The notes beneath the pieces were generated by a model that was not told the origin of the DNA, did no database searches, and worked only from the letters and a program-made list of their open reading frames with translations. Shown piece after piece: positions 1-59,979 of a stretch of DNA of 59,979 nt (within the stretch, counting starts at the first letter, position 1; each line of letters opens with the position of its first letter). Origin of the DNA: Candidatus Levybacteria bacterium RIFCSPLOWO2_12_FULL_39_17 (GTDB lineage: Bacteria; Patescibacteriota; Microgenomatia; Levybacterales; GWA1-39-11); assembly GCA_001782675.1 (NCBI GenBank), contig MFPJ01000022.1, positions 1-59,979 on the forward strand. The letters run 5' to 3'. The position numbers were made by a program, and so were the translations under genes.

Positions 1-1
1 C

Positions 2-1165
2 GGGTTTGGATTTGAAAATTTGACAGCGGATCTAAAAAATAGAAAACTTAGGCCTGTATTTGTTTGGCTCGGAGCATTCGTTTTAATATTTATTACACTG
101 TGGACTATTTCTTTGTCAGGATTCTTTTTTCCGGAAGGCAAATCACAAATATCCTTATCAAACTTAAAACTCCCCACACTTCTTCTTTTGGCATCGGTCT
201 TTATTATTTTGTCAGGGCTTTTTATAAAAATTAAAAATATTTTTATCATTATTTCAGCCTTATTAATTTTGTTAACGGCTTTTGATGTCTTAAGATTTGC
301 CATAAAATGGCAGCCTTTTAAACCAAGAGAGCTGGTGTATCCTGAAGTTCAAATCTCAAAATTCTTATCAAAACTTTCAGGATATGACAGAGTTTTGGCG
401 AATTTCGGCTCTGAAGCCTCTACCACTTTCAGAATTCCGTCCGTTGAAGGGTACGACCCGCTCTATATTAAAAGGTATGGAGAACTCGTGATTGCTCTCT
501 CGGATGGACAGTATCACAAAGCGGAGCGATCAGTTGTTTTATTTCCCAAAAAGGGAACATATACGGGTACAGCATTAAACTTGTTAGGAATAAAATATGT
601 TGTCCATAAAATTGCCGATGGGAGAGAAGTTTGGGCTTTTCCTTTTTGGACTTATCCCACAGATCAATTCAAGATGATACATGAGGACCCAAATTATCAA
701 GTATATGAGAATCAAAAAGTTTTCAGGAGGGCATTTCTGGTAAATAATATTAAAATCGAAAAATCGGAAAAAAAGATACTCGGATTAATTTTAAAAGAGG
801 GAGTTGATCTTAAAAAACAGGCGGTTGCGGAAGAAAATATAGAACTCACGGGGAAATCAATCGATATCGGTGAAGCTGAAATCAAAGAGTACAAACCCAA
901 TAAAATAACTATAGAGGCAGATTCGAAAGGAAAAAATCTTCTCATATTGACAGACCCTTTTTATCCGGGATGGAAAGCTTATGTCGACAATAAGTTTTCG
1001 AAAATTTACAGAGTAGATTATGCTTTTAGGGGAATTGTAGTCCCCGATGGGAAACATAGGGTTGTATTTAATTATGCTCCCGAGAGTTTCAGAATAGGAC
1101 TTTTATTGGCGGGGTTGGGTATAATTGGAGCAGGAGCACAAAGCTTTTATCTTAGAAAAAAATGA
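2..1165 (+). CDS. YfhO-like multi-TM membrane protein, C-terminal part (truncated by window start)
   Basis: Frame is open to the window edge (GFGFENLTADLK...); the ORF-track start at 20 is an internal TTG. C-terminal DPFYPGWKAYVDN...FRGIVVPDGKHRVVFNY matches the ends of ORFs 3314-5605 and 9061-11466. Confidence 0.85.
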   Translation, partial: GFGFENLTADLKNRKLRPVFVWLGAFVLIFITLWTISLSGFFFPEGKSQISLSNLKLPTLLLLASVFIILSGLFIKIKNIFIIISALLILLTAFDVLRFAIKWQPFKPRELVYPEVQISKFLSKLSGYDRVLANFGSEASTTFRIPSVEGYDPLYIKRYGELVIALSDGQYHKAERSVVLFPKKGTYTGTALNLLGIKYVVHKIADGREVWAFPFWTYPTDQFKMIHEDPNYQVYENQKVFRRAFLVNNIKIEKSEKKILGLILKEGVDLKKQAVAEENIELTGKSIDIGEAEIKEYKPNKITIEADSKGKNLLILTDPFYPGWKAYVDNKFSKIYRVDYAFRGIVVPDGKHRVVFNYAPESFRIGLLLAGLGIIGAGAQSFYLRKK

Positions 1166-1908
1166 TTTCAGCAATAATTATTTCAAGAAACGAGGAGAGT
1201 GTAATTTCCGATTGCATAAAATCAATAAAGAACTTGGCAGATGAAATAATTGTTGTTGATGATTCGGATGATAAAACCGCTAAAATCGCAGAAGATTTAG
1301 GAGCCAAGGTGACTAAAAATAAACTTCAGGATTTTTCTTCCCAAAGAAATCTGGGAGCATCTCTAGCAAAAAATGAGTGGATTTTTTACATTGATTCGGA
1401 TGAGAGAGCAACCCCAGGGTTTATTGCCGAGGTCAAGGAAAAGATAAAAAATTTTGATTATAAAAAAAACATCGCAGGTTTTTTTGTCAGAAGAAAAACC
1501 TTTTTTTATGGCCAAGATTGGGGATTTGAAGACCGCGTTCAAAGAATTTTTTATAAGCCTCGTTTAAAAGGTTGGAAAGGCAGTGTTCATGAGACTCCGG
1601 AAGTTGTAGGAGAACTTTTGGAGATTGAGAGTCCTATTCTTCATTATACACACAGGAATTTAACTCGAATGGTTGAAAAAACTAATGATTGGTCTGAGTT
1701 TGAAGCTGATTTGAGATTTAAGTCAAATCATCCGAATATGAGTCTGTGGAGATTTTTCAGAGTGATGATTACGGCTTTTTTGAAATCATATTTCAAAGAA
1801 GGAGGATATAAAAATGGAACACTTGGAATAATTGAGGCAATTTATCAATCCTTTTCAATGTTTATAACTTATGCAAAATTATGGGAAAAACAATCCGGTA
1901 GGAAATAG
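1162..1908 (+). CDS. GT2 family glycosyltransferase (WaaE/KdtX-like)
   Basis: ISAIIISRNEESVISDCIKSIKNLADEIIVVDDSDD...FYIDSDERATPGF; ATGA overlap with upstream gene. Confidence 0.9.
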   Translation: MISAIIISRNEESVISDCIKSIKNLADEIIVVDDSDDKTAKIAEDLGAKVTKNKLQDFSSQRNLGASLAKNEWIFYIDSDERATPGFIAEVKEKIKNFDYKKNIAGFFVRRKTFFYGQDWGFEDRVQRIFYKPRLKGWKGSVHETPEVVGELLEIESPILHYTHRNLTRMVEKTNDWSEFEADLRFKSNHPNMSLWRFFRVMITAFLKSYFKEGGYKNGTLGIIEAIYQSFSMFITYAKLWEKQSGRK

Positions 1909-1931
1909 ATACTAGGGACTCTACAAACTAG

Positions 1932-2165
1932 TTACTTGCTGGGCTGGATCCAGGAACGAATTTCTTTTAGTGTTAATCTTTTTTCGGCAAATCTAAAAAG
2001 ATAAATAATCTCAAGTATTCCAAGAGTATTCAATACGAGGATTGCGATAAACCAGTTTCTCTGAGAAAGGTTTGCCGTTCTCCACAAGGCGAGTCCCTTC
2101 CATATCAAAGACCAAATGTAAATTGCCAAAAGAAGGATAGGATTTCCAAAAATTTCTTGATTCAT
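1932..2165 (-). CDS. DUF5652-like small membrane protein
   Basis: LIWKGLALWRTANLSQRNWFIAILVLNTLGILEIIYLFRF pattern; own candidate promoter upstream. Confidence 0.75.
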   Translation of the reverse strand: MNQEIFGNPILLLAIYIWSLIWKGLALWRTANLSQRNWFIAILVLNTLGILEIIYLFRFAEKRLTLKEIRSWIQPSK

Positions 2166-2171
2166 ATAAAC

Positions 2172-2200
2172 AATTTAACATAGCAATTCGAATTTGGCAA
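2172..2200 (-). promoter_or_regulatory. candidate promoter for the DUF5652-like gene
   Basis: Minus strand: -35 TTGCCA (2195-2200), 17 bp spacer, -10 TAAATT with TG extension (2172-2177); 6 nt from ATG. Confidence 0.5.
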
Positions 2201-2212
2201 TAGTTCTTCTCT

Positions 2213-2240
2213 TTGTTCAAGGCAAGGGTTTTGGTACAAT
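2213..2240 (+). promoter_or_regulatory. candidate promoter for GT4 gene
   Basis: -35-like TTGTTC (2213-2218), 16 bp, extended -10 TGGTACAAT (to 2240); ATG at 2251. Confidence 0.45.
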
Positions 2241-2250
2241 TGATTTAAAT

Positions 2251-3321
2251 ATGCGAATAGGAGTCTTTGATCCTTACCTTGATGACATGGGAGGAGGAGA
2301 GAAGTACATGCTTACTATAGCTCAATGCCTATCTTCCGACAACGAAGTGGTCTTATTTTGGGATAATCAAGAGGATTTAAAAAAAGCAACAGAAAGATTT
2401 TCCGTTGATTTATCAAAAATAAGGATTGCAAAAAATATCTTTTCTCCACAATTCGGACTTTTGAAAAGATTGCTGGAAACGAAAAAATATGATGCAATAA
2501 TTATTATCTCTGACGGAAGTATCCCTTTTGTTCTCTCAAAAAAACTCTTTATTCATATCCAGCAGCCCATACCTAATGCAAAATCTGATTTTAAAACTAG
2601 AATTAAAATAAAAAGAATAAGAAAGGTCTTTTGTAATTCTTATTTTACAAAATCATTTGTTGATAAAGATTTTGGAGTAGAAAGCTTAGTTGTTTATCCC
2701 CCCATTGTCCTAAAACCAAAAAAGGAAAAGAAAGAAAATATTATTCTTCATGTCGGAAGATTTAGAGTGAAAAATATAGCAATAGGGGATTATAAAAAAC
2801 AGGGAGTAATGATCAAAGCTTTTAAATCAATACTTAAGAAAGGATTACAAAACTGGCGTTTTGTTCTAGCGGTAAGCATAAGAGATAGGGATTATGAAGA
2901 ATTTTCCAAAATGAAAAAAGAAACAAAAGGATTTCCTATTGAGTTTCTGATAAACAAATCAAATGATGAGCTCTGGGATATTTATTCAAGGGCAAAAATA
3001 TATTGGCATGCTGCGGGATTCGGAGAGGATTTGGAGACTCACCCAGAGTACGCCGAGCATTTTGGTATCTCAACGGTTGAAGCAATGGGAGCGGGGGCAG
3101 TACCGGTAGTGATTAATGCCGGAGGGCAAAAGGAAATTATAGAGGATGGAAAAAACGGATTATTATGGAATACTCTTTCAGAACTTCAGGAGAAGACTCT
3201 AATGCTGACTCGCGAGGATAAAATCCTTGAAAAAATGTCCAAAGAGGCAAAGAAAAGAGCAAATGATTTTGCAGGAAAACGATTTTGCGAGGAAATTAAA
3301 AAAATAATAGAGAATGATTAA
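2251..3321 (+). CDS. GT4 family glycosyltransferase
   Basis: MRIGVFDPYLDDMGGGEKYML...HFGISTVEAMGAGAVPVVINAGGQKEIIEDGKNGLLW. Start moved from 2194 to ATG 2251 on motif and promoter position. Confidence 0.9.
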   Translation: MRIGVFDPYLDDMGGGEKYMLTIAQCLSSDNEVVLFWDNQEDLKKATERFSVDLSKIRIAKNIFSPQFGLLKRLLETKKYDAIIIISDGSIPFVLSKKLFIHIQQPIPNAKSDFKTRIKIKRIRKVFCNSYFTKSFVDKDFGVESLVVYPPIVLKPKKEKKENIILHVGRFRVKNIAIGDYKKQGVMIKAFKSILKKGLQNWRFVLAVSIRDRDYEEFSKMKKETKGFPIEFLINKSNDELWDIYSRAKIYWHAAGFGEDLETHPEYAEHFGISTVEAMGAGAVPVVINAGGQKEIIEDGKNGLLWNTLSELQEKTLMLTREDKILEKMSKEAKKRANDFAGKRFCEEIKKIIEND

Positions 3322-5605
3322 GTTGTTAACTAAAAGGTTTTATTTAATTCTATTTTCAATAGTAGTATTGATTTTCTTCTCAAAAACTTTATTTTCCGCT
3401 CTTCTTCCCATTCCGGCAGATACTATTGTGGGACTATATCATCCTTTTCGTGACCTTTATGCAAAAGAATATCCCCGCGGAATTCCTTATAAAAATTTCT
3501 TAATTACCGATCCGGTTAGACAAATTATTCCATGGAAAAATTTATCGGTGGAATCATTGGCACGCTTCGAATTTCCCTTGTGGAATCCTTATGAAATGGC
3601 AGGGAAACCCCATATTGCAAATTTTCAGTCCGGCACTTTTTATCCGCTGAATTTAGTCTTATTTATTAAGCCTTATTACATCTCTTGGTCAATTTTTGTA
3701 ATGCTTCAACCTGTTCTTGCAGGATTTTTTATGTTTGCTTATCTCAAAAATCTTAAATTAGATTCACGGGCAAGTATTTTGGGAGCAATTTCTTTTTCTT
3801 TCTCAGGTTTTTCTATCGCTTGGTTTGAATGGGGAAATATCGTGCATACGGCGTTGTGGTTGCCACTACTATTGTTATCTGTGGATAAAATTTTCGAACA
3901 CTTTCAAGAAATATCAAATATTAAATATAAAAAAGCAAATATACATAGCAAAAATAAAAAATTATTAATTTGGTTCGGAGTTTTATTGTTTTCGAGTATC
4001 TTTTCATTTTTTGCAGGCCACCTTCAGATTTTCTTTTATCTTTCGGTCATGTCGATAGCTTATTTTATTTTTAGATGGTTTGAGTATGGGAAAAAGTTTA
4101 GAACGATAGGTCTATTTATTATTTATTATTTATTATTTATTATTACGACAGCAATACAGTGGATTCCGACTCTTCAATTTATTAACCTTTCGGCTCGAAT
4201 TCAGGATCAAGCATGGATACAGGAGGGTTGGTTTGTTCCACTGCAACATCTCGTTCAGTTCTTAATACCGGATTTTTTTGGAAATCCTACGACTCTTAAT
4301 TATTGGGGAACATGGAATTATGGAGAATTAATAGGTTATGTGGGAATCATCTCCTTGGTTTTTGTTATGTTCTCATTGGCTTCAGATCTTAATCGAAATA
4401 AATTATTTTTCTTAGGTACAATTGTTGTTGCGTTATTGTTTGCGACAGAAAATCCCATCTCTAGGCTTCCATATGAATTCGGAGTTCCCTTTATCTCATC
4501 TTCACAGCCCACGCGATTAATATTCTTAATCGCTTTTGGGTTATCAGTGTTATCAGCGATTGGATTTGATTTTTTAATCAAGCAGAAAAAGATGACAAAG
4601 AGAGTTTTGGTTTCGGTCCTCATACCATTAGTGGTTTTAGTATTGGTTTGGGTAGCTTCAATTGGGAATCCGTTCGGCATCTCTCAAGAAAATTTATCGG
4701 TTTTAAAAAGAAACTTAATCTTTCCTTCGATGATTTTTGTTGTTGGGATTTTTTTAATAATAATCTTCTCAATGGTGAAGAAAGATAGCTTAAGGAGATT
4801 TGTTTTGCTGGGTATTATTCTTGTTGTTTCTTTTGACTTGCTTAGGTTTGGGTGGAAATTTACTTCCTTCACAAAATCCGAATATTTTTATCCGCAGACA
4901 AAAACAATCAAATTCCTGAAAAAGGACAAGGATGTTTTCAGGATTGCGTCAACTGATTCCCGGATTTTTCCTCCAAACTTTTCAACATATTATAAAATTC
5001 AATCGATTGAAGGGTATGATCCTCTCTACCTTAACTCCTATGCAGAGTTAATGGCTGCATCAGAACGAGGAGAACCAAATATTGATCCGCCTTTTGGGTT
5101 TAACCGGATCTTAACACCTCATAACTTAGATTCTAAATTTATAAATTTATTAAATGTTAAATATGTACTTTCCTTCTCGGATCTTGATCCATCAAGATTT
5201 GAGAAAGTATTTGAAGAAGGAGAAACAAAGATATTTTTAAATAGAGAATTTTTAAGCAGAGCTTTCTTTGTAGAAAAAATAATTGTTGAAAAAAGGAAAA
5301 ATGCCCAATTAAGCGAAATGTTCTATCAAAATTTAAATAAAACTGCTATTGTTGAGGATCAGGTGGATACAAAAAACCTCAATATTGGTAAAGCAAAAAT
5401 TATGCAGTATTCCGATAATAAGGTTATTATAGAAACAGAGAATCCAGGCGATGGGTTCCTATTTTTTGGAGATGTTTATTATCCCACCTGGAAGGTTTCA
5501 ATAGACGGAAAAAAATCAAAAATATATAAAACGAATCACACTTTTAGAGGAATTTTTGTTCCTCCGGGAAACCATAGGATAGTATTCTATAATTCACTTT
5601 TCTAA
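3314..5605 (+). CDS. YfhO-like multi-TM membrane protein
   Basis: Many TM segments; LWNPYEMAGKPHIANFQSGTFYPLN; C-terminal YYPTWKVSIDGKKSKIYKTNHTFRGIFVPPGNHRIVF. Confidence 0.85.
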   Translation: MIKLLTKRFYLILFSIVVLIFFSKTLFSALLPIPADTIVGLYHPFRDLYAKEYPRGIPYKNFLITDPVRQIIPWKNLSVESLARFEFPLWNPYEMAGKPHIANFQSGTFYPLNLVLFIKPYYISWSIFVMLQPVLAGFFMFAYLKNLKLDSRASILGAISFSFSGFSIAWFEWGNIVHTALWLPLLLLSVDKIFEHFQEISNIKYKKANIHSKNKKLLIWFGVLLFSSIFSFFAGHLQIFFYLSVMSIAYFIFRWFEYGKKFRTIGLFIIYYLLFIITTAIQWIPTLQFINLSARIQDQAWIQEGWFVPLQHLVQFLIPDFFGNPTTLNYWGTWNYGELIGYVGIISLVFVMFSLASDLNRNKLFFLGTIVVALLFATENPISRLPYEFGVPFISSSQPTRLIFLIAFGLSVLSAIGFDFLIKQKKMTKRVLVSVLIPLVVLVLVWVASIGNPFGISQENLSVLKRNLIFPSMIFVVGIFLIIIFSMVKKDSLRRFVLLGIILVVSFDLLRFGWKFTSFTKSEYFYPQTKTIKFLKKDKDVFRIASTDSRIFPPNFSTYYKIQSIEGYDPLYLNSYAELMAASERGEPNIDPPFGFNRILTPHNLDSKFINLLNVKYVLSFSDLDPSRFEKVFEEGETKIFLNREFLSRAFFVEKIIVEKRKNAQLSEMFYQNLNKTAIVEDQVDTKNLNIGKAKIMQYSDNKVIIETENPGDGFLFFGDVYYPTWKVSIDGKKSKIYKTNHTFRGIFVPPGNHRIVFYNSLF
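4113..4144 (+). repeat. heptanucleotide tandem repeat (TATTTAT)x~4.6 inside CDS
   Basis: TATTTAT at 4113, 4120, 4127, 4134 plus TATT. Confidence 0.95.
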
Positions 5606-5607
5606 AT

Positions 5608-6546
5608 ATGAAATTCAGTGTCATTATTCCAAATTATAACGGTTTTGAACTTATAAAAAAGAATCTTCCAAAAGTTATAGAATCTTTAAGCAAATTTGAT
5701 GCTGAAATAATTATTGTTGATGATGCGTCCAAGCAAAAAGAATACCAGGAGCTTAAAAATTTTGTAAGTGAGTTAGATAAGAGAGAGAGGATTACTATTA
5801 AACTAATTAGGAATGAAAAAAATCTAGGATTTTCTTCAGCGGTAAATAAAGGAACTTTGGAATCAGAAGGAGAATTCCTGGTTTTATTAAACACAGATGT
5901 TGTTCCAGAGAAAGATTTTCTTAACCCTATAATTGCCGATTTTGAAGCAGATGAAAAATTATTTGGAATTGGATGCATGGACAAAAGTATTGAGGGAGGA
6001 AAAATAGTTTACAGAGGAAGAGGGGAGGCCGTATGGGAAAGAGGCTTTTTGGTTCACAGGAAAGGTGAGGTTGATAAGTCTGATACATTCTGGATATCAG
6101 GTGGAAGCTCCATAATTCGGAAGAAGTTTTTTGAGGAACTTGAAAGATTTGATCCGCTTTATAACCCCTTTTATTGGGAGGATATAGATTTATCATATAG
6201 GGCTAATAAATCAGGCTACAATCTCTTGTTTGAAAAAAGGAGCGTGGTTGAACATAAGCATTCTGAAGGAGCTATCAAGCAATATTATTCGGATTTTAAA
6301 ATAAGAACTATTGCATACAAAAACCAATTTATTTTTGTTTGGAAAAACATTTCAGACCAAAATTTTATTTTATCTCATATCTTTTGGTTGCCGTGTCATT
6401 TGTTCTCGGCCATTATAAGACTTGATATTGCTTTCTTTTTAGGATTCATTCTTGCCGGTTTGAGCCTTCCTGCTATAATTGGGAAAAGGTTCCGGCAGAA
6501 AAAACTATATAAAAAGAAAGATTCGGAAATTATAGCAATCTCATGA
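5608..6546 (+). CDS. GT2 family glycosyltransferase
   Basis: FSVIIPNYNGFELIKKNLPKV...VLLNTDVVPEKDFL...WISGGSSIIRKKFF...YWEDIDLSYRANKSGY. Confidence 0.92.
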   Translation: MKFSVIIPNYNGFELIKKNLPKVIESLSKFDAEIIIVDDASKQKEYQELKNFVSELDKRERITIKLIRNEKNLGFSSAVNKGTLESEGEFLVLLNTDVVPEKDFLNPIIADFEADEKLFGIGCMDKSIEGGKIVYRGRGEAVWERGFLVHRKGEVDKSDTFWISGGSSIIRKKFFEELERFDPLYNPFYWEDIDLSYRANKSGYNLLFEKRSVVEHKHSEGAIKQYYSDFKIRTIAYKNQFIFVWKNISDQNFILSHIFWLPCHLFSAIIRLDIAFFLGFILAGLSLPAIIGKRFRQKKLYKKKDSEIIAIS

Positions 6547-7256
6547 AGTTATCAATTATAATCCCTGTTTTTAATGAGGAGAAAACAATTGGAACTGTAA
6601 TTGAAAAAGTATACAACCTCAAAATAAAAGGAGCCAGTAAAGAAATTGTGGTAGTCGACGATGGCTCAACAGATACTACCGCAACTGAAATTAAAAAATT
6701 AAAATTAAAAATTAAAAATTTCGAGTTTTTTCGTCATAAGAAGAATATGGGGAAGGGGGCAGCGGTGAAAACCGCAATAGAAAATGCAACAGGTGATTAT
6801 ATAATAATTCAAGATGCCGATTTGGAATATGATGTCAATGATATACCAAGACTTTTCAGTAATATAAAAGGCAAAAGGGATGTCATATATGGGACAAGAC
6901 TAAATAGACTGCCAAATCTCAAGAAAGAGGAAAGGAGGATAAGATTTCTCATACATTACTTGGGAAACCGTTTCTTAAGCCTATTAACCAGTATTTTATA
7001 TGGACAGTGGATTACGGATATGGAGACATGTTATAAATTATTTCCCAGAAGCGAGGCAAAAAGCATAAGACTAAAATCAAAACGCTTTGACTTTGAACCG
7101 GAAATCACTTCAAAACTTCTTAAAAAAGGATTGAGGATAAAAGAAATCCCAATTACCACAAATCCCCGAGGTTATGAGGAGGGAAAAAAATTAAATACCT
7201 TTAGGGATGGAATAGTTGCATTTTGGAGTTTAATTAAATATAGATTTATTGATTAG
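6543..7256 (+). CDS. GT2 family glycosyltransferase, dolichyl-phosphate mannosyltransferase-like
   Basis: LSIIIPVFNEEKTIGTVIEKV...IVVVDDGSTDTTATEI...IIIQDADLEYDVNDI. Confidence 0.9.
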   Translation: MKLSIIIPVFNEEKTIGTVIEKVYNLKIKGASKEIVVVDDGSTDTTATEIKKLKLKIKNFEFFRHKKNMGKGAAVKTAIENATGDYIIIQDADLEYDVNDIPRLFSNIKGKRDVIYGTRLNRLPNLKKEERRIRFLIHYLGNRFLSLLTSILYGQWITDMETCYKLFPRSEAKSIRLKSKRFDFEPEITSKLLKKGLRIKEIPITTNPRGYEEGKKLNTFRDGIVAFWSLIKYRFID

Positions 7257-7966
7257 AGCTTCGGGGGATTTAATTTGTAATTTAAAATTAATAGAATCAT
7301 ATTAAGTCCAACCTTTACAGATTTTCGAAATGACCCCGTTATTTTTGAGATACCCACTCTTCTATTATAATGAACAGGCAACTCAAGAATTTTTCCTCCT
7401 AAAATGCTGGTTAAAACTACTGTTTCGGGTAGAAAATGAGAAGTGCCTACCGTAAAATATGGAAGCATTTTTTTAACAAATATCTTCTTAAAGACTCTAA
7501 AGGTGCACCCGCAATCAGACATATTTCCGGTTGAGAACAAAAACTGCATGAATTTTGCAACCGAAATATTTCCATACCGAAGCATAAAACCCATATTTGC
7601 CCCATTTCCAATAAATTTTTTATTGGTTCTAGTCCCAATTACCAAATCGTATTTATTCATTTGCGAGAGAAGAGTCTTTAAATCTTGAGAAGAAAAAGTT
7701 CCGTCGGGTTCACAAAGGACTATATAATCTCCATTTGCTTGCTTAAGTCCATGTCTTAACGCAAATCCATATCCTTGTTTCTTTTCAAAAACAACTTTTG
7801 CCCCCGCTTTCTTTGCTATGTCATTTGTCCTGTCTGTAGAATTGTTGTCTACAACAATTATTTCGTCTACTGATTTTGTTGCTTTGAAATCCTTAACCGC
7901 TTGCGCAATATTTTTCTCCTCATTGTAAGCGGGGAAAACAATACTGACTTTTTTTCCTAAATACAT
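7253..7966 (-). CDS. GT2 family glycosyltransferase
   Basis: MYLGKKVSIVFPAYNEEKNIAQAVKDF...EIIVVDNNSTDRTNDIAKKAGAKVV. Track start 8104 overlaps the divergent gene; ATG at 7966 fits motif and promoter. Confidence 0.88.
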   Translation of the reverse strand: MYLGKKVSIVFPAYNEEKNIAQAVKDFKATKSVDEIIVVDNNSTDRTNDIAKKAGAKVVFEKKQGYGFALRHGLKQANGDYIVLCEPDGTFSSQDLKTLLSQMNKYDLVIGTRTNKKFIGNGANMGFMLRYGNISVAKFMQFLFSTGNMSDCGCTFRVFKKIFVKKMLPYFTVGTSHFLPETVVLTSILGGKILELPVHYNRRVGISKITGSFRKSVKVGLNMILLILNYKLNPPKL

Positions 7967-7973
7967 TGAGCTT

Positions 7974-8002
7974 ATTATATAGAAACTGAGTAATTTACTC
8001 AA
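7974..8002 (-). promoter_or_regulatory. divergent promoter for minus-strand GT2 gene
   Basis: Minus strand: -35 TTGAGT (7997-8002), 17 bp, -10 TATAAT (7974-7979); 7 nt from ATG 7966. Confidence 0.6.
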
Positions 8003-8032
8003 TTGATAATCATCATCAATATTGCTTATAAT
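8003..8032 (+). promoter_or_regulatory. divergent promoter for SDR gene
   Basis: -35 TTGATA (8003-8008), 18 bp, -10 TATAAT (8027-8032); ATG at 8045. Confidence 0.6.
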
Positions 8033-8044
8033 GTTTATTAAATT

Positions 8045-9082
8045 ATGACCCCATCTAAATATAAGATTTTGATTACAGGAGCAGCAGGATTCATGGGGAG
8101 CCATCTTGTCGATGATTTACTTGATATGGGGCATGAAGTATATGGCGTTGATGATTTATCTGGAGGGTATATGGATAATGTAAATCCCAAAAGCTATTTT
8201 ACAGTGCTTGATCTAAGGGATCGCGAGAAAACAGAAGAGTATATCAAAAAGGTAAAACCGGAAATAGTTTTTCATTTAGCGGCAGATGCGACAGAAGGAA
8301 GAAGTCAATTTACACCCATTAATTGCACGCAAAGAAATTACATGGCCTATCTTAACCTTCTTGTTCCATGTGTAAGTACAGGTTTTAAAAAAATGATTTT
8401 AACTTCTTCGATGAGCGTTTATGGCTCACAGAACCCTCCTTTTGAAGAGAGGATGGAAAGATGTCCTGATGATGTTTATGGCGTTTCAAAGGCGGCCATG
8501 GAAAAGACGACTGAAATTTTAAGTGAGGTTCATGGATTTAAATATGTAATAATCAGACCTCATAATGTATATGGTCCGAGACAAAACATGGCGGATCCTT
8601 ATAGAAATGTTATCGCAATTTTTATTAACTGCCTTCTAAATAATAAAAATTTCTATATTTATGGTGATGGAAATCAAAAGAGGGCCTTTTCTTATATTGA
8701 TGATTTTACTCCATATATAATCAGAGCAGCATTTATTAAAGAAGCGGAGGGAGAAATTTTTAATATTGGCCCAACAAAAGAATATTCAATTAATGAGCTG
8801 GTGAGGGTAGTTTTAAAAAGTTTCTTCCCTAATGGAAACATCCCTAAAAATCTAAAACCTAAATTTTTGCCAATAAGGCCAAAGGAAGTAATTAATGCTT
8901 GGTGCACGGTAAGCAAGGCGGAAAGAAGTCTTGGATATAAGACAACGATAGGTCTTGAAGAAGGTGTCAAGAAAATGATTGAATGGGCAAGAAAAAAAGG
9001 AGCTCAGAAATTTATGTACCTGGATGATCTGGAAATAAAAAATGACAAAACTCCCCTTACATGGAAAAAAAAGCTTATCTAG
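8045..9082 (+). CDS. NAD-dependent nucleotide-sugar epimerase/dehydratase (extended SDR)
   Basis: ILITGAAGFMGSHLVDDLL...HLAADATEGRSQF...SSMSVYG...YGVSKAAME...RPHNVYGPRQN. Confidence 0.9.
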   Translation: MTPSKYKILITGAAGFMGSHLVDDLLDMGHEVYGVDDLSGGYMDNVNPKSYFTVLDLRDREKTEEYIKKVKPEIVFHLAADATEGRSQFTPINCTQRNYMAYLNLLVPCVSTGFKKMILTSSMSVYGSQNPPFEERMERCPDDVYGVSKAAMEKTTEILSEVHGFKYVIIRPHNVYGPRQNMADPYRNVIAIFINCLLNNKNFYIYGDGNQKRAFSYIDDFTPYIIRAAFIKEAEGEIFNIGPTKEYSINELVRVVLKSFFPNGNIPKNLKPKFLPIRPKEVINAWCTVSKAERSLGYKTTIGLEEGVKKMIEWARKKGAQKFMYLDDLEIKNDKTPLTWKKKLI

Positions 9083-11466
9083 AATTATTAATTATTTTTT
9101 TTATTTTTACTTTTCTTTCTCTTTTCATTTTTCACCCTATTTTTTTGGACAAAATTCCCTTCAATAGTAACCTTTTGGTTGCCTTCTGGTCTCCATGGAA
9201 ATTTATCATTTGGGAAAAATTTCCCACAGGTATTCCTTTTAAATTTATGAGTGTAGATGAAGTTAGGGAGTTTTATCCTCTTTTGGATTTTACTTATGAT
9301 TCGATAAAAAACAAAACCGTACCGCTTTGGAATCCTTATAATTTTTCAGGCTATCCCCATCTTGCTAATTGGGCAAGCGCCGTTTTTTATCCCCTCCACC
9401 TTTCGATGTTATTTTTTTCAAAAGTTCAAACTTTAATATTTTTGAAACTTAGCGCCGTTATTTTATCAGGATTTTTTACATATCTTTATCTAAGATCAAT
9501 ACTTTTATCCAAATACTCTTCTTTTGCCGGAAGCCTCTTCTTTTCTCTATCATCCACTATGCTTATTTGGAATGCCGAAATTTGGCAATCAGTTCATTCC
9601 TTTTTATGGCTTCCTCTTGCGCTTTTTTCAATTGAAAAATTTGCTCGAACAAATAAATTATCTTTTTTGATTCTTCTTTCAATAAGCATTGCTTTGTCTA
9701 TTATGGCCGGATACATTCAGCCTACGATATATCTTTTAATTTTTGTTTTTACCTATGCCTTATTTAAAACATTTTTGTCAAAAAAAAAGAGGGTTGGAGA
9801 TTTCATTAAACTCAGCGTAGGTATTCTGCTTGGGTTCGGAATATCTGCGGCTCAACTTGTACCGGGAATTGAATCTTATATATTGTCTCCCAGAAGTTCC
9901 GTTGGTCTTAAAGATTTAAACATTAGCTTTCTTATTCCCCTGAATCAGCTGGTAACATTTATTGTCCCTGATTTTTTTGGCAATATTACTACCCAAAATT
10001 GGTTTTTATCAAGACCGGGGCAATATTATGAAAACATGATTTATGTAGGGCTGGTTCCTTTGATCCTTTCTTTTTTTTCTCCTCTTTACAAAAAAGCAAA
10101 ATCTTATTTTGTCTTTTTTTTGTTTTCCGCTCTTATATCTTTGTCATTAGCCTTGGATTTTCCTACCTCAAGAATGTTATATGATTTTTCCGTACCCTTT
10201 CTATCTTCGGCAATTCCAATAAGGGTAGTGTTTGTCTTAAGCTTTGCGGTTTCTATCTTGGGCGCTCTGGGTCTTGAGTGGTGGATTGAAAACAGCGACA
10301 ATAAGAAAAAGCTACTTGCCATACTTCCTCCTTTTTTGATCTTTGCGATTTTAGGGCTATTTTTAATCTATGCCATTCGGACAAATCTCCAAATTAAAGG
10401 TTTCCCAAACGATTGGTATATAATTTCAGCCAGAAATTCGGCTATCCCCTTTGCTGTTTTTATTTTTTGTCTTTCGATTGTTTTGCTCGGGTTTTTCAAA
10501 AAAAGTTTAAGAAAACCTTTGGTTTTGGTTTTGTATTTGATATTCGCATTGCAATCATTTGTTTTTGCGCAAAAATATTTTGCGTTCTCGAATGCCGAAT
10601 TTCTTTATCCAAGAGCGCCTTTTCTTGAATTCATAAAGAAAAATCAAGGCTTACACAGGTATTGGGGTTATGGTTCCGCATCGCTTGCCAATAATTTTGC
10701 AACAGTTTATAAAATATATTCACCGGAAGGGTATGACCCCGTTAACATAAGAGCATATAACGAATTGCTCTCTTCTTCAAGAAAAGCAAAATATGATGGA
10801 ATATTCTCAAGATCAGATGCTCTTCTTTATCCGGTCTCAGATTTTCCTTTTGAAAGCGCAATGAGTACAAAGTACAGGATAATGGATTTATTGGCTATAA
10901 AATATATAGGTTTTGAGAAGTCGGAGTTTGAGAAAATAAATAAGCAGAGGCTCTCTCCTGAAAGATTTAAGAAAGCATGGGAGGATAAAAATTTTATTGT
11001 TTTTGAAAATCTGAAAGTTTATCCAAGAGCGTACCTTTCATCTTTTTACCTAAATATTCAGGATCAGAAAAAGGCAATCAATAAATTGTACGAGCCTTCA
11101 TTTGATAGCCGTAAAACCGTAATACTCTCAGAAAAAGTTCCCCTAGCCGGAAAGGTTGGGGTAGGATCGGCTTCAATAGTATCTTATTCCCCCAATAGAG
11201 TAGCAGTAAAAGTTGCAAGTGAAAAACCTCAGGTTCTGGTTTTGTCAGATGCTTTTTATCCGGGTTGGAAGGCAGAAGTTAACAATATGCCATCTAGAAT
11301 ATTTCTCGCAAATTCGGCGCTTCGAGCAGTTGTTGTCCCGGAAGGAAAAAGTAATGTAATTTTTGAATATAAGCCTTTAAGTTTTTATCTCGGTATATTC
11401 ATAACTCTTTTCAGCCTGGCTGTTTCGGGAGGAGTAGTTTTTCTATCCGGCAAAAAACACCTTTAA
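9061..11466 (+). CDS. YfhO-like multi-TM membrane protein
   Basis: LWNPYNFSGYPHLANWASAVFYPLH; IVPDFFGNITTQN; C-terminal DAFYPGWKAEVNNMPSRIFLANSALRAVVVPEGKSNVIFEY. Confidence 0.85.
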   Translation: MEKKAYLELLIIFFIFTFLSLFIFHPIFLDKIPFNSNLLVAFWSPWKFIIWEKFPTGIPFKFMSVDEVREFYPLLDFTYDSIKNKTVPLWNPYNFSGYPHLANWASAVFYPLHLSMLFFSKVQTLIFLKLSAVILSGFFTYLYLRSILLSKYSSFAGSLFFSLSSTMLIWNAEIWQSVHSFLWLPLALFSIEKFARTNKLSFLILLSISIALSIMAGYIQPTIYLLIFVFTYALFKTFLSKKKRVGDFIKLSVGILLGFGISAAQLVPGIESYILSPRSSVGLKDLNISFLIPLNQLVTFIVPDFFGNITTQNWFLSRPGQYYENMIYVGLVPLILSFFSPLYKKAKSYFVFFLFSALISLSLALDFPTSRMLYDFSVPFLSSAIPIRVVFVLSFAVSILGALGLEWWIENSDNKKKLLAILPPFLIFAILGLFLIYAIRTNLQIKGFPNDWYIISARNSAIPFAVFIFCLSIVLLGFFKKSLRKPLVLVLYLIFALQSFVFAQKYFAFSNAEFLYPRAPFLEFIKKNQGLHRYWGYGSASLANNFATVYKIYSPEGYDPVNIRAYNELLSSSRKAKYDGIFSRSDALLYPVSDFPFESAMSTKYRIMDLLAIKYIGFEKSEFEKINKQRLSPERFKKAWEDKNFIVFENLKVYPRAYLSSFYLNIQDQKKAINKLYEPSFDSRKTVILSEKVPLAGKVGVGSASIVSYSPNRVAVKVASEKPQVLVLSDAFYPGWKAEVNNMPSRIFLANSALRAVVVPEGKSNVIFEYKPLSFYLGIFITLFSLAVSGGVVFLSGKKHL

Positions 11467-11527
11467 TTTTATGGCTTTTAAGAATAAAGTTCTTTTAGGT
11501 TTTATTAGTTATCAGGAGAAAGTATCT

Positions 11528-12766
11528 ATGAATTTGAAACTGGACACCGTTCTTGCTTACGCTCTTATAATCCCCTACATACTTTCCGTCGGACTTGCGC
11601 CAAAAAGTACTCCTTTTTGGCTTTTTACATTAATTTTTATCGGGTTAATTTCTTATTTGGTTCTTGACCTTTCAAAATTAAAACAAGTCTTTTACGAAAG
11701 AGCTAAAAACATACTTCTTTGGGCCCTTTTAATTGTCATAATAGGTAGCAGTTTCTTTTCGACAATTTTTACAAGGTATACAACTTTTCCTACATACCAA
11801 GTTCACGATATTATTATTCAGCAGGAGGCAGCAATTCGTTTTCTTTTGATTGGAAAAAATCCATATTCCGAACATTATCTTGAAACTCCTCTTGCCAAGT
11901 GGCGCTATTCAGATAATCCAAATGAAAAAAATCCGGCACTATGGCATTTTGTTATGGAACCTTTTTATCTCTTGTTCTCTTTACCATTTTATTTTATAAG
12001 CGGGAGGCTATTTGGATACTTTGACGGAAGATTTCCTCTAATTTTTCTTTTTTTTACTACATTATTTTTCGCTTATAAATTAATAGCAGAAGGGGAGAAA
12101 AAACGCTCCTTCCTGCTTCTTCTGGCATTTAATCCGTCCATGATATATTACACTCTGGAAGGACGTTCCGATTACTTCATGTTTGGATTTCTTTTCGCAG
12201 GATTCTATTTCTTGTTTAAAGAGAAGTTGTTTTTATCAGCGGTCTTGATGGCTTTTGCTTTTGCCGTTAAGCAATCGGCTTGGCCTTTATTCCCCTTTTA
12301 TTTTGCATATTTATTTTTTAAACATAAAAACAAAATTTTTAAAACTCTTAGTCTTTTTTCTTTTACTTTTGCAAGCGTCGTATTGCCTTTTGTTCTCTGG
12401 AATCCTAAGGCATTTTACAAAAGTACAATTCTTTACCTTTCCGGCAACACAGAATTCAGCTATCCTATTTCAGGGTATGGTTTTGGAATGCTGCTCAATC
12501 AATTCGGAATCATTAAGGACATTCATGACAAGACTTTCCCATTTTTTATCTTCCAGCTTGTCGTGGGACTGCCTCTTCTTTGGTTTCTGATCAAATATCT
12601 TAAAAAAAATCTTTCGGTTAAAATCCTTGTTATTGTTTATGGAATATTTCTATTTGTTTACTGGTATTTTTCAAGATACTTTAATAATAATCACATAGCT
12701 TTCTTGTCTTTACTTTTCACCTCCGCCTATTTTTGGCCTCAAAAAAATGAAGTTGTTAATAAATAA
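11528..12766 (+). CDS. GT-C fold multi-TM glycosyltransferase-like protein
   Basis: Many TM helices; VHDIIIQQEAAIRFLLIGKNPYSEHY...FAFAVKQSAWPLFPFYF. SD-like AGGAG upstream of ATG 11528 (track start 11471). Confidence 0.7.
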   Translation: MNLKLDTVLAYALIIPYILSVGLAPKSTPFWLFTLIFIGLISYLVLDLSKLKQVFYERAKNILLWALLIVIIGSSFFSTIFTRYTTFPTYQVHDIIIQQEAAIRFLLIGKNPYSEHYLETPLAKWRYSDNPNEKNPALWHFVMEPFYLLFSLPFYFISGRLFGYFDGRFPLIFLFFTTLFFAYKLIAEGEKKRSFLLLLAFNPSMIYYTLEGRSDYFMFGFLFAGFYFLFKEKLFLSAVLMAFAFAVKQSAWPLFPFYFAYLFFKHKNKIFKTLSLFSFTFASVVLPFVLWNPKAFYKSTILYLSGNTEFSYPISGYGFGMLLNQFGIIKDIHDKTFPFFIFQLVVGLPLLWFLIKYLKKNLSVKILVIVYGIFLFVYWYFSRYFNNNHIAFLSLLFTSAYFWPQKNEVVNK

Positions 12767-14381
12767 CAAATTTAAAAACATCTTTTTCTTAATTTTAGTG
12801 TCATTAATATTTGTAATTCCTCTTTTTTCCTCAAATTTTTATGCTTCTCACGACGGGGAGGCGATAATTGCAAGATTTGGCGCTTATGTTAAAGCATCTA
12901 ATGACGGTCAGTTTCCCCTGCGTTGGGCGGGGGATCTAAACTTCAGATATGGATCGCCTGTTTTAATTTTCTATTATCCCCTTCCGGGAATCTTTTTGAT
13001 TCCTTTAAATGCTATAGGTATAAGTTTGGAAAATACTTTTAAAATAATTATCGGTTTTTCATTTATCCTTTCATTCGTCTCATTTTATCTTTGGATTCGT
13101 GAATTAGTGAAAGACGAATATGCCGCTTTGCTTGGGGGTATATTATATGGTCTGACCCCATATCATTTTCTTAATTTATATGTTAGAGCCGGAGTTGCGG
13201 AGCTCATGGCTTTGTCTCTTGTTCCATTGGTCTTTTTATTTATAGAAAAAGCATCAAAAAAAGTAGACCTAAGATATGTTATCGCCGGAGGAGTTCTCTA
13301 CGGGCTTTTAATTCTCTCCCACAATTCTGTCAGTTTATTATTCACTCCAATTTTCTTAGCATATTCTTTTTTGAGAGGCAAAAACAAACAAGCTATTTTC
13401 CAGAGCTTATCGATATTAATTCTGGGACTTTTTATTTCTGCTTTTTTTTGGCTTCCTGCAATTGTTGAGGCAAAATATACAAATGCAAAATTATTTATTG
13501 ATATGTTTAAGCTTCAGTTTCCTTCTTTTTGGAAGCTTGTCTATTCCCCTTGGGGTTTTGGACCGGAAGTAAATAGGGAGAGAGGGCTGTCTCCGCAAAT
13601 AGGCCCCATGAACCTATTTTTAGTCATAATTTCGCTATTATTTCTGTTTAAAAAAAACGAATCTAAAAAACTTTTTATATTCTGGTTCGTAGTTTTTCTG
13701 CTTTCGACTTTATTAATACTTAATATATCTACTCCTGTTTGGGAAATTGTTCCCTTTTTGAAAAGCCTGCAATATCCCTGGAGAATTGTTGGAATTTCAA
13801 GTTTTGCAGCTGTGGTTCTGGTTTCTCTTTGGTTGAGGTCTGTTAATAATTTTTTTCGACTCGCGATCCTCGCAGCAATTTTAATCTATTCTATTCAATT
13901 TCTGAAAGTAAATTACATTCCTTCAAAACCAGACTCTTTCTATTTTAATTATTCATCAACAACTTATTATCATAGCGAGGCAAGTCCCATTTGGACAGCA
14001 GGGGATTTCGGAGATTATCCCAAAAAAAATATCGAGATAATATCGGGTCAAGGTTCAATAAATGCCTCAAAAAGGAAATCAAATATTCATGAATTCACAG
14101 TGAAAGGCGAAACGGCTTTGGAAGTCTTGGACAATACAGTTTATTTTCCGGGATGGCAGGTCTTGGTAGATGGGGGAAAAACACCGATAGAGTTTCAGAA
14201 CGCCTATCATAGAGGATTAATAACTTTTAGAGTTCCAAAAGGAGAACATCTCATTAAGGTTATTTTTGGAGAATCTCCTCTCCGTTTATTTGCTGATTTG
14301 ATTTCGTTGACTACTTTGTTTTGCATCTTCTTGCTGATTCTTCTAAAATCTAAATTGGAGAAACTAATTTTAAAATTTTGA
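12747..14381 (+). CDS. membrane protein, 6-pyruvoyl-tetrahydropterin synthase-related type
   Basis: ASHDGEAIIARFGAYVKASNDGQFPLRWAGDLNFRYGSPVLIFYYPLPG; VYFPGWQVLVDGGK; paralogous to 29701-31398. Confidence 0.75.
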   Translation: MKLLINNKFKNIFFLILVSLIFVIPLFSSNFYASHDGEAIIARFGAYVKASNDGQFPLRWAGDLNFRYGSPVLIFYYPLPGIFLIPLNAIGISLENTFKIIIGFSFILSFVSFYLWIRELVKDEYAALLGGILYGLTPYHFLNLYVRAGVAELMALSLVPLVFLFIEKASKKVDLRYVIAGGVLYGLLILSHNSVSLLFTPIFLAYSFLRGKNKQAIFQSLSILILGLFISAFFWLPAIVEAKYTNAKLFIDMFKLQFPSFWKLVYSPWGFGPEVNRERGLSPQIGPMNLFLVIISLLFLFKKNESKKLFIFWFVVFLLSTLLILNISTPVWEIVPFLKSLQYPWRIVGISSFAAVVLVSLWLRSVNNFFRLAILAAILIYSIQFLKVNYIPSKPDSFYFNYSSTTYYHSEASPIWTAGDFGDYPKKNIEIISGQGSINASKRKSNIHEFTVKGETALEVLDNTVYFPGWQVLVDGGKTPIEFQNAYHRGLITFRVPKGEHLIKVIFGESPLRLFADLISLTTLFCIFLLILLKSKLEKLILKF

Positions 14382-16072
14382 AGTATTTTTTTCTTCCTTT
14401 GTTATTTGTAATGCTTTTAGGTTTAGTCTTAAGACTTGCGTTTTTGGGTCAAATACCGCAAGGGCTTCATAGGGACGAGGCATTTTTGGGCTACAATGCT
14501 TATTCAATTCTGAAAACAGGCTCCGATATCAGCGGGAATTTTTTACCGATACACCTTGAGTCTTTTTACTTTAGTCCAAATGGGTACTCATATTTTTCGA
14601 TTCCCTTCATATTGATTTTCGGTCTTAATTCTTTTTCAATTAGGCTTGCCTCATTTTTATTCGGTTCCCTTACTATTCCATTAATCTACTTTTTATCCGT
14701 GAAACTATTTGAAAAAAATAAGAACAAAAGATTAATATCCCTGCTTTCAGCTTTGTTTTTGGCAATTTCTCCCTGGCATATCAATTTATCCAGAACCGCA
14801 ACTGACAATGTCATTGTGCTTTTTTTCATAACCTTAGCAGTATGGATTTATGTTTCCTCAAATAAAAATGTTTACTTAAGAGTTCTTTCTTATCTATTTT
14901 TCGGAATAAATACTTTTATTTATCAAGCTCCTCGAGCTTTTACGCCTCTTTTAATTCCAATATTGTTTTTATTTACTTCATGGATGCAGAAGAGAAATCG
15001 CGGAAAATTATTACTTGAGATTGTTTTATTCTTGGTTATAATTATTGCTCCGATTTTGATAATACTTTCAAATAAGAACTTGACGGCAAGAATTAGTGAT
15101 TTAAGCATTCTTAATCATCCGCAAACAAAATTGGTACTTCAAGAGCAAATCACGATAGACTCGGTAGCAGGACTACCTTACCCGTTGATTCGGCTTTTTC
15201 ATAATAAGATTACCGGATATTTTTTGACGATGAGTGAAAATTATTTCAAACATTTTTCATTCGATTTTCTCTTTTTGGATAAAGGTTTTCCTGACAGATA
15301 TAGAATCCCGGGATCGGGACTCTTATACATCTTTCAACTGCCCCTTATTTTGATAGGATTATTTTTACTCTTTAAAAAAGAAATAAGGACAGGAATATTT
15401 TTATTGCTGTGGCTTTTAATTTCTTTTGTAGGCTCGGCTCTGACATTTGATGATATCCCGAATCTTCAGCGGACATTATTTGCTGTTGTACCTTTTTCTA
15501 TATTGTCAGCATATGGAGCAGTATGCTTTGCGCATCCTGCCAGCCCGCTTCGCCGAATCGAGGCGAGCAGGCAGGTAGTAAATATGCATATAAAATATTT
15601 AATATTTTCTTTATGTATTTTATTTTTAATGTTTAATTTTTTATATTATATTGTCCAATATTATATTCAGGGGAAGGTTTACAGACCATGGTATAGGCAA
15701 GACGGATATAAAGAATTAGTTGAAAATGTAAATACTTACATTCCCAGTTATAAATATGCGATTATTACTTCAAGAGAAACAGCTCCTACAATATTTTTCC
15801 TTTTTTTCGGCAAATATGATCCGGCTCTTTTCCAAAATCAAACTAAAAATATAGATATGGAAAAGTCGGATCATGTAAGCTTTGCAAATTATAGATTTTC
15901 TGAAGAAGAATGTCCGTTGAAAGTCGATCCTAAAACTGAAGCTTTAACAGGAGAGAAGGGAATCCTATATGTGAACAGTTCTTTATGCAAAGACCCTAAA
16001 GGAGCCAGGGTAATAGATGTAATAAAAAGGGCAGACGGTTCGGAAGTTTTCCGGATTTTAGATTTAAAATAG
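14378..16072 (+). CDS. GT39/PMT-like glycosyltransferase (paralog array member 1)
   Basis: GLHRDEAFLGYNAYSILKTGSDISGNFLPIHLESF...LAISPWHINLSRTATDN; TTG start. Confidence 0.8.
   Translation: MKYFFLPLLFVMLLGLVLRLAFLGQIPQGLHRDEAFLGYNAYSILKTGSDISGNFLPIHLESFYFSPNGYSYFSIPFILIFGLNSFSIRLASFLFGSLTIPLIYFLSVKLFEKNKNKRLISLLSALFLAISPWHINLSRTATDNVIVLFFITLAVWIYVSSNKNVYLRVLSYLFFGINTFIYQAPRAFTPLLIPILFLFTSWMQKRNRGKLLLEIVLFLVIIIAPILIILSNKNLTARISDLSILNHPQTKLVLQEQITIDSVAGLPYPLIRLFHNKITGYFLTMSENYFKHFSFDFLFLDKGFPDRYRIPGSGLLYIFQLPLILIGLFLLFKKEIRTGIFLLLWLLISFVGSALTFDDIPNLQRTLFAVVPFSILSAYGAVCFAHPASPLRRIEASRQVVNMHIKYLIFSLCILFLMFNFLYYIVQYYIQGKVYRPWYRQDGYKELVENVNTYIPSYKYAIITSRETAPTIFFLFFGKYDPALFQNQTKNIDMEKSDHVSFANYRFSEEECPLKVDPKTEALTGEKGILYVNSSLCKDPKGARVIDVIKRADGSEVFRILDLK
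15536..15575 (+). repeat. GC-rich palindromic hairpin inserted in-frame in CDS
   Basis: CCTGCCAGCCCGCTTCGCCGAATCGAGGCGAGCAGGCAGG; folds on itself (about 17 bp, 2 mismatches, 1 GU). Encodes PASPLRRIEASRQ, absent from paralogs. Confidence 0.85.
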
Positions 16073-16073
16073 T

Positions 16074-17717
16074 ATGTTTAAGAGGATAAATTTTTTATTA
16101 CTTTTAATTTTCTTTTTAGGTTTTGTTTTACGATTTTGGAACTTGGGAAATATCCCCTCTGGTTTTGACGCAGATGAAGCAGCTTTTGGCTACAACTCCT
16201 ATTCAATATTAAAAACCGGTGCCGATGAATATGGAAAAATCCTGCCGTTAACACTTAAGTCTTTTGGAGAATACAAGCCAGCTTTGTATTCATATCTTGC
16301 GATCCCTTTTGTCTATTTTTTTGGACTTACCCCTTTTGCCGTAAGATTGCCCTCTGCTATTTTTGGTTCTTTGACTGTGGTTCTTTTTTATTTCTTCATT
16401 TCAAATTTATTCAAAGATAAAAAGCTAGCGTTTTTTGCATCTTTTATTCTTGCGATTTCTCCCTGGCACATTAACTTATCAAGGACGGTTAGCGAAGTTG
16501 TAGTTTCCATTTTTTTTGTTTTGTTAATGCTTTATTCTTTAAATGTTTTTACAAAAGAAAATAAAAACAAATGGTTTATAGTCTCCTTTATTTGTGCTAT
16601 TTTATCGGTTTTGTCTTATACTGCTTCGCGCATTTTTATTCCTATGCTTCTGTTGATTTTTCTATTCTCCTTTCAAAAGAAAGACAATTTTTCAAAAATC
16701 AAGAAAAAATACTTTGTTTTTTTTGCAGTAATTATTTTTTTTGTCGCGGCATATACTCTTCTTGATTCTGCCAGTAGAATTCGCCAAATAAATATCTTTG
16801 AACATCCCCAAACCAAACTGGTTTTAGAAGAACAAATAAGGGAGAACGGATCGATTCCTGCGATTGTAACGAGAGTATTTCATAATAAGGTGATTAACTA
16901 TTCCAGAACGGCCTTTGAAAATTATCAGAAGTATTTTACGCTTGACTATTTCTTTCTAAACGGAGGACTGCCGCAAAGAATGAAAATTCCCGATTCTGGA
17001 TTAGTTTTTTTCTGGCAATTACCATTTGTTTTGTTGGGTTTTTATTTGGCATTTAGGAAAAAAATCCCCGAAGTAATGCTTATGATATTATGGTGGCTTG
17101 TTTTGCTGATCCCCGTTTCACTAACGTTTGATGAAGTACCAAATGTGTATAGATCTGCCATTATAATTTTTCCTATATCTCTTCTTTCTTCTTTTGGACT
17201 AGTATCTTTTTTTGAAGGCAAAATTCCATTTATTAAAAAGGTCTTGATAGCTTTTCTTATAATATTCGCATTTTGGGAACTATCTTATTATTTGTTGCAG
17301 TATTACGTGAGACAGGAAAATCATAAGCCATGGTATAGAGGATATGCTTTTAAAGAATTGGTGGGAGAAATAGGCAAACAATATCCTCGCTATCGAAAAA
17401 TAGTAATAACAAAGGCTCACCCTAGCCCATACATATATTTGCTTTTTTACAGTCAATTTGATCCTAATAAATACCAGAATATGGGATCGCCCAAAGATAT
17501 TGGAGGATTTGATAAGTTTGTTTTTATTCCTTATGATTGCCCTTTATCATCTGAATACAATAGTGAGGGAGAACTTAACGGCGAGAAGAATGTTCTGTAT
17601 GTTAACAGCGGAGCATGTCCGATACCTGCAAAAAATGTGAAGGTAGTAAGAATTGTAAAATGGAAAGATGGATCAAGCGCTTTTAATATGATGGAATATT
17701 TTCCACCAAACAAATAA
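16074..17717 (+). CDS. GT39/PMT-like glycosyltransferase (paralog array member 2)
   Basis: GFDADEAAFGYNSYSILKTGADEYGKILPLTLKSFGEYKPALYSYLAIP...LAISPWHINLSRTVSE. Confidence 0.82.
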   Translation: MFKRINFLLLLIFFLGFVLRFWNLGNIPSGFDADEAAFGYNSYSILKTGADEYGKILPLTLKSFGEYKPALYSYLAIPFVYFFGLTPFAVRLPSAIFGSLTVVLFYFFISNLFKDKKLAFFASFILAISPWHINLSRTVSEVVVSIFFVLLMLYSLNVFTKENKNKWFIVSFICAILSVLSYTASRIFIPMLLLIFLFSFQKKDNFSKIKKKYFVFFAVIIFFVAAYTLLDSASRIRQINIFEHPQTKLVLEEQIRENGSIPAIVTRVFHNKVINYSRTAFENYQKYFTLDYFFLNGGLPQRMKIPDSGLVFFWQLPFVLLGFYLAFRKKIPEVMLMILWWLVLLIPVSLTFDEVPNVYRSAIIIFPISLLSSFGLVSFFEGKIPFIKKVLIAFLIIFAFWELSYYLLQYYVRQENHKPWYRGYAFKELVGEIGKQYPRYRKIVITKAHPSPYIYLLFYSQFDPNKYQNMGSPKDIGGFDKFVFIPYDCPLSSEYNSEGELNGEKNVLYVNSGACPIPAKNVKVVRIVKWKDGSSAFNMMEYFPPNK

Positions 17718-17740
17718 ATTTTGTTGTTTCGGGTTTCATA

Positions 17741-17746
17741 TATAAT
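17741..17746 (+). promoter_or_regulatory. candidate -10 element
   Basis: TATAAT 7 nt upstream of ATG 17754; no good -35 seen. Confidence 0.35.
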
Positions 17747-17753
17747 ATCAGTA

Positions 17754-19385
17754 ATGAGGAAGTACTTCTTTATAGCATTAATTTTAATGCTTGCGATTTT
17801 TCTTCGCTTTTTTTCAATTTCAACCAATCCTCCTTCTCTAACATGGGATGAGGCTGCTTGGGGATACAATGCTTATTCTTTGGGAACAGACGGGAGAGAT
17901 GAGTTCGGGAAATTTTTGCCTTTGACATATATCGAATCTTTCGGCGACTATAAACCTCCCCTTTATGCGTATCTGGCGGTTATTCCGGTAAGAATATTCG
18001 GTTTAAACGAATTTGCAACCAGATTCCCTTCCGCTTTCTTTGGAGTTTTAACGGTTTTAATAACATACTTTTTGACGAAGAGAATATTTAATGTGAGTTC
18101 GAAATTGGAAATTGGAAATTGGAAATTGGAAATTCTGCCGCTTTTGGCGGCAGGACTGTTAGCAATTTCTCCCTGGCATATTCTTTTATCAAGAGCGGCT
18201 TTTGAAGCAAATGTTGCAACTTTTTTTATAGTTTTGGGAGTTTTTCTGTTTTTCAGTTCGCTTAGCAATAAATGGCTTCTTCCTCTGTCTGTAATTTCTT
18301 TTATCATTTCAATGTACACATTCAACACTGCAAGAATTCTTGCTCCTCTTCTTCTCTTGGTTCTTCTAATTTCACAAAGAAAATATCTTCTTTTTGCTTT
18401 GAAAAAGCAACTTTTCGTAAGTTTAATTTTGGGGGCAGTATTTTTTTTGCCCTTGTTTCTTTTCCTTTTAACTCCCCAAGCCAAGCTTAGGTTTCAAGAG
18501 GTAAATATTTTTACGGATAGCCAGGTTGTTGATAGAGCAAATCAACAGATAGCAAATGACAACAATGCTTTCTGGTCGAAAATAATTCACAACAGAAGAT
18601 TAGGCTTTGCAGCTTCATTCCTTAATCACTATTTTGATAATTTCTCTCCCGAATTCCTGTTTATAAAAGGAGATGGTAATCCTAAATTTTCGATTCGTGA
18701 TGTAGGGCAAATGTACATTTGGGAAATTCCGTTTTTTATAGCAGGAATTCTTTTGCTTTTTAGGAAGCGTGAAGGATACTGGTGGATTATTCCGATTTGG
18801 TTGATCTTAGGAATAATTCCGGCAGCAACAGCTCGTGAGACACCTCATGCTCTGCGTATTGAAGCGGTTCTGCCGACATTTCAGATTCTTACAGCTTATG
18901 GCCTCTACCATTTAATTTCAAATTTCAAACTCCGTCCAATTTTGAGCGGATTAGTTTCGATAGTCGCTATTTTTAATTTCCTATACTTCTATCACAATTA
19001 TTTTGTTCATTATCCTCGTGAATTCTCCAGTGAGTGGCAATATGGATATAAGGAGGCTATAGGATTTGTAAAGAATAACGAAGCAAAATATGACAAAGTA
19101 ATATTAACAGAGGATTTAGGGAGACCATATATTTATGCTTTATTTTACACAAAATACGACCCTTCAGGCTTCAGGAAAGAAGCCCGAATAGAACGAGAGG
19201 TTTACGGATTTGTGCATGTTAGGGAATTTGGGAAATACAAATTTTCCGAATCGGTGAAAAATAATATTGACAGAAGCAAAGAAATACTTTATTTGGATAC
19301 TCCCGGCAAAATTCCAAGCGATGCAAATATTCTTAAAAAGTTTAAACTTTTGGACGGAAACGAAATTTTGGTTGCATATGAATAA
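17754..19385 (+). CDS. GT39/PMT-like glycosyltransferase (paralog array member 3)
   Basis: SLTWDEAAWGYNAYSLGTDGRDEFGKFLPLTYIESFGDYKPPLYAYL...LAISPWHILLSRAAFEAN. Track start 17721 is TTG; ATG 17754 preferred. Confidence 0.82.
   Translation: MRKYFFIALILMLAIFLRFFSISTNPPSLTWDEAAWGYNAYSLGTDGRDEFGKFLPLTYIESFGDYKPPLYAYLAVIPVRIFGLNEFATRFPSAFFGVLTVLITYFLTKRIFNVSSKLEIGNWKLEILPLLAAGLLAISPWHILLSRAAFEANVATFFIVLGVFLFFSSLSNKWLLPLSVISFIISMYTFNTARILAPLLLLVLLISQRKYLLFALKKQLFVSLILGAVFFLPLFLFLLTPQAKLRFQEVNIFTDSQVVDRANQQIANDNNAFWSKIIHNRRLGFAASFLNHYFDNFSPEFLFIKGDGNPKFSIRDVGQMYIWEIPFFIAGILLLFRKREGYWWIIPIWLILGIIPAATARETPHALRIEAVLPTFQILTAYGLYHLISNFKLRPILSGLVSIVAIFNFLYFYHNYFVHYPREFSSEWQYGYKEAIGFVKNNEAKYDKVILTEDLGRPYIYALFYTKYDPSGFRKEARIEREVYGFVHVREFGKYKFSESVKNNIDRSKEILYLDTPGKIPSDANILKKFKLLDGNEILVAYE
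18101..18134 (+). repeat. heptanucleotide tandem repeat (GAAATTG)x4.9 inside CDS
   Basis: Four exact GAAATTG units (18101, 18108, 18115, 18122) plus GAAATT; encodes KLEIGNWKLEI. Confidence 0.97.
18135..18153 (+). repeat. short GC-rich hairpin next to the heptamer array
   Basis: CTGCCGC-TTTTG-GCGGCAG, perfect 7-bp stem. Confidence 0.7.
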
Positions 19386-21036
19386 ATTATTCTTGCTTAC
19401 AATTATTGTAGTAGCGATTCTGATTCGATTTTGGCAAATAGGAAATGTGCCTCCTTCTCCTGATTGGGACGAAGCGTCTTTAGGATATAATGCCTACTCT
19501 ATAATGCTGACCGGAAAAGATGAATATGGAAAATTTTTGCCTATTATCCTAAGGTCTTTTGACGATTATAAGCCTGCATTATATGCATATTTAATTATCC
19601 CTTTTATAAAGATTTTCGGTTTAAATATTGTTGCAGTCAGACTTCCTGCAGCAATATTCGGGGTATTGGGAGTATTAGGTACCTACTTTCTAGTAAAGGA
19701 GCTGTTTAATAAAAATTCGAAACGATTAGAAATTCTGCCGCTTTTAGCAGCAGGTTTATTGGCGATATCCCCTTGGCATGTGCAGTTCTCCCGTGTTGCT
19801 TTTGAAACGCAGGTGGGACTGGCTTTTAATATATTTTCAATCCTTTTCTTTTTAAAAGGTTTCAAGCAAGGAGCTTATCTATTTATTTCTGCTTTTTTTG
19901 CTGCCCTAAGTATTTATGTTTATCAAAGCGAAAAAGTCTATATTCCTATTCTCTTTTTTGTTTTTGCATTAATTTATTGGAAAGATATTTTGGCTATACC
20001 GAAGAAATGGTTAATATCGGCTTTACTTTTCGGAGCCATATTTGTATTCCCTATGTTTTGGACTCTTGTATCAGACCCCAATTCCTTAATGAGAGCACGA
20101 GGGGTGAGTGTTTTCTCGGACCAAACTCAATTTTTAAAAAAAAATGTTCAAAAACTTGAGCAGGATAGGAAAAATAATGACTATTTGGGGCTCATTTTAG
20201 ACAACAGAAGGGTTGAATATTCAAAGTCTATAATTTCGGGATACATATCTCACTGGAACTTGAACTGGCTGTTTATAACGGGCGATATAGAGCGTCATCA
20301 TGCCCCATTTATGGGTCTAATGTATTTGGTTGAACTTCCATTTTTGCTTGCGGGAATTTATTTTCTGCTTTTTGGCAATTATCCTAAGAAAACTAAGCTT
20401 ACGATCTTGGCACTGTTCTTAATTGCGCCAATTCCTGCGTCTGTGACAAGCGGAGTTCCGCATGCCGTGCGAACCATAAATTTTTTACCAACATTTCAAA
20501 TATTCACAGCAATAGGAGCGCTTGCTGCCGCAAGCTTTATATCAAATATAAAATATAAAATAGTAAATATAAATATAAAATATTTAATATTTGCTTTATG
20601 TATTTTATTTTTTATTTTTAATATTCTATATTATCTCAATCAGTATTTTGTACAGCAAAATTATTATTATTCTCAAGCTTGGCAGTATGGATATAAGCAG
20701 GCCATAGACTTCATTGCTCCTATTAAAGGTCGCTATCAGAAAATAGTAGTTTCAAATGTAAGCCCTTTGGATCAATCCTACATGTTTTTCTTATATTATT
20801 TGAAATTTAATCCTGCCTCATATCAAAAACTAGGAGGAACATTAAGCGGAGGATTTGCGCAAGATCATAAGGGTTTTGATAAGTTTACATTTAAAGAAAT
20901 AGTCTGGGATAGTGAGAAAAAAGAGAAGACCCTTTTCGTTGGGACCATGGATGATTTTGGAGATGGAGCAAAAATACTTAAAAAAATTAATTATTTGGAC
21001 GGAAAATCAGCTATTGTAATTGCAGAAGTTCAATAA
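19378..21036 (+). CDS. GT39/PMT-like glycosyltransferase (paralog array member 4)
   Basis: MNKLFLLTIIVVAILIRFWQIGNVPPSPDWDEASLGYNAYSIMLTGKDEYGKFLPIILRSFDDYKPALYAYL. Track start 19267 overlaps upstream gene; ATG 19378 preferred. Confidence 0.82.
   Translation: MNKLFLLTIIVVAILIRFWQIGNVPPSPDWDEASLGYNAYSIMLTGKDEYGKFLPIILRSFDDYKPALYAYLIIPFIKIFGLNIVAVRLPAAIFGVLGVLGTYFLVKELFNKNSKRLEILPLLAAGLLAISPWHVQFSRVAFETQVGLAFNIFSILFFLKGFKQGAYLFISAFFAALSIYVYQSEKVYIPILFFVFALIYWKDILAIPKKWLISALLFGAIFVFPMFWTLVSDPNSLMRARGVSVFSDQTQFLKKNVQKLEQDRKNNDYLGLILDNRRVEYSKSIISGYISHWNLNWLFITGDIERHHAPFMGLMYLVELPFLLAGIYFLLFGNYPKKTKLTILALFLIAPIPASVTSGVPHAVRTINFLPTFQIFTAIGALAAASFISNIKYKIVNINIKYLIFALCILFFIFNILYYLNQYFVQQNYYYSQAWQYGYKQAIDFIAPIKGRYQKIVVSNVSPLDQSYMFFLYYLKFNPASYQKLGGTLSGGFAQDHKGFDKFTFKEIVWDSEKKEKTLFVGTMDDFGDGAKILKKINYLDGKSAIVIAEVQ
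20544..20584 (+). repeat. degenerate heptanucleotide array (AAATATA-type) inside CDS
   Basis: AAATATA AAATATA AAATAGT AAATATA AATATA AAATATT. Confidence 0.75.
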
Positions 21037-21038
21037 GA

Positions 21039-21734
21039 CTATTTTTTTCTTGCAATTACAATTAAAGAAACTCCCAGTGGCGGCTTTATGATCCCCTCAA
21101 TTATTTTAAGAACAGGAACTAATTTATCAAACAATGCAACTTGATAAAGTTTTAATGTGTGGCCCCTTTCAATTTTATCCCTAACAATCCAGCTAAACAA
21201 ACCGATAAAATTGAAAAAATAAGTCTTTTCTATAGTAAATCCTGCCGATTTTATTTTTTCGATCAATTCTTCTTTTTCATACCGTCTATAATGCCCGAGT
21301 GCTTTATCAAGCCCTGTATATGCGAATTTTTTTGCGGGAACCAGAATAAAAAGCCTCCCTCCCTGAACAAGAAGCCGATGCAGATTTCTAAAAGCTTTCC
21401 CATCGTCATTTATATGTTCCAAAACGTTTATAGCTATCGCGCTTTTGAAATGCCCTTGTAAAGTTCGTAGTATTTCTTTTGAGATATCCAGAGTGTTAAT
21501 TTTTATATTTTTTCGTTTAAATTTATTTTTTAAGTGAGTAATTAATCCCGGGTCTTTATCTGTTAAAAAAAGTTCTTTTTGTTGCGAGAAATAAATGCTT
21601 ATATTTCCCGTTCCTGATCCTACTTCTATAACGGGAGATTTAAGTTTTTTTATAAAATTTTCGGCAATCCAGGAGTTATAATTTGATGCACCTTCCAATA
21701 TTTCAAGGGTAGAGAAGCCTTTATAAGAAATCAT
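21039..21734 (-). CDS. class I SAM-dependent methyltransferase
   Basis: SPVIEVGSGTGNISIYFSQQKELFLTDKDPG...AIAINVLEHINDDGKAFRNLHRLLVQGGRLFILVPA. Start 21755 also possible, but a TATAAT overlaps that codon. Confidence 0.88.
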   Translation of the reverse strand: MISYKGFSTLEILEGASNYNSWIAENFIKKLKSPVIEVGSGTGNISIYFSQQKELFLTDKDPGLITHLKNKFKRKNIKINTLDISKEILRTLQGHFKSAIAINVLEHINDDGKAFRNLHRLLVQGGRLFILVPAKKFAYTGLDKALGHYRRYEKEELIEKIKSAGFTIEKTYFFNFIGLFSWIVRDKIERGHTLKLYQVALFDKLVPVLKIIEGIIKPPLGVSLIVIARKK

Positions 21735-21737
21735 ATT

Positions 21738-21766
21738 TGGACAATAATATAGCATTATACTATACT
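21738..21766 (+). promoter_or_regulatory. candidate promoter
   Basis: -35 TGGACA (21738-21743), 17 bp, -10 TATACT (21761-21766); ATG at 21784. Confidence 0.5.
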
Positions 21767-21783
21767 CTAAGAGTTCTTAGTAA

Positions 21784-23295
21784 ATGAAGGCATTCAATAT
21801 TCTTATATACATATTTTTAGGAACAGCTCTTGTTTTTGGGATTATGCTTAGGTCTGTTGATCTCCTAAGCGGGAATTATCTTTTTGGATTTGATCAGGGG
21901 AGAGATTATCTCGCGGTAAAAAAAATCGTTGTAGACCACAAACCAACACTGATAGGATCGGAAATCGGTGCGGGGGCGGCAGGGTTTAGGGGAATATTTC
22001 AGGGACCATTTCATTATTATTTTCTCTCCATCCCTTTCTTATTAAGCGGAGGAAATCCATACGGAGGGATTATTTTAATGTTTCTTTATGGGATATTAAC
22101 GATAATCTTAGGCTATCTGTTGGGAAAAGAGCTGTTCGGTAAATTAGGAGGCTTATTGGTTGCTGCTTTGATTTCGTTGTCTCCGCCGTTTATTTCTCAA
22201 TCCAGGTTTGTATGGAATTCTCATGGTGCTCCGGTTTTTATCTTACTCGCATTTTACTGCGCTTATAAGTTGTCTCTTGCCAAAAATAATAAGTATATTT
22301 TTGGAGCGTCATTTTTTTCCGCATTTATTTATAATTTTCAATTTGCTATTGCTGTACCAATGTCAATTGGACTGCTTGTTTACTTGGCTTTAATTTTAAA
22401 AATTAGAAGTTTTAAAAAATATTTAGTCGTGTTTTCCGGATTTGTATTGGCATTGTTGCCAATGGTTCTGTTTGAAATAAAACATAATTTCATGGCGATA
22501 AGGGGATTTCTGGATTACTCCTCAAATCCGGATAAAACAGAGATTACACTAATGTTTATTAAGCTATTACTGCGAGACCATCTGGGATCATTCATTTTTA
22601 ATGTTTTTGACAGTTTTCCCAAACAGAATTTTGCTTCGGGAGAATTTATCGCTATTTTTCTTCTGGCATGTACTTTGTTCTTTATTGTTAAAGAAAAGGA
22701 TAAAGATAAGAAGAGTTTCATTATCTACTTACTATCGTTGCCTTTTGTAACTTTTTTGATTTTGGGATTTTTGAGGAATGCAGTTTATTCCTACTATCTT
22801 TTGCATTTAAGTCTGGTTTATGTGGTCTTATTGGTTTATATTCTGATCTCGTCTATCCAAGCGAAGAAAGTTCTCCCTCAAATTATAGTTTTAATTTTCA
22901 TATCAATATCTTTTCCGCAAGCTTTTCCTAATATAATAAAAACATTCGTCTATGATTATAAAGATTACGGAGGGACTGCAAAGATTGCCGGCAAGAAAAA
23001 CGCTATGGATTATATTTACAAAGATGCGGGGAAAAAGGAATTTAACTTATTAATATTTTCTCCACCCGTGTATATTTATCCATATGATTATCTTTTATGG
23101 TGGTACGGGAGTAAAAAATACGGATTTGTTCCGGGGAACAAAAAAGAAGGAACTTTTTATCTTTTGATGGAGCCGGATTCTTCAAAACCGTGGTCTCATA
23201 AAGGGTGGCTTGAAACTGTTATAAAAGAAGGAGAGGTTGTTTGGGAGAAAAAACTTCCGAGCGGCTTCATTATTCAAAAAAGAATTAATGAATAA
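21784..23295 (+). CDS. GT39/ArnT-like multi-TM glycosyltransferase
   Basis: YLFGFDQGRDYLAVKKIVVDHKPTLIGSEIG...FQGPFHYYFLSIPFLLSGGNPYG. Confidence 0.75.
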   Translation: MKAFNILIYIFLGTALVFGIMLRSVDLLSGNYLFGFDQGRDYLAVKKIVVDHKPTLIGSEIGAGAAGFRGIFQGPFHYYFLSIPFLLSGGNPYGGIILMFLYGILTIILGYLLGKELFGKLGGLLVAALISLSPPFISQSRFVWNSHGAPVFILLAFYCAYKLSLAKNNKYIFGASFFSAFIYNFQFAIAVPMSIGLLVYLALILKIRSFKKYLVVFSGFVLALLPMVLFEIKHNFMAIRGFLDYSSNPDKTEITLMFIKLLLRDHLGSFIFNVFDSFPKQNFASGEFIAIFLLACTLFFIVKEKDKDKKSFIIYLLSLPFVTFLILGFLRNAVYSYYLLHLSLVYVVLLVYILISSIQAKKVLPQIIVLIFISISFPQAFPNIIKTFVYDYKDYGGTAKIAGKKNAMDYIYKDAGKKEFNLLIFSPPVYIYPYDYLLWWYGSKKYGFVPGNKKEGTFYLLMEPDSSKPWSHKGWLETVIKEGEVVWEKKLPSGFIIQKRINE

Positions 23296-24952
23296 GCTGA
23301 AAACAGCCTGCCTGCCGGCAGGCAGGGTTTTATTAATTATAATCTTTATTCTTGCCTTGTTTTTTAGGTTTTTTAATCTTTCTTCAATACCTCCCCAACC
23401 TACAGTAGATGAAGTTTCAATAGGTTACAATGCTTATTCAATTCTCAAAACGGGAGCCGATGAATATGGGAATAAGTTTCCTATTTTACTTCGTGCTTAT
23501 GACGACTATCGACCGGCTCTTTATGTTTATTTGGCAGTTCCATTCGTTGGTTTATTTGGTTTAAATCCGCTTGCAGTTAGACTTCCCTCCGTAATTCTTT
23601 CAACGCTAAGCGTAATAGCCGTCTATTTTCTCATAAAGGAGTTAGCCATAGGTGCCAAATCCATTCGACTTGGAAAATCACAACTCGATCTGTCCTTTGT
23701 TACGACTTGTCTATTTGCTATTTCTCCATGGCATATTTACATATCAAGATTGGGACACGAGGTAAATGCTTCTTTTTCCTTCTTAATTTTTGGACTACTG
23801 TTTTTTTTAAGGTTTATTAATAAACAAAAGTGGAATCTTTATTTATCTGCTTTATTTTTCGGGCTTTCTTTCAATTCCTACCAAAGCACTAAACTTGTAG
23901 CTCCATTAATTTTAGCTGTTTTGGCTATATTGCATTTTAAAACTTTAATCGCAAATAAAAAAACCGTAATTATTTCTGCAATTATTGGATTTATCGTTGC
24001 CCTGCCTATACTTTCAACTTCATTCGATCAGAACGCACTTATCCGCTTCAAAGCAACAAATTTATTAGAATATTCAGTCGATTATTTTAAAATACAAAAA
24101 GAAAGGCTTGATGAAAATAGGGCAAAAGGTGATTTAGTTGGAGTTTTATTTGATAATAGAAAAGTAGCATCCGGTCTTTTGATATCAAAAGCCTATCTTT
24201 CACATCTTAATCCCCAGTGGTTGTTTTTAAACGAGGGCGGTGAACAATTTAAAGCGCCGGCACTCGGGCTTCTATATTTGTTCGAACTGCCGCTATCTAT
24301 CCTAGGGCTTCTGTTTTTAACTCGGACTGGAATTCCTACAAAAACCGTAATATTTATTTTTGCTTGGAGCGTAATTGCTATTATTCCAGGGGCAATAACA
24401 ACAGGTTATGCTCATCCAATGCGAATTTTTTCTATCCTGCCTGTTCCGCAAATCTTTGCAGCGGTTGGGTTTTTGATTTTTATAAATTATTTTCAAAAGT
24501 TTCGGCCGGTAGTTTTAGCAGGATCGGTGTTCGTAGCGTTTATATTTGCCCTGTGGTTTTTTCACTCGTACTTTACTTTGGTTCCAAGGGAGCTGTCGAG
24601 CCATTTTCAATATGGAATTCTCAATGCTTTTGCCCGGGCAGAAAAAATTGAGGATAGATATGAGAAAGTAGTTGTGTCAAACACGGACCGACTTTTTGAA
24701 AGCTATATGTTTTATCTGTACTATAAAAGATATGACCCGGAGCTTTACCAAAAAATAGGAGGAACAGTATCGGGCGGGTTTGCAGAAGAGCACAGAATTG
24801 ACAATTATGTATTCGGGAGAGTAGATGATAAAATCAGTAAAAATACTCTATACATAATAAATCCTCATGAAGAGAAAGAGTTTATGCGTGTTCTTTACAG
24901 AATCCCATATCTTAATGGAGAAACAGCATTGCTTGTGGCGGAAATAAAATGA
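23288..24952 (+). CDS. GT39/PMT-like glycosyltransferase (paralog array member 5)
   Basis: QPTVDEVSIGYNAYSILKTGADEYGNKFPILLRAYDDYRPALYVYLAVP...FAISPWHIYISRLGHEVN. ATG 23288 (track start 23237). Confidence 0.82.
   Translation: MNKLKTACLPAGRVLLIIIFILALFFRFFNLSSIPPQPTVDEVSIGYNAYSILKTGADEYGNKFPILLRAYDDYRPALYVYLAVPFVGLFGLNPLAVRLPSVILSTLSVIAVYFLIKELAIGAKSIRLGKSQLDLSFVTTCLFAISPWHIYISRLGHEVNASFSFLIFGLLFFLRFINKQKWNLYLSALFFGLSFNSYQSTKLVAPLILAVLAILHFKTLIANKKTVIISAIIGFIVALPILSTSFDQNALIRFKATNLLEYSVDYFKIQKERLDENRAKGDLVGVLFDNRKVASGLLISKAYLSHLNPQWLFLNEGGEQFKAPALGLLYLFELPLSILGLLFLTRTGIPTKTVIFIFAWSVIAIIPGAITTGYAHPMRIFSILPVPQIFAAVGFLIFINYFQKFRPVVLAGSVFVAFIFALWFFHSYFTLVPRELSSHFQYGILNAFARAEKIEDRYEKVVVSNTDRLFESYMFYLYYKRYDPELYQKIGGTVSGGFAEEHRIDNYVFGRVDDKISKNTLYIINPHEEKEFMRVLYRIPYLNGETALLVAEIK
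23307..23326 (+). repeat. perfect 20-nt palindrome inserted near the 5' end of a CDS
   Basis: CCTGCCTGCCGGCAGGCAGG; gives the peptide ACLPAGR directly before TM1. Confidence 0.95.
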
Positions 24953-25725
24953 AAAAATTATCAGTAGTTCTTGCTGTCTATAATGAGGAAGAAAGTATCG
25001 GAAGATGTCTTGAGTCCGTAAAGGACTTGGTTGATGAAATTGTGGTGGTTGATGGAACATCAAATGACAGGACGGTTGAAATTGCCAGAAGATTTGGAGC
25101 CAGGGTAAAAATAACGACTAACAAGCCTAATTTTCACATTAATAAGCAGATGGCAATAGATATGGCAGAAGGTTCATGGATTCTTCAAATGGATGCCGAC
25201 GAGGTAGTATCTCCCCGGCTTGCTTCGGAAATTAAGTCCAAAATCCAAAATCCAAAATCTGAGATAAACGGCTACTGGATGCCCAGGAAAAACTATTTCT
25301 TAGGAAGGTTTTTAATGAAGGGCGGGCAATACCCGGATTACACACTTCGTTTATACAAAAAAGGGAAAGGTAGGCTTCCTCAAAAGGATGTTCATGAACA
25401 GGCTGTTGTTGAGGGAAAAGTGTCTTACTTGGAAAATGCCTTGCTTCATTATCCCTACAAAAGCTTTAGTTTCTATTTATTAAAATGGAACAGATACAAT
25501 GATTTGCTCGCAGGGCAAATAAGAGAAGAGCTCGGGAATAAAAATAAAATTGAAAGAATTGCATATGCAATAGCATATTTATTTATCAAACCCTCGCATT
25601 GGCTCTTGACTACTTATTTAAGGCACAAAGGTTTCATGGATTCATGGCAGGGTTTTGTATTTTCTTTTTTTTCAGCACTTCGTTTCCCCGTTTCTTTTAT
25701 TGTATATTTGACATCTAAGTCATGA
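24949..25725 (+). CDS. GT2 family glycosyltransferase (WaaE/KdtX-like)
   Basis: LSVVLAVYNEEESIGRCLESVKDLVDEIVVVDGTSNDRT...LQMDADEVVSP. Confidence 0.92.
   Translation: MKKLSVVLAVYNEEESIGRCLESVKDLVDEIVVVDGTSNDRTVEIARRFGARVKITTNKPNFHINKQMAIDMAEGSWILQMDADEVVSPRLASEIKSKIQNPKSEINGYWMPRKNYFLGRFLMKGGQYPDYTLRLYKKGKGRLPQKDVHEQAVVEGKVSYLENALLHYPYKSFSFYLLKWNRYNDLLAGQIREELGNKNKIERIAYAIAYLFIKPSHWLLTTYLRHKGFMDSWQGFVFSFFSALRFPVSFIVYLTSKS
25237..25259 (+). repeat. heptanucleotide tandem repeat (TCCAAAA)x3.3 inside CDS
   Basis: TCCAAAA at 25237, 25244, 25251 plus TC; encodes SKIQNPKS. Confidence 0.93.
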
Positions 25726-27128
25726 AAATGGCAAAATTTTTTTTGTTTGGTTTATTTTTTATTTGTTTTTCTTTTCTGCTTTTTTATAAGCTCGGAGACA
25801 ATTATTTTTCAAACTGGGATGAAGCTTGGTACGCGGATATTATTCGAAATATGGCAACTGACGGTAATTATATGAGGCCCATTTGGAATGAGGAGCCTTT
25901 TCTTGAAAAACCGCCCCTTTTCTATTGGATTTCTATAATTCCTTTTAATTTTTTAAAAGCAGAGCTTTCTACAAGATTGGTTTCGGCGATATCCGCTCTT
26001 GCTACCGCACTTTTTTTATTTCTTCTTGCAAAAAGATTATATAATTTCGAAGTTGCTTTAGCCTCCACTATTATTCTCTTTTCATCTATCGGATTTATTT
26101 TTAGGGCTAGAACCGGCAATATAGATTCTCTTTTGTCATTCTTTATCTTCGCGTCTTTGTTTTCATTTTTTATGGCACAAAAAAATAAAAGATGGTATGT
26201 ATCATTGGGATTTTCGATAGCTTTGGGATATTTAACCAAAGGGTTAATTGCTTTTTTGGTAATCCCCGTAATTTTGCTTTATTTTATTATTTCAAAAAAA
26301 GCCAGAGAGATTATCAATCCGTGGTTGATAAGAGGCTTAATAATTGCTCTTCTAGTTCCTCTTTTATGGATATTTGTTTCGATAATTTTAAACGGAGATG
26401 AGTTTGTAAAAACATATATATTCAAGCAAACAGGTAAATTTTCTACAACAGCATTTTTCTGGAATAATTTTTCTTTTGATTTCATCCCCTTTTTAAAAAG
26501 CGGTCTTAAATATTGGTTTGTAATTTTTCTTCCCGGTGTTTTTTATATGTTGATTAGGGAACGGAAAAAGTCTTCTATTATATTTCCATTGTATTTTTTG
26601 TTTTTCTTTTTTATCCTTCTTTTTTCAGAAAACAAAAGCAATTGGTTTTTGGTTCCTCTTTATCCTGTAGTAGCTTTAATTACCTCTTGGGCGATATTTG
26701 ATATAAATAAAAGATACATAAGGATAAATTCAGGAATTATAGTTTTTATTATCTTGGCATTAGCGGCATTTATCAATTTGAAGTTCAAAAATGAATTTAT
26801 GGTTCCTGATATTGTAAGAGATGAAGTAGCGGTTGCCGTAAAAGCAAGAGAATTGACAAGTGAAGGAGATTCTATTTTTATGACTAATCATTATTACCCG
26901 ACAACTGTTTACTATAGTCAAAGAAAGGTATATTCTTTATTTTCCGATAAGCATAGCCATGAGTGGTGGATTAAAAATAGAGGGGAGTGGAAAAATATTT
27001 TAAAAAAATCAAACCTATTTATTATTTCTACTCCTTCTGAATTCGAAAGTTTAAAAAGAAATTACCCTAGGTATCAATTTGAAACGATCTTCAAATCAGA
27101 AGAGAAATTACTTATAAAAAAGATATAA
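25722..27128 (+). CDS. ArnT/PMT-like (GT39/GT83) glycosyltransferase
   Basis: NWDEAWYADIIRNMATDGNYMRPIWNEEPFLEKPPLFYWISIIPF. Confidence 0.85.
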   Translation: MKMAKFFLFGLFFICFSFLLFYKLGDNYFSNWDEAWYADIIRNMATDGNYMRPIWNEEPFLEKPPLFYWISIIPFNFLKAELSTRLVSAISALATALFLFLLAKRLYNFEVALASTIILFSSIGFIFRARTGNIDSLLSFFIFASLFSFFMAQKNKRWYVSLGFSIALGYLTKGLIAFLVIPVILLYFIISKKAREIINPWLIRGLIIALLVPLLWIFVSIILNGDEFVKTYIFKQTGKFSTTAFFWNNFSFDFIPFLKSGLKYWFVIFLPGVFYMLIRERKKSSIIFPLYFLFFFFILLFSENKSNWFLVPLYPVVALITSWAIFDINKRYIRINSGIIVFIILALAAFINLKFKNEFMVPDIVRDEVAVAVKARELTSEGDSIFMTNHYYPTTVYYSQRKVYSLFSDKHSHEWWIKNRGEWKNILKKSNLFIISTPSEFESLKRNYPRYQFETIFKSEEKLLIKKI

Positions 27129-27129
27129 T
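27124..27129 (+). promoter_or_regulatory. candidate -10 element for galE
   Basis: TATAAT 7 nt upstream of ATG 27137; -35 weak. Confidence 0.35.
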
Positions 27130-27136
27130 TAGAAAT

Positions 27137-28117
27137 ATGAAGATACTTGTAACTGGTGGTGCAGGATACATAGGAAGTTTTATGGTCAAAAGACTGCTTG
27201 ACCAAGATGATCAAGTCACGGTTATAGACAGCCTTGAGCGTGGACATCTTGAGGCAGTTGACAGAAGAGCTGATTTTATAAAGCTTGACATCCGAGACCT
27301 CAAATCGCTCACGGATTTCTTTAGCGGAAAACATTTTGATGGTCTCATACATTTTGCCGGATACATTTCAGTTGAAGAATCTTCAAAATACCCTAAAAAA
27401 TATTACGAAAACAATGTGGAGGGTTCGAAAAATGTATTTTCAATTGCAGTTGGTTCGGGAGTAAATAAAATTATATTCTCTTCAACAGCGGCAGTATATG
27501 GAAATCCCATAAAAATTCCGATTCCGGAAGACCATCCTAAAAACCCCACGAGCCCATATGGCGAAACAAAACTTGCGACAGAAGAAACGCTTAAGGCGTT
27601 GAGAGAAAAAAATGCCAATTTGAGTTTTGCTGCGCTTCGTTATTTTAATGCGGCAGGCGCAGCTTTAGACGGTTCAAATGGAGAAAATCATGATCCCGAA
27701 ACCCATATTATTCCACTTGCAATGAGAGCATTGTTAACCGGTTCCGAATTTAGCCTTTATGGAACAGATTACGACACGCCTGATAGAACATGTATTCGGG
27801 ACTATATCCATGTTTTGGATTTGGTAGAGGCCCACATCAAGGCTTTTAATAGAATCGAAAAAGATCGAGGTTGCTACTACTATAATATTGGAACAGGGCA
27901 GGGCCATTCAAATAGGCAGGTTTTGGATATGGTTGAAAAAGTAACCGGGCGCAAACTTAAAATTCGAGAGGAGGAGCGGCGGGCGGGCGACCCAGACCGA
28001 TTGGTCGCAGATCCCTCGAAGATAAAGTCTGAACTTGGATTTTCCCCAAAATACTCGAATTTAGAAGCAATTGTTAAATCTGCTTGGACTTGGCACACTA
28101 GAAATTTGAAATTTTAA
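27137..28117 (+). CDS. galE: UDP-glucose 4-epimerase
   Basis: MKILVTGGAGYIGSFMVKRLL...SSTAAVYG...PYGETKLATE...LRYFNAAGA...HIIPLAMRALL...FSLYGTDYDTPDRTCIRDYIHVLDL. Confidence 0.94.
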   Translation: MKILVTGGAGYIGSFMVKRLLDQDDQVTVIDSLERGHLEAVDRRADFIKLDIRDLKSLTDFFSGKHFDGLIHFAGYISVEESSKYPKKYYENNVEGSKNVFSIAVGSGVNKIIFSSTAAVYGNPIKIPIPEDHPKNPTSPYGETKLATEETLKALREKNANLSFAALRYFNAAGAALDGSNGENHDPETHIIPLAMRALLTGSEFSLYGTDYDTPDRTCIRDYIHVLDLVEAHIKAFNRIEKDRGCYYYNIGTGQGHSNRQVLDMVEKVTGRKLKIREEERRAGDPDRLVADPSKIKSELGFSPKYSNLEAIVKSAWTWHTRNLKF

Positions 28118-28128
28118 ATTGAAAATTG
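28101..28128 (+). repeat. degenerate heptamer series spanning the galE stop and next start
   Basis: GAAATTT GAAATTT TAAATTG AAAATTG; contains the galE TAA and the TTG start of the next ORF. Confidence 0.6.
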
Positions 28129-28649
28129 GAATTACACTTATTTACTTATTCTTGCTAGCAAGTCTTTTCTTAGTTACAGCTAAAGAATCATTTGCTGTTT
28201 CAAGTTATGTTCTTCCTTACCCTTCGGTAATGCCGGGAAATATTTTTTATAAATTAAACCTTATTCAAGATGAACTCTTAAGATTTTGGTATTTCGGGGA
28301 TTTTGGAAAATTCCATTACAATTTGAAACAATCGGACAAATATTTAGTTGAGGCAAAAACTTTGTTTGAGTACAAGCAATATTTACTGGCACATAAAGCT
28401 CTTCTCAAATCAGATTTATATTTCAAAAATTTAAAACCAATTCTAACAAAAGCAAAAGAACACGGAAAAGACACTTCCGAGAAAAATGTTCTTCTTGCTT
28501 TCGCTTCGGAAAAACATATTGAGATTCTCACTAAATTAAGAATAGAGGTGCCTCAAGTTTTTGAATGGAAGCCTGAAGGAAAAAAACCAAAAAATTTAAA
28601 ATTAATGGAGAGCTTGGGAGAATCCATAATGATTCGGGAGTCCATATGA
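28119..28649 (+). CDS. DUF5667-like secreted/membrane-anchored protein
   Basis: N-terminal signal/TM; SYVLPYPSVMPGNIFYKLNLIQDELLRFWYFGDFGKFHYNLKQSDKYLVEAKTLFEYKQYLLA; TTG start. Confidence 0.7.
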   Translation: MKIGITLIYLFLLASLFLVTAKESFAVSSYVLPYPSVMPGNIFYKLNLIQDELLRFWYFGDFGKFHYNLKQSDKYLVEAKTLFEYKQYLLAHKALLKSDLYFKNLKPILTKAKEHGKDTSEKNVLLAFASEKHIEILTKLRIEVPQVFEWKPEGKKPKNLKLMESLGESIMIRESI

Positions 28650-29728
28650 TAAGTTTTTTCCTTTTTATTTTTTCTTTAATTTTATTTTCTCTTTTTTCAT
28701 ATGGTTTTATTGATCCAAACTTAATTTACTTTAGAAATATTTTTACAAATTTTGCCTTCCAACAAAGGGAACTTACTACTTTTATCTATGGCGCTCTTGT
28801 TTTGTCTTTGTTTATTTCTTTTTATTTCATTTTCAAGAAACCAAAATTCGATTTTAAGAATATAAGGAATCTAATTATTTTAACTACTATTATTCTCCTT
28901 TTCTCCTATCCGGCAACCTTGTCTTATGACATTTTCAACTATATAACTACGGCAAAAGTCACTTTCCATTATCAGGAGAATCCATACATCGTTTTTCCAA
29001 TCGAATTCGTTAATGATCCATACATTCTTTTTACGAGAGCTGCCAATAAAACCGCTCTCTACGGACCGTTTTGGATTTTACTTTCAGCAGTCCCTCATTT
29101 TGCGGGACTTTCAAATTTTGTTTTAACTTTATTTTCATTTAAAGCGTTTATCGCTTTATTTTATATAGGAACGGTTTATTTACTTCAAAAAATCGATAGA
29201 AACGCGGTTTTGTTTTTTGCTCTTAATCCTCTTGTCATTATCGAGACTTTAGTTTCTGCTCATAACGACATTGTAATGATTTTTTTTGCACTTCTTGCCT
29301 TTTATTTTATTAAAACAAAAAAGCTTTTTTCAATATTTGCTCTTATCGGTTCGATTTTAATAAAAGTTGGAACCATTTTCCTAGTTCCGGTTTACCTACT
29401 AACACTTTTGAATAAAGTTAAGGGAGAAAAAGTTTACATTTATGCCACAATTTCAATGTTTTTTGTTTTTCTTCTTTCGCCACTGCGTGAAGAACTTTAT
29501 CCTTGGTATGCTATTTGGTTTTTAGCTTTTGTTTCTTTAATTCCCGGAAGAGAAAAAATGAAAGAATTATTAATATTCTTTTCGCTCGGGCTTATGCTGA
29601 GATATATTCCCTATATGTGGAGCGGCAACTATTTTGGCGCAACTCCTTTAGTTCGAAATCTTTTAATGGTGATTCCTCCTATTTTATATTTATTTAGTTT
29701 ATGGTTAAAAAGAATTTATCGATCATAG
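28646..29728 (+). CDS. GT-C glycosyltransferase, MptA/MptB-like mannosyltransferase type
   Basis: SYDIFNYITTAKVTFHYQENPYIVFPIEFVNDPYILFTRAANKTALYGPFWILLSAVPHF; multi-TM. Confidence 0.7.
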   Translation: MISFFLFIFSLILFSLFSYGFIDPNLIYFRNIFTNFAFQQRELTTFIYGALVLSLFISFYFIFKKPKFDFKNIRNLIILTTIILLFSYPATLSYDIFNYITTAKVTFHYQENPYIVFPIEFVNDPYILFTRAANKTALYGPFWILLSAVPHFAGLSNFVLTLFSFKAFIALFYIGTVYLLQKIDRNAVLFFALNPLVIIETLVSAHNDIVMIFFALLAFYFIKTKKLFSIFALIGSILIKVGTIFLVPVYLLTLLNKVKGEKVYIYATISMFFVFLLSPLREELYPWYAIWFLAFVSLIPGREKMKELLIFFSLGLMLRYIPYMWSGNYFGATPLVRNLLMVIPPILYLFSLWLKRIYRS

Positions 29729-31398
29729 CAGTAATTATTGTTTCAATTATTGCTGTCCTCGACCTTTCAAATTATGGGATTCCTCCGACACATGATGGAG
29801 AATATCATGTTATTCGCTTTCAGCAATTCTATAAGGTTTTGAGCGAAGGAGTCCTATATCCTCGTTGGTCGCCTGATTTTAATAATGGTTTTGGTATTCC
29901 CTTGTTTAACTATGTTTATCCTTTGCCCAATTACATGGCCGCGATTTTCCATGCTTTAGGTTTTGGGTTCATAGACTCTTTCAAACTTAATATGGCAACG
30001 GCAACTATAGCAGGGGCGATATTTATGTACTTATGGGCAAAAAAATATTGGGGAGATTTAGGCGGGATTGTTTCTTCTGTTTTTTACACTTTTTCGCCAT
30101 ACCATTTCTTAGACATTTACGTGAGAGGTTCGGTTGGAGAGGTATGGAGTTTAGGTTTGGCTCCGGGCCTTTTCTGGTCATATCTCAATTTTCTTGAAAC
30201 AAGGAAAAGGTTTTTTTTAATTTTGTCAGGAATTTTTCTCGCACTTTTGGTTTTGGCGCACAATATCCTGGCGCTCGTATTTTTCGGATTCTTTGTTATT
30301 TACGCTGCGTTTTTGATTAGTAACGGATTTAGGAAGATTGGGAAAGTTGGGGATGTTAGGGATTTGGGGTTGATCGTTTTTACGGGGTTGGGGTTGGCGG
30401 CGCCTTTTTGGTTGCCGGCACTTCTTGAAACAAAATCTGTTCAGGGTCTTCAAATATTCAATCCCATAGAACATTTCCCAAAGCTTTATCAATTAGTCTA
30501 CTCGTCATGGGGTTATGGATTTTCAGGAATCGACCCCGCGAACGGGGTAAATAGGGCTGGGCAGATGTCTTTTCAAATAGGTATAGCCAATCTAATAGCG
30601 TTTATGGGTTCGATAGTAGTTTTATTCCTTTCAAGAAATAAAAAGATTTTGCTCTTTTTCATTGTTTTATTTTTAGCGACAGTATTTTTAATTACTCCTT
30701 TTTCCATCATCTTATGGAAAAACATTCCAATTATGGCATATATTCAGTTCCCATGGAGACTTTTAAGCGCTGTTGTCTTGATAACTGCATTCTTAGCAGG
30801 AGCCCTTGTTCATGCCGCTTTATATAAAAAGAAGAAAAAATTGCAAATCGTTATTTTTATAGCGTTGATTTTTAGTCCCATAGCTTTAAGCATTGGATAT
30901 GCAAAAGCCCCCTTTTATCATAAGCGAAATGACATCCACTATTTAACCAGAAGTAACTTTAAAGACGGAACCAATAGTCCCGGCAACTCTTTTAATACAA
31001 GGTGGCTTATGGGAGCGCCCAAGAAACGAAAAGATAAAATTGAAGTTCTTTCCGGTTCCCCTAAAATAAAAATAACCGAATTCAAGTCGATATCTTATTC
31101 CTTCACTATAGATTCGAAAGAAAATTCGAAACTTTTGATAAATACAGCCTATTTCCCCGGCTGGGCAGCAGAAATCAATGAGAAACGAACAAATATAAGT
31201 GAAAATGAAGGGAGAATGGTGCTTGCTTTACCTTCGGGGACCAACAAGATACGAGTCTTCCTTGATAACACCCCAATCCAAAAACTCTCATACATTTATT
31301 TCCTCGCTTCAACTTTAATATTGGTATTATACCCAGGTGTCAAGCTAATCCACCCTCCAGGTGGATTACGCAGGCACGTGGATTTCTCCGGTGCGTAA
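29701..31398 (+). CDS. membrane protein, 6-pyruvoyl-tetrahydropterin synthase-related type
   Basis: PPTHDGEYHVIRFQQFYKVLSEGVLYPRWSPDFNNGFGIPLFNYVYPLPNYMA; TAYFPGWAAEINEK. Confidence 0.78.
   Translation: MVKKNLSIIAVIIVSIIAVLDLSNYGIPPTHDGEYHVIRFQQFYKVLSEGVLYPRWSPDFNNGFGIPLFNYVYPLPNYMAAIFHALGFGFIDSFKLNMATATIAGAIFMYLWAKKYWGDLGGIVSSVFYTFSPYHFLDIYVRGSVGEVWSLGLAPGLFWSYLNFLETRKRFFLILSGIFLALLVLAHNILALVFFGFFVIYAAFLISNGFRKIGKVGDVRDLGLIVFTGLGLAAPFWLPALLETKSVQGLQIFNPIEHFPKLYQLVYSSWGYGFSGIDPANGVNRAGQMSFQIGIANLIAFMGSIVVLFLSRNKKILLFFIVLFLATVFLITPFSIILWKNIPIMAYIQFPWRLLSAVVLITAFLAGALVHAALYKKKKKLQIVIFIALIFSPIALSIGYAKAPFYHKRNDIHYLTRSNFKDGTNSPGNSFNTRWLMGAPKKRKDKIEVLSGSPKIKITEFKSISYSFTIDSKENSKLLINTAYFPGWAAEINEKRTNISENEGRMVLALPSGTNKIRVFLDNTPIQKLSYIYFLASTLILVLYPGVKLIHPPGGLRRHVDFSGA
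30340..30369 (+). other. G-quadruplex-type motif on the coding strand
   Basis: GGG-AAAGTT-GGGG-ATGTTA-GGG-ATTT-GGGG; followed by ...CGGGGTTGGGGTTGG. Confidence 0.6.
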
Positions 31399-31399
31399 T
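31346..31399 (+). repeat. two overlapping inverted repeats at the 3' end of a CDS
   Basis: TAATCCACC-CTCCA-GGTGGATTA (31346-31368, perfect 9-bp stem); ATTACGCA (31365-31372) / TGCGTAAT (31392-31399). Confidence 0.8.
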
Positions 31400-31420
31400 T
31401 AGTACGGAATGCAGATATGC

Positions 31421-31429
31421 TGATATAAT
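31421..31429 (+). promoter_or_regulatory. candidate extended -10 promoter
   Basis: TGATATAAT; ATG at 31436, 6 nt downstream. Confidence 0.5.
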
Positions 31430-31435
31430 TAACGA

Positions 31436-32503
31436 ATGAAGATCGCAATAGATGTTTCGCCCATAAGCAAAAGTTCAACTTCTGCTCACAAAATTCGGGG
31501 TGTAGGATTTTATATTAATTTATTAATTGAAAATCTTGCTAAATATGATAAAAAAAATAAATATTATTTTGTTGAAGATAAAAAATTTCCGGAAGACGCG
31601 GACCTAATCCATTATCCTTATTTTGATCCTTTCTTCTTAACATTACCAAGAAAATTTCGAGCCAAGACGGTTGTTACCGTGCATGACTTAACGCCAATTG
31701 TTTATAAAGAACACTTTCCGGCAGGTATTTTGGGAAATATAAAATGGATTATTCAAAAAAACAGACTTAAAGGGGTAAGCGGGGTTATCACAGACTCGGA
31801 ATGTTCAAAAAGAGATATAGTTAGGATATTAAAATTCCCGGAGAGAAAAGTTAAAGTTGTTTATCTTGCCGCAGACCCCATTTTCAGGAAATTGTCGAGC
31901 GAAGCGAGATCCCGCTCTGCGGGAGAAATTAGCAAAAAGTATTCGCTTCCCGAAGACTTTTTGCTGTATGTGGGCGACGCAACCTGGAATAAAAATCTTC
32001 CCAAATTAATAGACGCGGTTTCAAAAACTTCTTTTAGACTTGTTCTCGTAGGAAAGGTTTGGGAAAATAAATCGTCCGAAATCCCAAAAAATCCATGGAA
32101 TGATGATTTGGCCTCGGTTCTTAAAAGAATTGAAAATGATTCACGATTTATTCGGTTGGGATTCGTTCCAACAGAGGATTTAATAAGAATATACAATTTA
32201 GCAACATGTTTGGTTTTGCCTTCAATATATGAAGGGTTTGGTTTGCCTATTCTTGAAGCAATGCAGTCAGGGTGCCCTGTTATTTGTTCCAATTCCTCAA
32301 GTCTTTCCGAGATTGCTCAAGATTCTGCCCTTTTTTTTGATTCTCAAAATACTGATTCGATAAAAGATGCTATTCTTAGGGTTTTTCAAGACAGTTTGCT
32401 ACGAAAAAAACTCTCACAAGACGGACTCAAGCAAGCACAAAAATTCTCATGGAAGAAAACCGCGGAAGAGACGATAAGAGCATACGAAGAATTTGCAAAA
32501 TGA
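31436..32503 (+). CDS. GT4 family glycosyltransferase
   Basis: TVVTVHDLTPIVYKEHFP...LLYVGDATWNKNLPKLIDAV...LPSIYEGFGLPILEAMQSGCPVICSNSSSLSEIAQDSALFFD. Confidence 0.93.
   Translation: MKIAIDVSPISKSSTSAHKIRGVGFYINLLIENLAKYDKKNKYYFVEDKKFPEDADLIHYPYFDPFFLTLPRKFRAKTVVTVHDLTPIVYKEHFPAGILGNIKWIIQKNRLKGVSGVITDSECSKRDIVRILKFPERKVKVVYLAADPIFRKLSSEARSRSAGEISKKYSLPEDFLLYVGDATWNKNLPKLIDAVSKTSFRLVLVGKVWENKSSEIPKNPWNDDLASVLKRIENDSRFIRLGFVPTEDLIRIYNLATCLVLPSIYEGFGLPILEAMQSGCPVICSNSSSLSEIAQDSALFFDSQNTDSIKDAILRVFQDSLLRKKLSQDGLKQAQKFSWKKTAEETIRAYEEFAK
31895..31924 (+). repeat. in-frame GC-rich insertion with hairpin in GT4 gene
   Basis: TCGAGCGAAGCGAGATCCCGCTCTGCGGGA; TCCCGC-TCT-GCGGGA hairpin; encodes SSEARSRSAG. 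Confidence 0.7.
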
Positions 32504-33768
32504 AAAAGAAAATATCTTATCTTGTAAATCATCCATTAATTTCGGGAAGCAGCATAATCTTTCTGGGATTGTTCTCCTCTTACTTTGTACATTATCTTTT
32601 TAATTTAGCAATGGGCAGACTACTCAAGCCGGCCGAATATGGATTGGTTACATCTCTGGTTTCCGTTACTATTCTTTTTGCCGTATTTCAAGCAAGTCTT
32701 ACAGGTATTTTTGCCAAGTTTTCCGCAAAGTTCAATGCGCTAAAAGATCAAGGTGCTTTACTGGGGTTATTTAATCAGGGATTTAAATTCACCTTCATTT
32801 TCTCAATGATAATAGTAGGTATATTACTGATTTTCTTTAAACCATTCATGGATTTTCTTCATATTTCAGATTTCAGAATGGTCGCTCTTACCTATTTTTA
32901 TATTTTTCTCTCCATTGTTGCTTCTGTTCCAAACGGTTTGCTTCAGGGTGAGATAAGAGTTTATCTTTTCTCCTTTTTGAATATTTTCGGGGCTTTGCTA
33001 AAAATTTTACTAGGTATAGTTTTCGTATTGATAGGATTGAAAGCATATGGCGCAATGTTTGCTATAGTGGTTTCGGCTTTTATACCTTACGTCCTATCCA
33101 TTATCATAATTAGAAAAGGTATTAAAAAAAATGCTGCCGGCGATTCAAAAGTGGATGCCTCCTTTATCAAGGAACTTAAAGGATATAGCTTAAAGTTTTT
33201 CTTGGCGACTTTGGGTATAACTGTTTTTACAAGTATTGATACCATTTTTGCTCGCCATTTTTTCAGTCCGGTTCTTGCAGGTCAGTACGCAGCTTTATCT
33301 TTAATGGGAAAGTCAATTTTTTATTTTACATCTCCTATCCATTTTGTGTTATTTCCATTAGTTGCTCAAAAGAAAGAAAAAAAAGAAAAAGTAGCTGAAA
33401 TATTAGTGTTGGGAGCATCTTTGGTTGCGCTTACTTCAGTTGCAGCTTCCTTTTTCTACTTTCTTTTTCCGGGATTGGTTTTGGCAATTTTTTTTCCCAA
33501 CCCCGAATATAAAATGCTCATTCCTTATTTAGGCCCATTTTCTTTATTTATAATTGTATTTTCTCTTGCATATTTGCTTAATAATTATTTATTATCTTTA
33601 GGCAAAACCGAAGTATTTAAAATAAATATTTTTTGCGCCCTTCTTCTTACTATTCTTTTTTTCTTTTACCATTCATCTTTTTTCCAGGTAATAGGAGTTT
33701 TATTTGGAAGTGCTTTTTTACTTTTGGTTCTCCTTCTTTTATACTACTGGTACAATGGGAGAGATTAA
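32500..33768 (+). CDS. polysaccharide/oligosaccharide flippase (Wzx/MATE-like)
   Basis: SSIIFLGLFSSYFVHYLFNLAMGRLLKPAEYGLVTSLVSVTILFAVFQASLTGIFAKFSAKF; about 12 TM; ATG 32500 overlaps the upstream stop. Confidence 0.85.
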   Translation: MKKKISYLVNHPLISGSSIIFLGLFSSYFVHYLFNLAMGRLLKPAEYGLVTSLVSVTILFAVFQASLTGIFAKFSAKFNALKDQGALLGLFNQGFKFTFIFSMIIVGILLIFFKPFMDFLHISDFRMVALTYFYIFLSIVASVPNGLLQGEIRVYLFSFLNIFGALLKILLGIVFVLIGLKAYGAMFAIVVSAFIPYVLSIIIIRKGIKKNAAGDSKVDASFIKELKGYSLKFFLATLGITVFTSIDTIFARHFFSPVLAGQYAALSLMGKSIFYFTSPIHFVLFPLVAQKKEKKEKVAEILVLGASLVALTSVAASFFYFLFPGLVLAIFFPNPEYKMLIPYLGPFSLFIIVFSLAYLLNNYLLSLGKTEVFKINIFCALLLTILFFFYHSSFFQVIGVLFGSAFLLLVLLLLYYWYNGRD

Positions 33769-34501
33769 GCTTTTGTCCTTAGTTGTTCCATCATTCAGGC
33801 AAGAAGAAACCATTGTTGAAGACATTTTGAAGATCAAGGAAGTTCTTGAAGGATTATCATATAGCTTTGAAATAATAGTGGTAATAGATGGTGCTCCTAA
33901 GAAAACATATTGTAAATTACTTCCTTATGTTAGACATTCGAAAAAAATAAAAGTTTTTAAGTATAAAAAAAATAAAGGAAAAGGATATGCGGTTAGATAT
34001 GGGATGTTAAGGTCAAGGGGAGACATAGTGGGTTTTATAGACGCGGGGATGGAGATAAATCCGAGCGGAATAGTAAGACTAATAGATTTTCTTAAAAATT
34101 ACAAAGCAGATATTGTAGTCGCAAGTAAGCTCCATCCTGATTCTAAGGTTAAGTACCCAATCTACAGGCTGCTTTTTTCATATATATATAGGAAAATGAC
34201 TCATTTGCTTTTTGGATTTCAAGTTAGGGATACACAAGTCGGTTTCAAGATATTCAGAAGAGAAGTAGTAGATACCGTGTTTCCCAAGTTGGTTGTTAAC
34301 AATTTTGCTTTTGACATAGAGGTATTGGCTATTGCTTATTCAAAGGGATTCAGGAGAATTGTTGAGGGACCTGTCGAACTAGACTTTAATAGAGCAAGTA
34401 GCATAACTTCTGCCAATTTTTGGAAGATAATATCTCACATGATAATAGATACAATACTTATTTTTTATAGAATAAAATTTACTAATTATTATTTGAGATA
34501 A
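33755..34501 (+). CDS. GT2 family glycosyltransferase
   Basis: LLSLVVPSFRQEETIVEDILKIKEVL...IIVVIDGAPKK...GFIDAGMEINPSGI...RDTQVGFKIFRREV. ATG 33755 (track start 33704). Confidence 0.9.
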   Translation: MGEIKLLSLVVPSFRQEETIVEDILKIKEVLEGLSYSFEIIVVIDGAPKKTYCKLLPYVRHSKKIKVFKYKKNKGKGYAVRYGMLRSRGDIVGFIDAGMEINPSGIVRLIDFLKNYKADIVVASKLHPDSKVKYPIYRLLFSYIYRKMTHLLFGFQVRDTQVGFKIFRREVVDTVFPKLVVNNFAFDIEVLAIAYSKGFRRIVEGPVELDFNRASSITSANFWKIISHMIIDTILIFYRIKFTNYYLR

Positions 34502-34505
34502 AATT

Positions 34506-34514
34506 TGTTAGAAT
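34506..34514 (+). promoter_or_regulatory. candidate extended -10 promoter
   Basis: TGTTAGAAT upstream of ATG 34530. Confidence 0.35.
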
Positions 34515-34529
34515 ATCAAAATACTTTTC

Positions 34530-35642
34530 ATGAAAATTTTAATATTAAACTGGAGGGACATTAAGCATGAGTGGGCGGGAGGGAGTGAGGTTTATATTTT
34601 TGAGCTTGCAAAAAGATGGGTTAAAATGGGACATAAAGTTTCACTATTTTGTGGGCAGGATATTCGAGAAAAATTACCGGATGAGGATTTAATTGATGGA
34701 ATAAAAATCTATAGAAAAGGCGGGCGCTATTCGCTGTATTTTTGGGCCATTTGGTATTACTTCAAAAAATTGAGAAAAGAATGTGATACCATAGTGGATG
34801 TCCAAAATGGAATCCCCTTTTTCTCTATTCTTTATTCAAGAAAACCAAAAATTGCTATTGTTTACCATGTCCATGGCAGGCAGTTTTTCATTGAGCTTCC
34901 ATTCCCCCTCAATCTTATAGGTTTTATTACTGAAAAATTTATTTTTCCTCTTTTCTATTCGAATATAAAAATCATGGCTATTTCTGAAACTACTAAAAAA
35001 GCTTTAATAAAACTGGGTTTCAATAAAAAAAATATTAACATAGTCTACTGTGGAATAGGAGAAAAAAACAGGAAAATTTCAAATAGTTTTTCCAAATTTT
35101 CTCAGCCTACAATTCTATACTTAGGAAGAATCAAAAAATATAAAAGAGTGGATTTACTTGTAAAAATAATGCCTGAGATTTTAAAAATTGTTCCTCGTGC
35201 TCGTTTATTGATAGCAGGTTGGGGAACTGAAGCTTCCGCAGTTGCTGATCTTTCCATGAGGAGTATCCAAAGAAGGAGGGTCCGAATAATTGGTCCCGTC
35301 TCAGAATTTGAGAAAAGGCTATTATTATCAAGATCATGGGTTTTTGTTAATCCATCAATTGGCGAAGGATGGGGAATATCAATCATTGAGGCAAACCTTT
35401 ATGGTTCTCCTGCTATTGCTTTTAAAGTTGCAGGACTTTCTGAATCAATAAAGACCGGAGAAACCGGATATTTAGTTTCCAACGAAAAAGAGTTAATTGA
35501 GAAAATATGCTTACTTTTAAGTAATGAAAAAAAGAGGGTGACATTAAGTAGAAACGCAAAAGACTGGGCATCATCATTCAGCTGGGAAAACGCGGCGAAT
35601 GAATCAATCGAAATTATCGAAAGGACAGCGAGAAGCAAATGA
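34530..35642 (+). CDS. GT4 family glycosyltransferase
   Basis: DIKHEWAGGSEVYIFELAKRWVKMGHKVSLFCG...ILYLGRIKKYKRVDLLVKIMPEI...NPSIGEGWGISIIEANLYGSPAIAFKVAGLSESI. Confidence 0.93.
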   Translation: MKILILNWRDIKHEWAGGSEVYIFELAKRWVKMGHKVSLFCGQDIREKLPDEDLIDGIKIYRKGGRYSLYFWAIWYYFKKLRKECDTIVDVQNGIPFFSILYSRKPKIAIVYHVHGRQFFIELPFPLNLIGFITEKFIFPLFYSNIKIMAISETTKKALIKLGFNKKNINIVYCGIGEKNRKISNSFSKFSQPTILYLGRIKKYKRVDLLVKIMPEILKIVPRARLLIAGWGTEASAVADLSMRSIQRRRVRIIGPVSEFEKRLLLSRSWVFVNPSIGEGWGISIIEANLYGSPAIAFKVAGLSESIKTGETGYLVSNEKELIEKICLLLSNEKKRVTLSRNAKDWASSFSWENAANESIEIIERTARSK

Positions 35643-36964
35643 GTATTATAAAAAAAAGGTTTAACCTAATTTGCTTGATAGGAATTATTCTGTTGGGTTA
35701 TTTTCTCAGGAACCATAATATAAATACTTGGCCGAGATTGGGAGCAACATTTGACGAGTATGCATGGGCATGGCAGGGCATAAGCTTAATTCAAAATAAG
35801 GTTCCAACCTCCTGGTCTTATCATCCTCAATATAAAAATAGAAAATTGGTTATCTATCAAAAAACAAATTTTATATTGGTTACTCCATACCTTGAGCACC
35901 CCCCACTTTTTGGTCTTGTTGCGGGAGGCTACGCGTTGCTCTCCGGATCAGAGGGAATGTTTGACATAGATATTAAAAATATTCGGGGACTTGCTCTTAT
36001 TTTGGGAACACTGAGCATATTAATGGTTTTTCTTCTTGCCAGTAAGCTTTATGGGAAAGGTATTGGGTTGTTGTCCGCTTTTTTGTATGCAACCATTCCA
36101 ACAGTGGTGGTAGGGTCAAGAATTGTTCAGAATGAAAATTTTTTTATTCCCGTTTGGCTCGCCTCTTTGTATCTTGCCGCATCGTATCTTAAAAACAAAA
36201 GAATTTGGATGAGAAATTTGGCGGCAGTACTTTGCGGACTGTTAATCCTGGCAAAGGTCCCGTGGGTGGCAGCACCTTTTTCTATTTTTATAATTTTTCT
36301 ATACCATAGAAGGTATAAAGATGCTTTAATTACTGCGGCTATTGTTATTCCAATTTTTCTTACTTATTTTGTCTACGGATTTTATTATGACAAAGATGTG
36401 TTCCTAGGACTGTGGGGACTACAACTAAATCGTTATGACATATCATTTTCAAGCGTTTATGCTCTATTTCAGAAGCCTTATTTGGCAGATAGATTCTTCC
36501 TAGACGGGTGGATATACTGGGGATGGTTTTCCTTTATATTGCTGCCATTAAAAGAATTTAAAAAACATCTATTTGTTATTTCAGCACTTATTTCATATTT
36601 CTTAGTATTCATTATAGCCATTCCCGATGAAGGGGGGCATGGTTGGTATCGTTATCCTTTTTATCCCTTCCTAATTATATCGATCGCTCTGTTTATAAAG
36701 GAATATCTTGCTAGGAATTTTCTGTACACTTTTCTTTTCCTTGTGATAGTAGGCACGGGTCAGCTGGAGCTTACATGGAAAGTGACTTTTGGATTTTCAT
36801 ATCCGATTTTTAGACTCGCAATTTTTTCATGGGGGTTGGTTTTGATACCCCTATATCTTTCAAATAAAAAAACGTTAAAAATGGGAAAGGTTGTTTCTTA
36901 TGCCTGGTTTTTTATTTTTATCTTAATGAATATTTGGGCAGTTATGATTTATAACGAGATGTAA
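35639..36964 (+). CDS. GT39/PMT-like glycosyltransferase
   Basis: NINTWPRLGATFDEYAWAWQGISLIQNKVP...PYLEHPPLFGLVAGGYALLSG; multi-TM. Confidence 0.82.
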   Translation: MSIIKKRFNLICLIGIILLGYFLRNHNINTWPRLGATFDEYAWAWQGISLIQNKVPTSWSYHPQYKNRKLVIYQKTNFILVTPYLEHPPLFGLVAGGYALLSGSEGMFDIDIKNIRGLALILGTLSILMVFLLASKLYGKGIGLLSAFLYATIPTVVVGSRIVQNENFFIPVWLASLYLAASYLKNKRIWMRNLAAVLCGLLILAKVPWVAAPFSIFIIFLYHRRYKDALITAAIVIPIFLTYFVYGFYYDKDVFLGLWGLQLNRYDISFSSVYALFQKPYLADRFFLDGWIYWGWFSFILLPLKEFKKHLFVISALISYFLVFIIAIPDEGGHGWYRYPFYPFLIISIALFIKEYLARNFLYTFLFLVIVGTGQLELTWKVTFGFSYPIFRLAIFSWGLVLIPLYLSNKKTLKMGKVVSYAWFFIFILMNIWAVMIYNEM

Positions 36965-36965
36965 T

Positions 36966-37802
36966 ATGTTTGGTTCCGAATACTCGAATCAACCTGAAAT
37001 TCTTCTTTCCTCATTTGAGGAAATGTCTCACGATTATAAAAAAAAGACAATTAATCAAAAAAAATTAGGAATTCGCTTCTTGCAAAAACTCTATATAAAA
37101 TTATTCGGTATCCCCGAAGTAGGATTCCAAATTCGTAGTTTATACTTCGAAAACATAATTAAGCCTCTTTTTAATAAAAAGTTTAAACATATTCTCGATG
37201 CCGGAAGTGGAATAGGAACCTATTCTATGTGGTTAGCAAGAAAATATCCTGACGCAAGGATTTTTGGTGGAGATGTGAGTCGTGAAAAAATAAAATTTAG
37301 CACCGAATTTGCTAAAAAAACGAATGTCTCAAATGTTGACTTTGGATACCTTGATATTACAAAGGCTAAGGTCGGCAAGAAGTTTGACTTGATAGTAAAC
37401 ATAGACGTTTTAGAGCACATAAAAGACTACAAAAAGGTTATTCACAACTTTTATAATCTACTTGCAAAGAATGGCTATTTGTATATCCATACCCCCCAAC
37501 CCGGACAAAGAAGAATATTTAAGTCACTTCGTGCGTGGTCGCACGAGGAACACATCCATGAAGGGTATACGCCTGAAGAACTTACTTTAGAATTAAAAAA
37601 AGCGGGGTTTAGGATTATAGTTCTACTTGAAACCTTTGGCTTTTTTGGTAAGCTAGCATGGGAGCTTAACCATCTATCTTTTAAAAAAGGATTTATAATC
37701 TCAGGCATACTTTATCCATTTTTGTACCCCATCGCGTGCCTTGATCCTGTTTTCAGAAATAAAAACGGTTTGGGCACAGTGATTCTCGCAAAAAAGCTAT
37801 GA
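36966..37802 (+). CDS. class I SAM-dependent methyltransferase
   Basis: HILDAGSGIGTYSMWLARKYPDARIFGGDVSREKI...DLIVNIDVLEHIKDYKKVIHNFYNLLAKNGYLYIHTPQP. Confidence 0.9.
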   Translation: MFGSEYSNQPEILLSSFEEMSHDYKKKTINQKKLGIRFLQKLYIKLFGIPEVGFQIRSLYFENIIKPLFNKKFKHILDAGSGIGTYSMWLARKYPDARIFGGDVSREKIKFSTEFAKKTNVSNVDFGYLDITKAKVGKKFDLIVNIDVLEHIKDYKKVIHNFYNLLAKNGYLYIHTPQPGQRRIFKSLRAWSHEEHIHEGYTPEELTLELKKAGFRIIVLLETFGFFGKLAWELNHLSFKKGFIISGILYPFLYPIACLDPVFRNKNGLGTVILAKKL

Positions 37803-38815
37803 ATCAGTTACCTAAAATTACAATTATCATTGTTACTTTGAATAATGAAAGGACGATAGGAGAATGTGTGCGCACGATTATGACCCAAGATTATCCAAAA
37901 CATCTCATAGAATATATTAATGTGGATGGCGGATCGACAGATGCTACAAAAACGATACTCAAAAAAAACAAGTTTCGCATAATAGACTCTCCTATTAAAA
38001 AAAATGCTGAAGCACAAAGGGCCATCGGTTTAAAACATGCAAAGAACAATTTAATTGTTTCATTAGATGCAGATAACTACCTTCCTCATAAAAAGTGGAT
38101 AACACAAATGGTAAGACCATTTTTAGAAAATAAAGATATTGTTCACGCTGGGACATTGCACTTTACGCATAAAAAAAACGACCCAGCCCTTAACAGATAT
38201 GTTGCATTATTTGGCGTTGTTGATCCCACTGTCTATTACATTGGTAGGCCAGATAGAGTGCCATGGTTTAAGAATAAATGGAGTGGTGGTGATATTTTAA
38301 GAGAAACGCCAGAATATTACATAGTACGATTTAACCGTGATTCATTGCCAACAGTTGGTTGTAATGGTGTTGTATATAGGAGAGATATATTGTTAAAAAA
38401 TGCACAAAGCGATCCCTCAAGATTTATACATATCGACGTTTTTGCTGATTTATTTGAAAAAGGACACGATAAATATGCAGTTGTTAAAAACGATGTAATA
38501 CATGATACCGCTATTAACTTAACAACTCTTATGAAAAAAAGAATAGCCTTTCTTTATGCATACTACTATTTGAATTCAAATAAAAATGTATTAAAAAGGA
38601 GATATTTAATATATAATCCCAAGAAACCACAAGATGTCTTTAGGCTTTTTGTATTTATTTTTTATACGATTACTTTTGTAAAACCATTAATCGACAGCAT
38701 TAGAGGATATTTCATAGTAAGAGATGTAGCGTGGTTTCTTCATCCCATTATGTGCTGGGTATATCTTTATGCTTACAGTTTGGCAACAATTAAGAAATTC
38801 TTAGGAGACAGATGA
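37799..38815 (+). CDS. GT2 family glycosyltransferase
   Basis: ITIIIVTLNNERTIGECVRTIMTQDYPKHLIEYINVDGGSTDATKTIL...LIVSLDADNYLPHKKW. Confidence 0.92.
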   Translation: MNQLPKITIIIVTLNNERTIGECVRTIMTQDYPKHLIEYINVDGGSTDATKTILKKNKFRIIDSPIKKNAEAQRAIGLKHAKNNLIVSLDADNYLPHKKWITQMVRPFLENKDIVHAGTLHFTHKKNDPALNRYVALFGVVDPTVYYIGRPDRVPWFKNKWSGGDILRETPEYYIVRFNRDSLPTVGCNGVVYRRDILLKNAQSDPSRFIHIDVFADLFEKGHDKYAVVKNDVIHDTAINLTTLMKKRIAFLYAYYYLNSNKNVLKRRYLIYNPKKPQDVFRLFVFIFYTITFVKPLIDSIRGYFIVRDVAWFLHPIMCWVYLYAYSLATIKKFLGDR

Positions 38816-39720
38816 AGAATAAAATATTGCTTACAGGTGCGACAAGTTTTTTAGGAAAAAATCTCTTGGTGAAATTAAAAGAAAGAGATGAGGATATTTT
38901 TGCAACTGCTAGCCATGAAAATATAGAACAAAACATTATAAAAATGGATTTGGTGAGGTTAGATGAAACTAAAAAAGTGGTTAAACTCATAAATCCATCT
39001 ATTGTCTATCATTTAGCGGCACTAGTTAACTTATCTCGTGAATATAATGTTGCCCAACAGTGCATAGAAATAAACATTAAGGGTACGTTCAACCTTCTAG
39101 AGTCTTTTCGAATCACAAAGCCTAGGATAATGGTTTTTATTAGCACAGAAGAAGTTTATGGTAGCGGGCCAATCCCTTATATAGAAGAACAACCCCTCGA
39201 TCCTCCTTCGGGATATGCAATATCGAAAATTGCAGGAGAAAGTCTTTGTCGCATATATGCCCGTGAGTTAGGGTTTAAACTGATAATACTTAGAGTAGGG
39301 ACTATGTACGGTCCTGGCGATAAGGACAACAGATTAATTCCTCAGCTCATTATGAAAGCACTAAAAAATGAAGAAATTCCAGTCAATACAGGAATGAAAA
39401 AAAGAGATTACGTATTTATAGAAGATGTAGTAAAATCTCTTACAAAGGTTTTAGATATTAAAAATATAGATACACATACTGTTATTAATATTGGCGGGGG
39501 TATATCGTATACACTTCTTGATTTGGTAAATATTATTTTGGAAGAAACGCAAAGTAATTCAAATGTCGCTAGAGGAAAAATTCCTGAAAGAATAGGAGAA
39601 GCTAGTGAGTGGTTAATGAATATTGGCAAAGCAAATTACATCTTGGGATGGAAGCCTACAGTATCATTGAAAGTGGGACTAAGAAAGACTATAGATTATT
39701 TTAGAAAAAAAGTTCAATGA
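38812..39720 (+). CDS. NAD-dependent epimerase/dehydratase (extended SDR) with STEEVYG motif
   Basis: ILLTGATSFLGKNLLVKL...YHLAALVNLSREYNV...FISTEEVYGSGPIPYIEEQPLDPPSGYAISKIAGESL...RVGTMYGPGDKDNR. Confidence 0.88.
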   Translation: MKNKILLTGATSFLGKNLLVKLKERDEDIFATASHENIEQNIIKMDLVRLDETKKVVKLINPSIVYHLAALVNLSREYNVAQQCIEINIKGTFNLLESFRITKPRIMVFISTEEVYGSGPIPYIEEQPLDPPSGYAISKIAGESLCRIYARELGFKLIILRVGTMYGPGDKDNRLIPQLIMKALKNEEIPVNTGMKKRDYVFIEDVVKSLTKVLDIKNIDTHTVINIGGGISYTLLDLVNIILEETQSNSNVARGKIPERIGEASEWLMNIGKANYILGWKPTVSLKVGLRKTIDYFRKKVQ

Positions 39721-39813
39721 AAAGAAATATTTTACAATTAGGATATAGCTTGAGGAATAACACTCAACCATTTTCTTATTGAGTTTTCTATGCTATGCTT
39801 AGATCCCAAATTG

Positions 39814-39819
39814 TATAAA
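39814..39819 (+). promoter_or_regulatory. candidate -10 element upstream of rfbH-like gene
   Basis: TATAAA 8 nt before ATG 39828; no strong -35. Confidence 0.25.
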
Positions 39820-39827
39820 AGGGCTTT

Positions 39828-41039
39828 ATGAAAAAAAGAAAAGAACAGATATATTTTGCAAAAACAATTTACGATGATAAGGAAATAAAGGCTGTCGTTG
39901 ATTGTTTAAAAGCAGGTTGGCTTGGGACTGGAAAAATAACGGAAAAATTTGAAAAGCGCTTCGCAAAATACATAGGAATGCCACATGCAAGTTTGGTTAA
40001 TTCGGGTTCGTCAGCTAACCTTTTGGCGGTAAGAGGTTTAAACCTTCCCGAGGGCAGCAAAGTCCTAACTTGCGCGGCAGGATTTCCTTCTACACTTTCT
40101 CCTATTTGGCACTCCCATCTTCAAATCGTTGCGGTGGACTTAGATCTCAAAAGCCTTAATATTAACCTTGACCAGGTCGAAAAAGCATTAAAAAAGCATG
40201 GAGACATTAGGGCAATAATTTTTGCACACACCCTTGGCAACCCGGTTGACATGAAAAGGATAATGCACCTAGCTTCCAAATATAAGCTTCAGGTAATAGA
40301 GGACAATTGCGATGCTTTAGGTAGCGAAGTGTATGGCAAAAAGACAGGTTCTTTCGGAAATTTTTCCACCTGTTCTTTTTATGCAAGCCATCACATAACC
40401 CTCGCTGGAGCTGGAGGAATTGTACTTTCAAAAACAAAAGAATCAGCTTTCCGAATTAAAAGCTTAAAGGAATGGGGGAAAGAACAAGTTACACTAGACT
40501 ACGATAGGGATCATGGTGTCCACTTTGACAGTAGGAGTAATGGTGTTTCATATGATCATAGATATTCATACCCCGAAGTAGGATATAACTTTAAAGTCCC
40601 GGAGATAATGGCGGCCTTTGGCTTGGTTCAAATGGATAGACTTGAAGGAATCCATAGAGCTAGAAGAAAAAATTTTAAATACCTAGAGTCAAAACTAAAG
40701 AAATTCGGAGATTATTTTCATTTTATCGAAGCCCTGCTGGAAGCAAATCCATCGTGGTTTAATTTTCCGGTCACACTAAAAGATGGTGTTCCATTTACAA
40801 GGCAGGAGATAGTGGAATTTCTAGAGAATAATAAAATAAGGACCCGTTTGTTTTTTGCTGGTAATATCCTTCGCCAGAAAGGATTCAAATCCATTCCAGT
40901 GGATGTGGTGGATAAGTTGGATGTGGCAGACAAGGTACATAGAGATTCTTTTTTGCTTGGGGTGCATCCAACGCAGACTCGCGAAATGCTCGACTACATG
41001 GTAGATGCTATCGAGGAATTTGTTAATACTCGTAGGTAG
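39828..41039 (+). CDS. rfbH: DegT/DnrJ/EryC1/StrS-family, RfbH/DdhC-like CDP-4-keto-6-deoxyglucose-3-dehydrase
   Basis: IYFAKTIYDDKEIKAVVDCLKAGWLGTGKITEKFEKRFAKYIG...NSGSSANLLAV...VIEDNCDALGSEVYGKKTGSFGNFSTCSFYASHHITLAGAGGIV: His in place of the PLP-lysine, as in RfbH/ColD-type enzymes. Confidence 0.85.
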   Translation: MKKRKEQIYFAKTIYDDKEIKAVVDCLKAGWLGTGKITEKFEKRFAKYIGMPHASLVNSGSSANLLAVRGLNLPEGSKVLTCAAGFPSTLSPIWHSHLQIVAVDLDLKSLNINLDQVEKALKKHGDIRAIIFAHTLGNPVDMKRIMHLASKYKLQVIEDNCDALGSEVYGKKTGSFGNFSTCSFYASHHITLAGAGGIVLSKTKESAFRIKSLKEWGKEQVTLDYDRDHGVHFDSRSNGVSYDHRYSYPEVGYNFKVPEIMAAFGLVQMDRLEGIHRARRKNFKYLESKLKKFGDYFHFIEALLEANPSWFNFPVTLKDGVPFTRQEIVEFLENNKIRTRLFFAGNILRQKGFKSIPVDVVDKLDVADKVHRDSFLLGVHPTQTREMLDYMVDAIEEFVNTRR

Positions 41040-41237
41040 TTATTCTAGTTTTGTGTATTATCCAGTACACATGCCAAAAATATATGCTTCTAATAAATGC
41101 AACCATTTTTTTGGTTTACTTGCCTTTATGGGTATAGAAAGGAATTTATTTTACCCAATGCAAAGTGAGATACCGGGTCACATATTTCCTAGTTCTAAAG
41201 GCGAAAGATATAATAAGACTAAATCTATTGTATTTAT

Positions 41238-41246
41238 TGATATATT
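41238..41246 (+). promoter_or_regulatory. candidate extended -10 upstream of rfbF-like gene
   Basis: TGATATATT at the end of a 200+ nt noncoding gap. Confidence 0.35.
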
Positions 41247-41265
41247 TTGTTAATATTCCCCTATT

Positions 41266-42051
41266 CTGAATAAGAAAGATATTCCTGTTGTTATCTTCTG
41301 CGGCGGTCAAGGAGCACGAATGAAGGAGGAAACAGAATTTCGTCCCAAGCCCATGGTGACTGTGGGTGGAAAACCTATCCTGTGGCACATAATGAAAATA
41401 TATGCGTACTACGGTTTTAATGAATTCATTATCGCATTAGGATATAAGGGTGATTACATAAAGGATTACTTTCTTAACGAAGAATATTTTATTCATGACC
41501 TTACAATAGACACTTACACTGGGAAACGAACAATTCATCGTGAGAAAAAAAAGAGACACGACAAATTTAAAATTACATTCGTTGATACGGGGATCGAGAC
41601 ATTAACTGCTGAAAGACTTTTAAGAGTCAAGCCATACATAAATTCCGATATCTTTATGGCGACGTATGGAGATGGTGTAGGTAATATTCCTATTAATGAT
41701 TTAATCGAATTTCACAAAAAGAAGAGGGTCATAGGTACAATTACTGGGGTACATCCAAAATCCAAATGGGGGCTAGTTATATCCGATAAGAACAATATCG
41801 TCGAACGTTTTGAGCAGAAGCCTCAACTAAATCAGTATGTTAATGGAGGATTTATGGTTTTTGATAAAAAAGTATTTGATTATGTTAAGCCAAAAGAAAT
41901 GATTGAAGTTTCTCTAAATAGATTAGTAGAGGAAAGAAAACTTGCTGTTTATATACATGACGGATATTGGTCGGCTATGGATACTTATCAGGACATGGAG
42001 GAAATGAATAAGCAATGGAGAAAAGATCCAAAGTGGAAAATATGGAGATAA
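41266..42051 (+). CDS. rfbF: glucose-1-phosphate cytidylyltransferase-like nucleotidyltransferase, non-ATG start
   Basis: LNKKDIPVVIFCGGQGARMKEETEFRPKPMVTVGGKPILWHIMKIYAYYGFNEFIIALGYKGDYIKDYF. Track ATG 41320 lies inside the nucleotide-binding motif; in-frame CTG 41266 or ATT 41263 precede it, TAA at 41251. Confidence 0.82.
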   Translation: MNKKDIPVVIFCGGQGARMKEETEFRPKPMVTVGGKPILWHIMKIYAYYGFNEFIIALGYKGDYIKDYFLNEEYFIHDLTIDTYTGKRTIHREKKKRHDKFKITFVDTGIETLTAERLLRVKPYINSDIFMATYGDGVGNIPINDLIEFHKKKRVIGTITGVHPKSKWGLVISDKNNIVERFEQKPQLNQYVNGGFMVFDKKVFDYVKPKEMIEVSLNRLVEERKLAVYIHDGYWSAMDTYQDMEEMNKQWRKDPKWKIWR

Positions 42052-42055
42052 CGTT

Positions 42056-43084
42056 GTGAAGAAAGTAATAGTAACAGGAGATAGAGGCTATATAGGGTCA
42101 GTTCTAGTCCCAAAACTATTGACTAAAGGCTATAAGGTAGTAGGGTTTGATACCGGATTTTTTGATAAATGTATTATCAAAGGAAAAAAGGATCCGGTTT
42201 ACAAAAAAATAAAAAAAGATATTAGGAATATTACTGAAAAAGACCTTAAAGGAGTTGATGCAATAATTCATCTTAGTGCGCTTTCAAATGACCCAATGGG
42301 CGAGATTGACCCGAGTCTTACCGAAGAAATAAATTATAAGTCATCTATAAGGCTCGCCAAATTAGCTAAAGAATCAGGGGTGAAAAAATTCTTGTTTTCA
42401 TCATCATGCAGTATATATGGTATTGCAAAAAGCGGAATTGTTGATGAAAAGTCGACCGTGAATCCGCTGACTGCATACGCAAAGTCAAAAATTAAGGCAG
42501 AAAAAGCGCTAAAAAAACTGGCTGGCAAAAACTTTTTTATTGGGCTTATGAGAAATTCTACTGTTTACGGATTTTCCCCAAGATTTAGGAATGATTTAGT
42601 TGTTAATAACTTAGTAACAACTGCTCTTGCATATAAGCAAATAAGGATTTTAAGCGATGGAACTCCATGGAGGCCATTAATTGATGTAAGAGACTTAAGT
42701 GATATATTTATTAAATTTTTAGAGACAGGCACGCAGAACTTAAATGGGAAGGTGATAAACATCGGATTCGAAGAAAATAATTTTCAGGTCAAAGATTTAG
42801 TAGCCGTAATTAAAAAGCAATTGCCTAATTGTAAAGTTGTTTATACCGGAGAACACGGAAAAGACTCAAGAAGTTACCGTGTTGACTTTGCCTTATTTAA
42901 GAAACTCTTTCCAAATGTAAAACAAAAGTGGACATTAACAAAATCCGTAAAAGACATGATTAAAAATCTTAAAAAATCGGACTTCAATAGAACAACTTTT
43001 GAATCGGGAAAATATACAAGACTGGCTGTTCTAAAAAATTTACTGGAGGAGAATAAAGTAAATAAAGATTTATACTTAAATTAA
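42056..43084 (+). CDS. NAD-dependent epimerase (extended SDR)
   Basis: KKVIVTGDRGYIGSVLVPKLL...IIHLSALSNDPMGEIDPSLTEEINY...SSSCSIYGIAKSG...YAKSKIKAE; GTG start. Confidence 0.88.
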   Translation: MKKVIVTGDRGYIGSVLVPKLLTKGYKVVGFDTGFFDKCIIKGKKDPVYKKIKKDIRNITEKDLKGVDAIIHLSALSNDPMGEIDPSLTEEINYKSSIRLAKLAKESGVKKFLFSSSCSIYGIAKSGIVDEKSTVNPLTAYAKSKIKAEKALKKLAGKNFFIGLMRNSTVYGFSPRFRNDLVVNNLVTTALAYKQIRILSDGTPWRPLIDVRDLSDIFIKFLETGTQNLNGKVINIGFEENNFQVKDLVAVIKKQLPNCKVVYTGEHGKDSRSYRVDFALFKKLFPNVKQKWTLTKSVKDMIKNLKKSDFNRTTFESGKYTRLAVLKNLLEENKVNKDLYLN

Positions 43085-43621
43085 ATGAAATTTACAAAAA
43101 CAAAGATCGAAGGGGTTTATGTTATAGACTTGGAACCTAGGGGGGATGCAAGGGGTTATTTTACAAGAGTTTTTTGCAAGGATGAGTTGAGAAAGGTAGG
43201 AATAAAATATGAAATAGCGCAGGTAAACAGGTCATTTACTGTCGAAAAAGGAACAATTCGAGGATTGCATTACCAAAGAAGCCCGGAACAGGAAGATAAA
43301 ATTATCCAGTGCGTGAAGGGGTCTATATTTGATGTTGCTCTTGATTTAAGAAAAAAATCTAAAACTTATGGAAAATGGTTCGGTTTGGAATTGTCGGAGA
43401 AAAATAAAAGAATGCTATTGATCCCAAAAGGATGCGCGCATGCATTCCAAACACTTGTGAAGAACGTAGCGGTGGAATACTTTGTGTCAGAATATTATTC
43501 TCCTAATTATGAATCGGGAATAAGATGGGATGATCCCGCATTTAAAGTGGCTTGGCCAATAAAAAAACCTAAGCTTTCAGACAAAGACGCAAACTGGCCC
43601 CTTGTCACAAAGACAAAATGA
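43085..43621 (+). CDS. rfbC: RmlC-like dTDP-4-dehydrorhamnose 3,5-epimerase family protein
   Basis: GVYVIDLEPRGDARGYFTRVFCKDEL...QVNRSFTVEKGTIRGLHYQRSPEQEDKIIQCVKGSIFDVALDLRKKSKTYGKW...LIPKGCAHAFQTL. Confidence 0.9.
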   Translation: MKFTKTKIEGVYVIDLEPRGDARGYFTRVFCKDELRKVGIKYEIAQVNRSFTVEKGTIRGLHYQRSPEQEDKIIQCVKGSIFDVALDLRKKSKTYGKWFGLELSEKNKRMLLIPKGCAHAFQTLVKNVAVEYFVSEYYSPNYESGIRWDDPAFKVAWPIKKPKLSDKDANWPLVTKTK

Positions 43622-44490
43622 AAATATTACTTATAGGGAAAAATGGCCAAATAGGCAGAGAGATTTTAAAGCTTGGCAGCAAAAAGAATACAGTCGTAGC
43701 ATTGTCAAAAAAAGAACTTGACATTACAAACTGGAAATCTACGCGGGAAGTAATAACCGAAGTTGGTCCGGAAGTTGTTATTAATGGGTCAGGTTATCAT
43801 GTCGTATCTGATTGCGAGAATTTTCCCGATAAAGCTTTTGAATTAAATACTTTTGCTTTAAAAAATCTCTCCGACATATGCGCTGAGAGAAAAATTACAG
43901 TAGTTAACTTCAGCACCGATAAAGTTTTTGATGGGAAGAAAAATAAACCATATAAAGAAAAAGATGAGGCAAATCCTCTACAGGTTTATGGAATGTCCAA
44001 GCTTGCAGGTGAAATAGTTGCCCATAGCTACTGCGATAAGGCCATTACTATTAGAACATGTGGGGTATACGGAGGTCTTGAGGGAAGTCGTGCCAAAAAA
44101 GGAAATTTTGTCCTTATGATAATAAACGAATCAAAAAACAAAAAGAGCCTGGAAATATCCTCTGAACAATTCGCAAGTTTTATAAATGCTGAAGATTTGG
44201 CAAGAATAACGTTAGAGCTTCTATCAAAAAAAGTAGATAGTGGTATTTACCATGTTGTAAATGAGGGGTACGCTTCATGGGCGGAATTCGGGGATACTAT
44301 AACCAAGATCGCAAATCTGCCCTTGACTGTAGTGCCCAAAGACAGATTGGGATCTTTTAGCAGCGTCAAAATCCCGCTTTTTGCCGGACTGGACGTTTCG
44401 AAAATAAAATCGATCGGAATAAAAGTTAAACCTTGGCAAGACGGATTGAAAGAATACATAAGCTTTTTAAGAAGTCAAAACGTATTATGA
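43618..44490 (+). CDS. rfbD: RmlD-like dTDP-4-dehydrorhamnose reductase family protein, copy A
   Basis: MKILLIGKNGQIGREILKLG...LDITNWKS...NFSTDKVFDGKKNKPYKEKDEANPLQVYGMSKLAGEIVA. Confidence 0.88.
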   Translation: MKILLIGKNGQIGREILKLGSKKNTVVALSKKELDITNWKSTREVITEVGPEVVINGSGYHVVSDCENFPDKAFELNTFALKNLSDICAERKITVVNFSTDKVFDGKKNKPYKEKDEANPLQVYGMSKLAGEIVAHSYCDKAITIRTCGVYGGLEGSRAKKGNFVLMIINESKNKKSLEISSEQFASFINAEDLARITLELLSKKVDSGIYHVVNEGYASWAEFGDTITKIANLPLTVVPKDRLGSFSSVKIPLFAGLDVSKIKSIGIKVKPWQDGLKEYISFLRSQNVL

Positions 44491-45353
44491 AAATTTTTGT
44501 TATTGGTAAAAAGGGGCAATTGGGACAGGAAATAGAAAGGCGGTGCGGAGGAGCTCCCTATAAAGTTTTTTCTTATGGTAGGGAAGATCTCGACATAACG
44601 GATCATAAAAAGGTCTCGGAAGTTGTAGGAAAGGTTGGCCCCGATATTGTGGTCAACTGTACGGCCTTGCATGCAAGTCTTGAAAGCGAAAAAAAACCTG
44701 GGGGAATGTTTGAGGTAAACGCTTTTGCAGTCAAAAATTTGGCACTTGTGTGTGCGAAAAATAAAATACCTCTTGTCACTTACAGCACCGACTATGTTTT
44801 CAGTGGAATGAAAGGTGTTCCATACAAAGAAAGTGACCATCCGACTCCGGTCCAAATGTTCGGGATCTCAAAGTATATGGGGGAGTTAATGGCTATTAAT
44901 TACTGTCCGGACAGTATTGTAATAAGGACATCGGGGCTGTACGGAGGGTTGAGGGGAAGCAGGTCTAAGGGTAATTTTGTCTTAAATCTCATACAGGAAT
45001 CAAAGACTAAAAAGACAATTGAAGTTTCATCAGACCAAATATTCAGCCCTACATATGTAGAGGATTTAGTTGCTGCATCTTTTGAACTCTTAAAAAAGAA
45101 AGCAAGACCCGGAATTCACCATATAGCAAATGGCGGCTACTGTTCTTGGGCGGATTTTTCTAAAGAAATTGTAAAAATAATGGGTCTTAAAACAACAATT
45201 GCACCGGTTAATAGAAAAGGGGTATGGGGTGGAATAAAAAGGCCGTTATTTGCCGCTTTAGATAATTCAAAAGTCAAAAAAATGGGAATAGAAATCCCCA
45301 GCTGGCAGAAGGGTCTGGAAAAATACGCGCATTTTTTAGAAAATAACATATGA
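44487..45353 (+). CDS. RmlD-like protein, copy B (catalytic-position Tyr replaced by Phe)
   Basis: MKIFVIGKKGQLGQEIERR...LDITDHKK...TYSTDYVFSGMKGVPYKESDHPTPVQMFGISKYMGELMA. ATG 44487 overlaps the upstream stop. Confidence 0.87.
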   Translation: MKIFVIGKKGQLGQEIERRCGGAPYKVFSYGREDLDITDHKKVSEVVGKVGPDIVVNCTALHASLESEKKPGGMFEVNAFAVKNLALVCAKNKIPLVTYSTDYVFSGMKGVPYKESDHPTPVQMFGISKYMGELMAINYCPDSIVIRTSGLYGGLRGSRSKGNFVLNLIQESKTKKTIEVSSDQIFSPTYVEDLVAASFELLKKKARPGIHHIANGGYCSWADFSKEIVKIMGLKTTIAPVNRKGVWGGIKRPLFAALDNSKVKKMGIEIPSWQKGLEKYAHFLENNI

Positions 45354-46375
45354 AGAAGAATCCCTTAGTGTCAATAATTATTCTCAACTGGAATGGTAAG
45401 AGATGGCTAAAAGGATGTCTGCCCACAATCAGAAGAGTCAAATATGAACCGATTGAAGTAATCGTAGTGAACAATGGTTCAACAGACGATAGTGCTTCCT
45501 TCCTTCATAACAATTTCCCCGAAGTAAAAGTGGTAGAAATAAAAAAGAATGTCGGTTATGCCGCAGCAAATAACATAGGAGTTAAAAATGCTTCTGGCGA
45601 GTACGTTTTATTAATTAACAACGATACTAAAGTTACGGCCAATTTTCTCAAGCCCCTAGTAGATGCATTAGAAAAAGATCAAAGCATTGGTGTTATCCAG
45701 CCACAGGTGCGGAGCTTAATTAATACTCGCCTTCTCGATTCTGTTGTTTCTTATCTTACATCTACGGGTTTCATGTACCATTTTGGTTATATGAAGCCGT
45801 GGAAGAACAAAAAATATCAAAAGAGAATGTATGGTTTTTCAATAAAAGGCGCATGTTTTATGATGAGGCGAAAAGAATATATCAATCTCGGAGGCTTAGA
45901 TGAAGACTTTGTTTGCTATGTTGAGGAATCAGACCTCTGCTACAGGGTTTGGTTATCAGGGAAGAAGGTAATGTATGAACCAGGAAGTATCATGTACCAT
46001 TGGGGTGGAGGCGATATGCAAGTCATGACAAAGGATGAGGTTACAATGTTGCGGTCTTATAGGAATAGATTTTTGTTGTTTGTAAAAAATGCCAGCATTA
46101 CTCAGTTGATAAAAATACTTCCAATTCTTTTTATTTTTTGCGAAGGCTTTATACTAATGTCCTTAATCAAGGGCAATTTAAAAAGTGCTCTCGGTGCTCA
46201 ACTCGGGGTATTATCTGTACCGTTTACCCTTCCTAAAATGCTTAAGAAGAGACGTTATATTCAAAAAAACATCAGGAAGGTTACAGATCAAGAAATCAAC
46301 AAATATGTGCTTCGCAATCCACGCCTTTCTTATTATTATTTTTTCTTCAATAATCCAAAAGGATACAGAGATTAG
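45350..46375 (+). CDS. GT2 family glycosyltransferase (rhamnosyltransferase-like)
   Basis: LVSIIILNWNGKRWLKGCLPTIRRVKYEPIEVIVVNNGSTDDSASFL...YVLLINNDTKVTANFL...FVCYVEESDLCYRVWLSGKKV. Confidence 0.93.
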   Translation: MKKNPLVSIIILNWNGKRWLKGCLPTIRRVKYEPIEVIVVNNGSTDDSASFLHNNFPEVKVVEIKKNVGYAAANNIGVKNASGEYVLLINNDTKVTANFLKPLVDALEKDQSIGVIQPQVRSLINTRLLDSVVSYLTSTGFMYHFGYMKPWKNKKYQKRMYGFSIKGACFMMRRKEYINLGGLDEDFVCYVEESDLCYRVWLSGKKVMYEPGSIMYHWGGGDMQVMTKDEVTMLRSYRNRFLLFVKNASITQLIKILPILFIFCEGFILMSLIKGNLKSALGAQLGVLSVPFTLPKMLKKRRYIQKNIRKVTDQEINKYVLRNPRLSYYYFFFNNPKGYRD

Positions 46376-46381
46376 ATTGCA

Positions 46382-49300
46382 ATGAAATTTTTTATAAAGC
46401 AGAAATTTGTTTTGTGTGAAATTATTATCTTGTTCGTTTTAAGCTTGATTCCTTTTTTATGGTTTGCGCCCAACCATATTATAGTAGGATTGGACTCCGG
46501 ATATCCGGTAGATTACGAGAAGTATTTGGATCAACGAGTTTTCACCTGGATGGCGTCACATAATTTTGGCGTAGATTTTTCTGCGGAAGTTGGCGTCCTT
46601 CCTTATAGTTCCCTAGCTGCATTGCTTAGTCATATTGGAATACCGTACTTTTCTATTCAAAAAGTTCTTTTCTCTTTCTGGTTTTTTGTTATGCTTGGAT
46701 CGACATACCTTTTTTTAAGGTACTTATACTCTCAGGATAAATATTGGTTTGTACGACTAGGCGGTACATTTTTCTATATATTTAATCTTCATTTATATTC
46801 TTTTATGATTCAAGGAGAGCAACCAATTCTTGCTTCGTATACGCTCCTTCCTTTGTTTACTCTAATACTTATTAAATTCATTCGAAATGAACTCTCCATG
46901 TTGAAAACAGCAGTTCTTCTCAATTTTGCCTATCTTCTTTTTGGGGCAGGAGGAGTAAGAGGCGTGCCTCTTATTGGTCCAACAATTTTAATGGGCGCAA
47001 CTATTGTTCTTTATCACTTTATGTTCTCGTGGAAAAAAGAAAGATATTCTTATATTAAAAAATTTGCAGGTTTTCTTATCGCATTCCTCGCTATTTTTAT
47101 ACTTTTTAATGCTTATTATATTATTCCTTTTATCTCCTCATTCAGTCAGGAATTTAACAGTCAGGTAACAATTGCAGGAGGACCTGAGGGTGCAATCTCA
47201 TGGGCAAAGTTTATTAGTAGCAATGCAAGCTTTACTAATTTATTCCGTTTGCAAGGAGATAACAACTGGTATTCCAAACCATATTTATTCTCAAATGCGT
47301 ATCTTGAAAACCCAATTCTTATTCTGCTAAGTTTCGCATTTTCTATTTTGGCGTGGAGCGCACCCCTTTTAGTGAAAGATAAAAAAGAAAAAAGATTATT
47401 GATTTATTTTGCAATTCTGGCTTTGATATCGCTGTTCTTGGCAGCAGGAGCTCACTCCCCGTTTGGTGCCTTATATACCGCTCTCATGAAATTCGTACCG
47501 GGTTTTGCTACTTTTCGCTCCGCTTGGTATAAGTTTATGCCTGGCCTTTTTTTCTCTTACTCTGTTCTTCTAGGTGTGGCAGCGTACTATCTTTTACAAA
47601 AAATAAAATATTTATCTTTAAGGACAGTTTTAGGGATAGGTTTGCTATTATTTATTCTTGCTTATAATTACCCGTATTTTCAGAACAGCAATTTTGTGCA
47701 CAACAAACCTTTTAGTCTTATGGTCGATGTTCCGGAATATGTAAAAGAATTGGTTTCCTTAAGAAATACATCCTCGGACGATTATCGGACTCTTGTAATT
47801 CCTCATGCGAACACGGAGTTTACCATAAAAACCTACAGTTGGGGATATTGGAGCTCTTATCCAATTTTTCCGTTAATGACCGATAAATCTTTTGTACAAT
47901 ACGATACATATTTATTTAATGATGATGAGAATGCATTTATTAAGTATATATATCAAAAACTTCGGGAAAAGGACTATGATAGCTTCAATAAGGTAGCAAA
48001 GCTTGCTCATATCCGATACGTTCTCTTAACGAAAGACGTCGTTTATGACTATTATTTTGCCCCCATGGAATTACCTTCTTTCTACGAGAATATCCTACAA
48101 GACACTTCACGCTTCACTCCTATTTGGAAAAGAGGAGAGTGGGTTTTGTATGAAATAAATGACTTGGCTCAACTTAAAAAAATCGACTCTATTTCATCTT
48201 TAACCATGAATTCATCGCCTGTTCAAACCATTCCCGCATTGCTGGACAATAGCGAACAGCCATTCGTTCTTCAAAGCCAGATTCCTGAGACGCTCCGAAA
48301 AAAACTTCCAATTTCGGAAATCTACGCCTCGTTTAAGTGTTTATCTTGCACGTTGTTGACCGATCCTGATGTGCCAATCATTTATTATTCCAGAGTAAAT
48401 CCGGGCTCTTGGTTATATAAGATAAAAATGCAAAATGATTTAAAGAAAATGCCCCATGATTTCACTAGTTCGTCGAGTATATATTCGATCCTGGGTTTTT
48501 CTATGAAACGTGTAAGCGAACTCGATATAATGAAGCCAAAGATTTTAGTGCAAAAAGTTAAAGACGACGCATTGCTTACTTTTCGTAGTCTTTCAGCCAA
48601 TATCACGGTTCTTGAATCGTATCTTCACCAACAGACTCAAAGCACTTACGATTTTGATTTGCTTAAATCGATGCTTTCTTACTTAACTTTTGAAAGAGAA
48701 AATTTGCAAAAAATTTATGCAGGTGACTTTATGAGAGAGGATACTCAGCTAATTTCTTCTCTTTTATGGTCCACTTCGCATATTGAAAAGTTAGAAACGG
48801 AGTTAAAAGATATATTGCATAAATATAATTGGGAGACGACGTTTATCTATGATCTTGCTCCATCAAATCAGAATACTCGAACGGTTTTTATTGATCATAT
48901 TGGAGTTCAAAAAGACGCTCAGAACAAATCATTACTGCCGTATGCGTACGAAATTGATGGTCGCGTTGCATCGCTGAGCGCGGAAACTTTTTCCAAAGGA
49001 TTAGAATTAAGAGACATTCCGAGTTATGCTTCCCGATTGACTCTTTTTTTTCCAAGCGCACTAAATCTTCTTAATAATCTTAAGCCTTCTTCAGTAAAAC
49101 TTCCAAATTCGACCCTTGTCTGTATGAGTTCTCCAGTACAAGATTACTTGTGGAATAAAAAGTATAGATTAAGTGTCACGTCAACAAATAGTTCAGCGCC
49201 CAAAACGGTATTCATTAAAAGGGATTATTCTTACGTAGCGACATGGGATTATACACCTGAAGTTAACAATTACTTTACTCCCGACATTACGCTTTCCCCG

Positions 49301-49816
49301 AAAAACACAGCAGGGGAGAAAACTAGTTTTGATTTCTCAGGCAAACCTAATGATAAAGGCGCCTCTGTGTATTTATGTACAGACCCGGAATTTGATCCGG
49401 TACAAGTATATTCCGATATATCGGTCAAAGAGATACTAATTCCGCAAGTATACGCTATGGAGCAAAAAGGAATAAACACCAAAAAACAACCAAAAGTAGA
49501 TTTTACTAGAATAAATCCCACACATTACCGCGTTAAGGTTTCAAACGCAACAGAACCTTATATACTTAGTTTTCTTGAAGGATACTCACCTAACTGGAGA
49601 CTTCTTTCTAATAGTAAGTTATTGCCAGATCACTTTCGTCTTAACGCATATGCAAATGGTTGGTATGTTGATAAGCAGGGAAGCTATACGCTCGATATAG
49701 TTTTTTACACTCAAACAACATTCTATAAGGGATTAATAATAACTTTTATTTCGGTAATACTCGGGGGATTGTTTTTGCTTTTCCCATTTCTAAAAAGGAA
49801 AGTAAACAATGTTTAA
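46382..49816 (+). CDS. very large (1144 aa) multi-TM GT-C/arabinofuranosyltransferase-like membrane protein
   Basis: ~12 N-terminal TM helices, long extracytoplasmic region, C-terminal TM; APNHIIVGLDSGYPVDYEKYLDQRVFTWMASHNFG; resembles 58319-end. Confidence 0.65.
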   Translation: MKFFIKQKFVLCEIIILFVLSLIPFLWFAPNHIIVGLDSGYPVDYEKYLDQRVFTWMASHNFGVDFSAEVGVLPYSSLAALLSHIGIPYFSIQKVLFSFWFFVMLGSTYLFLRYLYSQDKYWFVRLGGTFFYIFNLHLYSFMIQGEQPILASYTLLPLFTLILIKFIRNELSMLKTAVLLNFAYLLFGAGGVRGVPLIGPTILMGATIVLYHFMFSWKKERYSYIKKFAGFLIAFLAIFILFNAYYIIPFISSFSQEFNSQVTIAGGPEGAISWAKFISSNASFTNLFRLQGDNNWYSKPYLFSNAYLENPILILLSFAFSILAWSAPLLVKDKKEKRLLIYFAILALISLFLAAGAHSPFGALYTALMKFVPGFATFRSAWYKFMPGLFFSYSVLLGVAAYYLLQKIKYLSLRTVLGIGLLLFILAYNYPYFQNSNFVHNKPFSLMVDVPEYVKELVSLRNTSSDDYRTLVIPHANTEFTIKTYSWGYWSSYPIFPLMTDKSFVQYDTYLFNDDENAFIKYIYQKLREKDYDSFNKVAKLAHIRYVLLTKDVVYDYYFAPMELPSFYENILQDTSRFTPIWKRGEWVLYEINDLAQLKKIDSISSLTMNSSPVQTIPALLDNSEQPFVLQSQIPETLRKKLPISEIYASFKCLSCTLLTDPDVPIIYYSRVNPGSWLYKIKMQNDLKKMPHDFTSSSSIYSILGFSMKRVSELDIMKPKILVQKVKDDALLTFRSLSANITVLESYLHQQTQSTYDFDLLKSMLSYLTFERENLQKIYAGDFMREDTQLISSLLWSTSHIEKLETELKDILHKYNWETTFIYDLAPSNQNTRTVFIDHIGVQKDAQNKSLLPYAYEIDGRVASLSAETFSKGLELRDIPSYASRLTLFFPSALNLLNNLKPSSVKLPNSTLVCMSSPVQDYLWNKKYRLSVTSTNSSAPKTVFIKRDYSYVATWDYTPEVNNYFTPDITLSPKNTAGEKTSFDFSGKPNDKGASVYLCTDPEFDPVQVYSDISVKEILIPQVYAMEQKGINTKKQPKVDFTRINPTHYRVKVSNATEPYILSFLEGYSPNWRLLSNSKLLPDHFRLNAYANGWYVDKQGSYTLDIVFYTQTTFYKGLIITFISVILGGLFLLFPFLKRKVNNV

Positions 49817-50198
49817 TTTATTTAAGGAAGATCTAAAAGACATTGATGTCCGCATTGCAAAAAAGTTGGCAATGCTTATTTTTGAGAACAGAATTAAAAT
49901 TTATATACTTGTGATTCTATATCTGTTTGTTTTTGTGCTATCAAAAGTACCATATGTCAATCTTTATACGGAATTAATTAACTTTCTGCGTTGGACGTTT
50001 TTATACGTACTTGTAATTCTTGTTTTCGGATTTAAGGAGATAAAATTATATTTAGTTAGCATTTCTCTTTTTGTTATTTTGTCGCTGCTGGTTCTGGTTA
50101 ATAAAGACTCAACAGCAGAACAGCTAGGAGTAGTAGTATATATGCTCCTTATTACTGCAGTAGTGAAAAGCGTTCAAACATCGTTGCAAGAAAAATAA
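49809..50198 (+). CDS. small membrane protein of unknown function
   Basis: Three to four TM helices; overlaps the upstream stop by 8 nt. Confidence 0.65.
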   Translation: MFNLFKEDLKDIDVRIAKKLAMLIFENRIKIYILVILYLFVFVLSKVPYVNLYTELINFLRWTFLYVLVILVFGFKEIKLYLVSISLFVILSLLVLVNKDSTAEQLGVVVYMLLITAVVKSVQTSLQEK

Positions 50199-50201
50199 AG
50201 T

Positions 50202-50816
50202 ATGGAAAGAATATATAAAATGACAACTAATAAAATTAAGAGGAGTGGTTATATAGAATTTTTATATATGTCGCTTGCTGTGTTTGTAGGAAAGCTTTTA
50301 TCAATTATTTCAATATTTTTTTTTCGTTTACGTTGCTATGATATCTCATATTCGGCGAGTCTTTCCAGAAACGTAGTTTTTTTTCAAAGCACTAAAAATT
50401 CAATACGCATTGGTAAAAATGTCGTTGTCGGTTCGGGCGTTTGTCTCAAGGCTGGGTTTAATGGAAAGATTATAATAGGCGATGATGTTTCTATTCACGA
50501 ATATTCTATGATATTTGCTCACAAAAATCTTGAAATTGGAAGAGGAACGATGGTGGCTCCACATTCATTTATTACTGATTTTGATCACAAATTTCCTAGG
50601 CCAGGATACAAAAGGGCTTTACTAAAAGAGGAAAGCTACGTGAGCGTACCCACCAAAATAGGTAAAAATGTTTGGATAGGAACACATAGTGTTGTCTTAA
50701 AGGGAGTAGAGATAGGAGATAACGTTATAATTGGCGCAGGGTCTGTTGTTACCAAATCAATTCCTGGAGGATGCATAGCTGTAGGAAATCCGGCAAGGGT
50801 AATTAAAAAACTCTAA
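50202..50816 (+). CDS. acyltransferase, left-handed beta-helix (hexapeptide repeat)
   Basis: IRIGKNVVVGSGVCLKAGFNGKIIIGDDVSIHEYSMIFAHKNLEIGRGTMVAPHSFITDFDH...KIGKNVWIGTHSVVLKGVEIGDNVIIGAGSVVTKSIPGGCIAVGNPARVIKK. Confidence 0.93.
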   Translation: MERIYKMTTNKIKRSGYIEFLYMSLAVFVGKLLSIISIFFFRLRCYDISYSASLSRNVVFFQSTKNSIRIGKNVVVGSGVCLKAGFNGKIIIGDDVSIHEYSMIFAHKNLEIGRGTMVAPHSFITDFDHKFPRPGYKRALLKEESYVSVPTKIGKNVWIGTHSVVLKGVEIGDNVIIGAGSVVTKSIPGGCIAVGNPARVIKKL

Positions 50817-50823
50817 CTAGATT

Positions 50824-51522
50824 ATGAAAAAACCTTTTTATAACAACCTATTAGGAGATGGTAAAATCATTGGAGATTATTATAAAAATGATCCCTTCCA
50901 CTCGGAGAAGAGGCAATTTGTTTTGGATGAAGTTGGAAAGGGGAAAGTAGTTCTTGACGTGGGATGTAATGAGGGGTTCATTGGGGGGAAATTGATCAAA
51001 AACAAAAATGTTGTATATGGAATCGATATTGTAAATAGAAATTTAATAAAAGCAAAAAGTAAAGGCATGATAGTATCAAATGTAGACATAGATAGGGATA
51101 AACTTCCCTATAGGGACAATTTTTTTGATGTAGTAGTCCTTGCTGATTTCATCGAGCATGTATTTGACACGGATGCTGTCCTTAGAAAATGTGCAAAGGT
51201 TTTGAAAAAAAACGGAAAATTAATCATCACAACCCCTAATATTGCGTCACTGGGGAGGCGTATGATGTTACTTCTAGGCATGAGTCCTTTTACCGAGCAC
51301 TCTTTGGAACTGTCAACAAGTGGGCTTCCCGCTGCAGGACATATACGATACTATACGGTGCCAACTTTAAAGGAACAATTAGAATACGATGGATTTGAAA
51401 ATGTAAAAATTCGTGGTAATGCAGTAAACTTCATAACTTTTAGGAGTAGATTTCTTGGAAAAATTTTCCCATCACTCAGCGTCATGCTTATGGCAATCGC
51501 CCACAAAAAAAACAAGAATTAA
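50824..51522 (+). CDS. class I SAM-dependent methyltransferase
   Basis: KVVLDVGCNEGFIGGKLIKNKNVVYGIDIVNRNL...FFDVVVLADFIEHVFDTDAVLRKCAKVLKKNGKLIITTPNIASLGRR; paralog of 57620-58312. Confidence 0.92.
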   Translation: MKKPFYNNLLGDGKIIGDYYKNDPFHSEKRQFVLDEVGKGKVVLDVGCNEGFIGGKLIKNKNVVYGIDIVNRNLIKAKSKGMIVSNVDIDRDKLPYRDNFFDVVVLADFIEHVFDTDAVLRKCAKVLKKNGKLIITTPNIASLGRRMMLLLGMSPFTEHSLELSTSGLPAAGHIRYYTVPTLKEQLEYDGFENVKIRGNAVNFITFRSRFLGKIFPSLSVMLMAIAHKKNKN

Positions 51523-51610
51523 TATTTTCCCAAGGTACCATCATGTAATTGCTCAAGTCCCCTTTTTCCGCTCTTATTCTATTTGACATGGCAGGTCTTG
51601 CTCTCTCATT

Positions 51611-52537
51611 TTATCTTTTCACGAGCTTTAAATAATAATCAATGGTTTGTGTAAGACCCTTTTTTAAAGATGTTTGAGGCCGCCATCCTAGTTCCCTTTT
51701 TGCTTTGGTAATTATTCCTCCAGAGTAGAAAGAGTCTGCAGCTTCGCGGTCAATATACTGAATTGTAGGTTTTTTTCCCATAATGCTAGTAATTAACATT
51801 ACAAGGCTTTTAAGCTCTACTTGTTTTCCGCTACCAATATTAAAAGTAAAATTCTTTTTTGCTTGTGCCGCAAGCAAATTCGCTACAGCAACGTCTCCAA
51901 CATAGACAAAGTCTCTAAGTTGGTTTCCACCCCTTATTTGTAAAGGCTGTCCGATAATTAATTGTTTGATAAATGTAGGTATAGCAGCTTGTGAATTAAT
52001 ATTCTGACGTTCTCCGTAAACATTAAAGTATCGAAGAATCGTATGTTTAAAATTGTATCTGCTCGACGCATATTTTATGAATTTTTCTATGGCTTGTTTT
52101 GTTAGTCCATAGGGAGATGAAGGATCGTCCTCATATGACTCCTTTGCCGCAGTTTTGAGTTTGTTCCCATAAATATTTGCTGATGAGGAAAAAATGAAAT
52201 GCTCAAGACCGTTCCTTACTGCTTCCTCTAATAAATTTATCGTCATTGGCACGTCTTTATAAGCTCTACTAGGATTTTTTACTGATAATTCTACGTCTAC
52301 CAAGTTTGACGCGTGGTGAATTATCTGGGTAGGCTTGTACTTTTTTAACATTTTTTTTACATCCACCGCTCTATTTAAATCTACATTGTAATACTCTGCT
52401 CGCGAATTGATATTTCTCTTATTTCCCGTTTTTAAATTGTCGACAGCGACGACGTGGTAATTATTAGAAATAAATTTGTCAACTATATGCGATCCAATAA
52501 ATCCTGCCGCACCAGTAATCAAAACCGTTTTTCTCAT
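51611..52537 (-). CDS. NAD-dependent UDP-sugar epimerase (extended SDR)
   Basis: MRKTVLITGAAGFIGSHIVDKFI...HASNLVDVELSVKNPSRAY...SSSANIYG...SPYGLTKQAIEK...LRYFNVYGERQN. Track start 52546. Confidence 0.92.
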   Translation of the reverse strand: MRKTVLITGAAGFIGSHIVDKFISNNYHVVAVDNLKTGNKRNINSRAEYYNVDLNRAVDVKKMLKKYKPTQIIHHASNLVDVELSVKNPSRAYKDVPMTINLLEEAVRNGLEHFIFSSSANIYGNKLKTAAKESYEDDPSSPYGLTKQAIEKFIKYASSRYNFKHTILRYFNVYGERQNINSQAAIPTFIKQLIIGQPLQIRGGNQLRDFVYVGDVAVANLLAAQAKKNFTFNIGSGKQVELKSLVMLITSIMGKKPTIQYIDREAADSFYSGGIITKAKRELGWRPQTSLKKGLTQTIDYYLKLVKR

Positions 52538-52575
52538 AAATTGCAAAAGTGCCCAGTTTTTAGTAATCTTGATAG

Positions 52576-53298
52576 ATGCAAAAAATTTCCATTGTTATCC
52601 CTTTTTACAACGAAAGCAAAATTATTGGAAAGAATATAAGTGAAGTTAAAAAATACTGTGACAAACATTTTTCAAATTACGAAGTAATTTTTGTGAATGA
52701 TGGCTCATTAGACGATTCGGCAGAAATAGTCAGGTCGTATATAAGGCCATATTCAAGTCTACATATAATATCATATAATAAGAATTATGGAAGAGGGCAA
52801 GCGATTCGCCGGGGGTTTGAAAAAGCAAATGGAGATATTGTTGGTTTTATTGATTGTGATCTTGAAATAAAACTTGAATATCTCGCTAATATTCCCAAGC
52901 TTATAAGCAGTTACGATATTGTAATTGCCTCAAAGTTCGTCCCGGGCGCAAAAGTAAATACAACAATTTTGCGAAAAATTTCAAGCTACTTTTATAACAA
53001 AGTAATAAAAATTTTACTTAACTCTAAGATAAATGATCATCAGGCGGGATTAAAATTTTTCAAAAAAAAAGTTATGTTAGATTTATTGCCAAATACTGAA
53101 GAAAAAGGTTGGTTGTGGGACATGGAAGTACTTTACTTAGCTCAGAAAAAACATTATACTGTTTTGGAAATTCCGATTGAAATTTCCTATGGCTATCGGA
53201 AAATTAGATACTCTTTCTTTACCGATTTTTTAAAACTGCCATTTGCAATTCTCACGCTCAAGAGAAGAGTGGATAAAGGAATAAATGAAAAAAAATAA
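52576..53298 (+). CDS. GT2 family glycosyltransferase (dolichyl-P-sugar synthase-like)
   Basis: ISIVIPFYNESKIIGKNISEVKKYC...VIFVNDGSLDDSAEIV...GFIDCDLEIKLEYLANI...NDHQAGLKFFKKKV. Confidence 0.92.
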   Translation: MQKISIVIPFYNESKIIGKNISEVKKYCDKHFSNYEVIFVNDGSLDDSAEIVRSYIRPYSSLHIISYNKNYGRGQAIRRGFEKANGDIVGFIDCDLEIKLEYLANIPKLISSYDIVIASKFVPGAKVNTTILRKISSYFYNKVIKILLNSKINDHQAGLKFFKKKVMLDLLPNTEEKGWLWDMEVLYLAQKKHYTVLEIPIEISYGYRKIRYSFFTDFLKLPFAILTLKRRVDKGINEKK

Positions 53299-54166
53299 AC
53301 GCATATTAATTACCGGTGGTGGTGGTTTCATCGGAAAACATTTAACAAATCTTCTCAAAGAAAAGGGATACAAGATCTACTTTCTTGATAGGTCGGATAA
53401 AAATATTCCAAGTGATGTAAAAGTTTTTAAAGGTGACGTGAGTGATCCCCGTGTTGTTGCTGCTGCAATGAAAGGTATGGATTATGTCTATCATCTTGCC
53501 GGACTTTTGGGTACAGAAGAATTACTTTTCAATACGGCTGAAGCAGTGAGAGTGAACGTGATTGGCGCGGTTAATGTAATGGAGGAATCCGCTCGTAACA
53601 AAGTAAAACTTCTTTTGGTTTCAAAACCCAATCCTTGGCTTAATACTTATTCCATAACAAAAGAGACCTCCGAAAAGTTCTGCATGATGTATGGGCAGGA
53701 GTTTGGGTTAAAAGCAGCGATTGTAAAGTGGTTTAATGTATATGGGCCGGGACAGAAATATCAACACGTACAGAAAGCAATCCCAACTTTTATAGTCAAG
53801 GCTTTAAGGGGGGAGTCTCTGCCGGTGTTTGATAGGGGAGAGCAAACTGCTGATTTTATTTACACAAGTGACGCGGTTCGCGCAACGGTTGATGTCGCGG
53901 AAGCGCCGGCCGCTGAAGGTAAAGTTGTTGAGATAGGGACAGGAGAGGAAACCAGAGTCATAGATCTGGCAAAAATGATAATCAAAATGACCGGTAGTCG
54001 CTCGAAAATAAAATTCTTGCCTATGAGAAAAGGCGAAGATCTAGGGGCACATGTGGTCGCTGATGTACGGCTTCTTAAACGATTTACAAAGTTCAAACCT
54101 GAAGTTGATCTTGAGACAGGAATGTCCGAAACAGTAGCTTATTATCGTGAAATTATCAAAAAATAA
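53285..54166 (+). CDS. NAD-dependent epimerase/dehydratase (extended SDR)
   Basis: RILITGGGGFIGKHLTNLLKEKG...YHLAGLLGTEELL...TYSITKETSEKF...KWFNVYGPGQKYQHVQKAIPTFIVKALRG. Confidence 0.9.
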   Translation: MKKNKRILITGGGGFIGKHLTNLLKEKGYKIYFLDRSDKNIPSDVKVFKGDVSDPRVVAAAMKGMDYVYHLAGLLGTEELLFNTAEAVRVNVIGAVNVMEESARNKVKLLLVSKPNPWLNTYSITKETSEKFCMMYGQEFGLKAAIVKWFNVYGPGQKYQHVQKAIPTFIVKALRGESLPVFDRGEQTADFIYTSDAVRATVDVAEAPAAEGKVVEIGTGEETRVIDLAKMIIKMTGSRSKIKFLPMRKGEDLGAHVVADVRLLKRFTKFKPEVDLETGMSETVAYYREIIKK

Positions 54167-55043
54167 TTCTAGGGCAGATATCCCCGTATTTCTAGTAATT
54201 AATGCAGACGATTTTGGAGTCTCGCTTGGTACTAATCGCGGAATTGAGCGAGCTCACCGAAAAGGGCTTTTAACAAGCACGAGCATTATGCCGTCAGGCC
54301 CAGCATTTGATGACGCCGTCAAAGTTGCAAGGAGAAATCCGAGACTGGGTATAGGGATACATTTATCGTTAACTTGGGGAAATTCTTGTCTTCCAAAAAA
54401 AACAATACCGGATCTTGTAGATAGTGATCAATACTTTTATCCAAGTTTTTTAGGTTTAATAGTTAAGATAATTTTCAAAAAAGTAGCTCGTATTCAGATT
54501 AGGAAAGAGTTTGAAGCGCAAATACAAAGAGTATTAAAAGCAGGAATCAAGCCGGATCATCTCAATGGACAAGTTCATGTCCACTTCTTCCCATACGTCT
54601 TCCCGATTGTTCTCTCGCTTGCCAAAAAATACAAGATTTCTTACGTCAGAATTCCGCTCGAGCCATTATTTGCCACCCCAACTTTTACGAGTTTCGTAAA
54701 ATGGGGTTTCTTACAAATGATAGGTATCATATTAAGAACCAGGAGTGAATTACCAAAAAATGACGTGCGATTCTTTGGAGTTCTTTTTACAAGTAAAATG
54801 ACTAAAGATATTATTAAAAAAATTGTTCAACTAAAAGAAAATTCAATAGTAGAAATTCTTTCTCATCCAGGTGAACATAATTTAAGAAAAACAAACTTTT
54901 CTTACACAAGGCAAAGAGTTGACGAGTTTTTATTAAGTAAAAGTAGACTGTTGGAGCTCATCGCGTTAACTAATAAAGAACTTCTTACATATATAAAAAG
55001 CAGAAACTTCAAGTTAACTACTTTCGCAGGACTTAAATCATGA
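54147..55043 (+). CDS. ChbG/YdjC-family carbohydrate deacetylase-like
   Basis: VFLVINADDFGVSLGTNRGIERAHRKGLLTSTSIMPSGPAFDDAVKVARRNPRLGIGIHLSLTWG...GIKPDHLNGQVHVHFFP. Confidence 0.88.
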   Translation: MKLSKNNSRADIPVFLVINADDFGVSLGTNRGIERAHRKGLLTSTSIMPSGPAFDDAVKVARRNPRLGIGIHLSLTWGNSCLPKKTIPDLVDSDQYFYPSFLGLIVKIIFKKVARIQIRKEFEAQIQRVLKAGIKPDHLNGQVHVHFFPYVFPIVLSLAKKYKISYVRIPLEPLFATPTFTSFVKWGFLQMIGIILRTRSELPKNDVRFFGVLFTSKMTKDIIKKIVQLKENSIVEILSHPGEHNLRKTNFSYTRQRVDEFLLSKSRLLELIALTNKELLTYIKSRNFKLTTFAGLKS

Positions 55044-55822
55044 GAATTTTTTTTATTGTTGATGAGTTTCCGTTTTTTTTGCCAAAGTACCTTGATGCTG
55101 TCATCATTGGTTTAAAAGGTAAACATGAGATTGTTGGGATTACTCCACTCATGACACCAAAAAATCACAAAACTCTCTATGATTATATAAAGTCCCAAAT
55201 GTTTAATTTAGGCTTTGCAAGCATTGTAAAACTTGGGATAGAATACTCAAAGCTTAAAGCGAAATATATATTATTTAGTTTTAATATAATAAAAAATCCC
55301 GCGGGTATTTCCCAAGTTGCAAAAAAACATAAGATTAAAATCATTAATACTACCAATGTTAATGATGAAAAATACCTGGAACTTTTGAAAAAAAAGAAGA
55401 TAGACATAATTGTTTCTTCGTGTTCTCAAATATTTAAAAACAAGTTGCTTAATATCCCGCAAACAAGCTGTATTAATAGGCATAGTGCTTTACTTCCGGC
55501 ATACGGTGGGTTATTTCCAATATTTCAAGCTATGATTCACAACGAAAAAATTGTAGGTGCTTCTGTTCACAAAATGATAACTGAAATAGATAAAGGAGAA
55601 ATTCTTGCTCAGCAGAAGTTTAAAATTAAAAAAAACGAGACATTGTTCTCTCTCTACAGAAAATCATATGAAGTAAGTGTTGAAGTAACACTTAATGCAA
55701 TTCACAAATTATCAGGCAAGAGATATAAAAAAATAAAAAGTACTACAAAACCCAGTTATTACTCTTTTCCATCAAAAAATGACTGGAATACATTTTTCAA
55801 AAAACACAAAAAAATTATATGA
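55040..55822 (+). CDS. formyltransferase family protein (sugar N-formyltransferase-like)
   Basis: SCINRHSALLPAYGGLFPIFQAMIHNEKIVGASVHKMITEIDKGEILAQQKFKI: N-x-H and downstream D of the formyltransferase catalytic core. Confidence 0.87.
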   Translation: MRIFFIVDEFPFFLPKYLDAVIIGLKGKHEIVGITPLMTPKNHKTLYDYIKSQMFNLGFASIVKLGIEYSKLKAKYILFSFNIIKNPAGISQVAKKHKIKIINTTNVNDEKYLELLKKKKIDIIVSSCSQIFKNKLLNIPQTSCINRHSALLPAYGGLFPIFQAMIHNEKIVGASVHKMITEIDKGEILAQQKFKIKKNETLFSLYRKSYEVSVEVTLNAIHKLSGKRYKKIKSTTKPSYYSFPSKNDWNTFFKKHKKII

Positions 55823-57549
55823 AAAAAAAGATATCAGTCTTGCTTCCTTCTTTTCTTCTAGCCCTTTTTTACACTGGCATTTTGCTTTTCTATTATTGGG
55901 ATATTGATAAAGTATATTTTCAACAGGATGAATGGCATGCCTTAGGGAAAACGATTTATTACGCTAACGCAAACTTTTTAGATATATTCGTTAGAAAATT
56001 TGCATTTCATTACATTCCGGTTGCTAATATATATTTTGTAATTGAATATTTGTTTTTTGGAATAGAGCCTAAGTATTACCTTTTTTTCGGTATATTCCTG
56101 CAGTCAATCACGGGAGTTAGTTTTTATATTTTGCTTAAGAAAATGTTCAAGAATTCTGTAGCCGCCTTTGTAGCCGCCTTACTTTTCATAACTAATTTTG
56201 AAGTATCACAAGTTATTATGGTAGAGATGATATCTTTTTACACTTTGTCATTGCTTTTCGTTAATATACTTTTCATTAAGCTTTATGATTTCATTACTTC
56301 AAAATCACAAACAAAAAATGTAGCCAAGGTATTATTGGTGATTTTCTTTATTCTCGCGATCCTTACTCACGAAGCTTGGTTCGCCTTAGTTATATTAATA
56401 CCACTTTTTATTTTAATGTTTCGTTCGAGTGAAGCCAATTTTAATTGGAAAAAAGGCGACTTGTACATCGTGGCGGCTGCTGTTTTATTTATTCTTTTCC
56501 GATTGGCCTTGCAGGTTTTATTACCTATGGACGGAAAAATACCACCCCAGCCCTCTGGGAGATTCGCTATGGCTCATAGCGTGGCAACTTTGCCATTCAA
56601 GGCCACAACCCAGTATATTGTTGGTTTTAACAATATTTTTTCCTTATCAAGGCTGTATCAAAACAAGATGTCTTACTATAGAAACGATAAAACAGTAAAT
56701 CAAGATTTGATGGCAACGACCATTGTTTACGATATGGTTGTTTATTACATAGTAGGATTTCTTCTTATAGCTCTATTATTAATACTGTTTATATGTAAGG
56801 CAAGCCTAAGTCTTAAGAATAAATATATTAGAGCTATGATTTTTGGAATAGGTTGGATTGTGACGATGAGCGTAATCATATCGGCGCAAAAAAGATTCTT
56901 TAATTCGATAGACTCAAGGTATATGTACTTATTTGGTGAGGGAATTATTATTTTTACTACATCTCTAATACTCTATATTTTGAATAATTTCAAAAACGTT
57001 CTATCTGCAAAATTTGCTGTATTGGCAAGTGTATTATTATATGTTTTGATATTCGGACATTATTCATATTTTCAGATACGGAAAACAGAAAATGCTGTGG
57101 TGGAGATTAGTAGAGTAAGAAGTAGCATTATAAGCCAAATAAAAAAGATAAATCCTTCCCTAAATGATAAGACGGTAGTTTATCTTAAGTGTAGCGATGA
57201 TTGTTTATCTAATAATCAATTCGGGATGCCTGCGGACTGGATTGTACCTTTCCAGAACGGATTCGGTTGGACGCTTCTTGTAGTGTATTCAGAAAACGAT
57301 CCAAAAAAATATGCACAATTTTTCTCAAGAGACACTTTCCTGTGGGAAAGATACTCAACTGGATATAAAGAAATTAATGGTAATGGATTTGGTTACTTTA
57401 CTAATGCCAGTGAACTCCGAGATACCATGCGTAAGTACCATTTAAATAAGTCTAATTTGCTAGCGTTAAAATATGAGTCAAAGAAATTTATAGTTAAAGA
57501 AATGACAGACCAAGAAAAAGAATTACTTTTAAGCAGTAGCTTGTTGTAA
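55819..57549 (+). CDS. multi-TM GT-C-like membrane protein
   Basis: KVYFQQDEWHALGKTIYYANANFLDIFVRKFAFHYIPVANIYFVIEYLFFG; ~10 TM. Confidence 0.7.
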   Translation: MKKKISVLLPSFLLALFYTGILLFYYWDIDKVYFQQDEWHALGKTIYYANANFLDIFVRKFAFHYIPVANIYFVIEYLFFGIEPKYYLFFGIFLQSITGVSFYILLKKMFKNSVAAFVAALLFITNFEVSQVIMVEMISFYTLSLLFVNILFIKLYDFITSKSQTKNVAKVLLVIFFILAILTHEAWFALVILIPLFILMFRSSEANFNWKKGDLYIVAAAVLFILFRLALQVLLPMDGKIPPQPSGRFAMAHSVATLPFKATTQYIVGFNNIFSLSRLYQNKMSYYRNDKTVNQDLMATTIVYDMVVYYIVGFLLIALLLILFICKASLSLKNKYIRAMIFGIGWIVTMSVIISAQKRFFNSIDSRYMYLFGEGIIIFTTSLILYILNNFKNVLSAKFAVLASVLLYVLIFGHYSYFQIRKTENAVVEISRVRSSIISQIKKINPSLNDKTVVYLKCSDDCLSNNQFGMPADWIVPFQNGFGWTLLVVYSENDPKKYAQFFSRDTFLWERYSTGYKEINGNGFGYFTNASELRDTMRKYHLNKSNLLALKYESKKFIVKEMTDQEKELLLSSSLL

Positions 57550-57572
57550 GGTTTCGAGGTTCGGTTGTAACC

Positions 57573-57584
57573 CGTGATATCACG
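57573..57584. promoter_or_regulatory. 12-nt perfect palindrome in intergenic region
   Basis: CGTGATATCACG between 57549 stop and 57620 ATG. Confidence 0.45.
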
Positions 57585-57619
57585 CAAATGCAGCTTTACT
57601 GCGCTAATTGTAAATAATT

Positions 57620-58312
57620 ATGAAAAAATCTGCTAACTTAGTTGATTTCAAAAAACAATTCTATACAGCTTCAGAGGAAGAACATGCTCAGACTGGAGGA
57701 TTCTATTATGAAAAAATCGAGTTTATTAAGCAAAATATTAAATCAAAAAAAATAGTTTTGGATGTAGGGTGTAATGATGGGTATATTGGAGACGAACTGA
57801 TTAAGGAAGGCAATATCGTATATGGAATTGATATTGTTGATAAAGATCTCAAAAGGGCAAAAAAGCGTGGTCTTAAGGTCAAGAATGTAGACGTTGAGAA
57901 TCAGGAATTTCCTTATCAAAGTAATTTTTTCGATGTGGTAATCTTGGCAGATATAATAGAGCATGTTTTTGATACCGATGCGTTACTTAAAAAATCGGCA
58001 CGAGTTCTCAGAAAGGGTGGGAAGCTTATTGTTACTACTCCAAATATCGCGTCTTTAGGAAGAAGATTGATGCTCTTGGCAGGTATTAGTCCGTTTGTTG
58101 AATATTCATTGGAATTACCCACTAACGGATTACCATCAGTAGGACATGTGCGGTATTATACTGTTCCTACCTTGAGAAATCAGTTAGAGTACAACGGATT
58201 TAAAGATGTATCAATAGAAGGTGACAAGTTATATTTTTTTCTGAAGAGTAAAGCTTTAGGAAAAATATTACCTTCATTTAGTACCATGCTAATGGCATCT
58301 TGTAGAAAATAA
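57620..58312 (+). CDS. class I SAM-dependent methyltransferase
   Basis: KIVLDVGCNDGYIGDELIKEGNIVYGIDIVDKDL...FFDVVILADIIEHVFDTDALLKKSARVLRKGGKLIVTTPNIASLGRR. Confidence 0.92.
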   Translation: MKKSANLVDFKKQFYTASEEEHAQTGGFYYEKIEFIKQNIKSKKIVLDVGCNDGYIGDELIKEGNIVYGIDIVDKDLKRAKKRGLKVKNVDVENQEFPYQSNFFDVVILADIIEHVFDTDALLKKSARVLRKGGKLIVTTPNIASLGRRLMLLAGISPFVEYSLELPTNGLPSVGHVRYYTVPTLRNQLEYNGFKDVSIEGDKLYFFLKSKALGKILPSFSTMLMASCRK

Positions 58313-58318
58313 CGTTAA

Positions 58319-59979
58319 GTGAAAAAAAATAAATTATTACTTTACTTACTCGCCGCGGTTTTTATAGCTCTTGTCTTCAAGTCTTGGTTTCTTCCTTTCC
58401 CTTTATCCACGGGTGATTGGAGTTATAAATTTCCGAAAATGATTTCCGAGTTTAATCTGTATCCGTATGCATGGAATACGAGTTTTGGAAACGGTTTCGG
58501 TACAAACGGCATTTTTTTAATGGCTCTAGGTACTTATTTCTCAACGAGCGCAGCTTTTCTCTATAAGCTTAATATTCCATGGGTTTTTATAGAAAAGATT
58601 TTATGGTACTGGCCTTTTATCATAGTGTCTTCACTAGGATCCTTTTTCCTTTTCAAACAGTTATTTACCAAGAGTAACACTTATGCCGCTGTATCTTCTT
58701 TAATTTTTACGGCCAACACTTATTCCCTAATGATTGTTGGCGGGGGCCAAATGGGGGTTGGAATGGGATACGCCATGATTCCCTTAGTATTTTTTTCATT
58801 TATCTCTATTTTAAAAAAGGTAAATTCGTCAAAAAATTTAATAACAATATCAACCTTTGCGGGCATAGTATTTTCAATTCAGCTTCTCCTCGACTTAAGA
58901 ATTGCGTACGTTACAATGCTGTTTATCGGGTTATATTATCTCCTGTCCTTATTGCTAAACAAGTCTATAGGTCTCAAAAAAACCATTTTGCCGTATGTTT
59001 TTTGGCCGACTGCACTTACGCTTTTGCTTCACTTTTTCTGGGTTGTACCATTTATGATTTTAGGTCAAAACCCGCTTGAAAAACTTGGAGAACAGTTTTC
59101 AGGCATTGGGATAATCGAGTTCCTAAGTTTTGCAAAATTTGAAAACACTCTTTCATTACTTCACCCGAATTGGCCGGAGAATCTCTTTGGAAAGGCATAT
59201 TTTATGAGGCCTGAATTTATTCTTCTACCTATATTGGTATTTTCAAATTTGTTTTTTTTAAAAAAAGACCCGAATAAGGATAAAATACTCACCCTTTCTT
59301 TAATTGCTTTAATTGGAGCTTTTTTGGCTAAAGGTTCTAATGAGCCCTTTGGGCAATTGTACGTATGGGCATTTGGAAAAATTCCCGGTTTTATGATGTT
59401 CCGTGATTCAACAAAGTGGTACGGGGTAGTTGCGCTTTCATACAGCCTTTTAATTCCCTACTTTTTGTTCCTTGCATCAAAAATTGAGTTTAAAAAAATC
59501 AAAATGCCGCAAAATGCGCTGGTAATTATTTTTATAGTTTTTTGGGTATTTACCATACGGCAGGTTTTTACTGGCGAATTGAAGGGAACGTTTACTCCAA
59601 AAAAAGAACCTCAAAACTATGTTAAGTTAGCTGACTTTTTAAGTTCGCAAGGAGGATTTTTCAGGACTCTCTGGGTGCCTTCCCTCCACCAGTATACTTA
59701 TTATTCCGATGTTCATCCTGCGGTTTCCGCGGCAGATTATTTCTCAGCCTATTCTTCGGGTGAAATAAGTGACAAACTTAGCGCAAATTTAAGGTTTCTC
59801 GCGGACGCCGGAATTAAATACGTAATTGTTCCGGAAGACACTGAAGGCAAAATCTTTACCGACGACAGAAAATATAGCGAGGAAGTCTACGATAGGACTG
59901 TTAAGGACATTAATAATGTAGAGGGATTAGGAGAGGTAGGTCGGTTTGGAAAAATAAAGGTATTTGAAGTTCCCGGCGC
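58319..59979 (+). CDS. large multi-TM GT-C/arabinofuranosyltransferase-like membrane protein, truncated at window end
   Basis: GTG 58319; KKNKLLLYLLAAVFIALVFKSWFLPFPLSTGDWSYKFPKMISEFNLYPYAWNTSFGNGFGTNG...; no stop before 59979, so absent from the supplied ORF track. Confidence 0.75.
   Translation, partial: MKKNKLLLYLLAAVFIALVFKSWFLPFPLSTGDWSYKFPKMISEFNLYPYAWNTSFGNGFGTNGIFLMALGTYFSTSAAFLYKLNIPWVFIEKILWYWPFIIVSSLGSFFLFKQLFTKSNTYAAVSSLIFTANTYSLMIVGGGQMGVGMGYAMIPLVFFSFISILKKVNSSKNLITISTFAGIVFSIQLLLDLRIAYVTMLFIGLYYLLSLLLNKSIGLKKTILPYVFWPTALTLLLHFFWVVPFMILGQNPLEKLGEQFSGIGIIEFLSFAKFENTLSLLHPNWPENLFGKAYFMRPEFILLPILVFSNLFFLKKDPNKDKILTLSLIALIGAFLAKGSNEPFGQLYVWAFGKIPGFMMFRDSTKWYGVVALSYSLLIPYFLFLASKIEFKKIKMPQNALVIIFIVFWVFTIRQVFTGELKGTFTPKKEPQNYVKLADFLSSQGGFFRTLWVPSLHQYTYYSDVHPAVSAADYFSAYSSGEISDKLSANLRFLADAGIKYVIVPEDTEGKIFTDDRKYSEEVYDRTVKDINNVEGLGEVGRFGKIKVFEVPG

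Follow-up and report, generated by a model that had tools for sequence, protein, structure and literature searches.

A perfect 20-bp palindrome in a Candidatus Levybacteria glycosyltransferase gene appears to be among the smallest known mobile DNA elements

The RPEs of Rickettsia are dispersed palindromic sequences of about 150 bp, which occur in frame in unrelated protein genes and add a peptide to them (PMC10969869), and REPs are dispersed palindromes of 20-40 bp that are sometimes located within genes (PMC3733652, PMC3116915). The palindrome analysed here, CCTGCCTGCCGGCAGGCAGG, is located at positions 23307-23326 (+ strand) of a 59,979-nt stretch of Candidatus Levybacteria DNA, referred to below as the window. 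Similar to RPEs, it is palindromic, dispersed and found in frame in protein genes with an added peptide; it differs from them in being perfect, identical across phyla and present also in tRNA loops, its unit being 20 bp with unrelated flanks and not a conserved RPE sequence of about 150 bp. With REPs and REPINs it shares the size and a mainly extragenic location, its copies being depleted in long ORFs (29%, compared with 65% of random positions). In contrast to them, it lacks a terminal GTAG or CGTC tag (abutting tags were rare among 240 exact copies: GTAG 3, CGTC 2 and GGAG 2), occurs mostly as singlets and is unchanged between phyla. We conclude that it is RPE- and REP-like in behaviour and a member of neither family.

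The 20-nt palindrome was the longest perfect one in the window, which has a GC content of 34.8%. No second match was found in the 59,979 nt even when 3 mismatches were allowed, the shuffled sequence contained none, and the chance expectation for the exact 20-mer is about 8e-9 (~1e-8) per 0.9 Mb at 35% GC; thus, the palindrome claimed in the earlier note is present, as one copy in the window, and is not a product of chance. It lies in a gene (positions 23288-24952, + strand, ATG at 23288) predicted to encode a membrane glycosyltransferase and matching Pfam PMT_2 (PF13231), so that the label GT39-like given previously is fair. The preceding gene (21784-23295, + strand) encodes a membrane protein, and its stop codon, TAA at 23293-23295, overlaps the start of the host gene. 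The palindrome starts at the second base of codon 7, giving the N-terminus MNKLKT-ACLPAGR-VLLIII. RNA of the palindrome could form a 7-bp hairpin at about +19 to +36 relative to the ATG, where it might affect initiation as suggested in the earlier note, but the fold of the host-gene start region was unremarkable (z=-1.8).

The empty sites that the earlier note had proposed to look for in sister genomes were found: the ACLPAGR block was missing from the orthologs of the host gene in three relatives (G001, 68% identity; G019; G006), and a paralogous PMT-like gene in the window (19267-21036, + strand) had nothing inserted at the corresponding N-terminal site (MNKLFLLTIIVV). Excision of exactly 20 bp from the host gene left no in-frame start, and because the frame must be kept, 21 bp must be removed. 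The putative in-frame insertion coding for ACLPAGR would therefore comprise a G plus the palindrome (positions 23306-23326, + strand). Another PMT-like gene of the window carries in frame an imperfect 40-nt hairpin, CCTGCC...GGCAGG (15536-15575), which encodes the peptide HPASPLRRIEASRQV; similar hairpins were noticed in the host genome at C15:6352 and C19:8958. It had been proposed that this hairpin shares its arms, CCTGCC/GGCAGG, with the 20-bp palindrome; the arms do recur, but nothing beyond them is held in common, and the 15536 hairpin is at most a longer cousin.

In the host genome (907 kb, Patescibacteria), search matches and the sequence stretches around them revealed 7 exact copies, 10 at ≤1 mismatch and 13 at ≤2 mismatches, whereas the reversed sequence gave 0 both in this genome and in a scan of 380 genomes of the phylum. 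The palindrome is neither single-copy nor conserved in the orthologs of its host gene. At ≤1 mismatch it was present in half of 60 relatives with a patchy distribution, the three genomes of the host genus having 10, 6 and 0 copies. The exact 20-mer occurred in 86 of the 380 genomes across Patescibacteria, with a maximum of 25 exact copies per genome. In a scan of a GTDB-based collection, the matches listed included at least 8 other phyla, as judged by record names, which can be wrong for MAGs but here include cultured Bacteroidota: besides Patescibacteria, they were Omnitrophota, Bacteroidota, Nitrospirota, Elusimicrobiota, Planctomycetes, WOR-1, Verrucomicrobia and Chloroflexi. The cultured isolate Longitalea luteola had 29 exact copies and 13 with one mismatch (42 in total), and Agriterribacter humi, also a cultured member of Bacteroidota, had 14 at ≤1 mismatch. 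In IMG/VR, 33 viral stretches carried the palindrome; one 29-kb viral contig (IMGVR_UViG_3300037242_000417; L234, L241 and L242) held at least 5 exact copies. The earlier note had linked the palindrome to CPR bacteria; its distribution is multi-phylum.

Comparison of 203 distinct exact copies revealed that similarity ends at the edges of the 20-mer and that the flanks are unrelated; therefore, the unit is the 20-mer itself. The palindrome was preceded by A in 42% of the flanks and by T in 9%; the flank pair A/T made up 23%, C/C or G/G 23% and T/A 1%, the window copy (G/G, equivalent to C/C) belonging to one of the two commonest classes. Neither a strict three-base target motif nor a T-run was found in these flanks. 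With regard to the inverted doublets typical of REPINs, 15 pairs among about 285 sites were ≤400 bp apart, and a perfect palindrome has no orientation. Mutated copies also exist. Regarding the surroundings, tRNA-like sequence was over-represented (strictly 6/285 sites vs 11/2840 controls, and more by eye), as were degenerate tandem tracts with a period of 7-8 (11% of sites outside Longitalea vs 2%). In Longitalea luteola, many copies were observed within degenerate TTNNGCG heptamer or octamer tandem tracts (L297-L316 and L323), where many share the same phase, the usual junction being GCG-palindrome-TT. Enrichment of sites in hairpin loops was weak (9% vs 5%), and hairpin-loop targeting is not claimed as a general rule.

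Precise junctions were found in tRNA fragments, which were identified by reading and partly by BLAST; ARAGORN applied to the joined flanks missed them because they are truncated. In L081 (tRNA-Leu), L083 (tRNA-Asn) and L112 (tRNA-Lys), the palindrome lies within a tRNA 5′ fragment; a few hundred bp further on, the same tRNA is present in intact form and lacks the palindrome, and excision of 20 bp from the fragment restores the exact tRNA sequence with a target duplication of 0 bp. Three tandem tRNA-Arg 5′ fragments with a 101-bp period (L319:313-534) each contain a one-mismatch variant, CCTGCCTACCGGCAGGCAGG, and adjoin an intact tRNA-Arg, the net insertion again being 20 bp in all three. The same precise pattern was seen in L262, where a tRNA-Phe 3′ fragment has the palindrome in its T-loop, and a viral tRNA-Met with the palindrome in its variable loop was still recognised as a tRNA. 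Further tRNA-Phe 3′ fragments near the GIY-YIG gene of L262 (beyond position 1300) bear other hairpin insertions, which suggests that there are several families of small mobile hairpins.

Within ORFs, 47 copies were located, 24 of them in the phase encoding LPAGRQ; some of the 47 ORFs, particularly those in GC-rich viral contigs, may be open merely by chance. The earlier note had stated that ACLPAGR-type peptides recur in CPR proteins, and LPAGRQ, CLPAGR and PACRQA were found recurrently in frame in conserved genes. MurB of the host genome has a clean 7-codon (21-bp) in-frame insertion that is present in none of 5 relatives, a membrane-protein gene has a 7-codon insertion missing from 2 relatives, and RecG of a Yanofskybacteria genome has 7 extra residues compared with T. 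maritima RecG (1gm5). The palindrome was also found in DnaE, Fpg and PMM/PGM (phosphomannomutase), and one pseudouridine synthase gene holds two copies. The target duplication in coding genes was at most 1 bp, and the net insertion was 21 bp in the genes examined vs 20 bp in the tRNA fragments. Because of this difference the chemistry of insertion is not fixed, the simplest reading being that insertion is slightly imprecise and that events keeping the frame were selected. The palindrome resembles MITEs in being short, non-autonomous and devoid of coding capacity of its own; it differs from them in having no core bounded by terminal inverted repeats and no consistent target duplication.

Since it is present or absent at orthologous or paralogous sites with an exact net difference of 20-21 bp, the palindrome behaves as an insertion. 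Identical copies in unrelated flanks, empty orthologous and paralogous sites and recurrent in-frame peptides together give strong support to the mobile palindromic family proposed in the earlier note. The window palindrome is thus probably, at a rough probability of 0.62 and as judged from sequence comparison, a copy of an ultrashort (~20 bp), non-autonomous mobile element inserted into a glycosyltransferase gene. An enzyme acting in trans would recognise the palindrome, which could otherwise hardly stay identical across phyla, and would insert it where the DNA is broken or a loop is exposed, adding 0 or 1 extra base. None of the six reading frames of the palindrome contains a stop codon; in permissive protein loops, 21-bp events would therefore survive as in-frame peptides (ACLPAGR, LPAGRQ and PACRQA), whereas most survivors would be found in tRNA fragments, spacers and tandem tracts of short period. 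The first two of these may be no more than DNA that tolerates insertion.

As the likeliest carrier we tentatively propose tRNA-gene-invading GIY-YIG nucleases of the small, standalone type. A nuclease of this kind would cut the target, and repair or end joining would capture the self-complementary duplex. Among the 380 genomes, copy number was correlated with the number of GIY-YIG genes (Spearman 0.44), the proportion of palindrome-positive genomes rising from 3% at 0-1 GIY-YIG genes to 54% at 11-14; the correlation was lower for Y1 (0.26) and absent for DDE transposases (rho 0.02), the latter speaking against a generic mobile-element load behind the GIY-YIG correlation. In a joint regression on copy number, t was 8.2 for GIY-YIG, 2.8 for Y1 and -0.2 for DDE, and within-family permutation gave p=3e-4 for GIY-YIG. 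Within families, both GIY-YIG and Y1 were significant (r 0.31 and 0.35), so that correlation alone does not choose the carrier. Physical linkage favours GIY-YIG: the palindrome directly adjoins GIY-YIG genes in L081, L083, L112, L158, L245 and L262, which represent several unrelated genomes, mostly in tRNA fragments (Pfam confirms the assignment for five adjoining genes), and palindromes flank GIY-YIG genes on both sides in G436 (A. humi) and G004. Small GIY-YIG genes were observed as cassettes in tRNA genes (L081:1545-1838, L083:1244-1552, L112:2115-2402, L262:1021-1233, L317 and L318), arranged either as tRNA 5′ fragment, gene and intact tRNA or as intact tRNA, gene and 3′ fragment, a layout by which a working tRNA is retained. 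The palindrome and these homing-type cassettes have some loci in common and both enter tRNA genes; however, the palindrome has no gene, and only a minority of its copies adjoin a GIY-YIG gene, most being far away, as in Longitalea, whose 42 copies and 7 GIY-YIG matches are not adjacent. The full proposal, which would amount to a new mode of DNA mobility, is rather doubtful: tRNA-invading GIY-YIG nucleases would copy a 20-bp palindrome without genes or further termini from one site, and one phylum, to another, and the copies would enter tRNA loops and essential genes with no duplication of the target.

One alternative is a REP element, mobilised by a Y1 transposase (RAYT or IS200-like) that acts on single-stranded hairpins. 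The size and palindromy of the 20-mer match, the absence of target duplication would fit single-strand transposition, and Y1 was present in 67% of palindrome-positive genomes vs 41%, with counts correlated within families. We nevertheless consider this unlikely, as tags rarely abut the palindrome, the effect of Y1 is small once GIY-YIG is included in the regression, and 9 sampled Y1 loci bear other hairpins (CAGGGTC..GACCCTG and CAAGGCC..GGCCTTG) or none, with the palindrome in 0/9. No Y1 gene was within 1 kb of the listed copies in the genomes whose coordinates were compared, and the single Y1 gene of Longitalea is at least 50 kb from the copies listed on its contig. Y1 loci L250, L251 and L252 were seen to bear palindromes of their own, CAAGGCC..GGCCTTG, CAGGGTC..GACCCTG and TCCGACCCC..GGGGTCGGA. 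A passive origin, in which no dedicated enzyme takes part and a self-complementary duplex of the 20-mer is taken up at any break that the host repairs, would agree with duplications of just 0-1 bp, with the near absence of a target motif except A at -1 and with copies in many kinds of tolerant DNA; it is similarly improbable, leaving unexplained both the conservation of the same sequence across phyla and the strong preference for A and avoidance of T in the flank. That the palindrome is a binding or uptake site (DUS- or HIP1-like), a terminator or an mRNA hairpin under selection appears very unlikely despite its perfect conservation and its ability to form an RNA hairpin: very high, lineage-wide copy numbers would be expected of DNA uptake or HIP1 sequences, but it numbers 0 to 42 per genome, is patchy even within a genus, and sits in tRNA loops and in essential proteins whose orthologs are empty. 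A terminator role was rejected on the flanks, which have no T-run. Identical sequence across unrelated MAGs could point to a sequencing or assembly artefact, which is scarcely credible given cultured isolates with up to 42 copies, mutated copies, in-frame copies in essential genes and a reversed control of zero.

The reading that we favour is therefore still a mobile element of about 20 bp. Among open-access papers, we found no description of the palindrome, no mention of ACLPAGR-type peptides and no paper joining GIY-YIG, tRNA and CPR, and one of the 12-mers searched for appeared in a single paper, on E. coli and unrelated to the palindrome; as the search covered open-access papers only, novelty is uncertain. 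If the reading is correct, ACLPAGR, LPAGRQ and PACRQA peptides, as well as hairpin-bearing tRNA fragments, should be annotated as insertions and not as conserved motifs. The cultured hosts Longitalea and Agriterribacter are available for finding the mobilising enzyme, whose activity in uncultured groups the palindrome would mark. It would then rank with the smallest mobile DNA units described, unchanged between bacteria that are only very distantly related, and would repeatedly supply conserved proteins with identical insertions of 7 residues.
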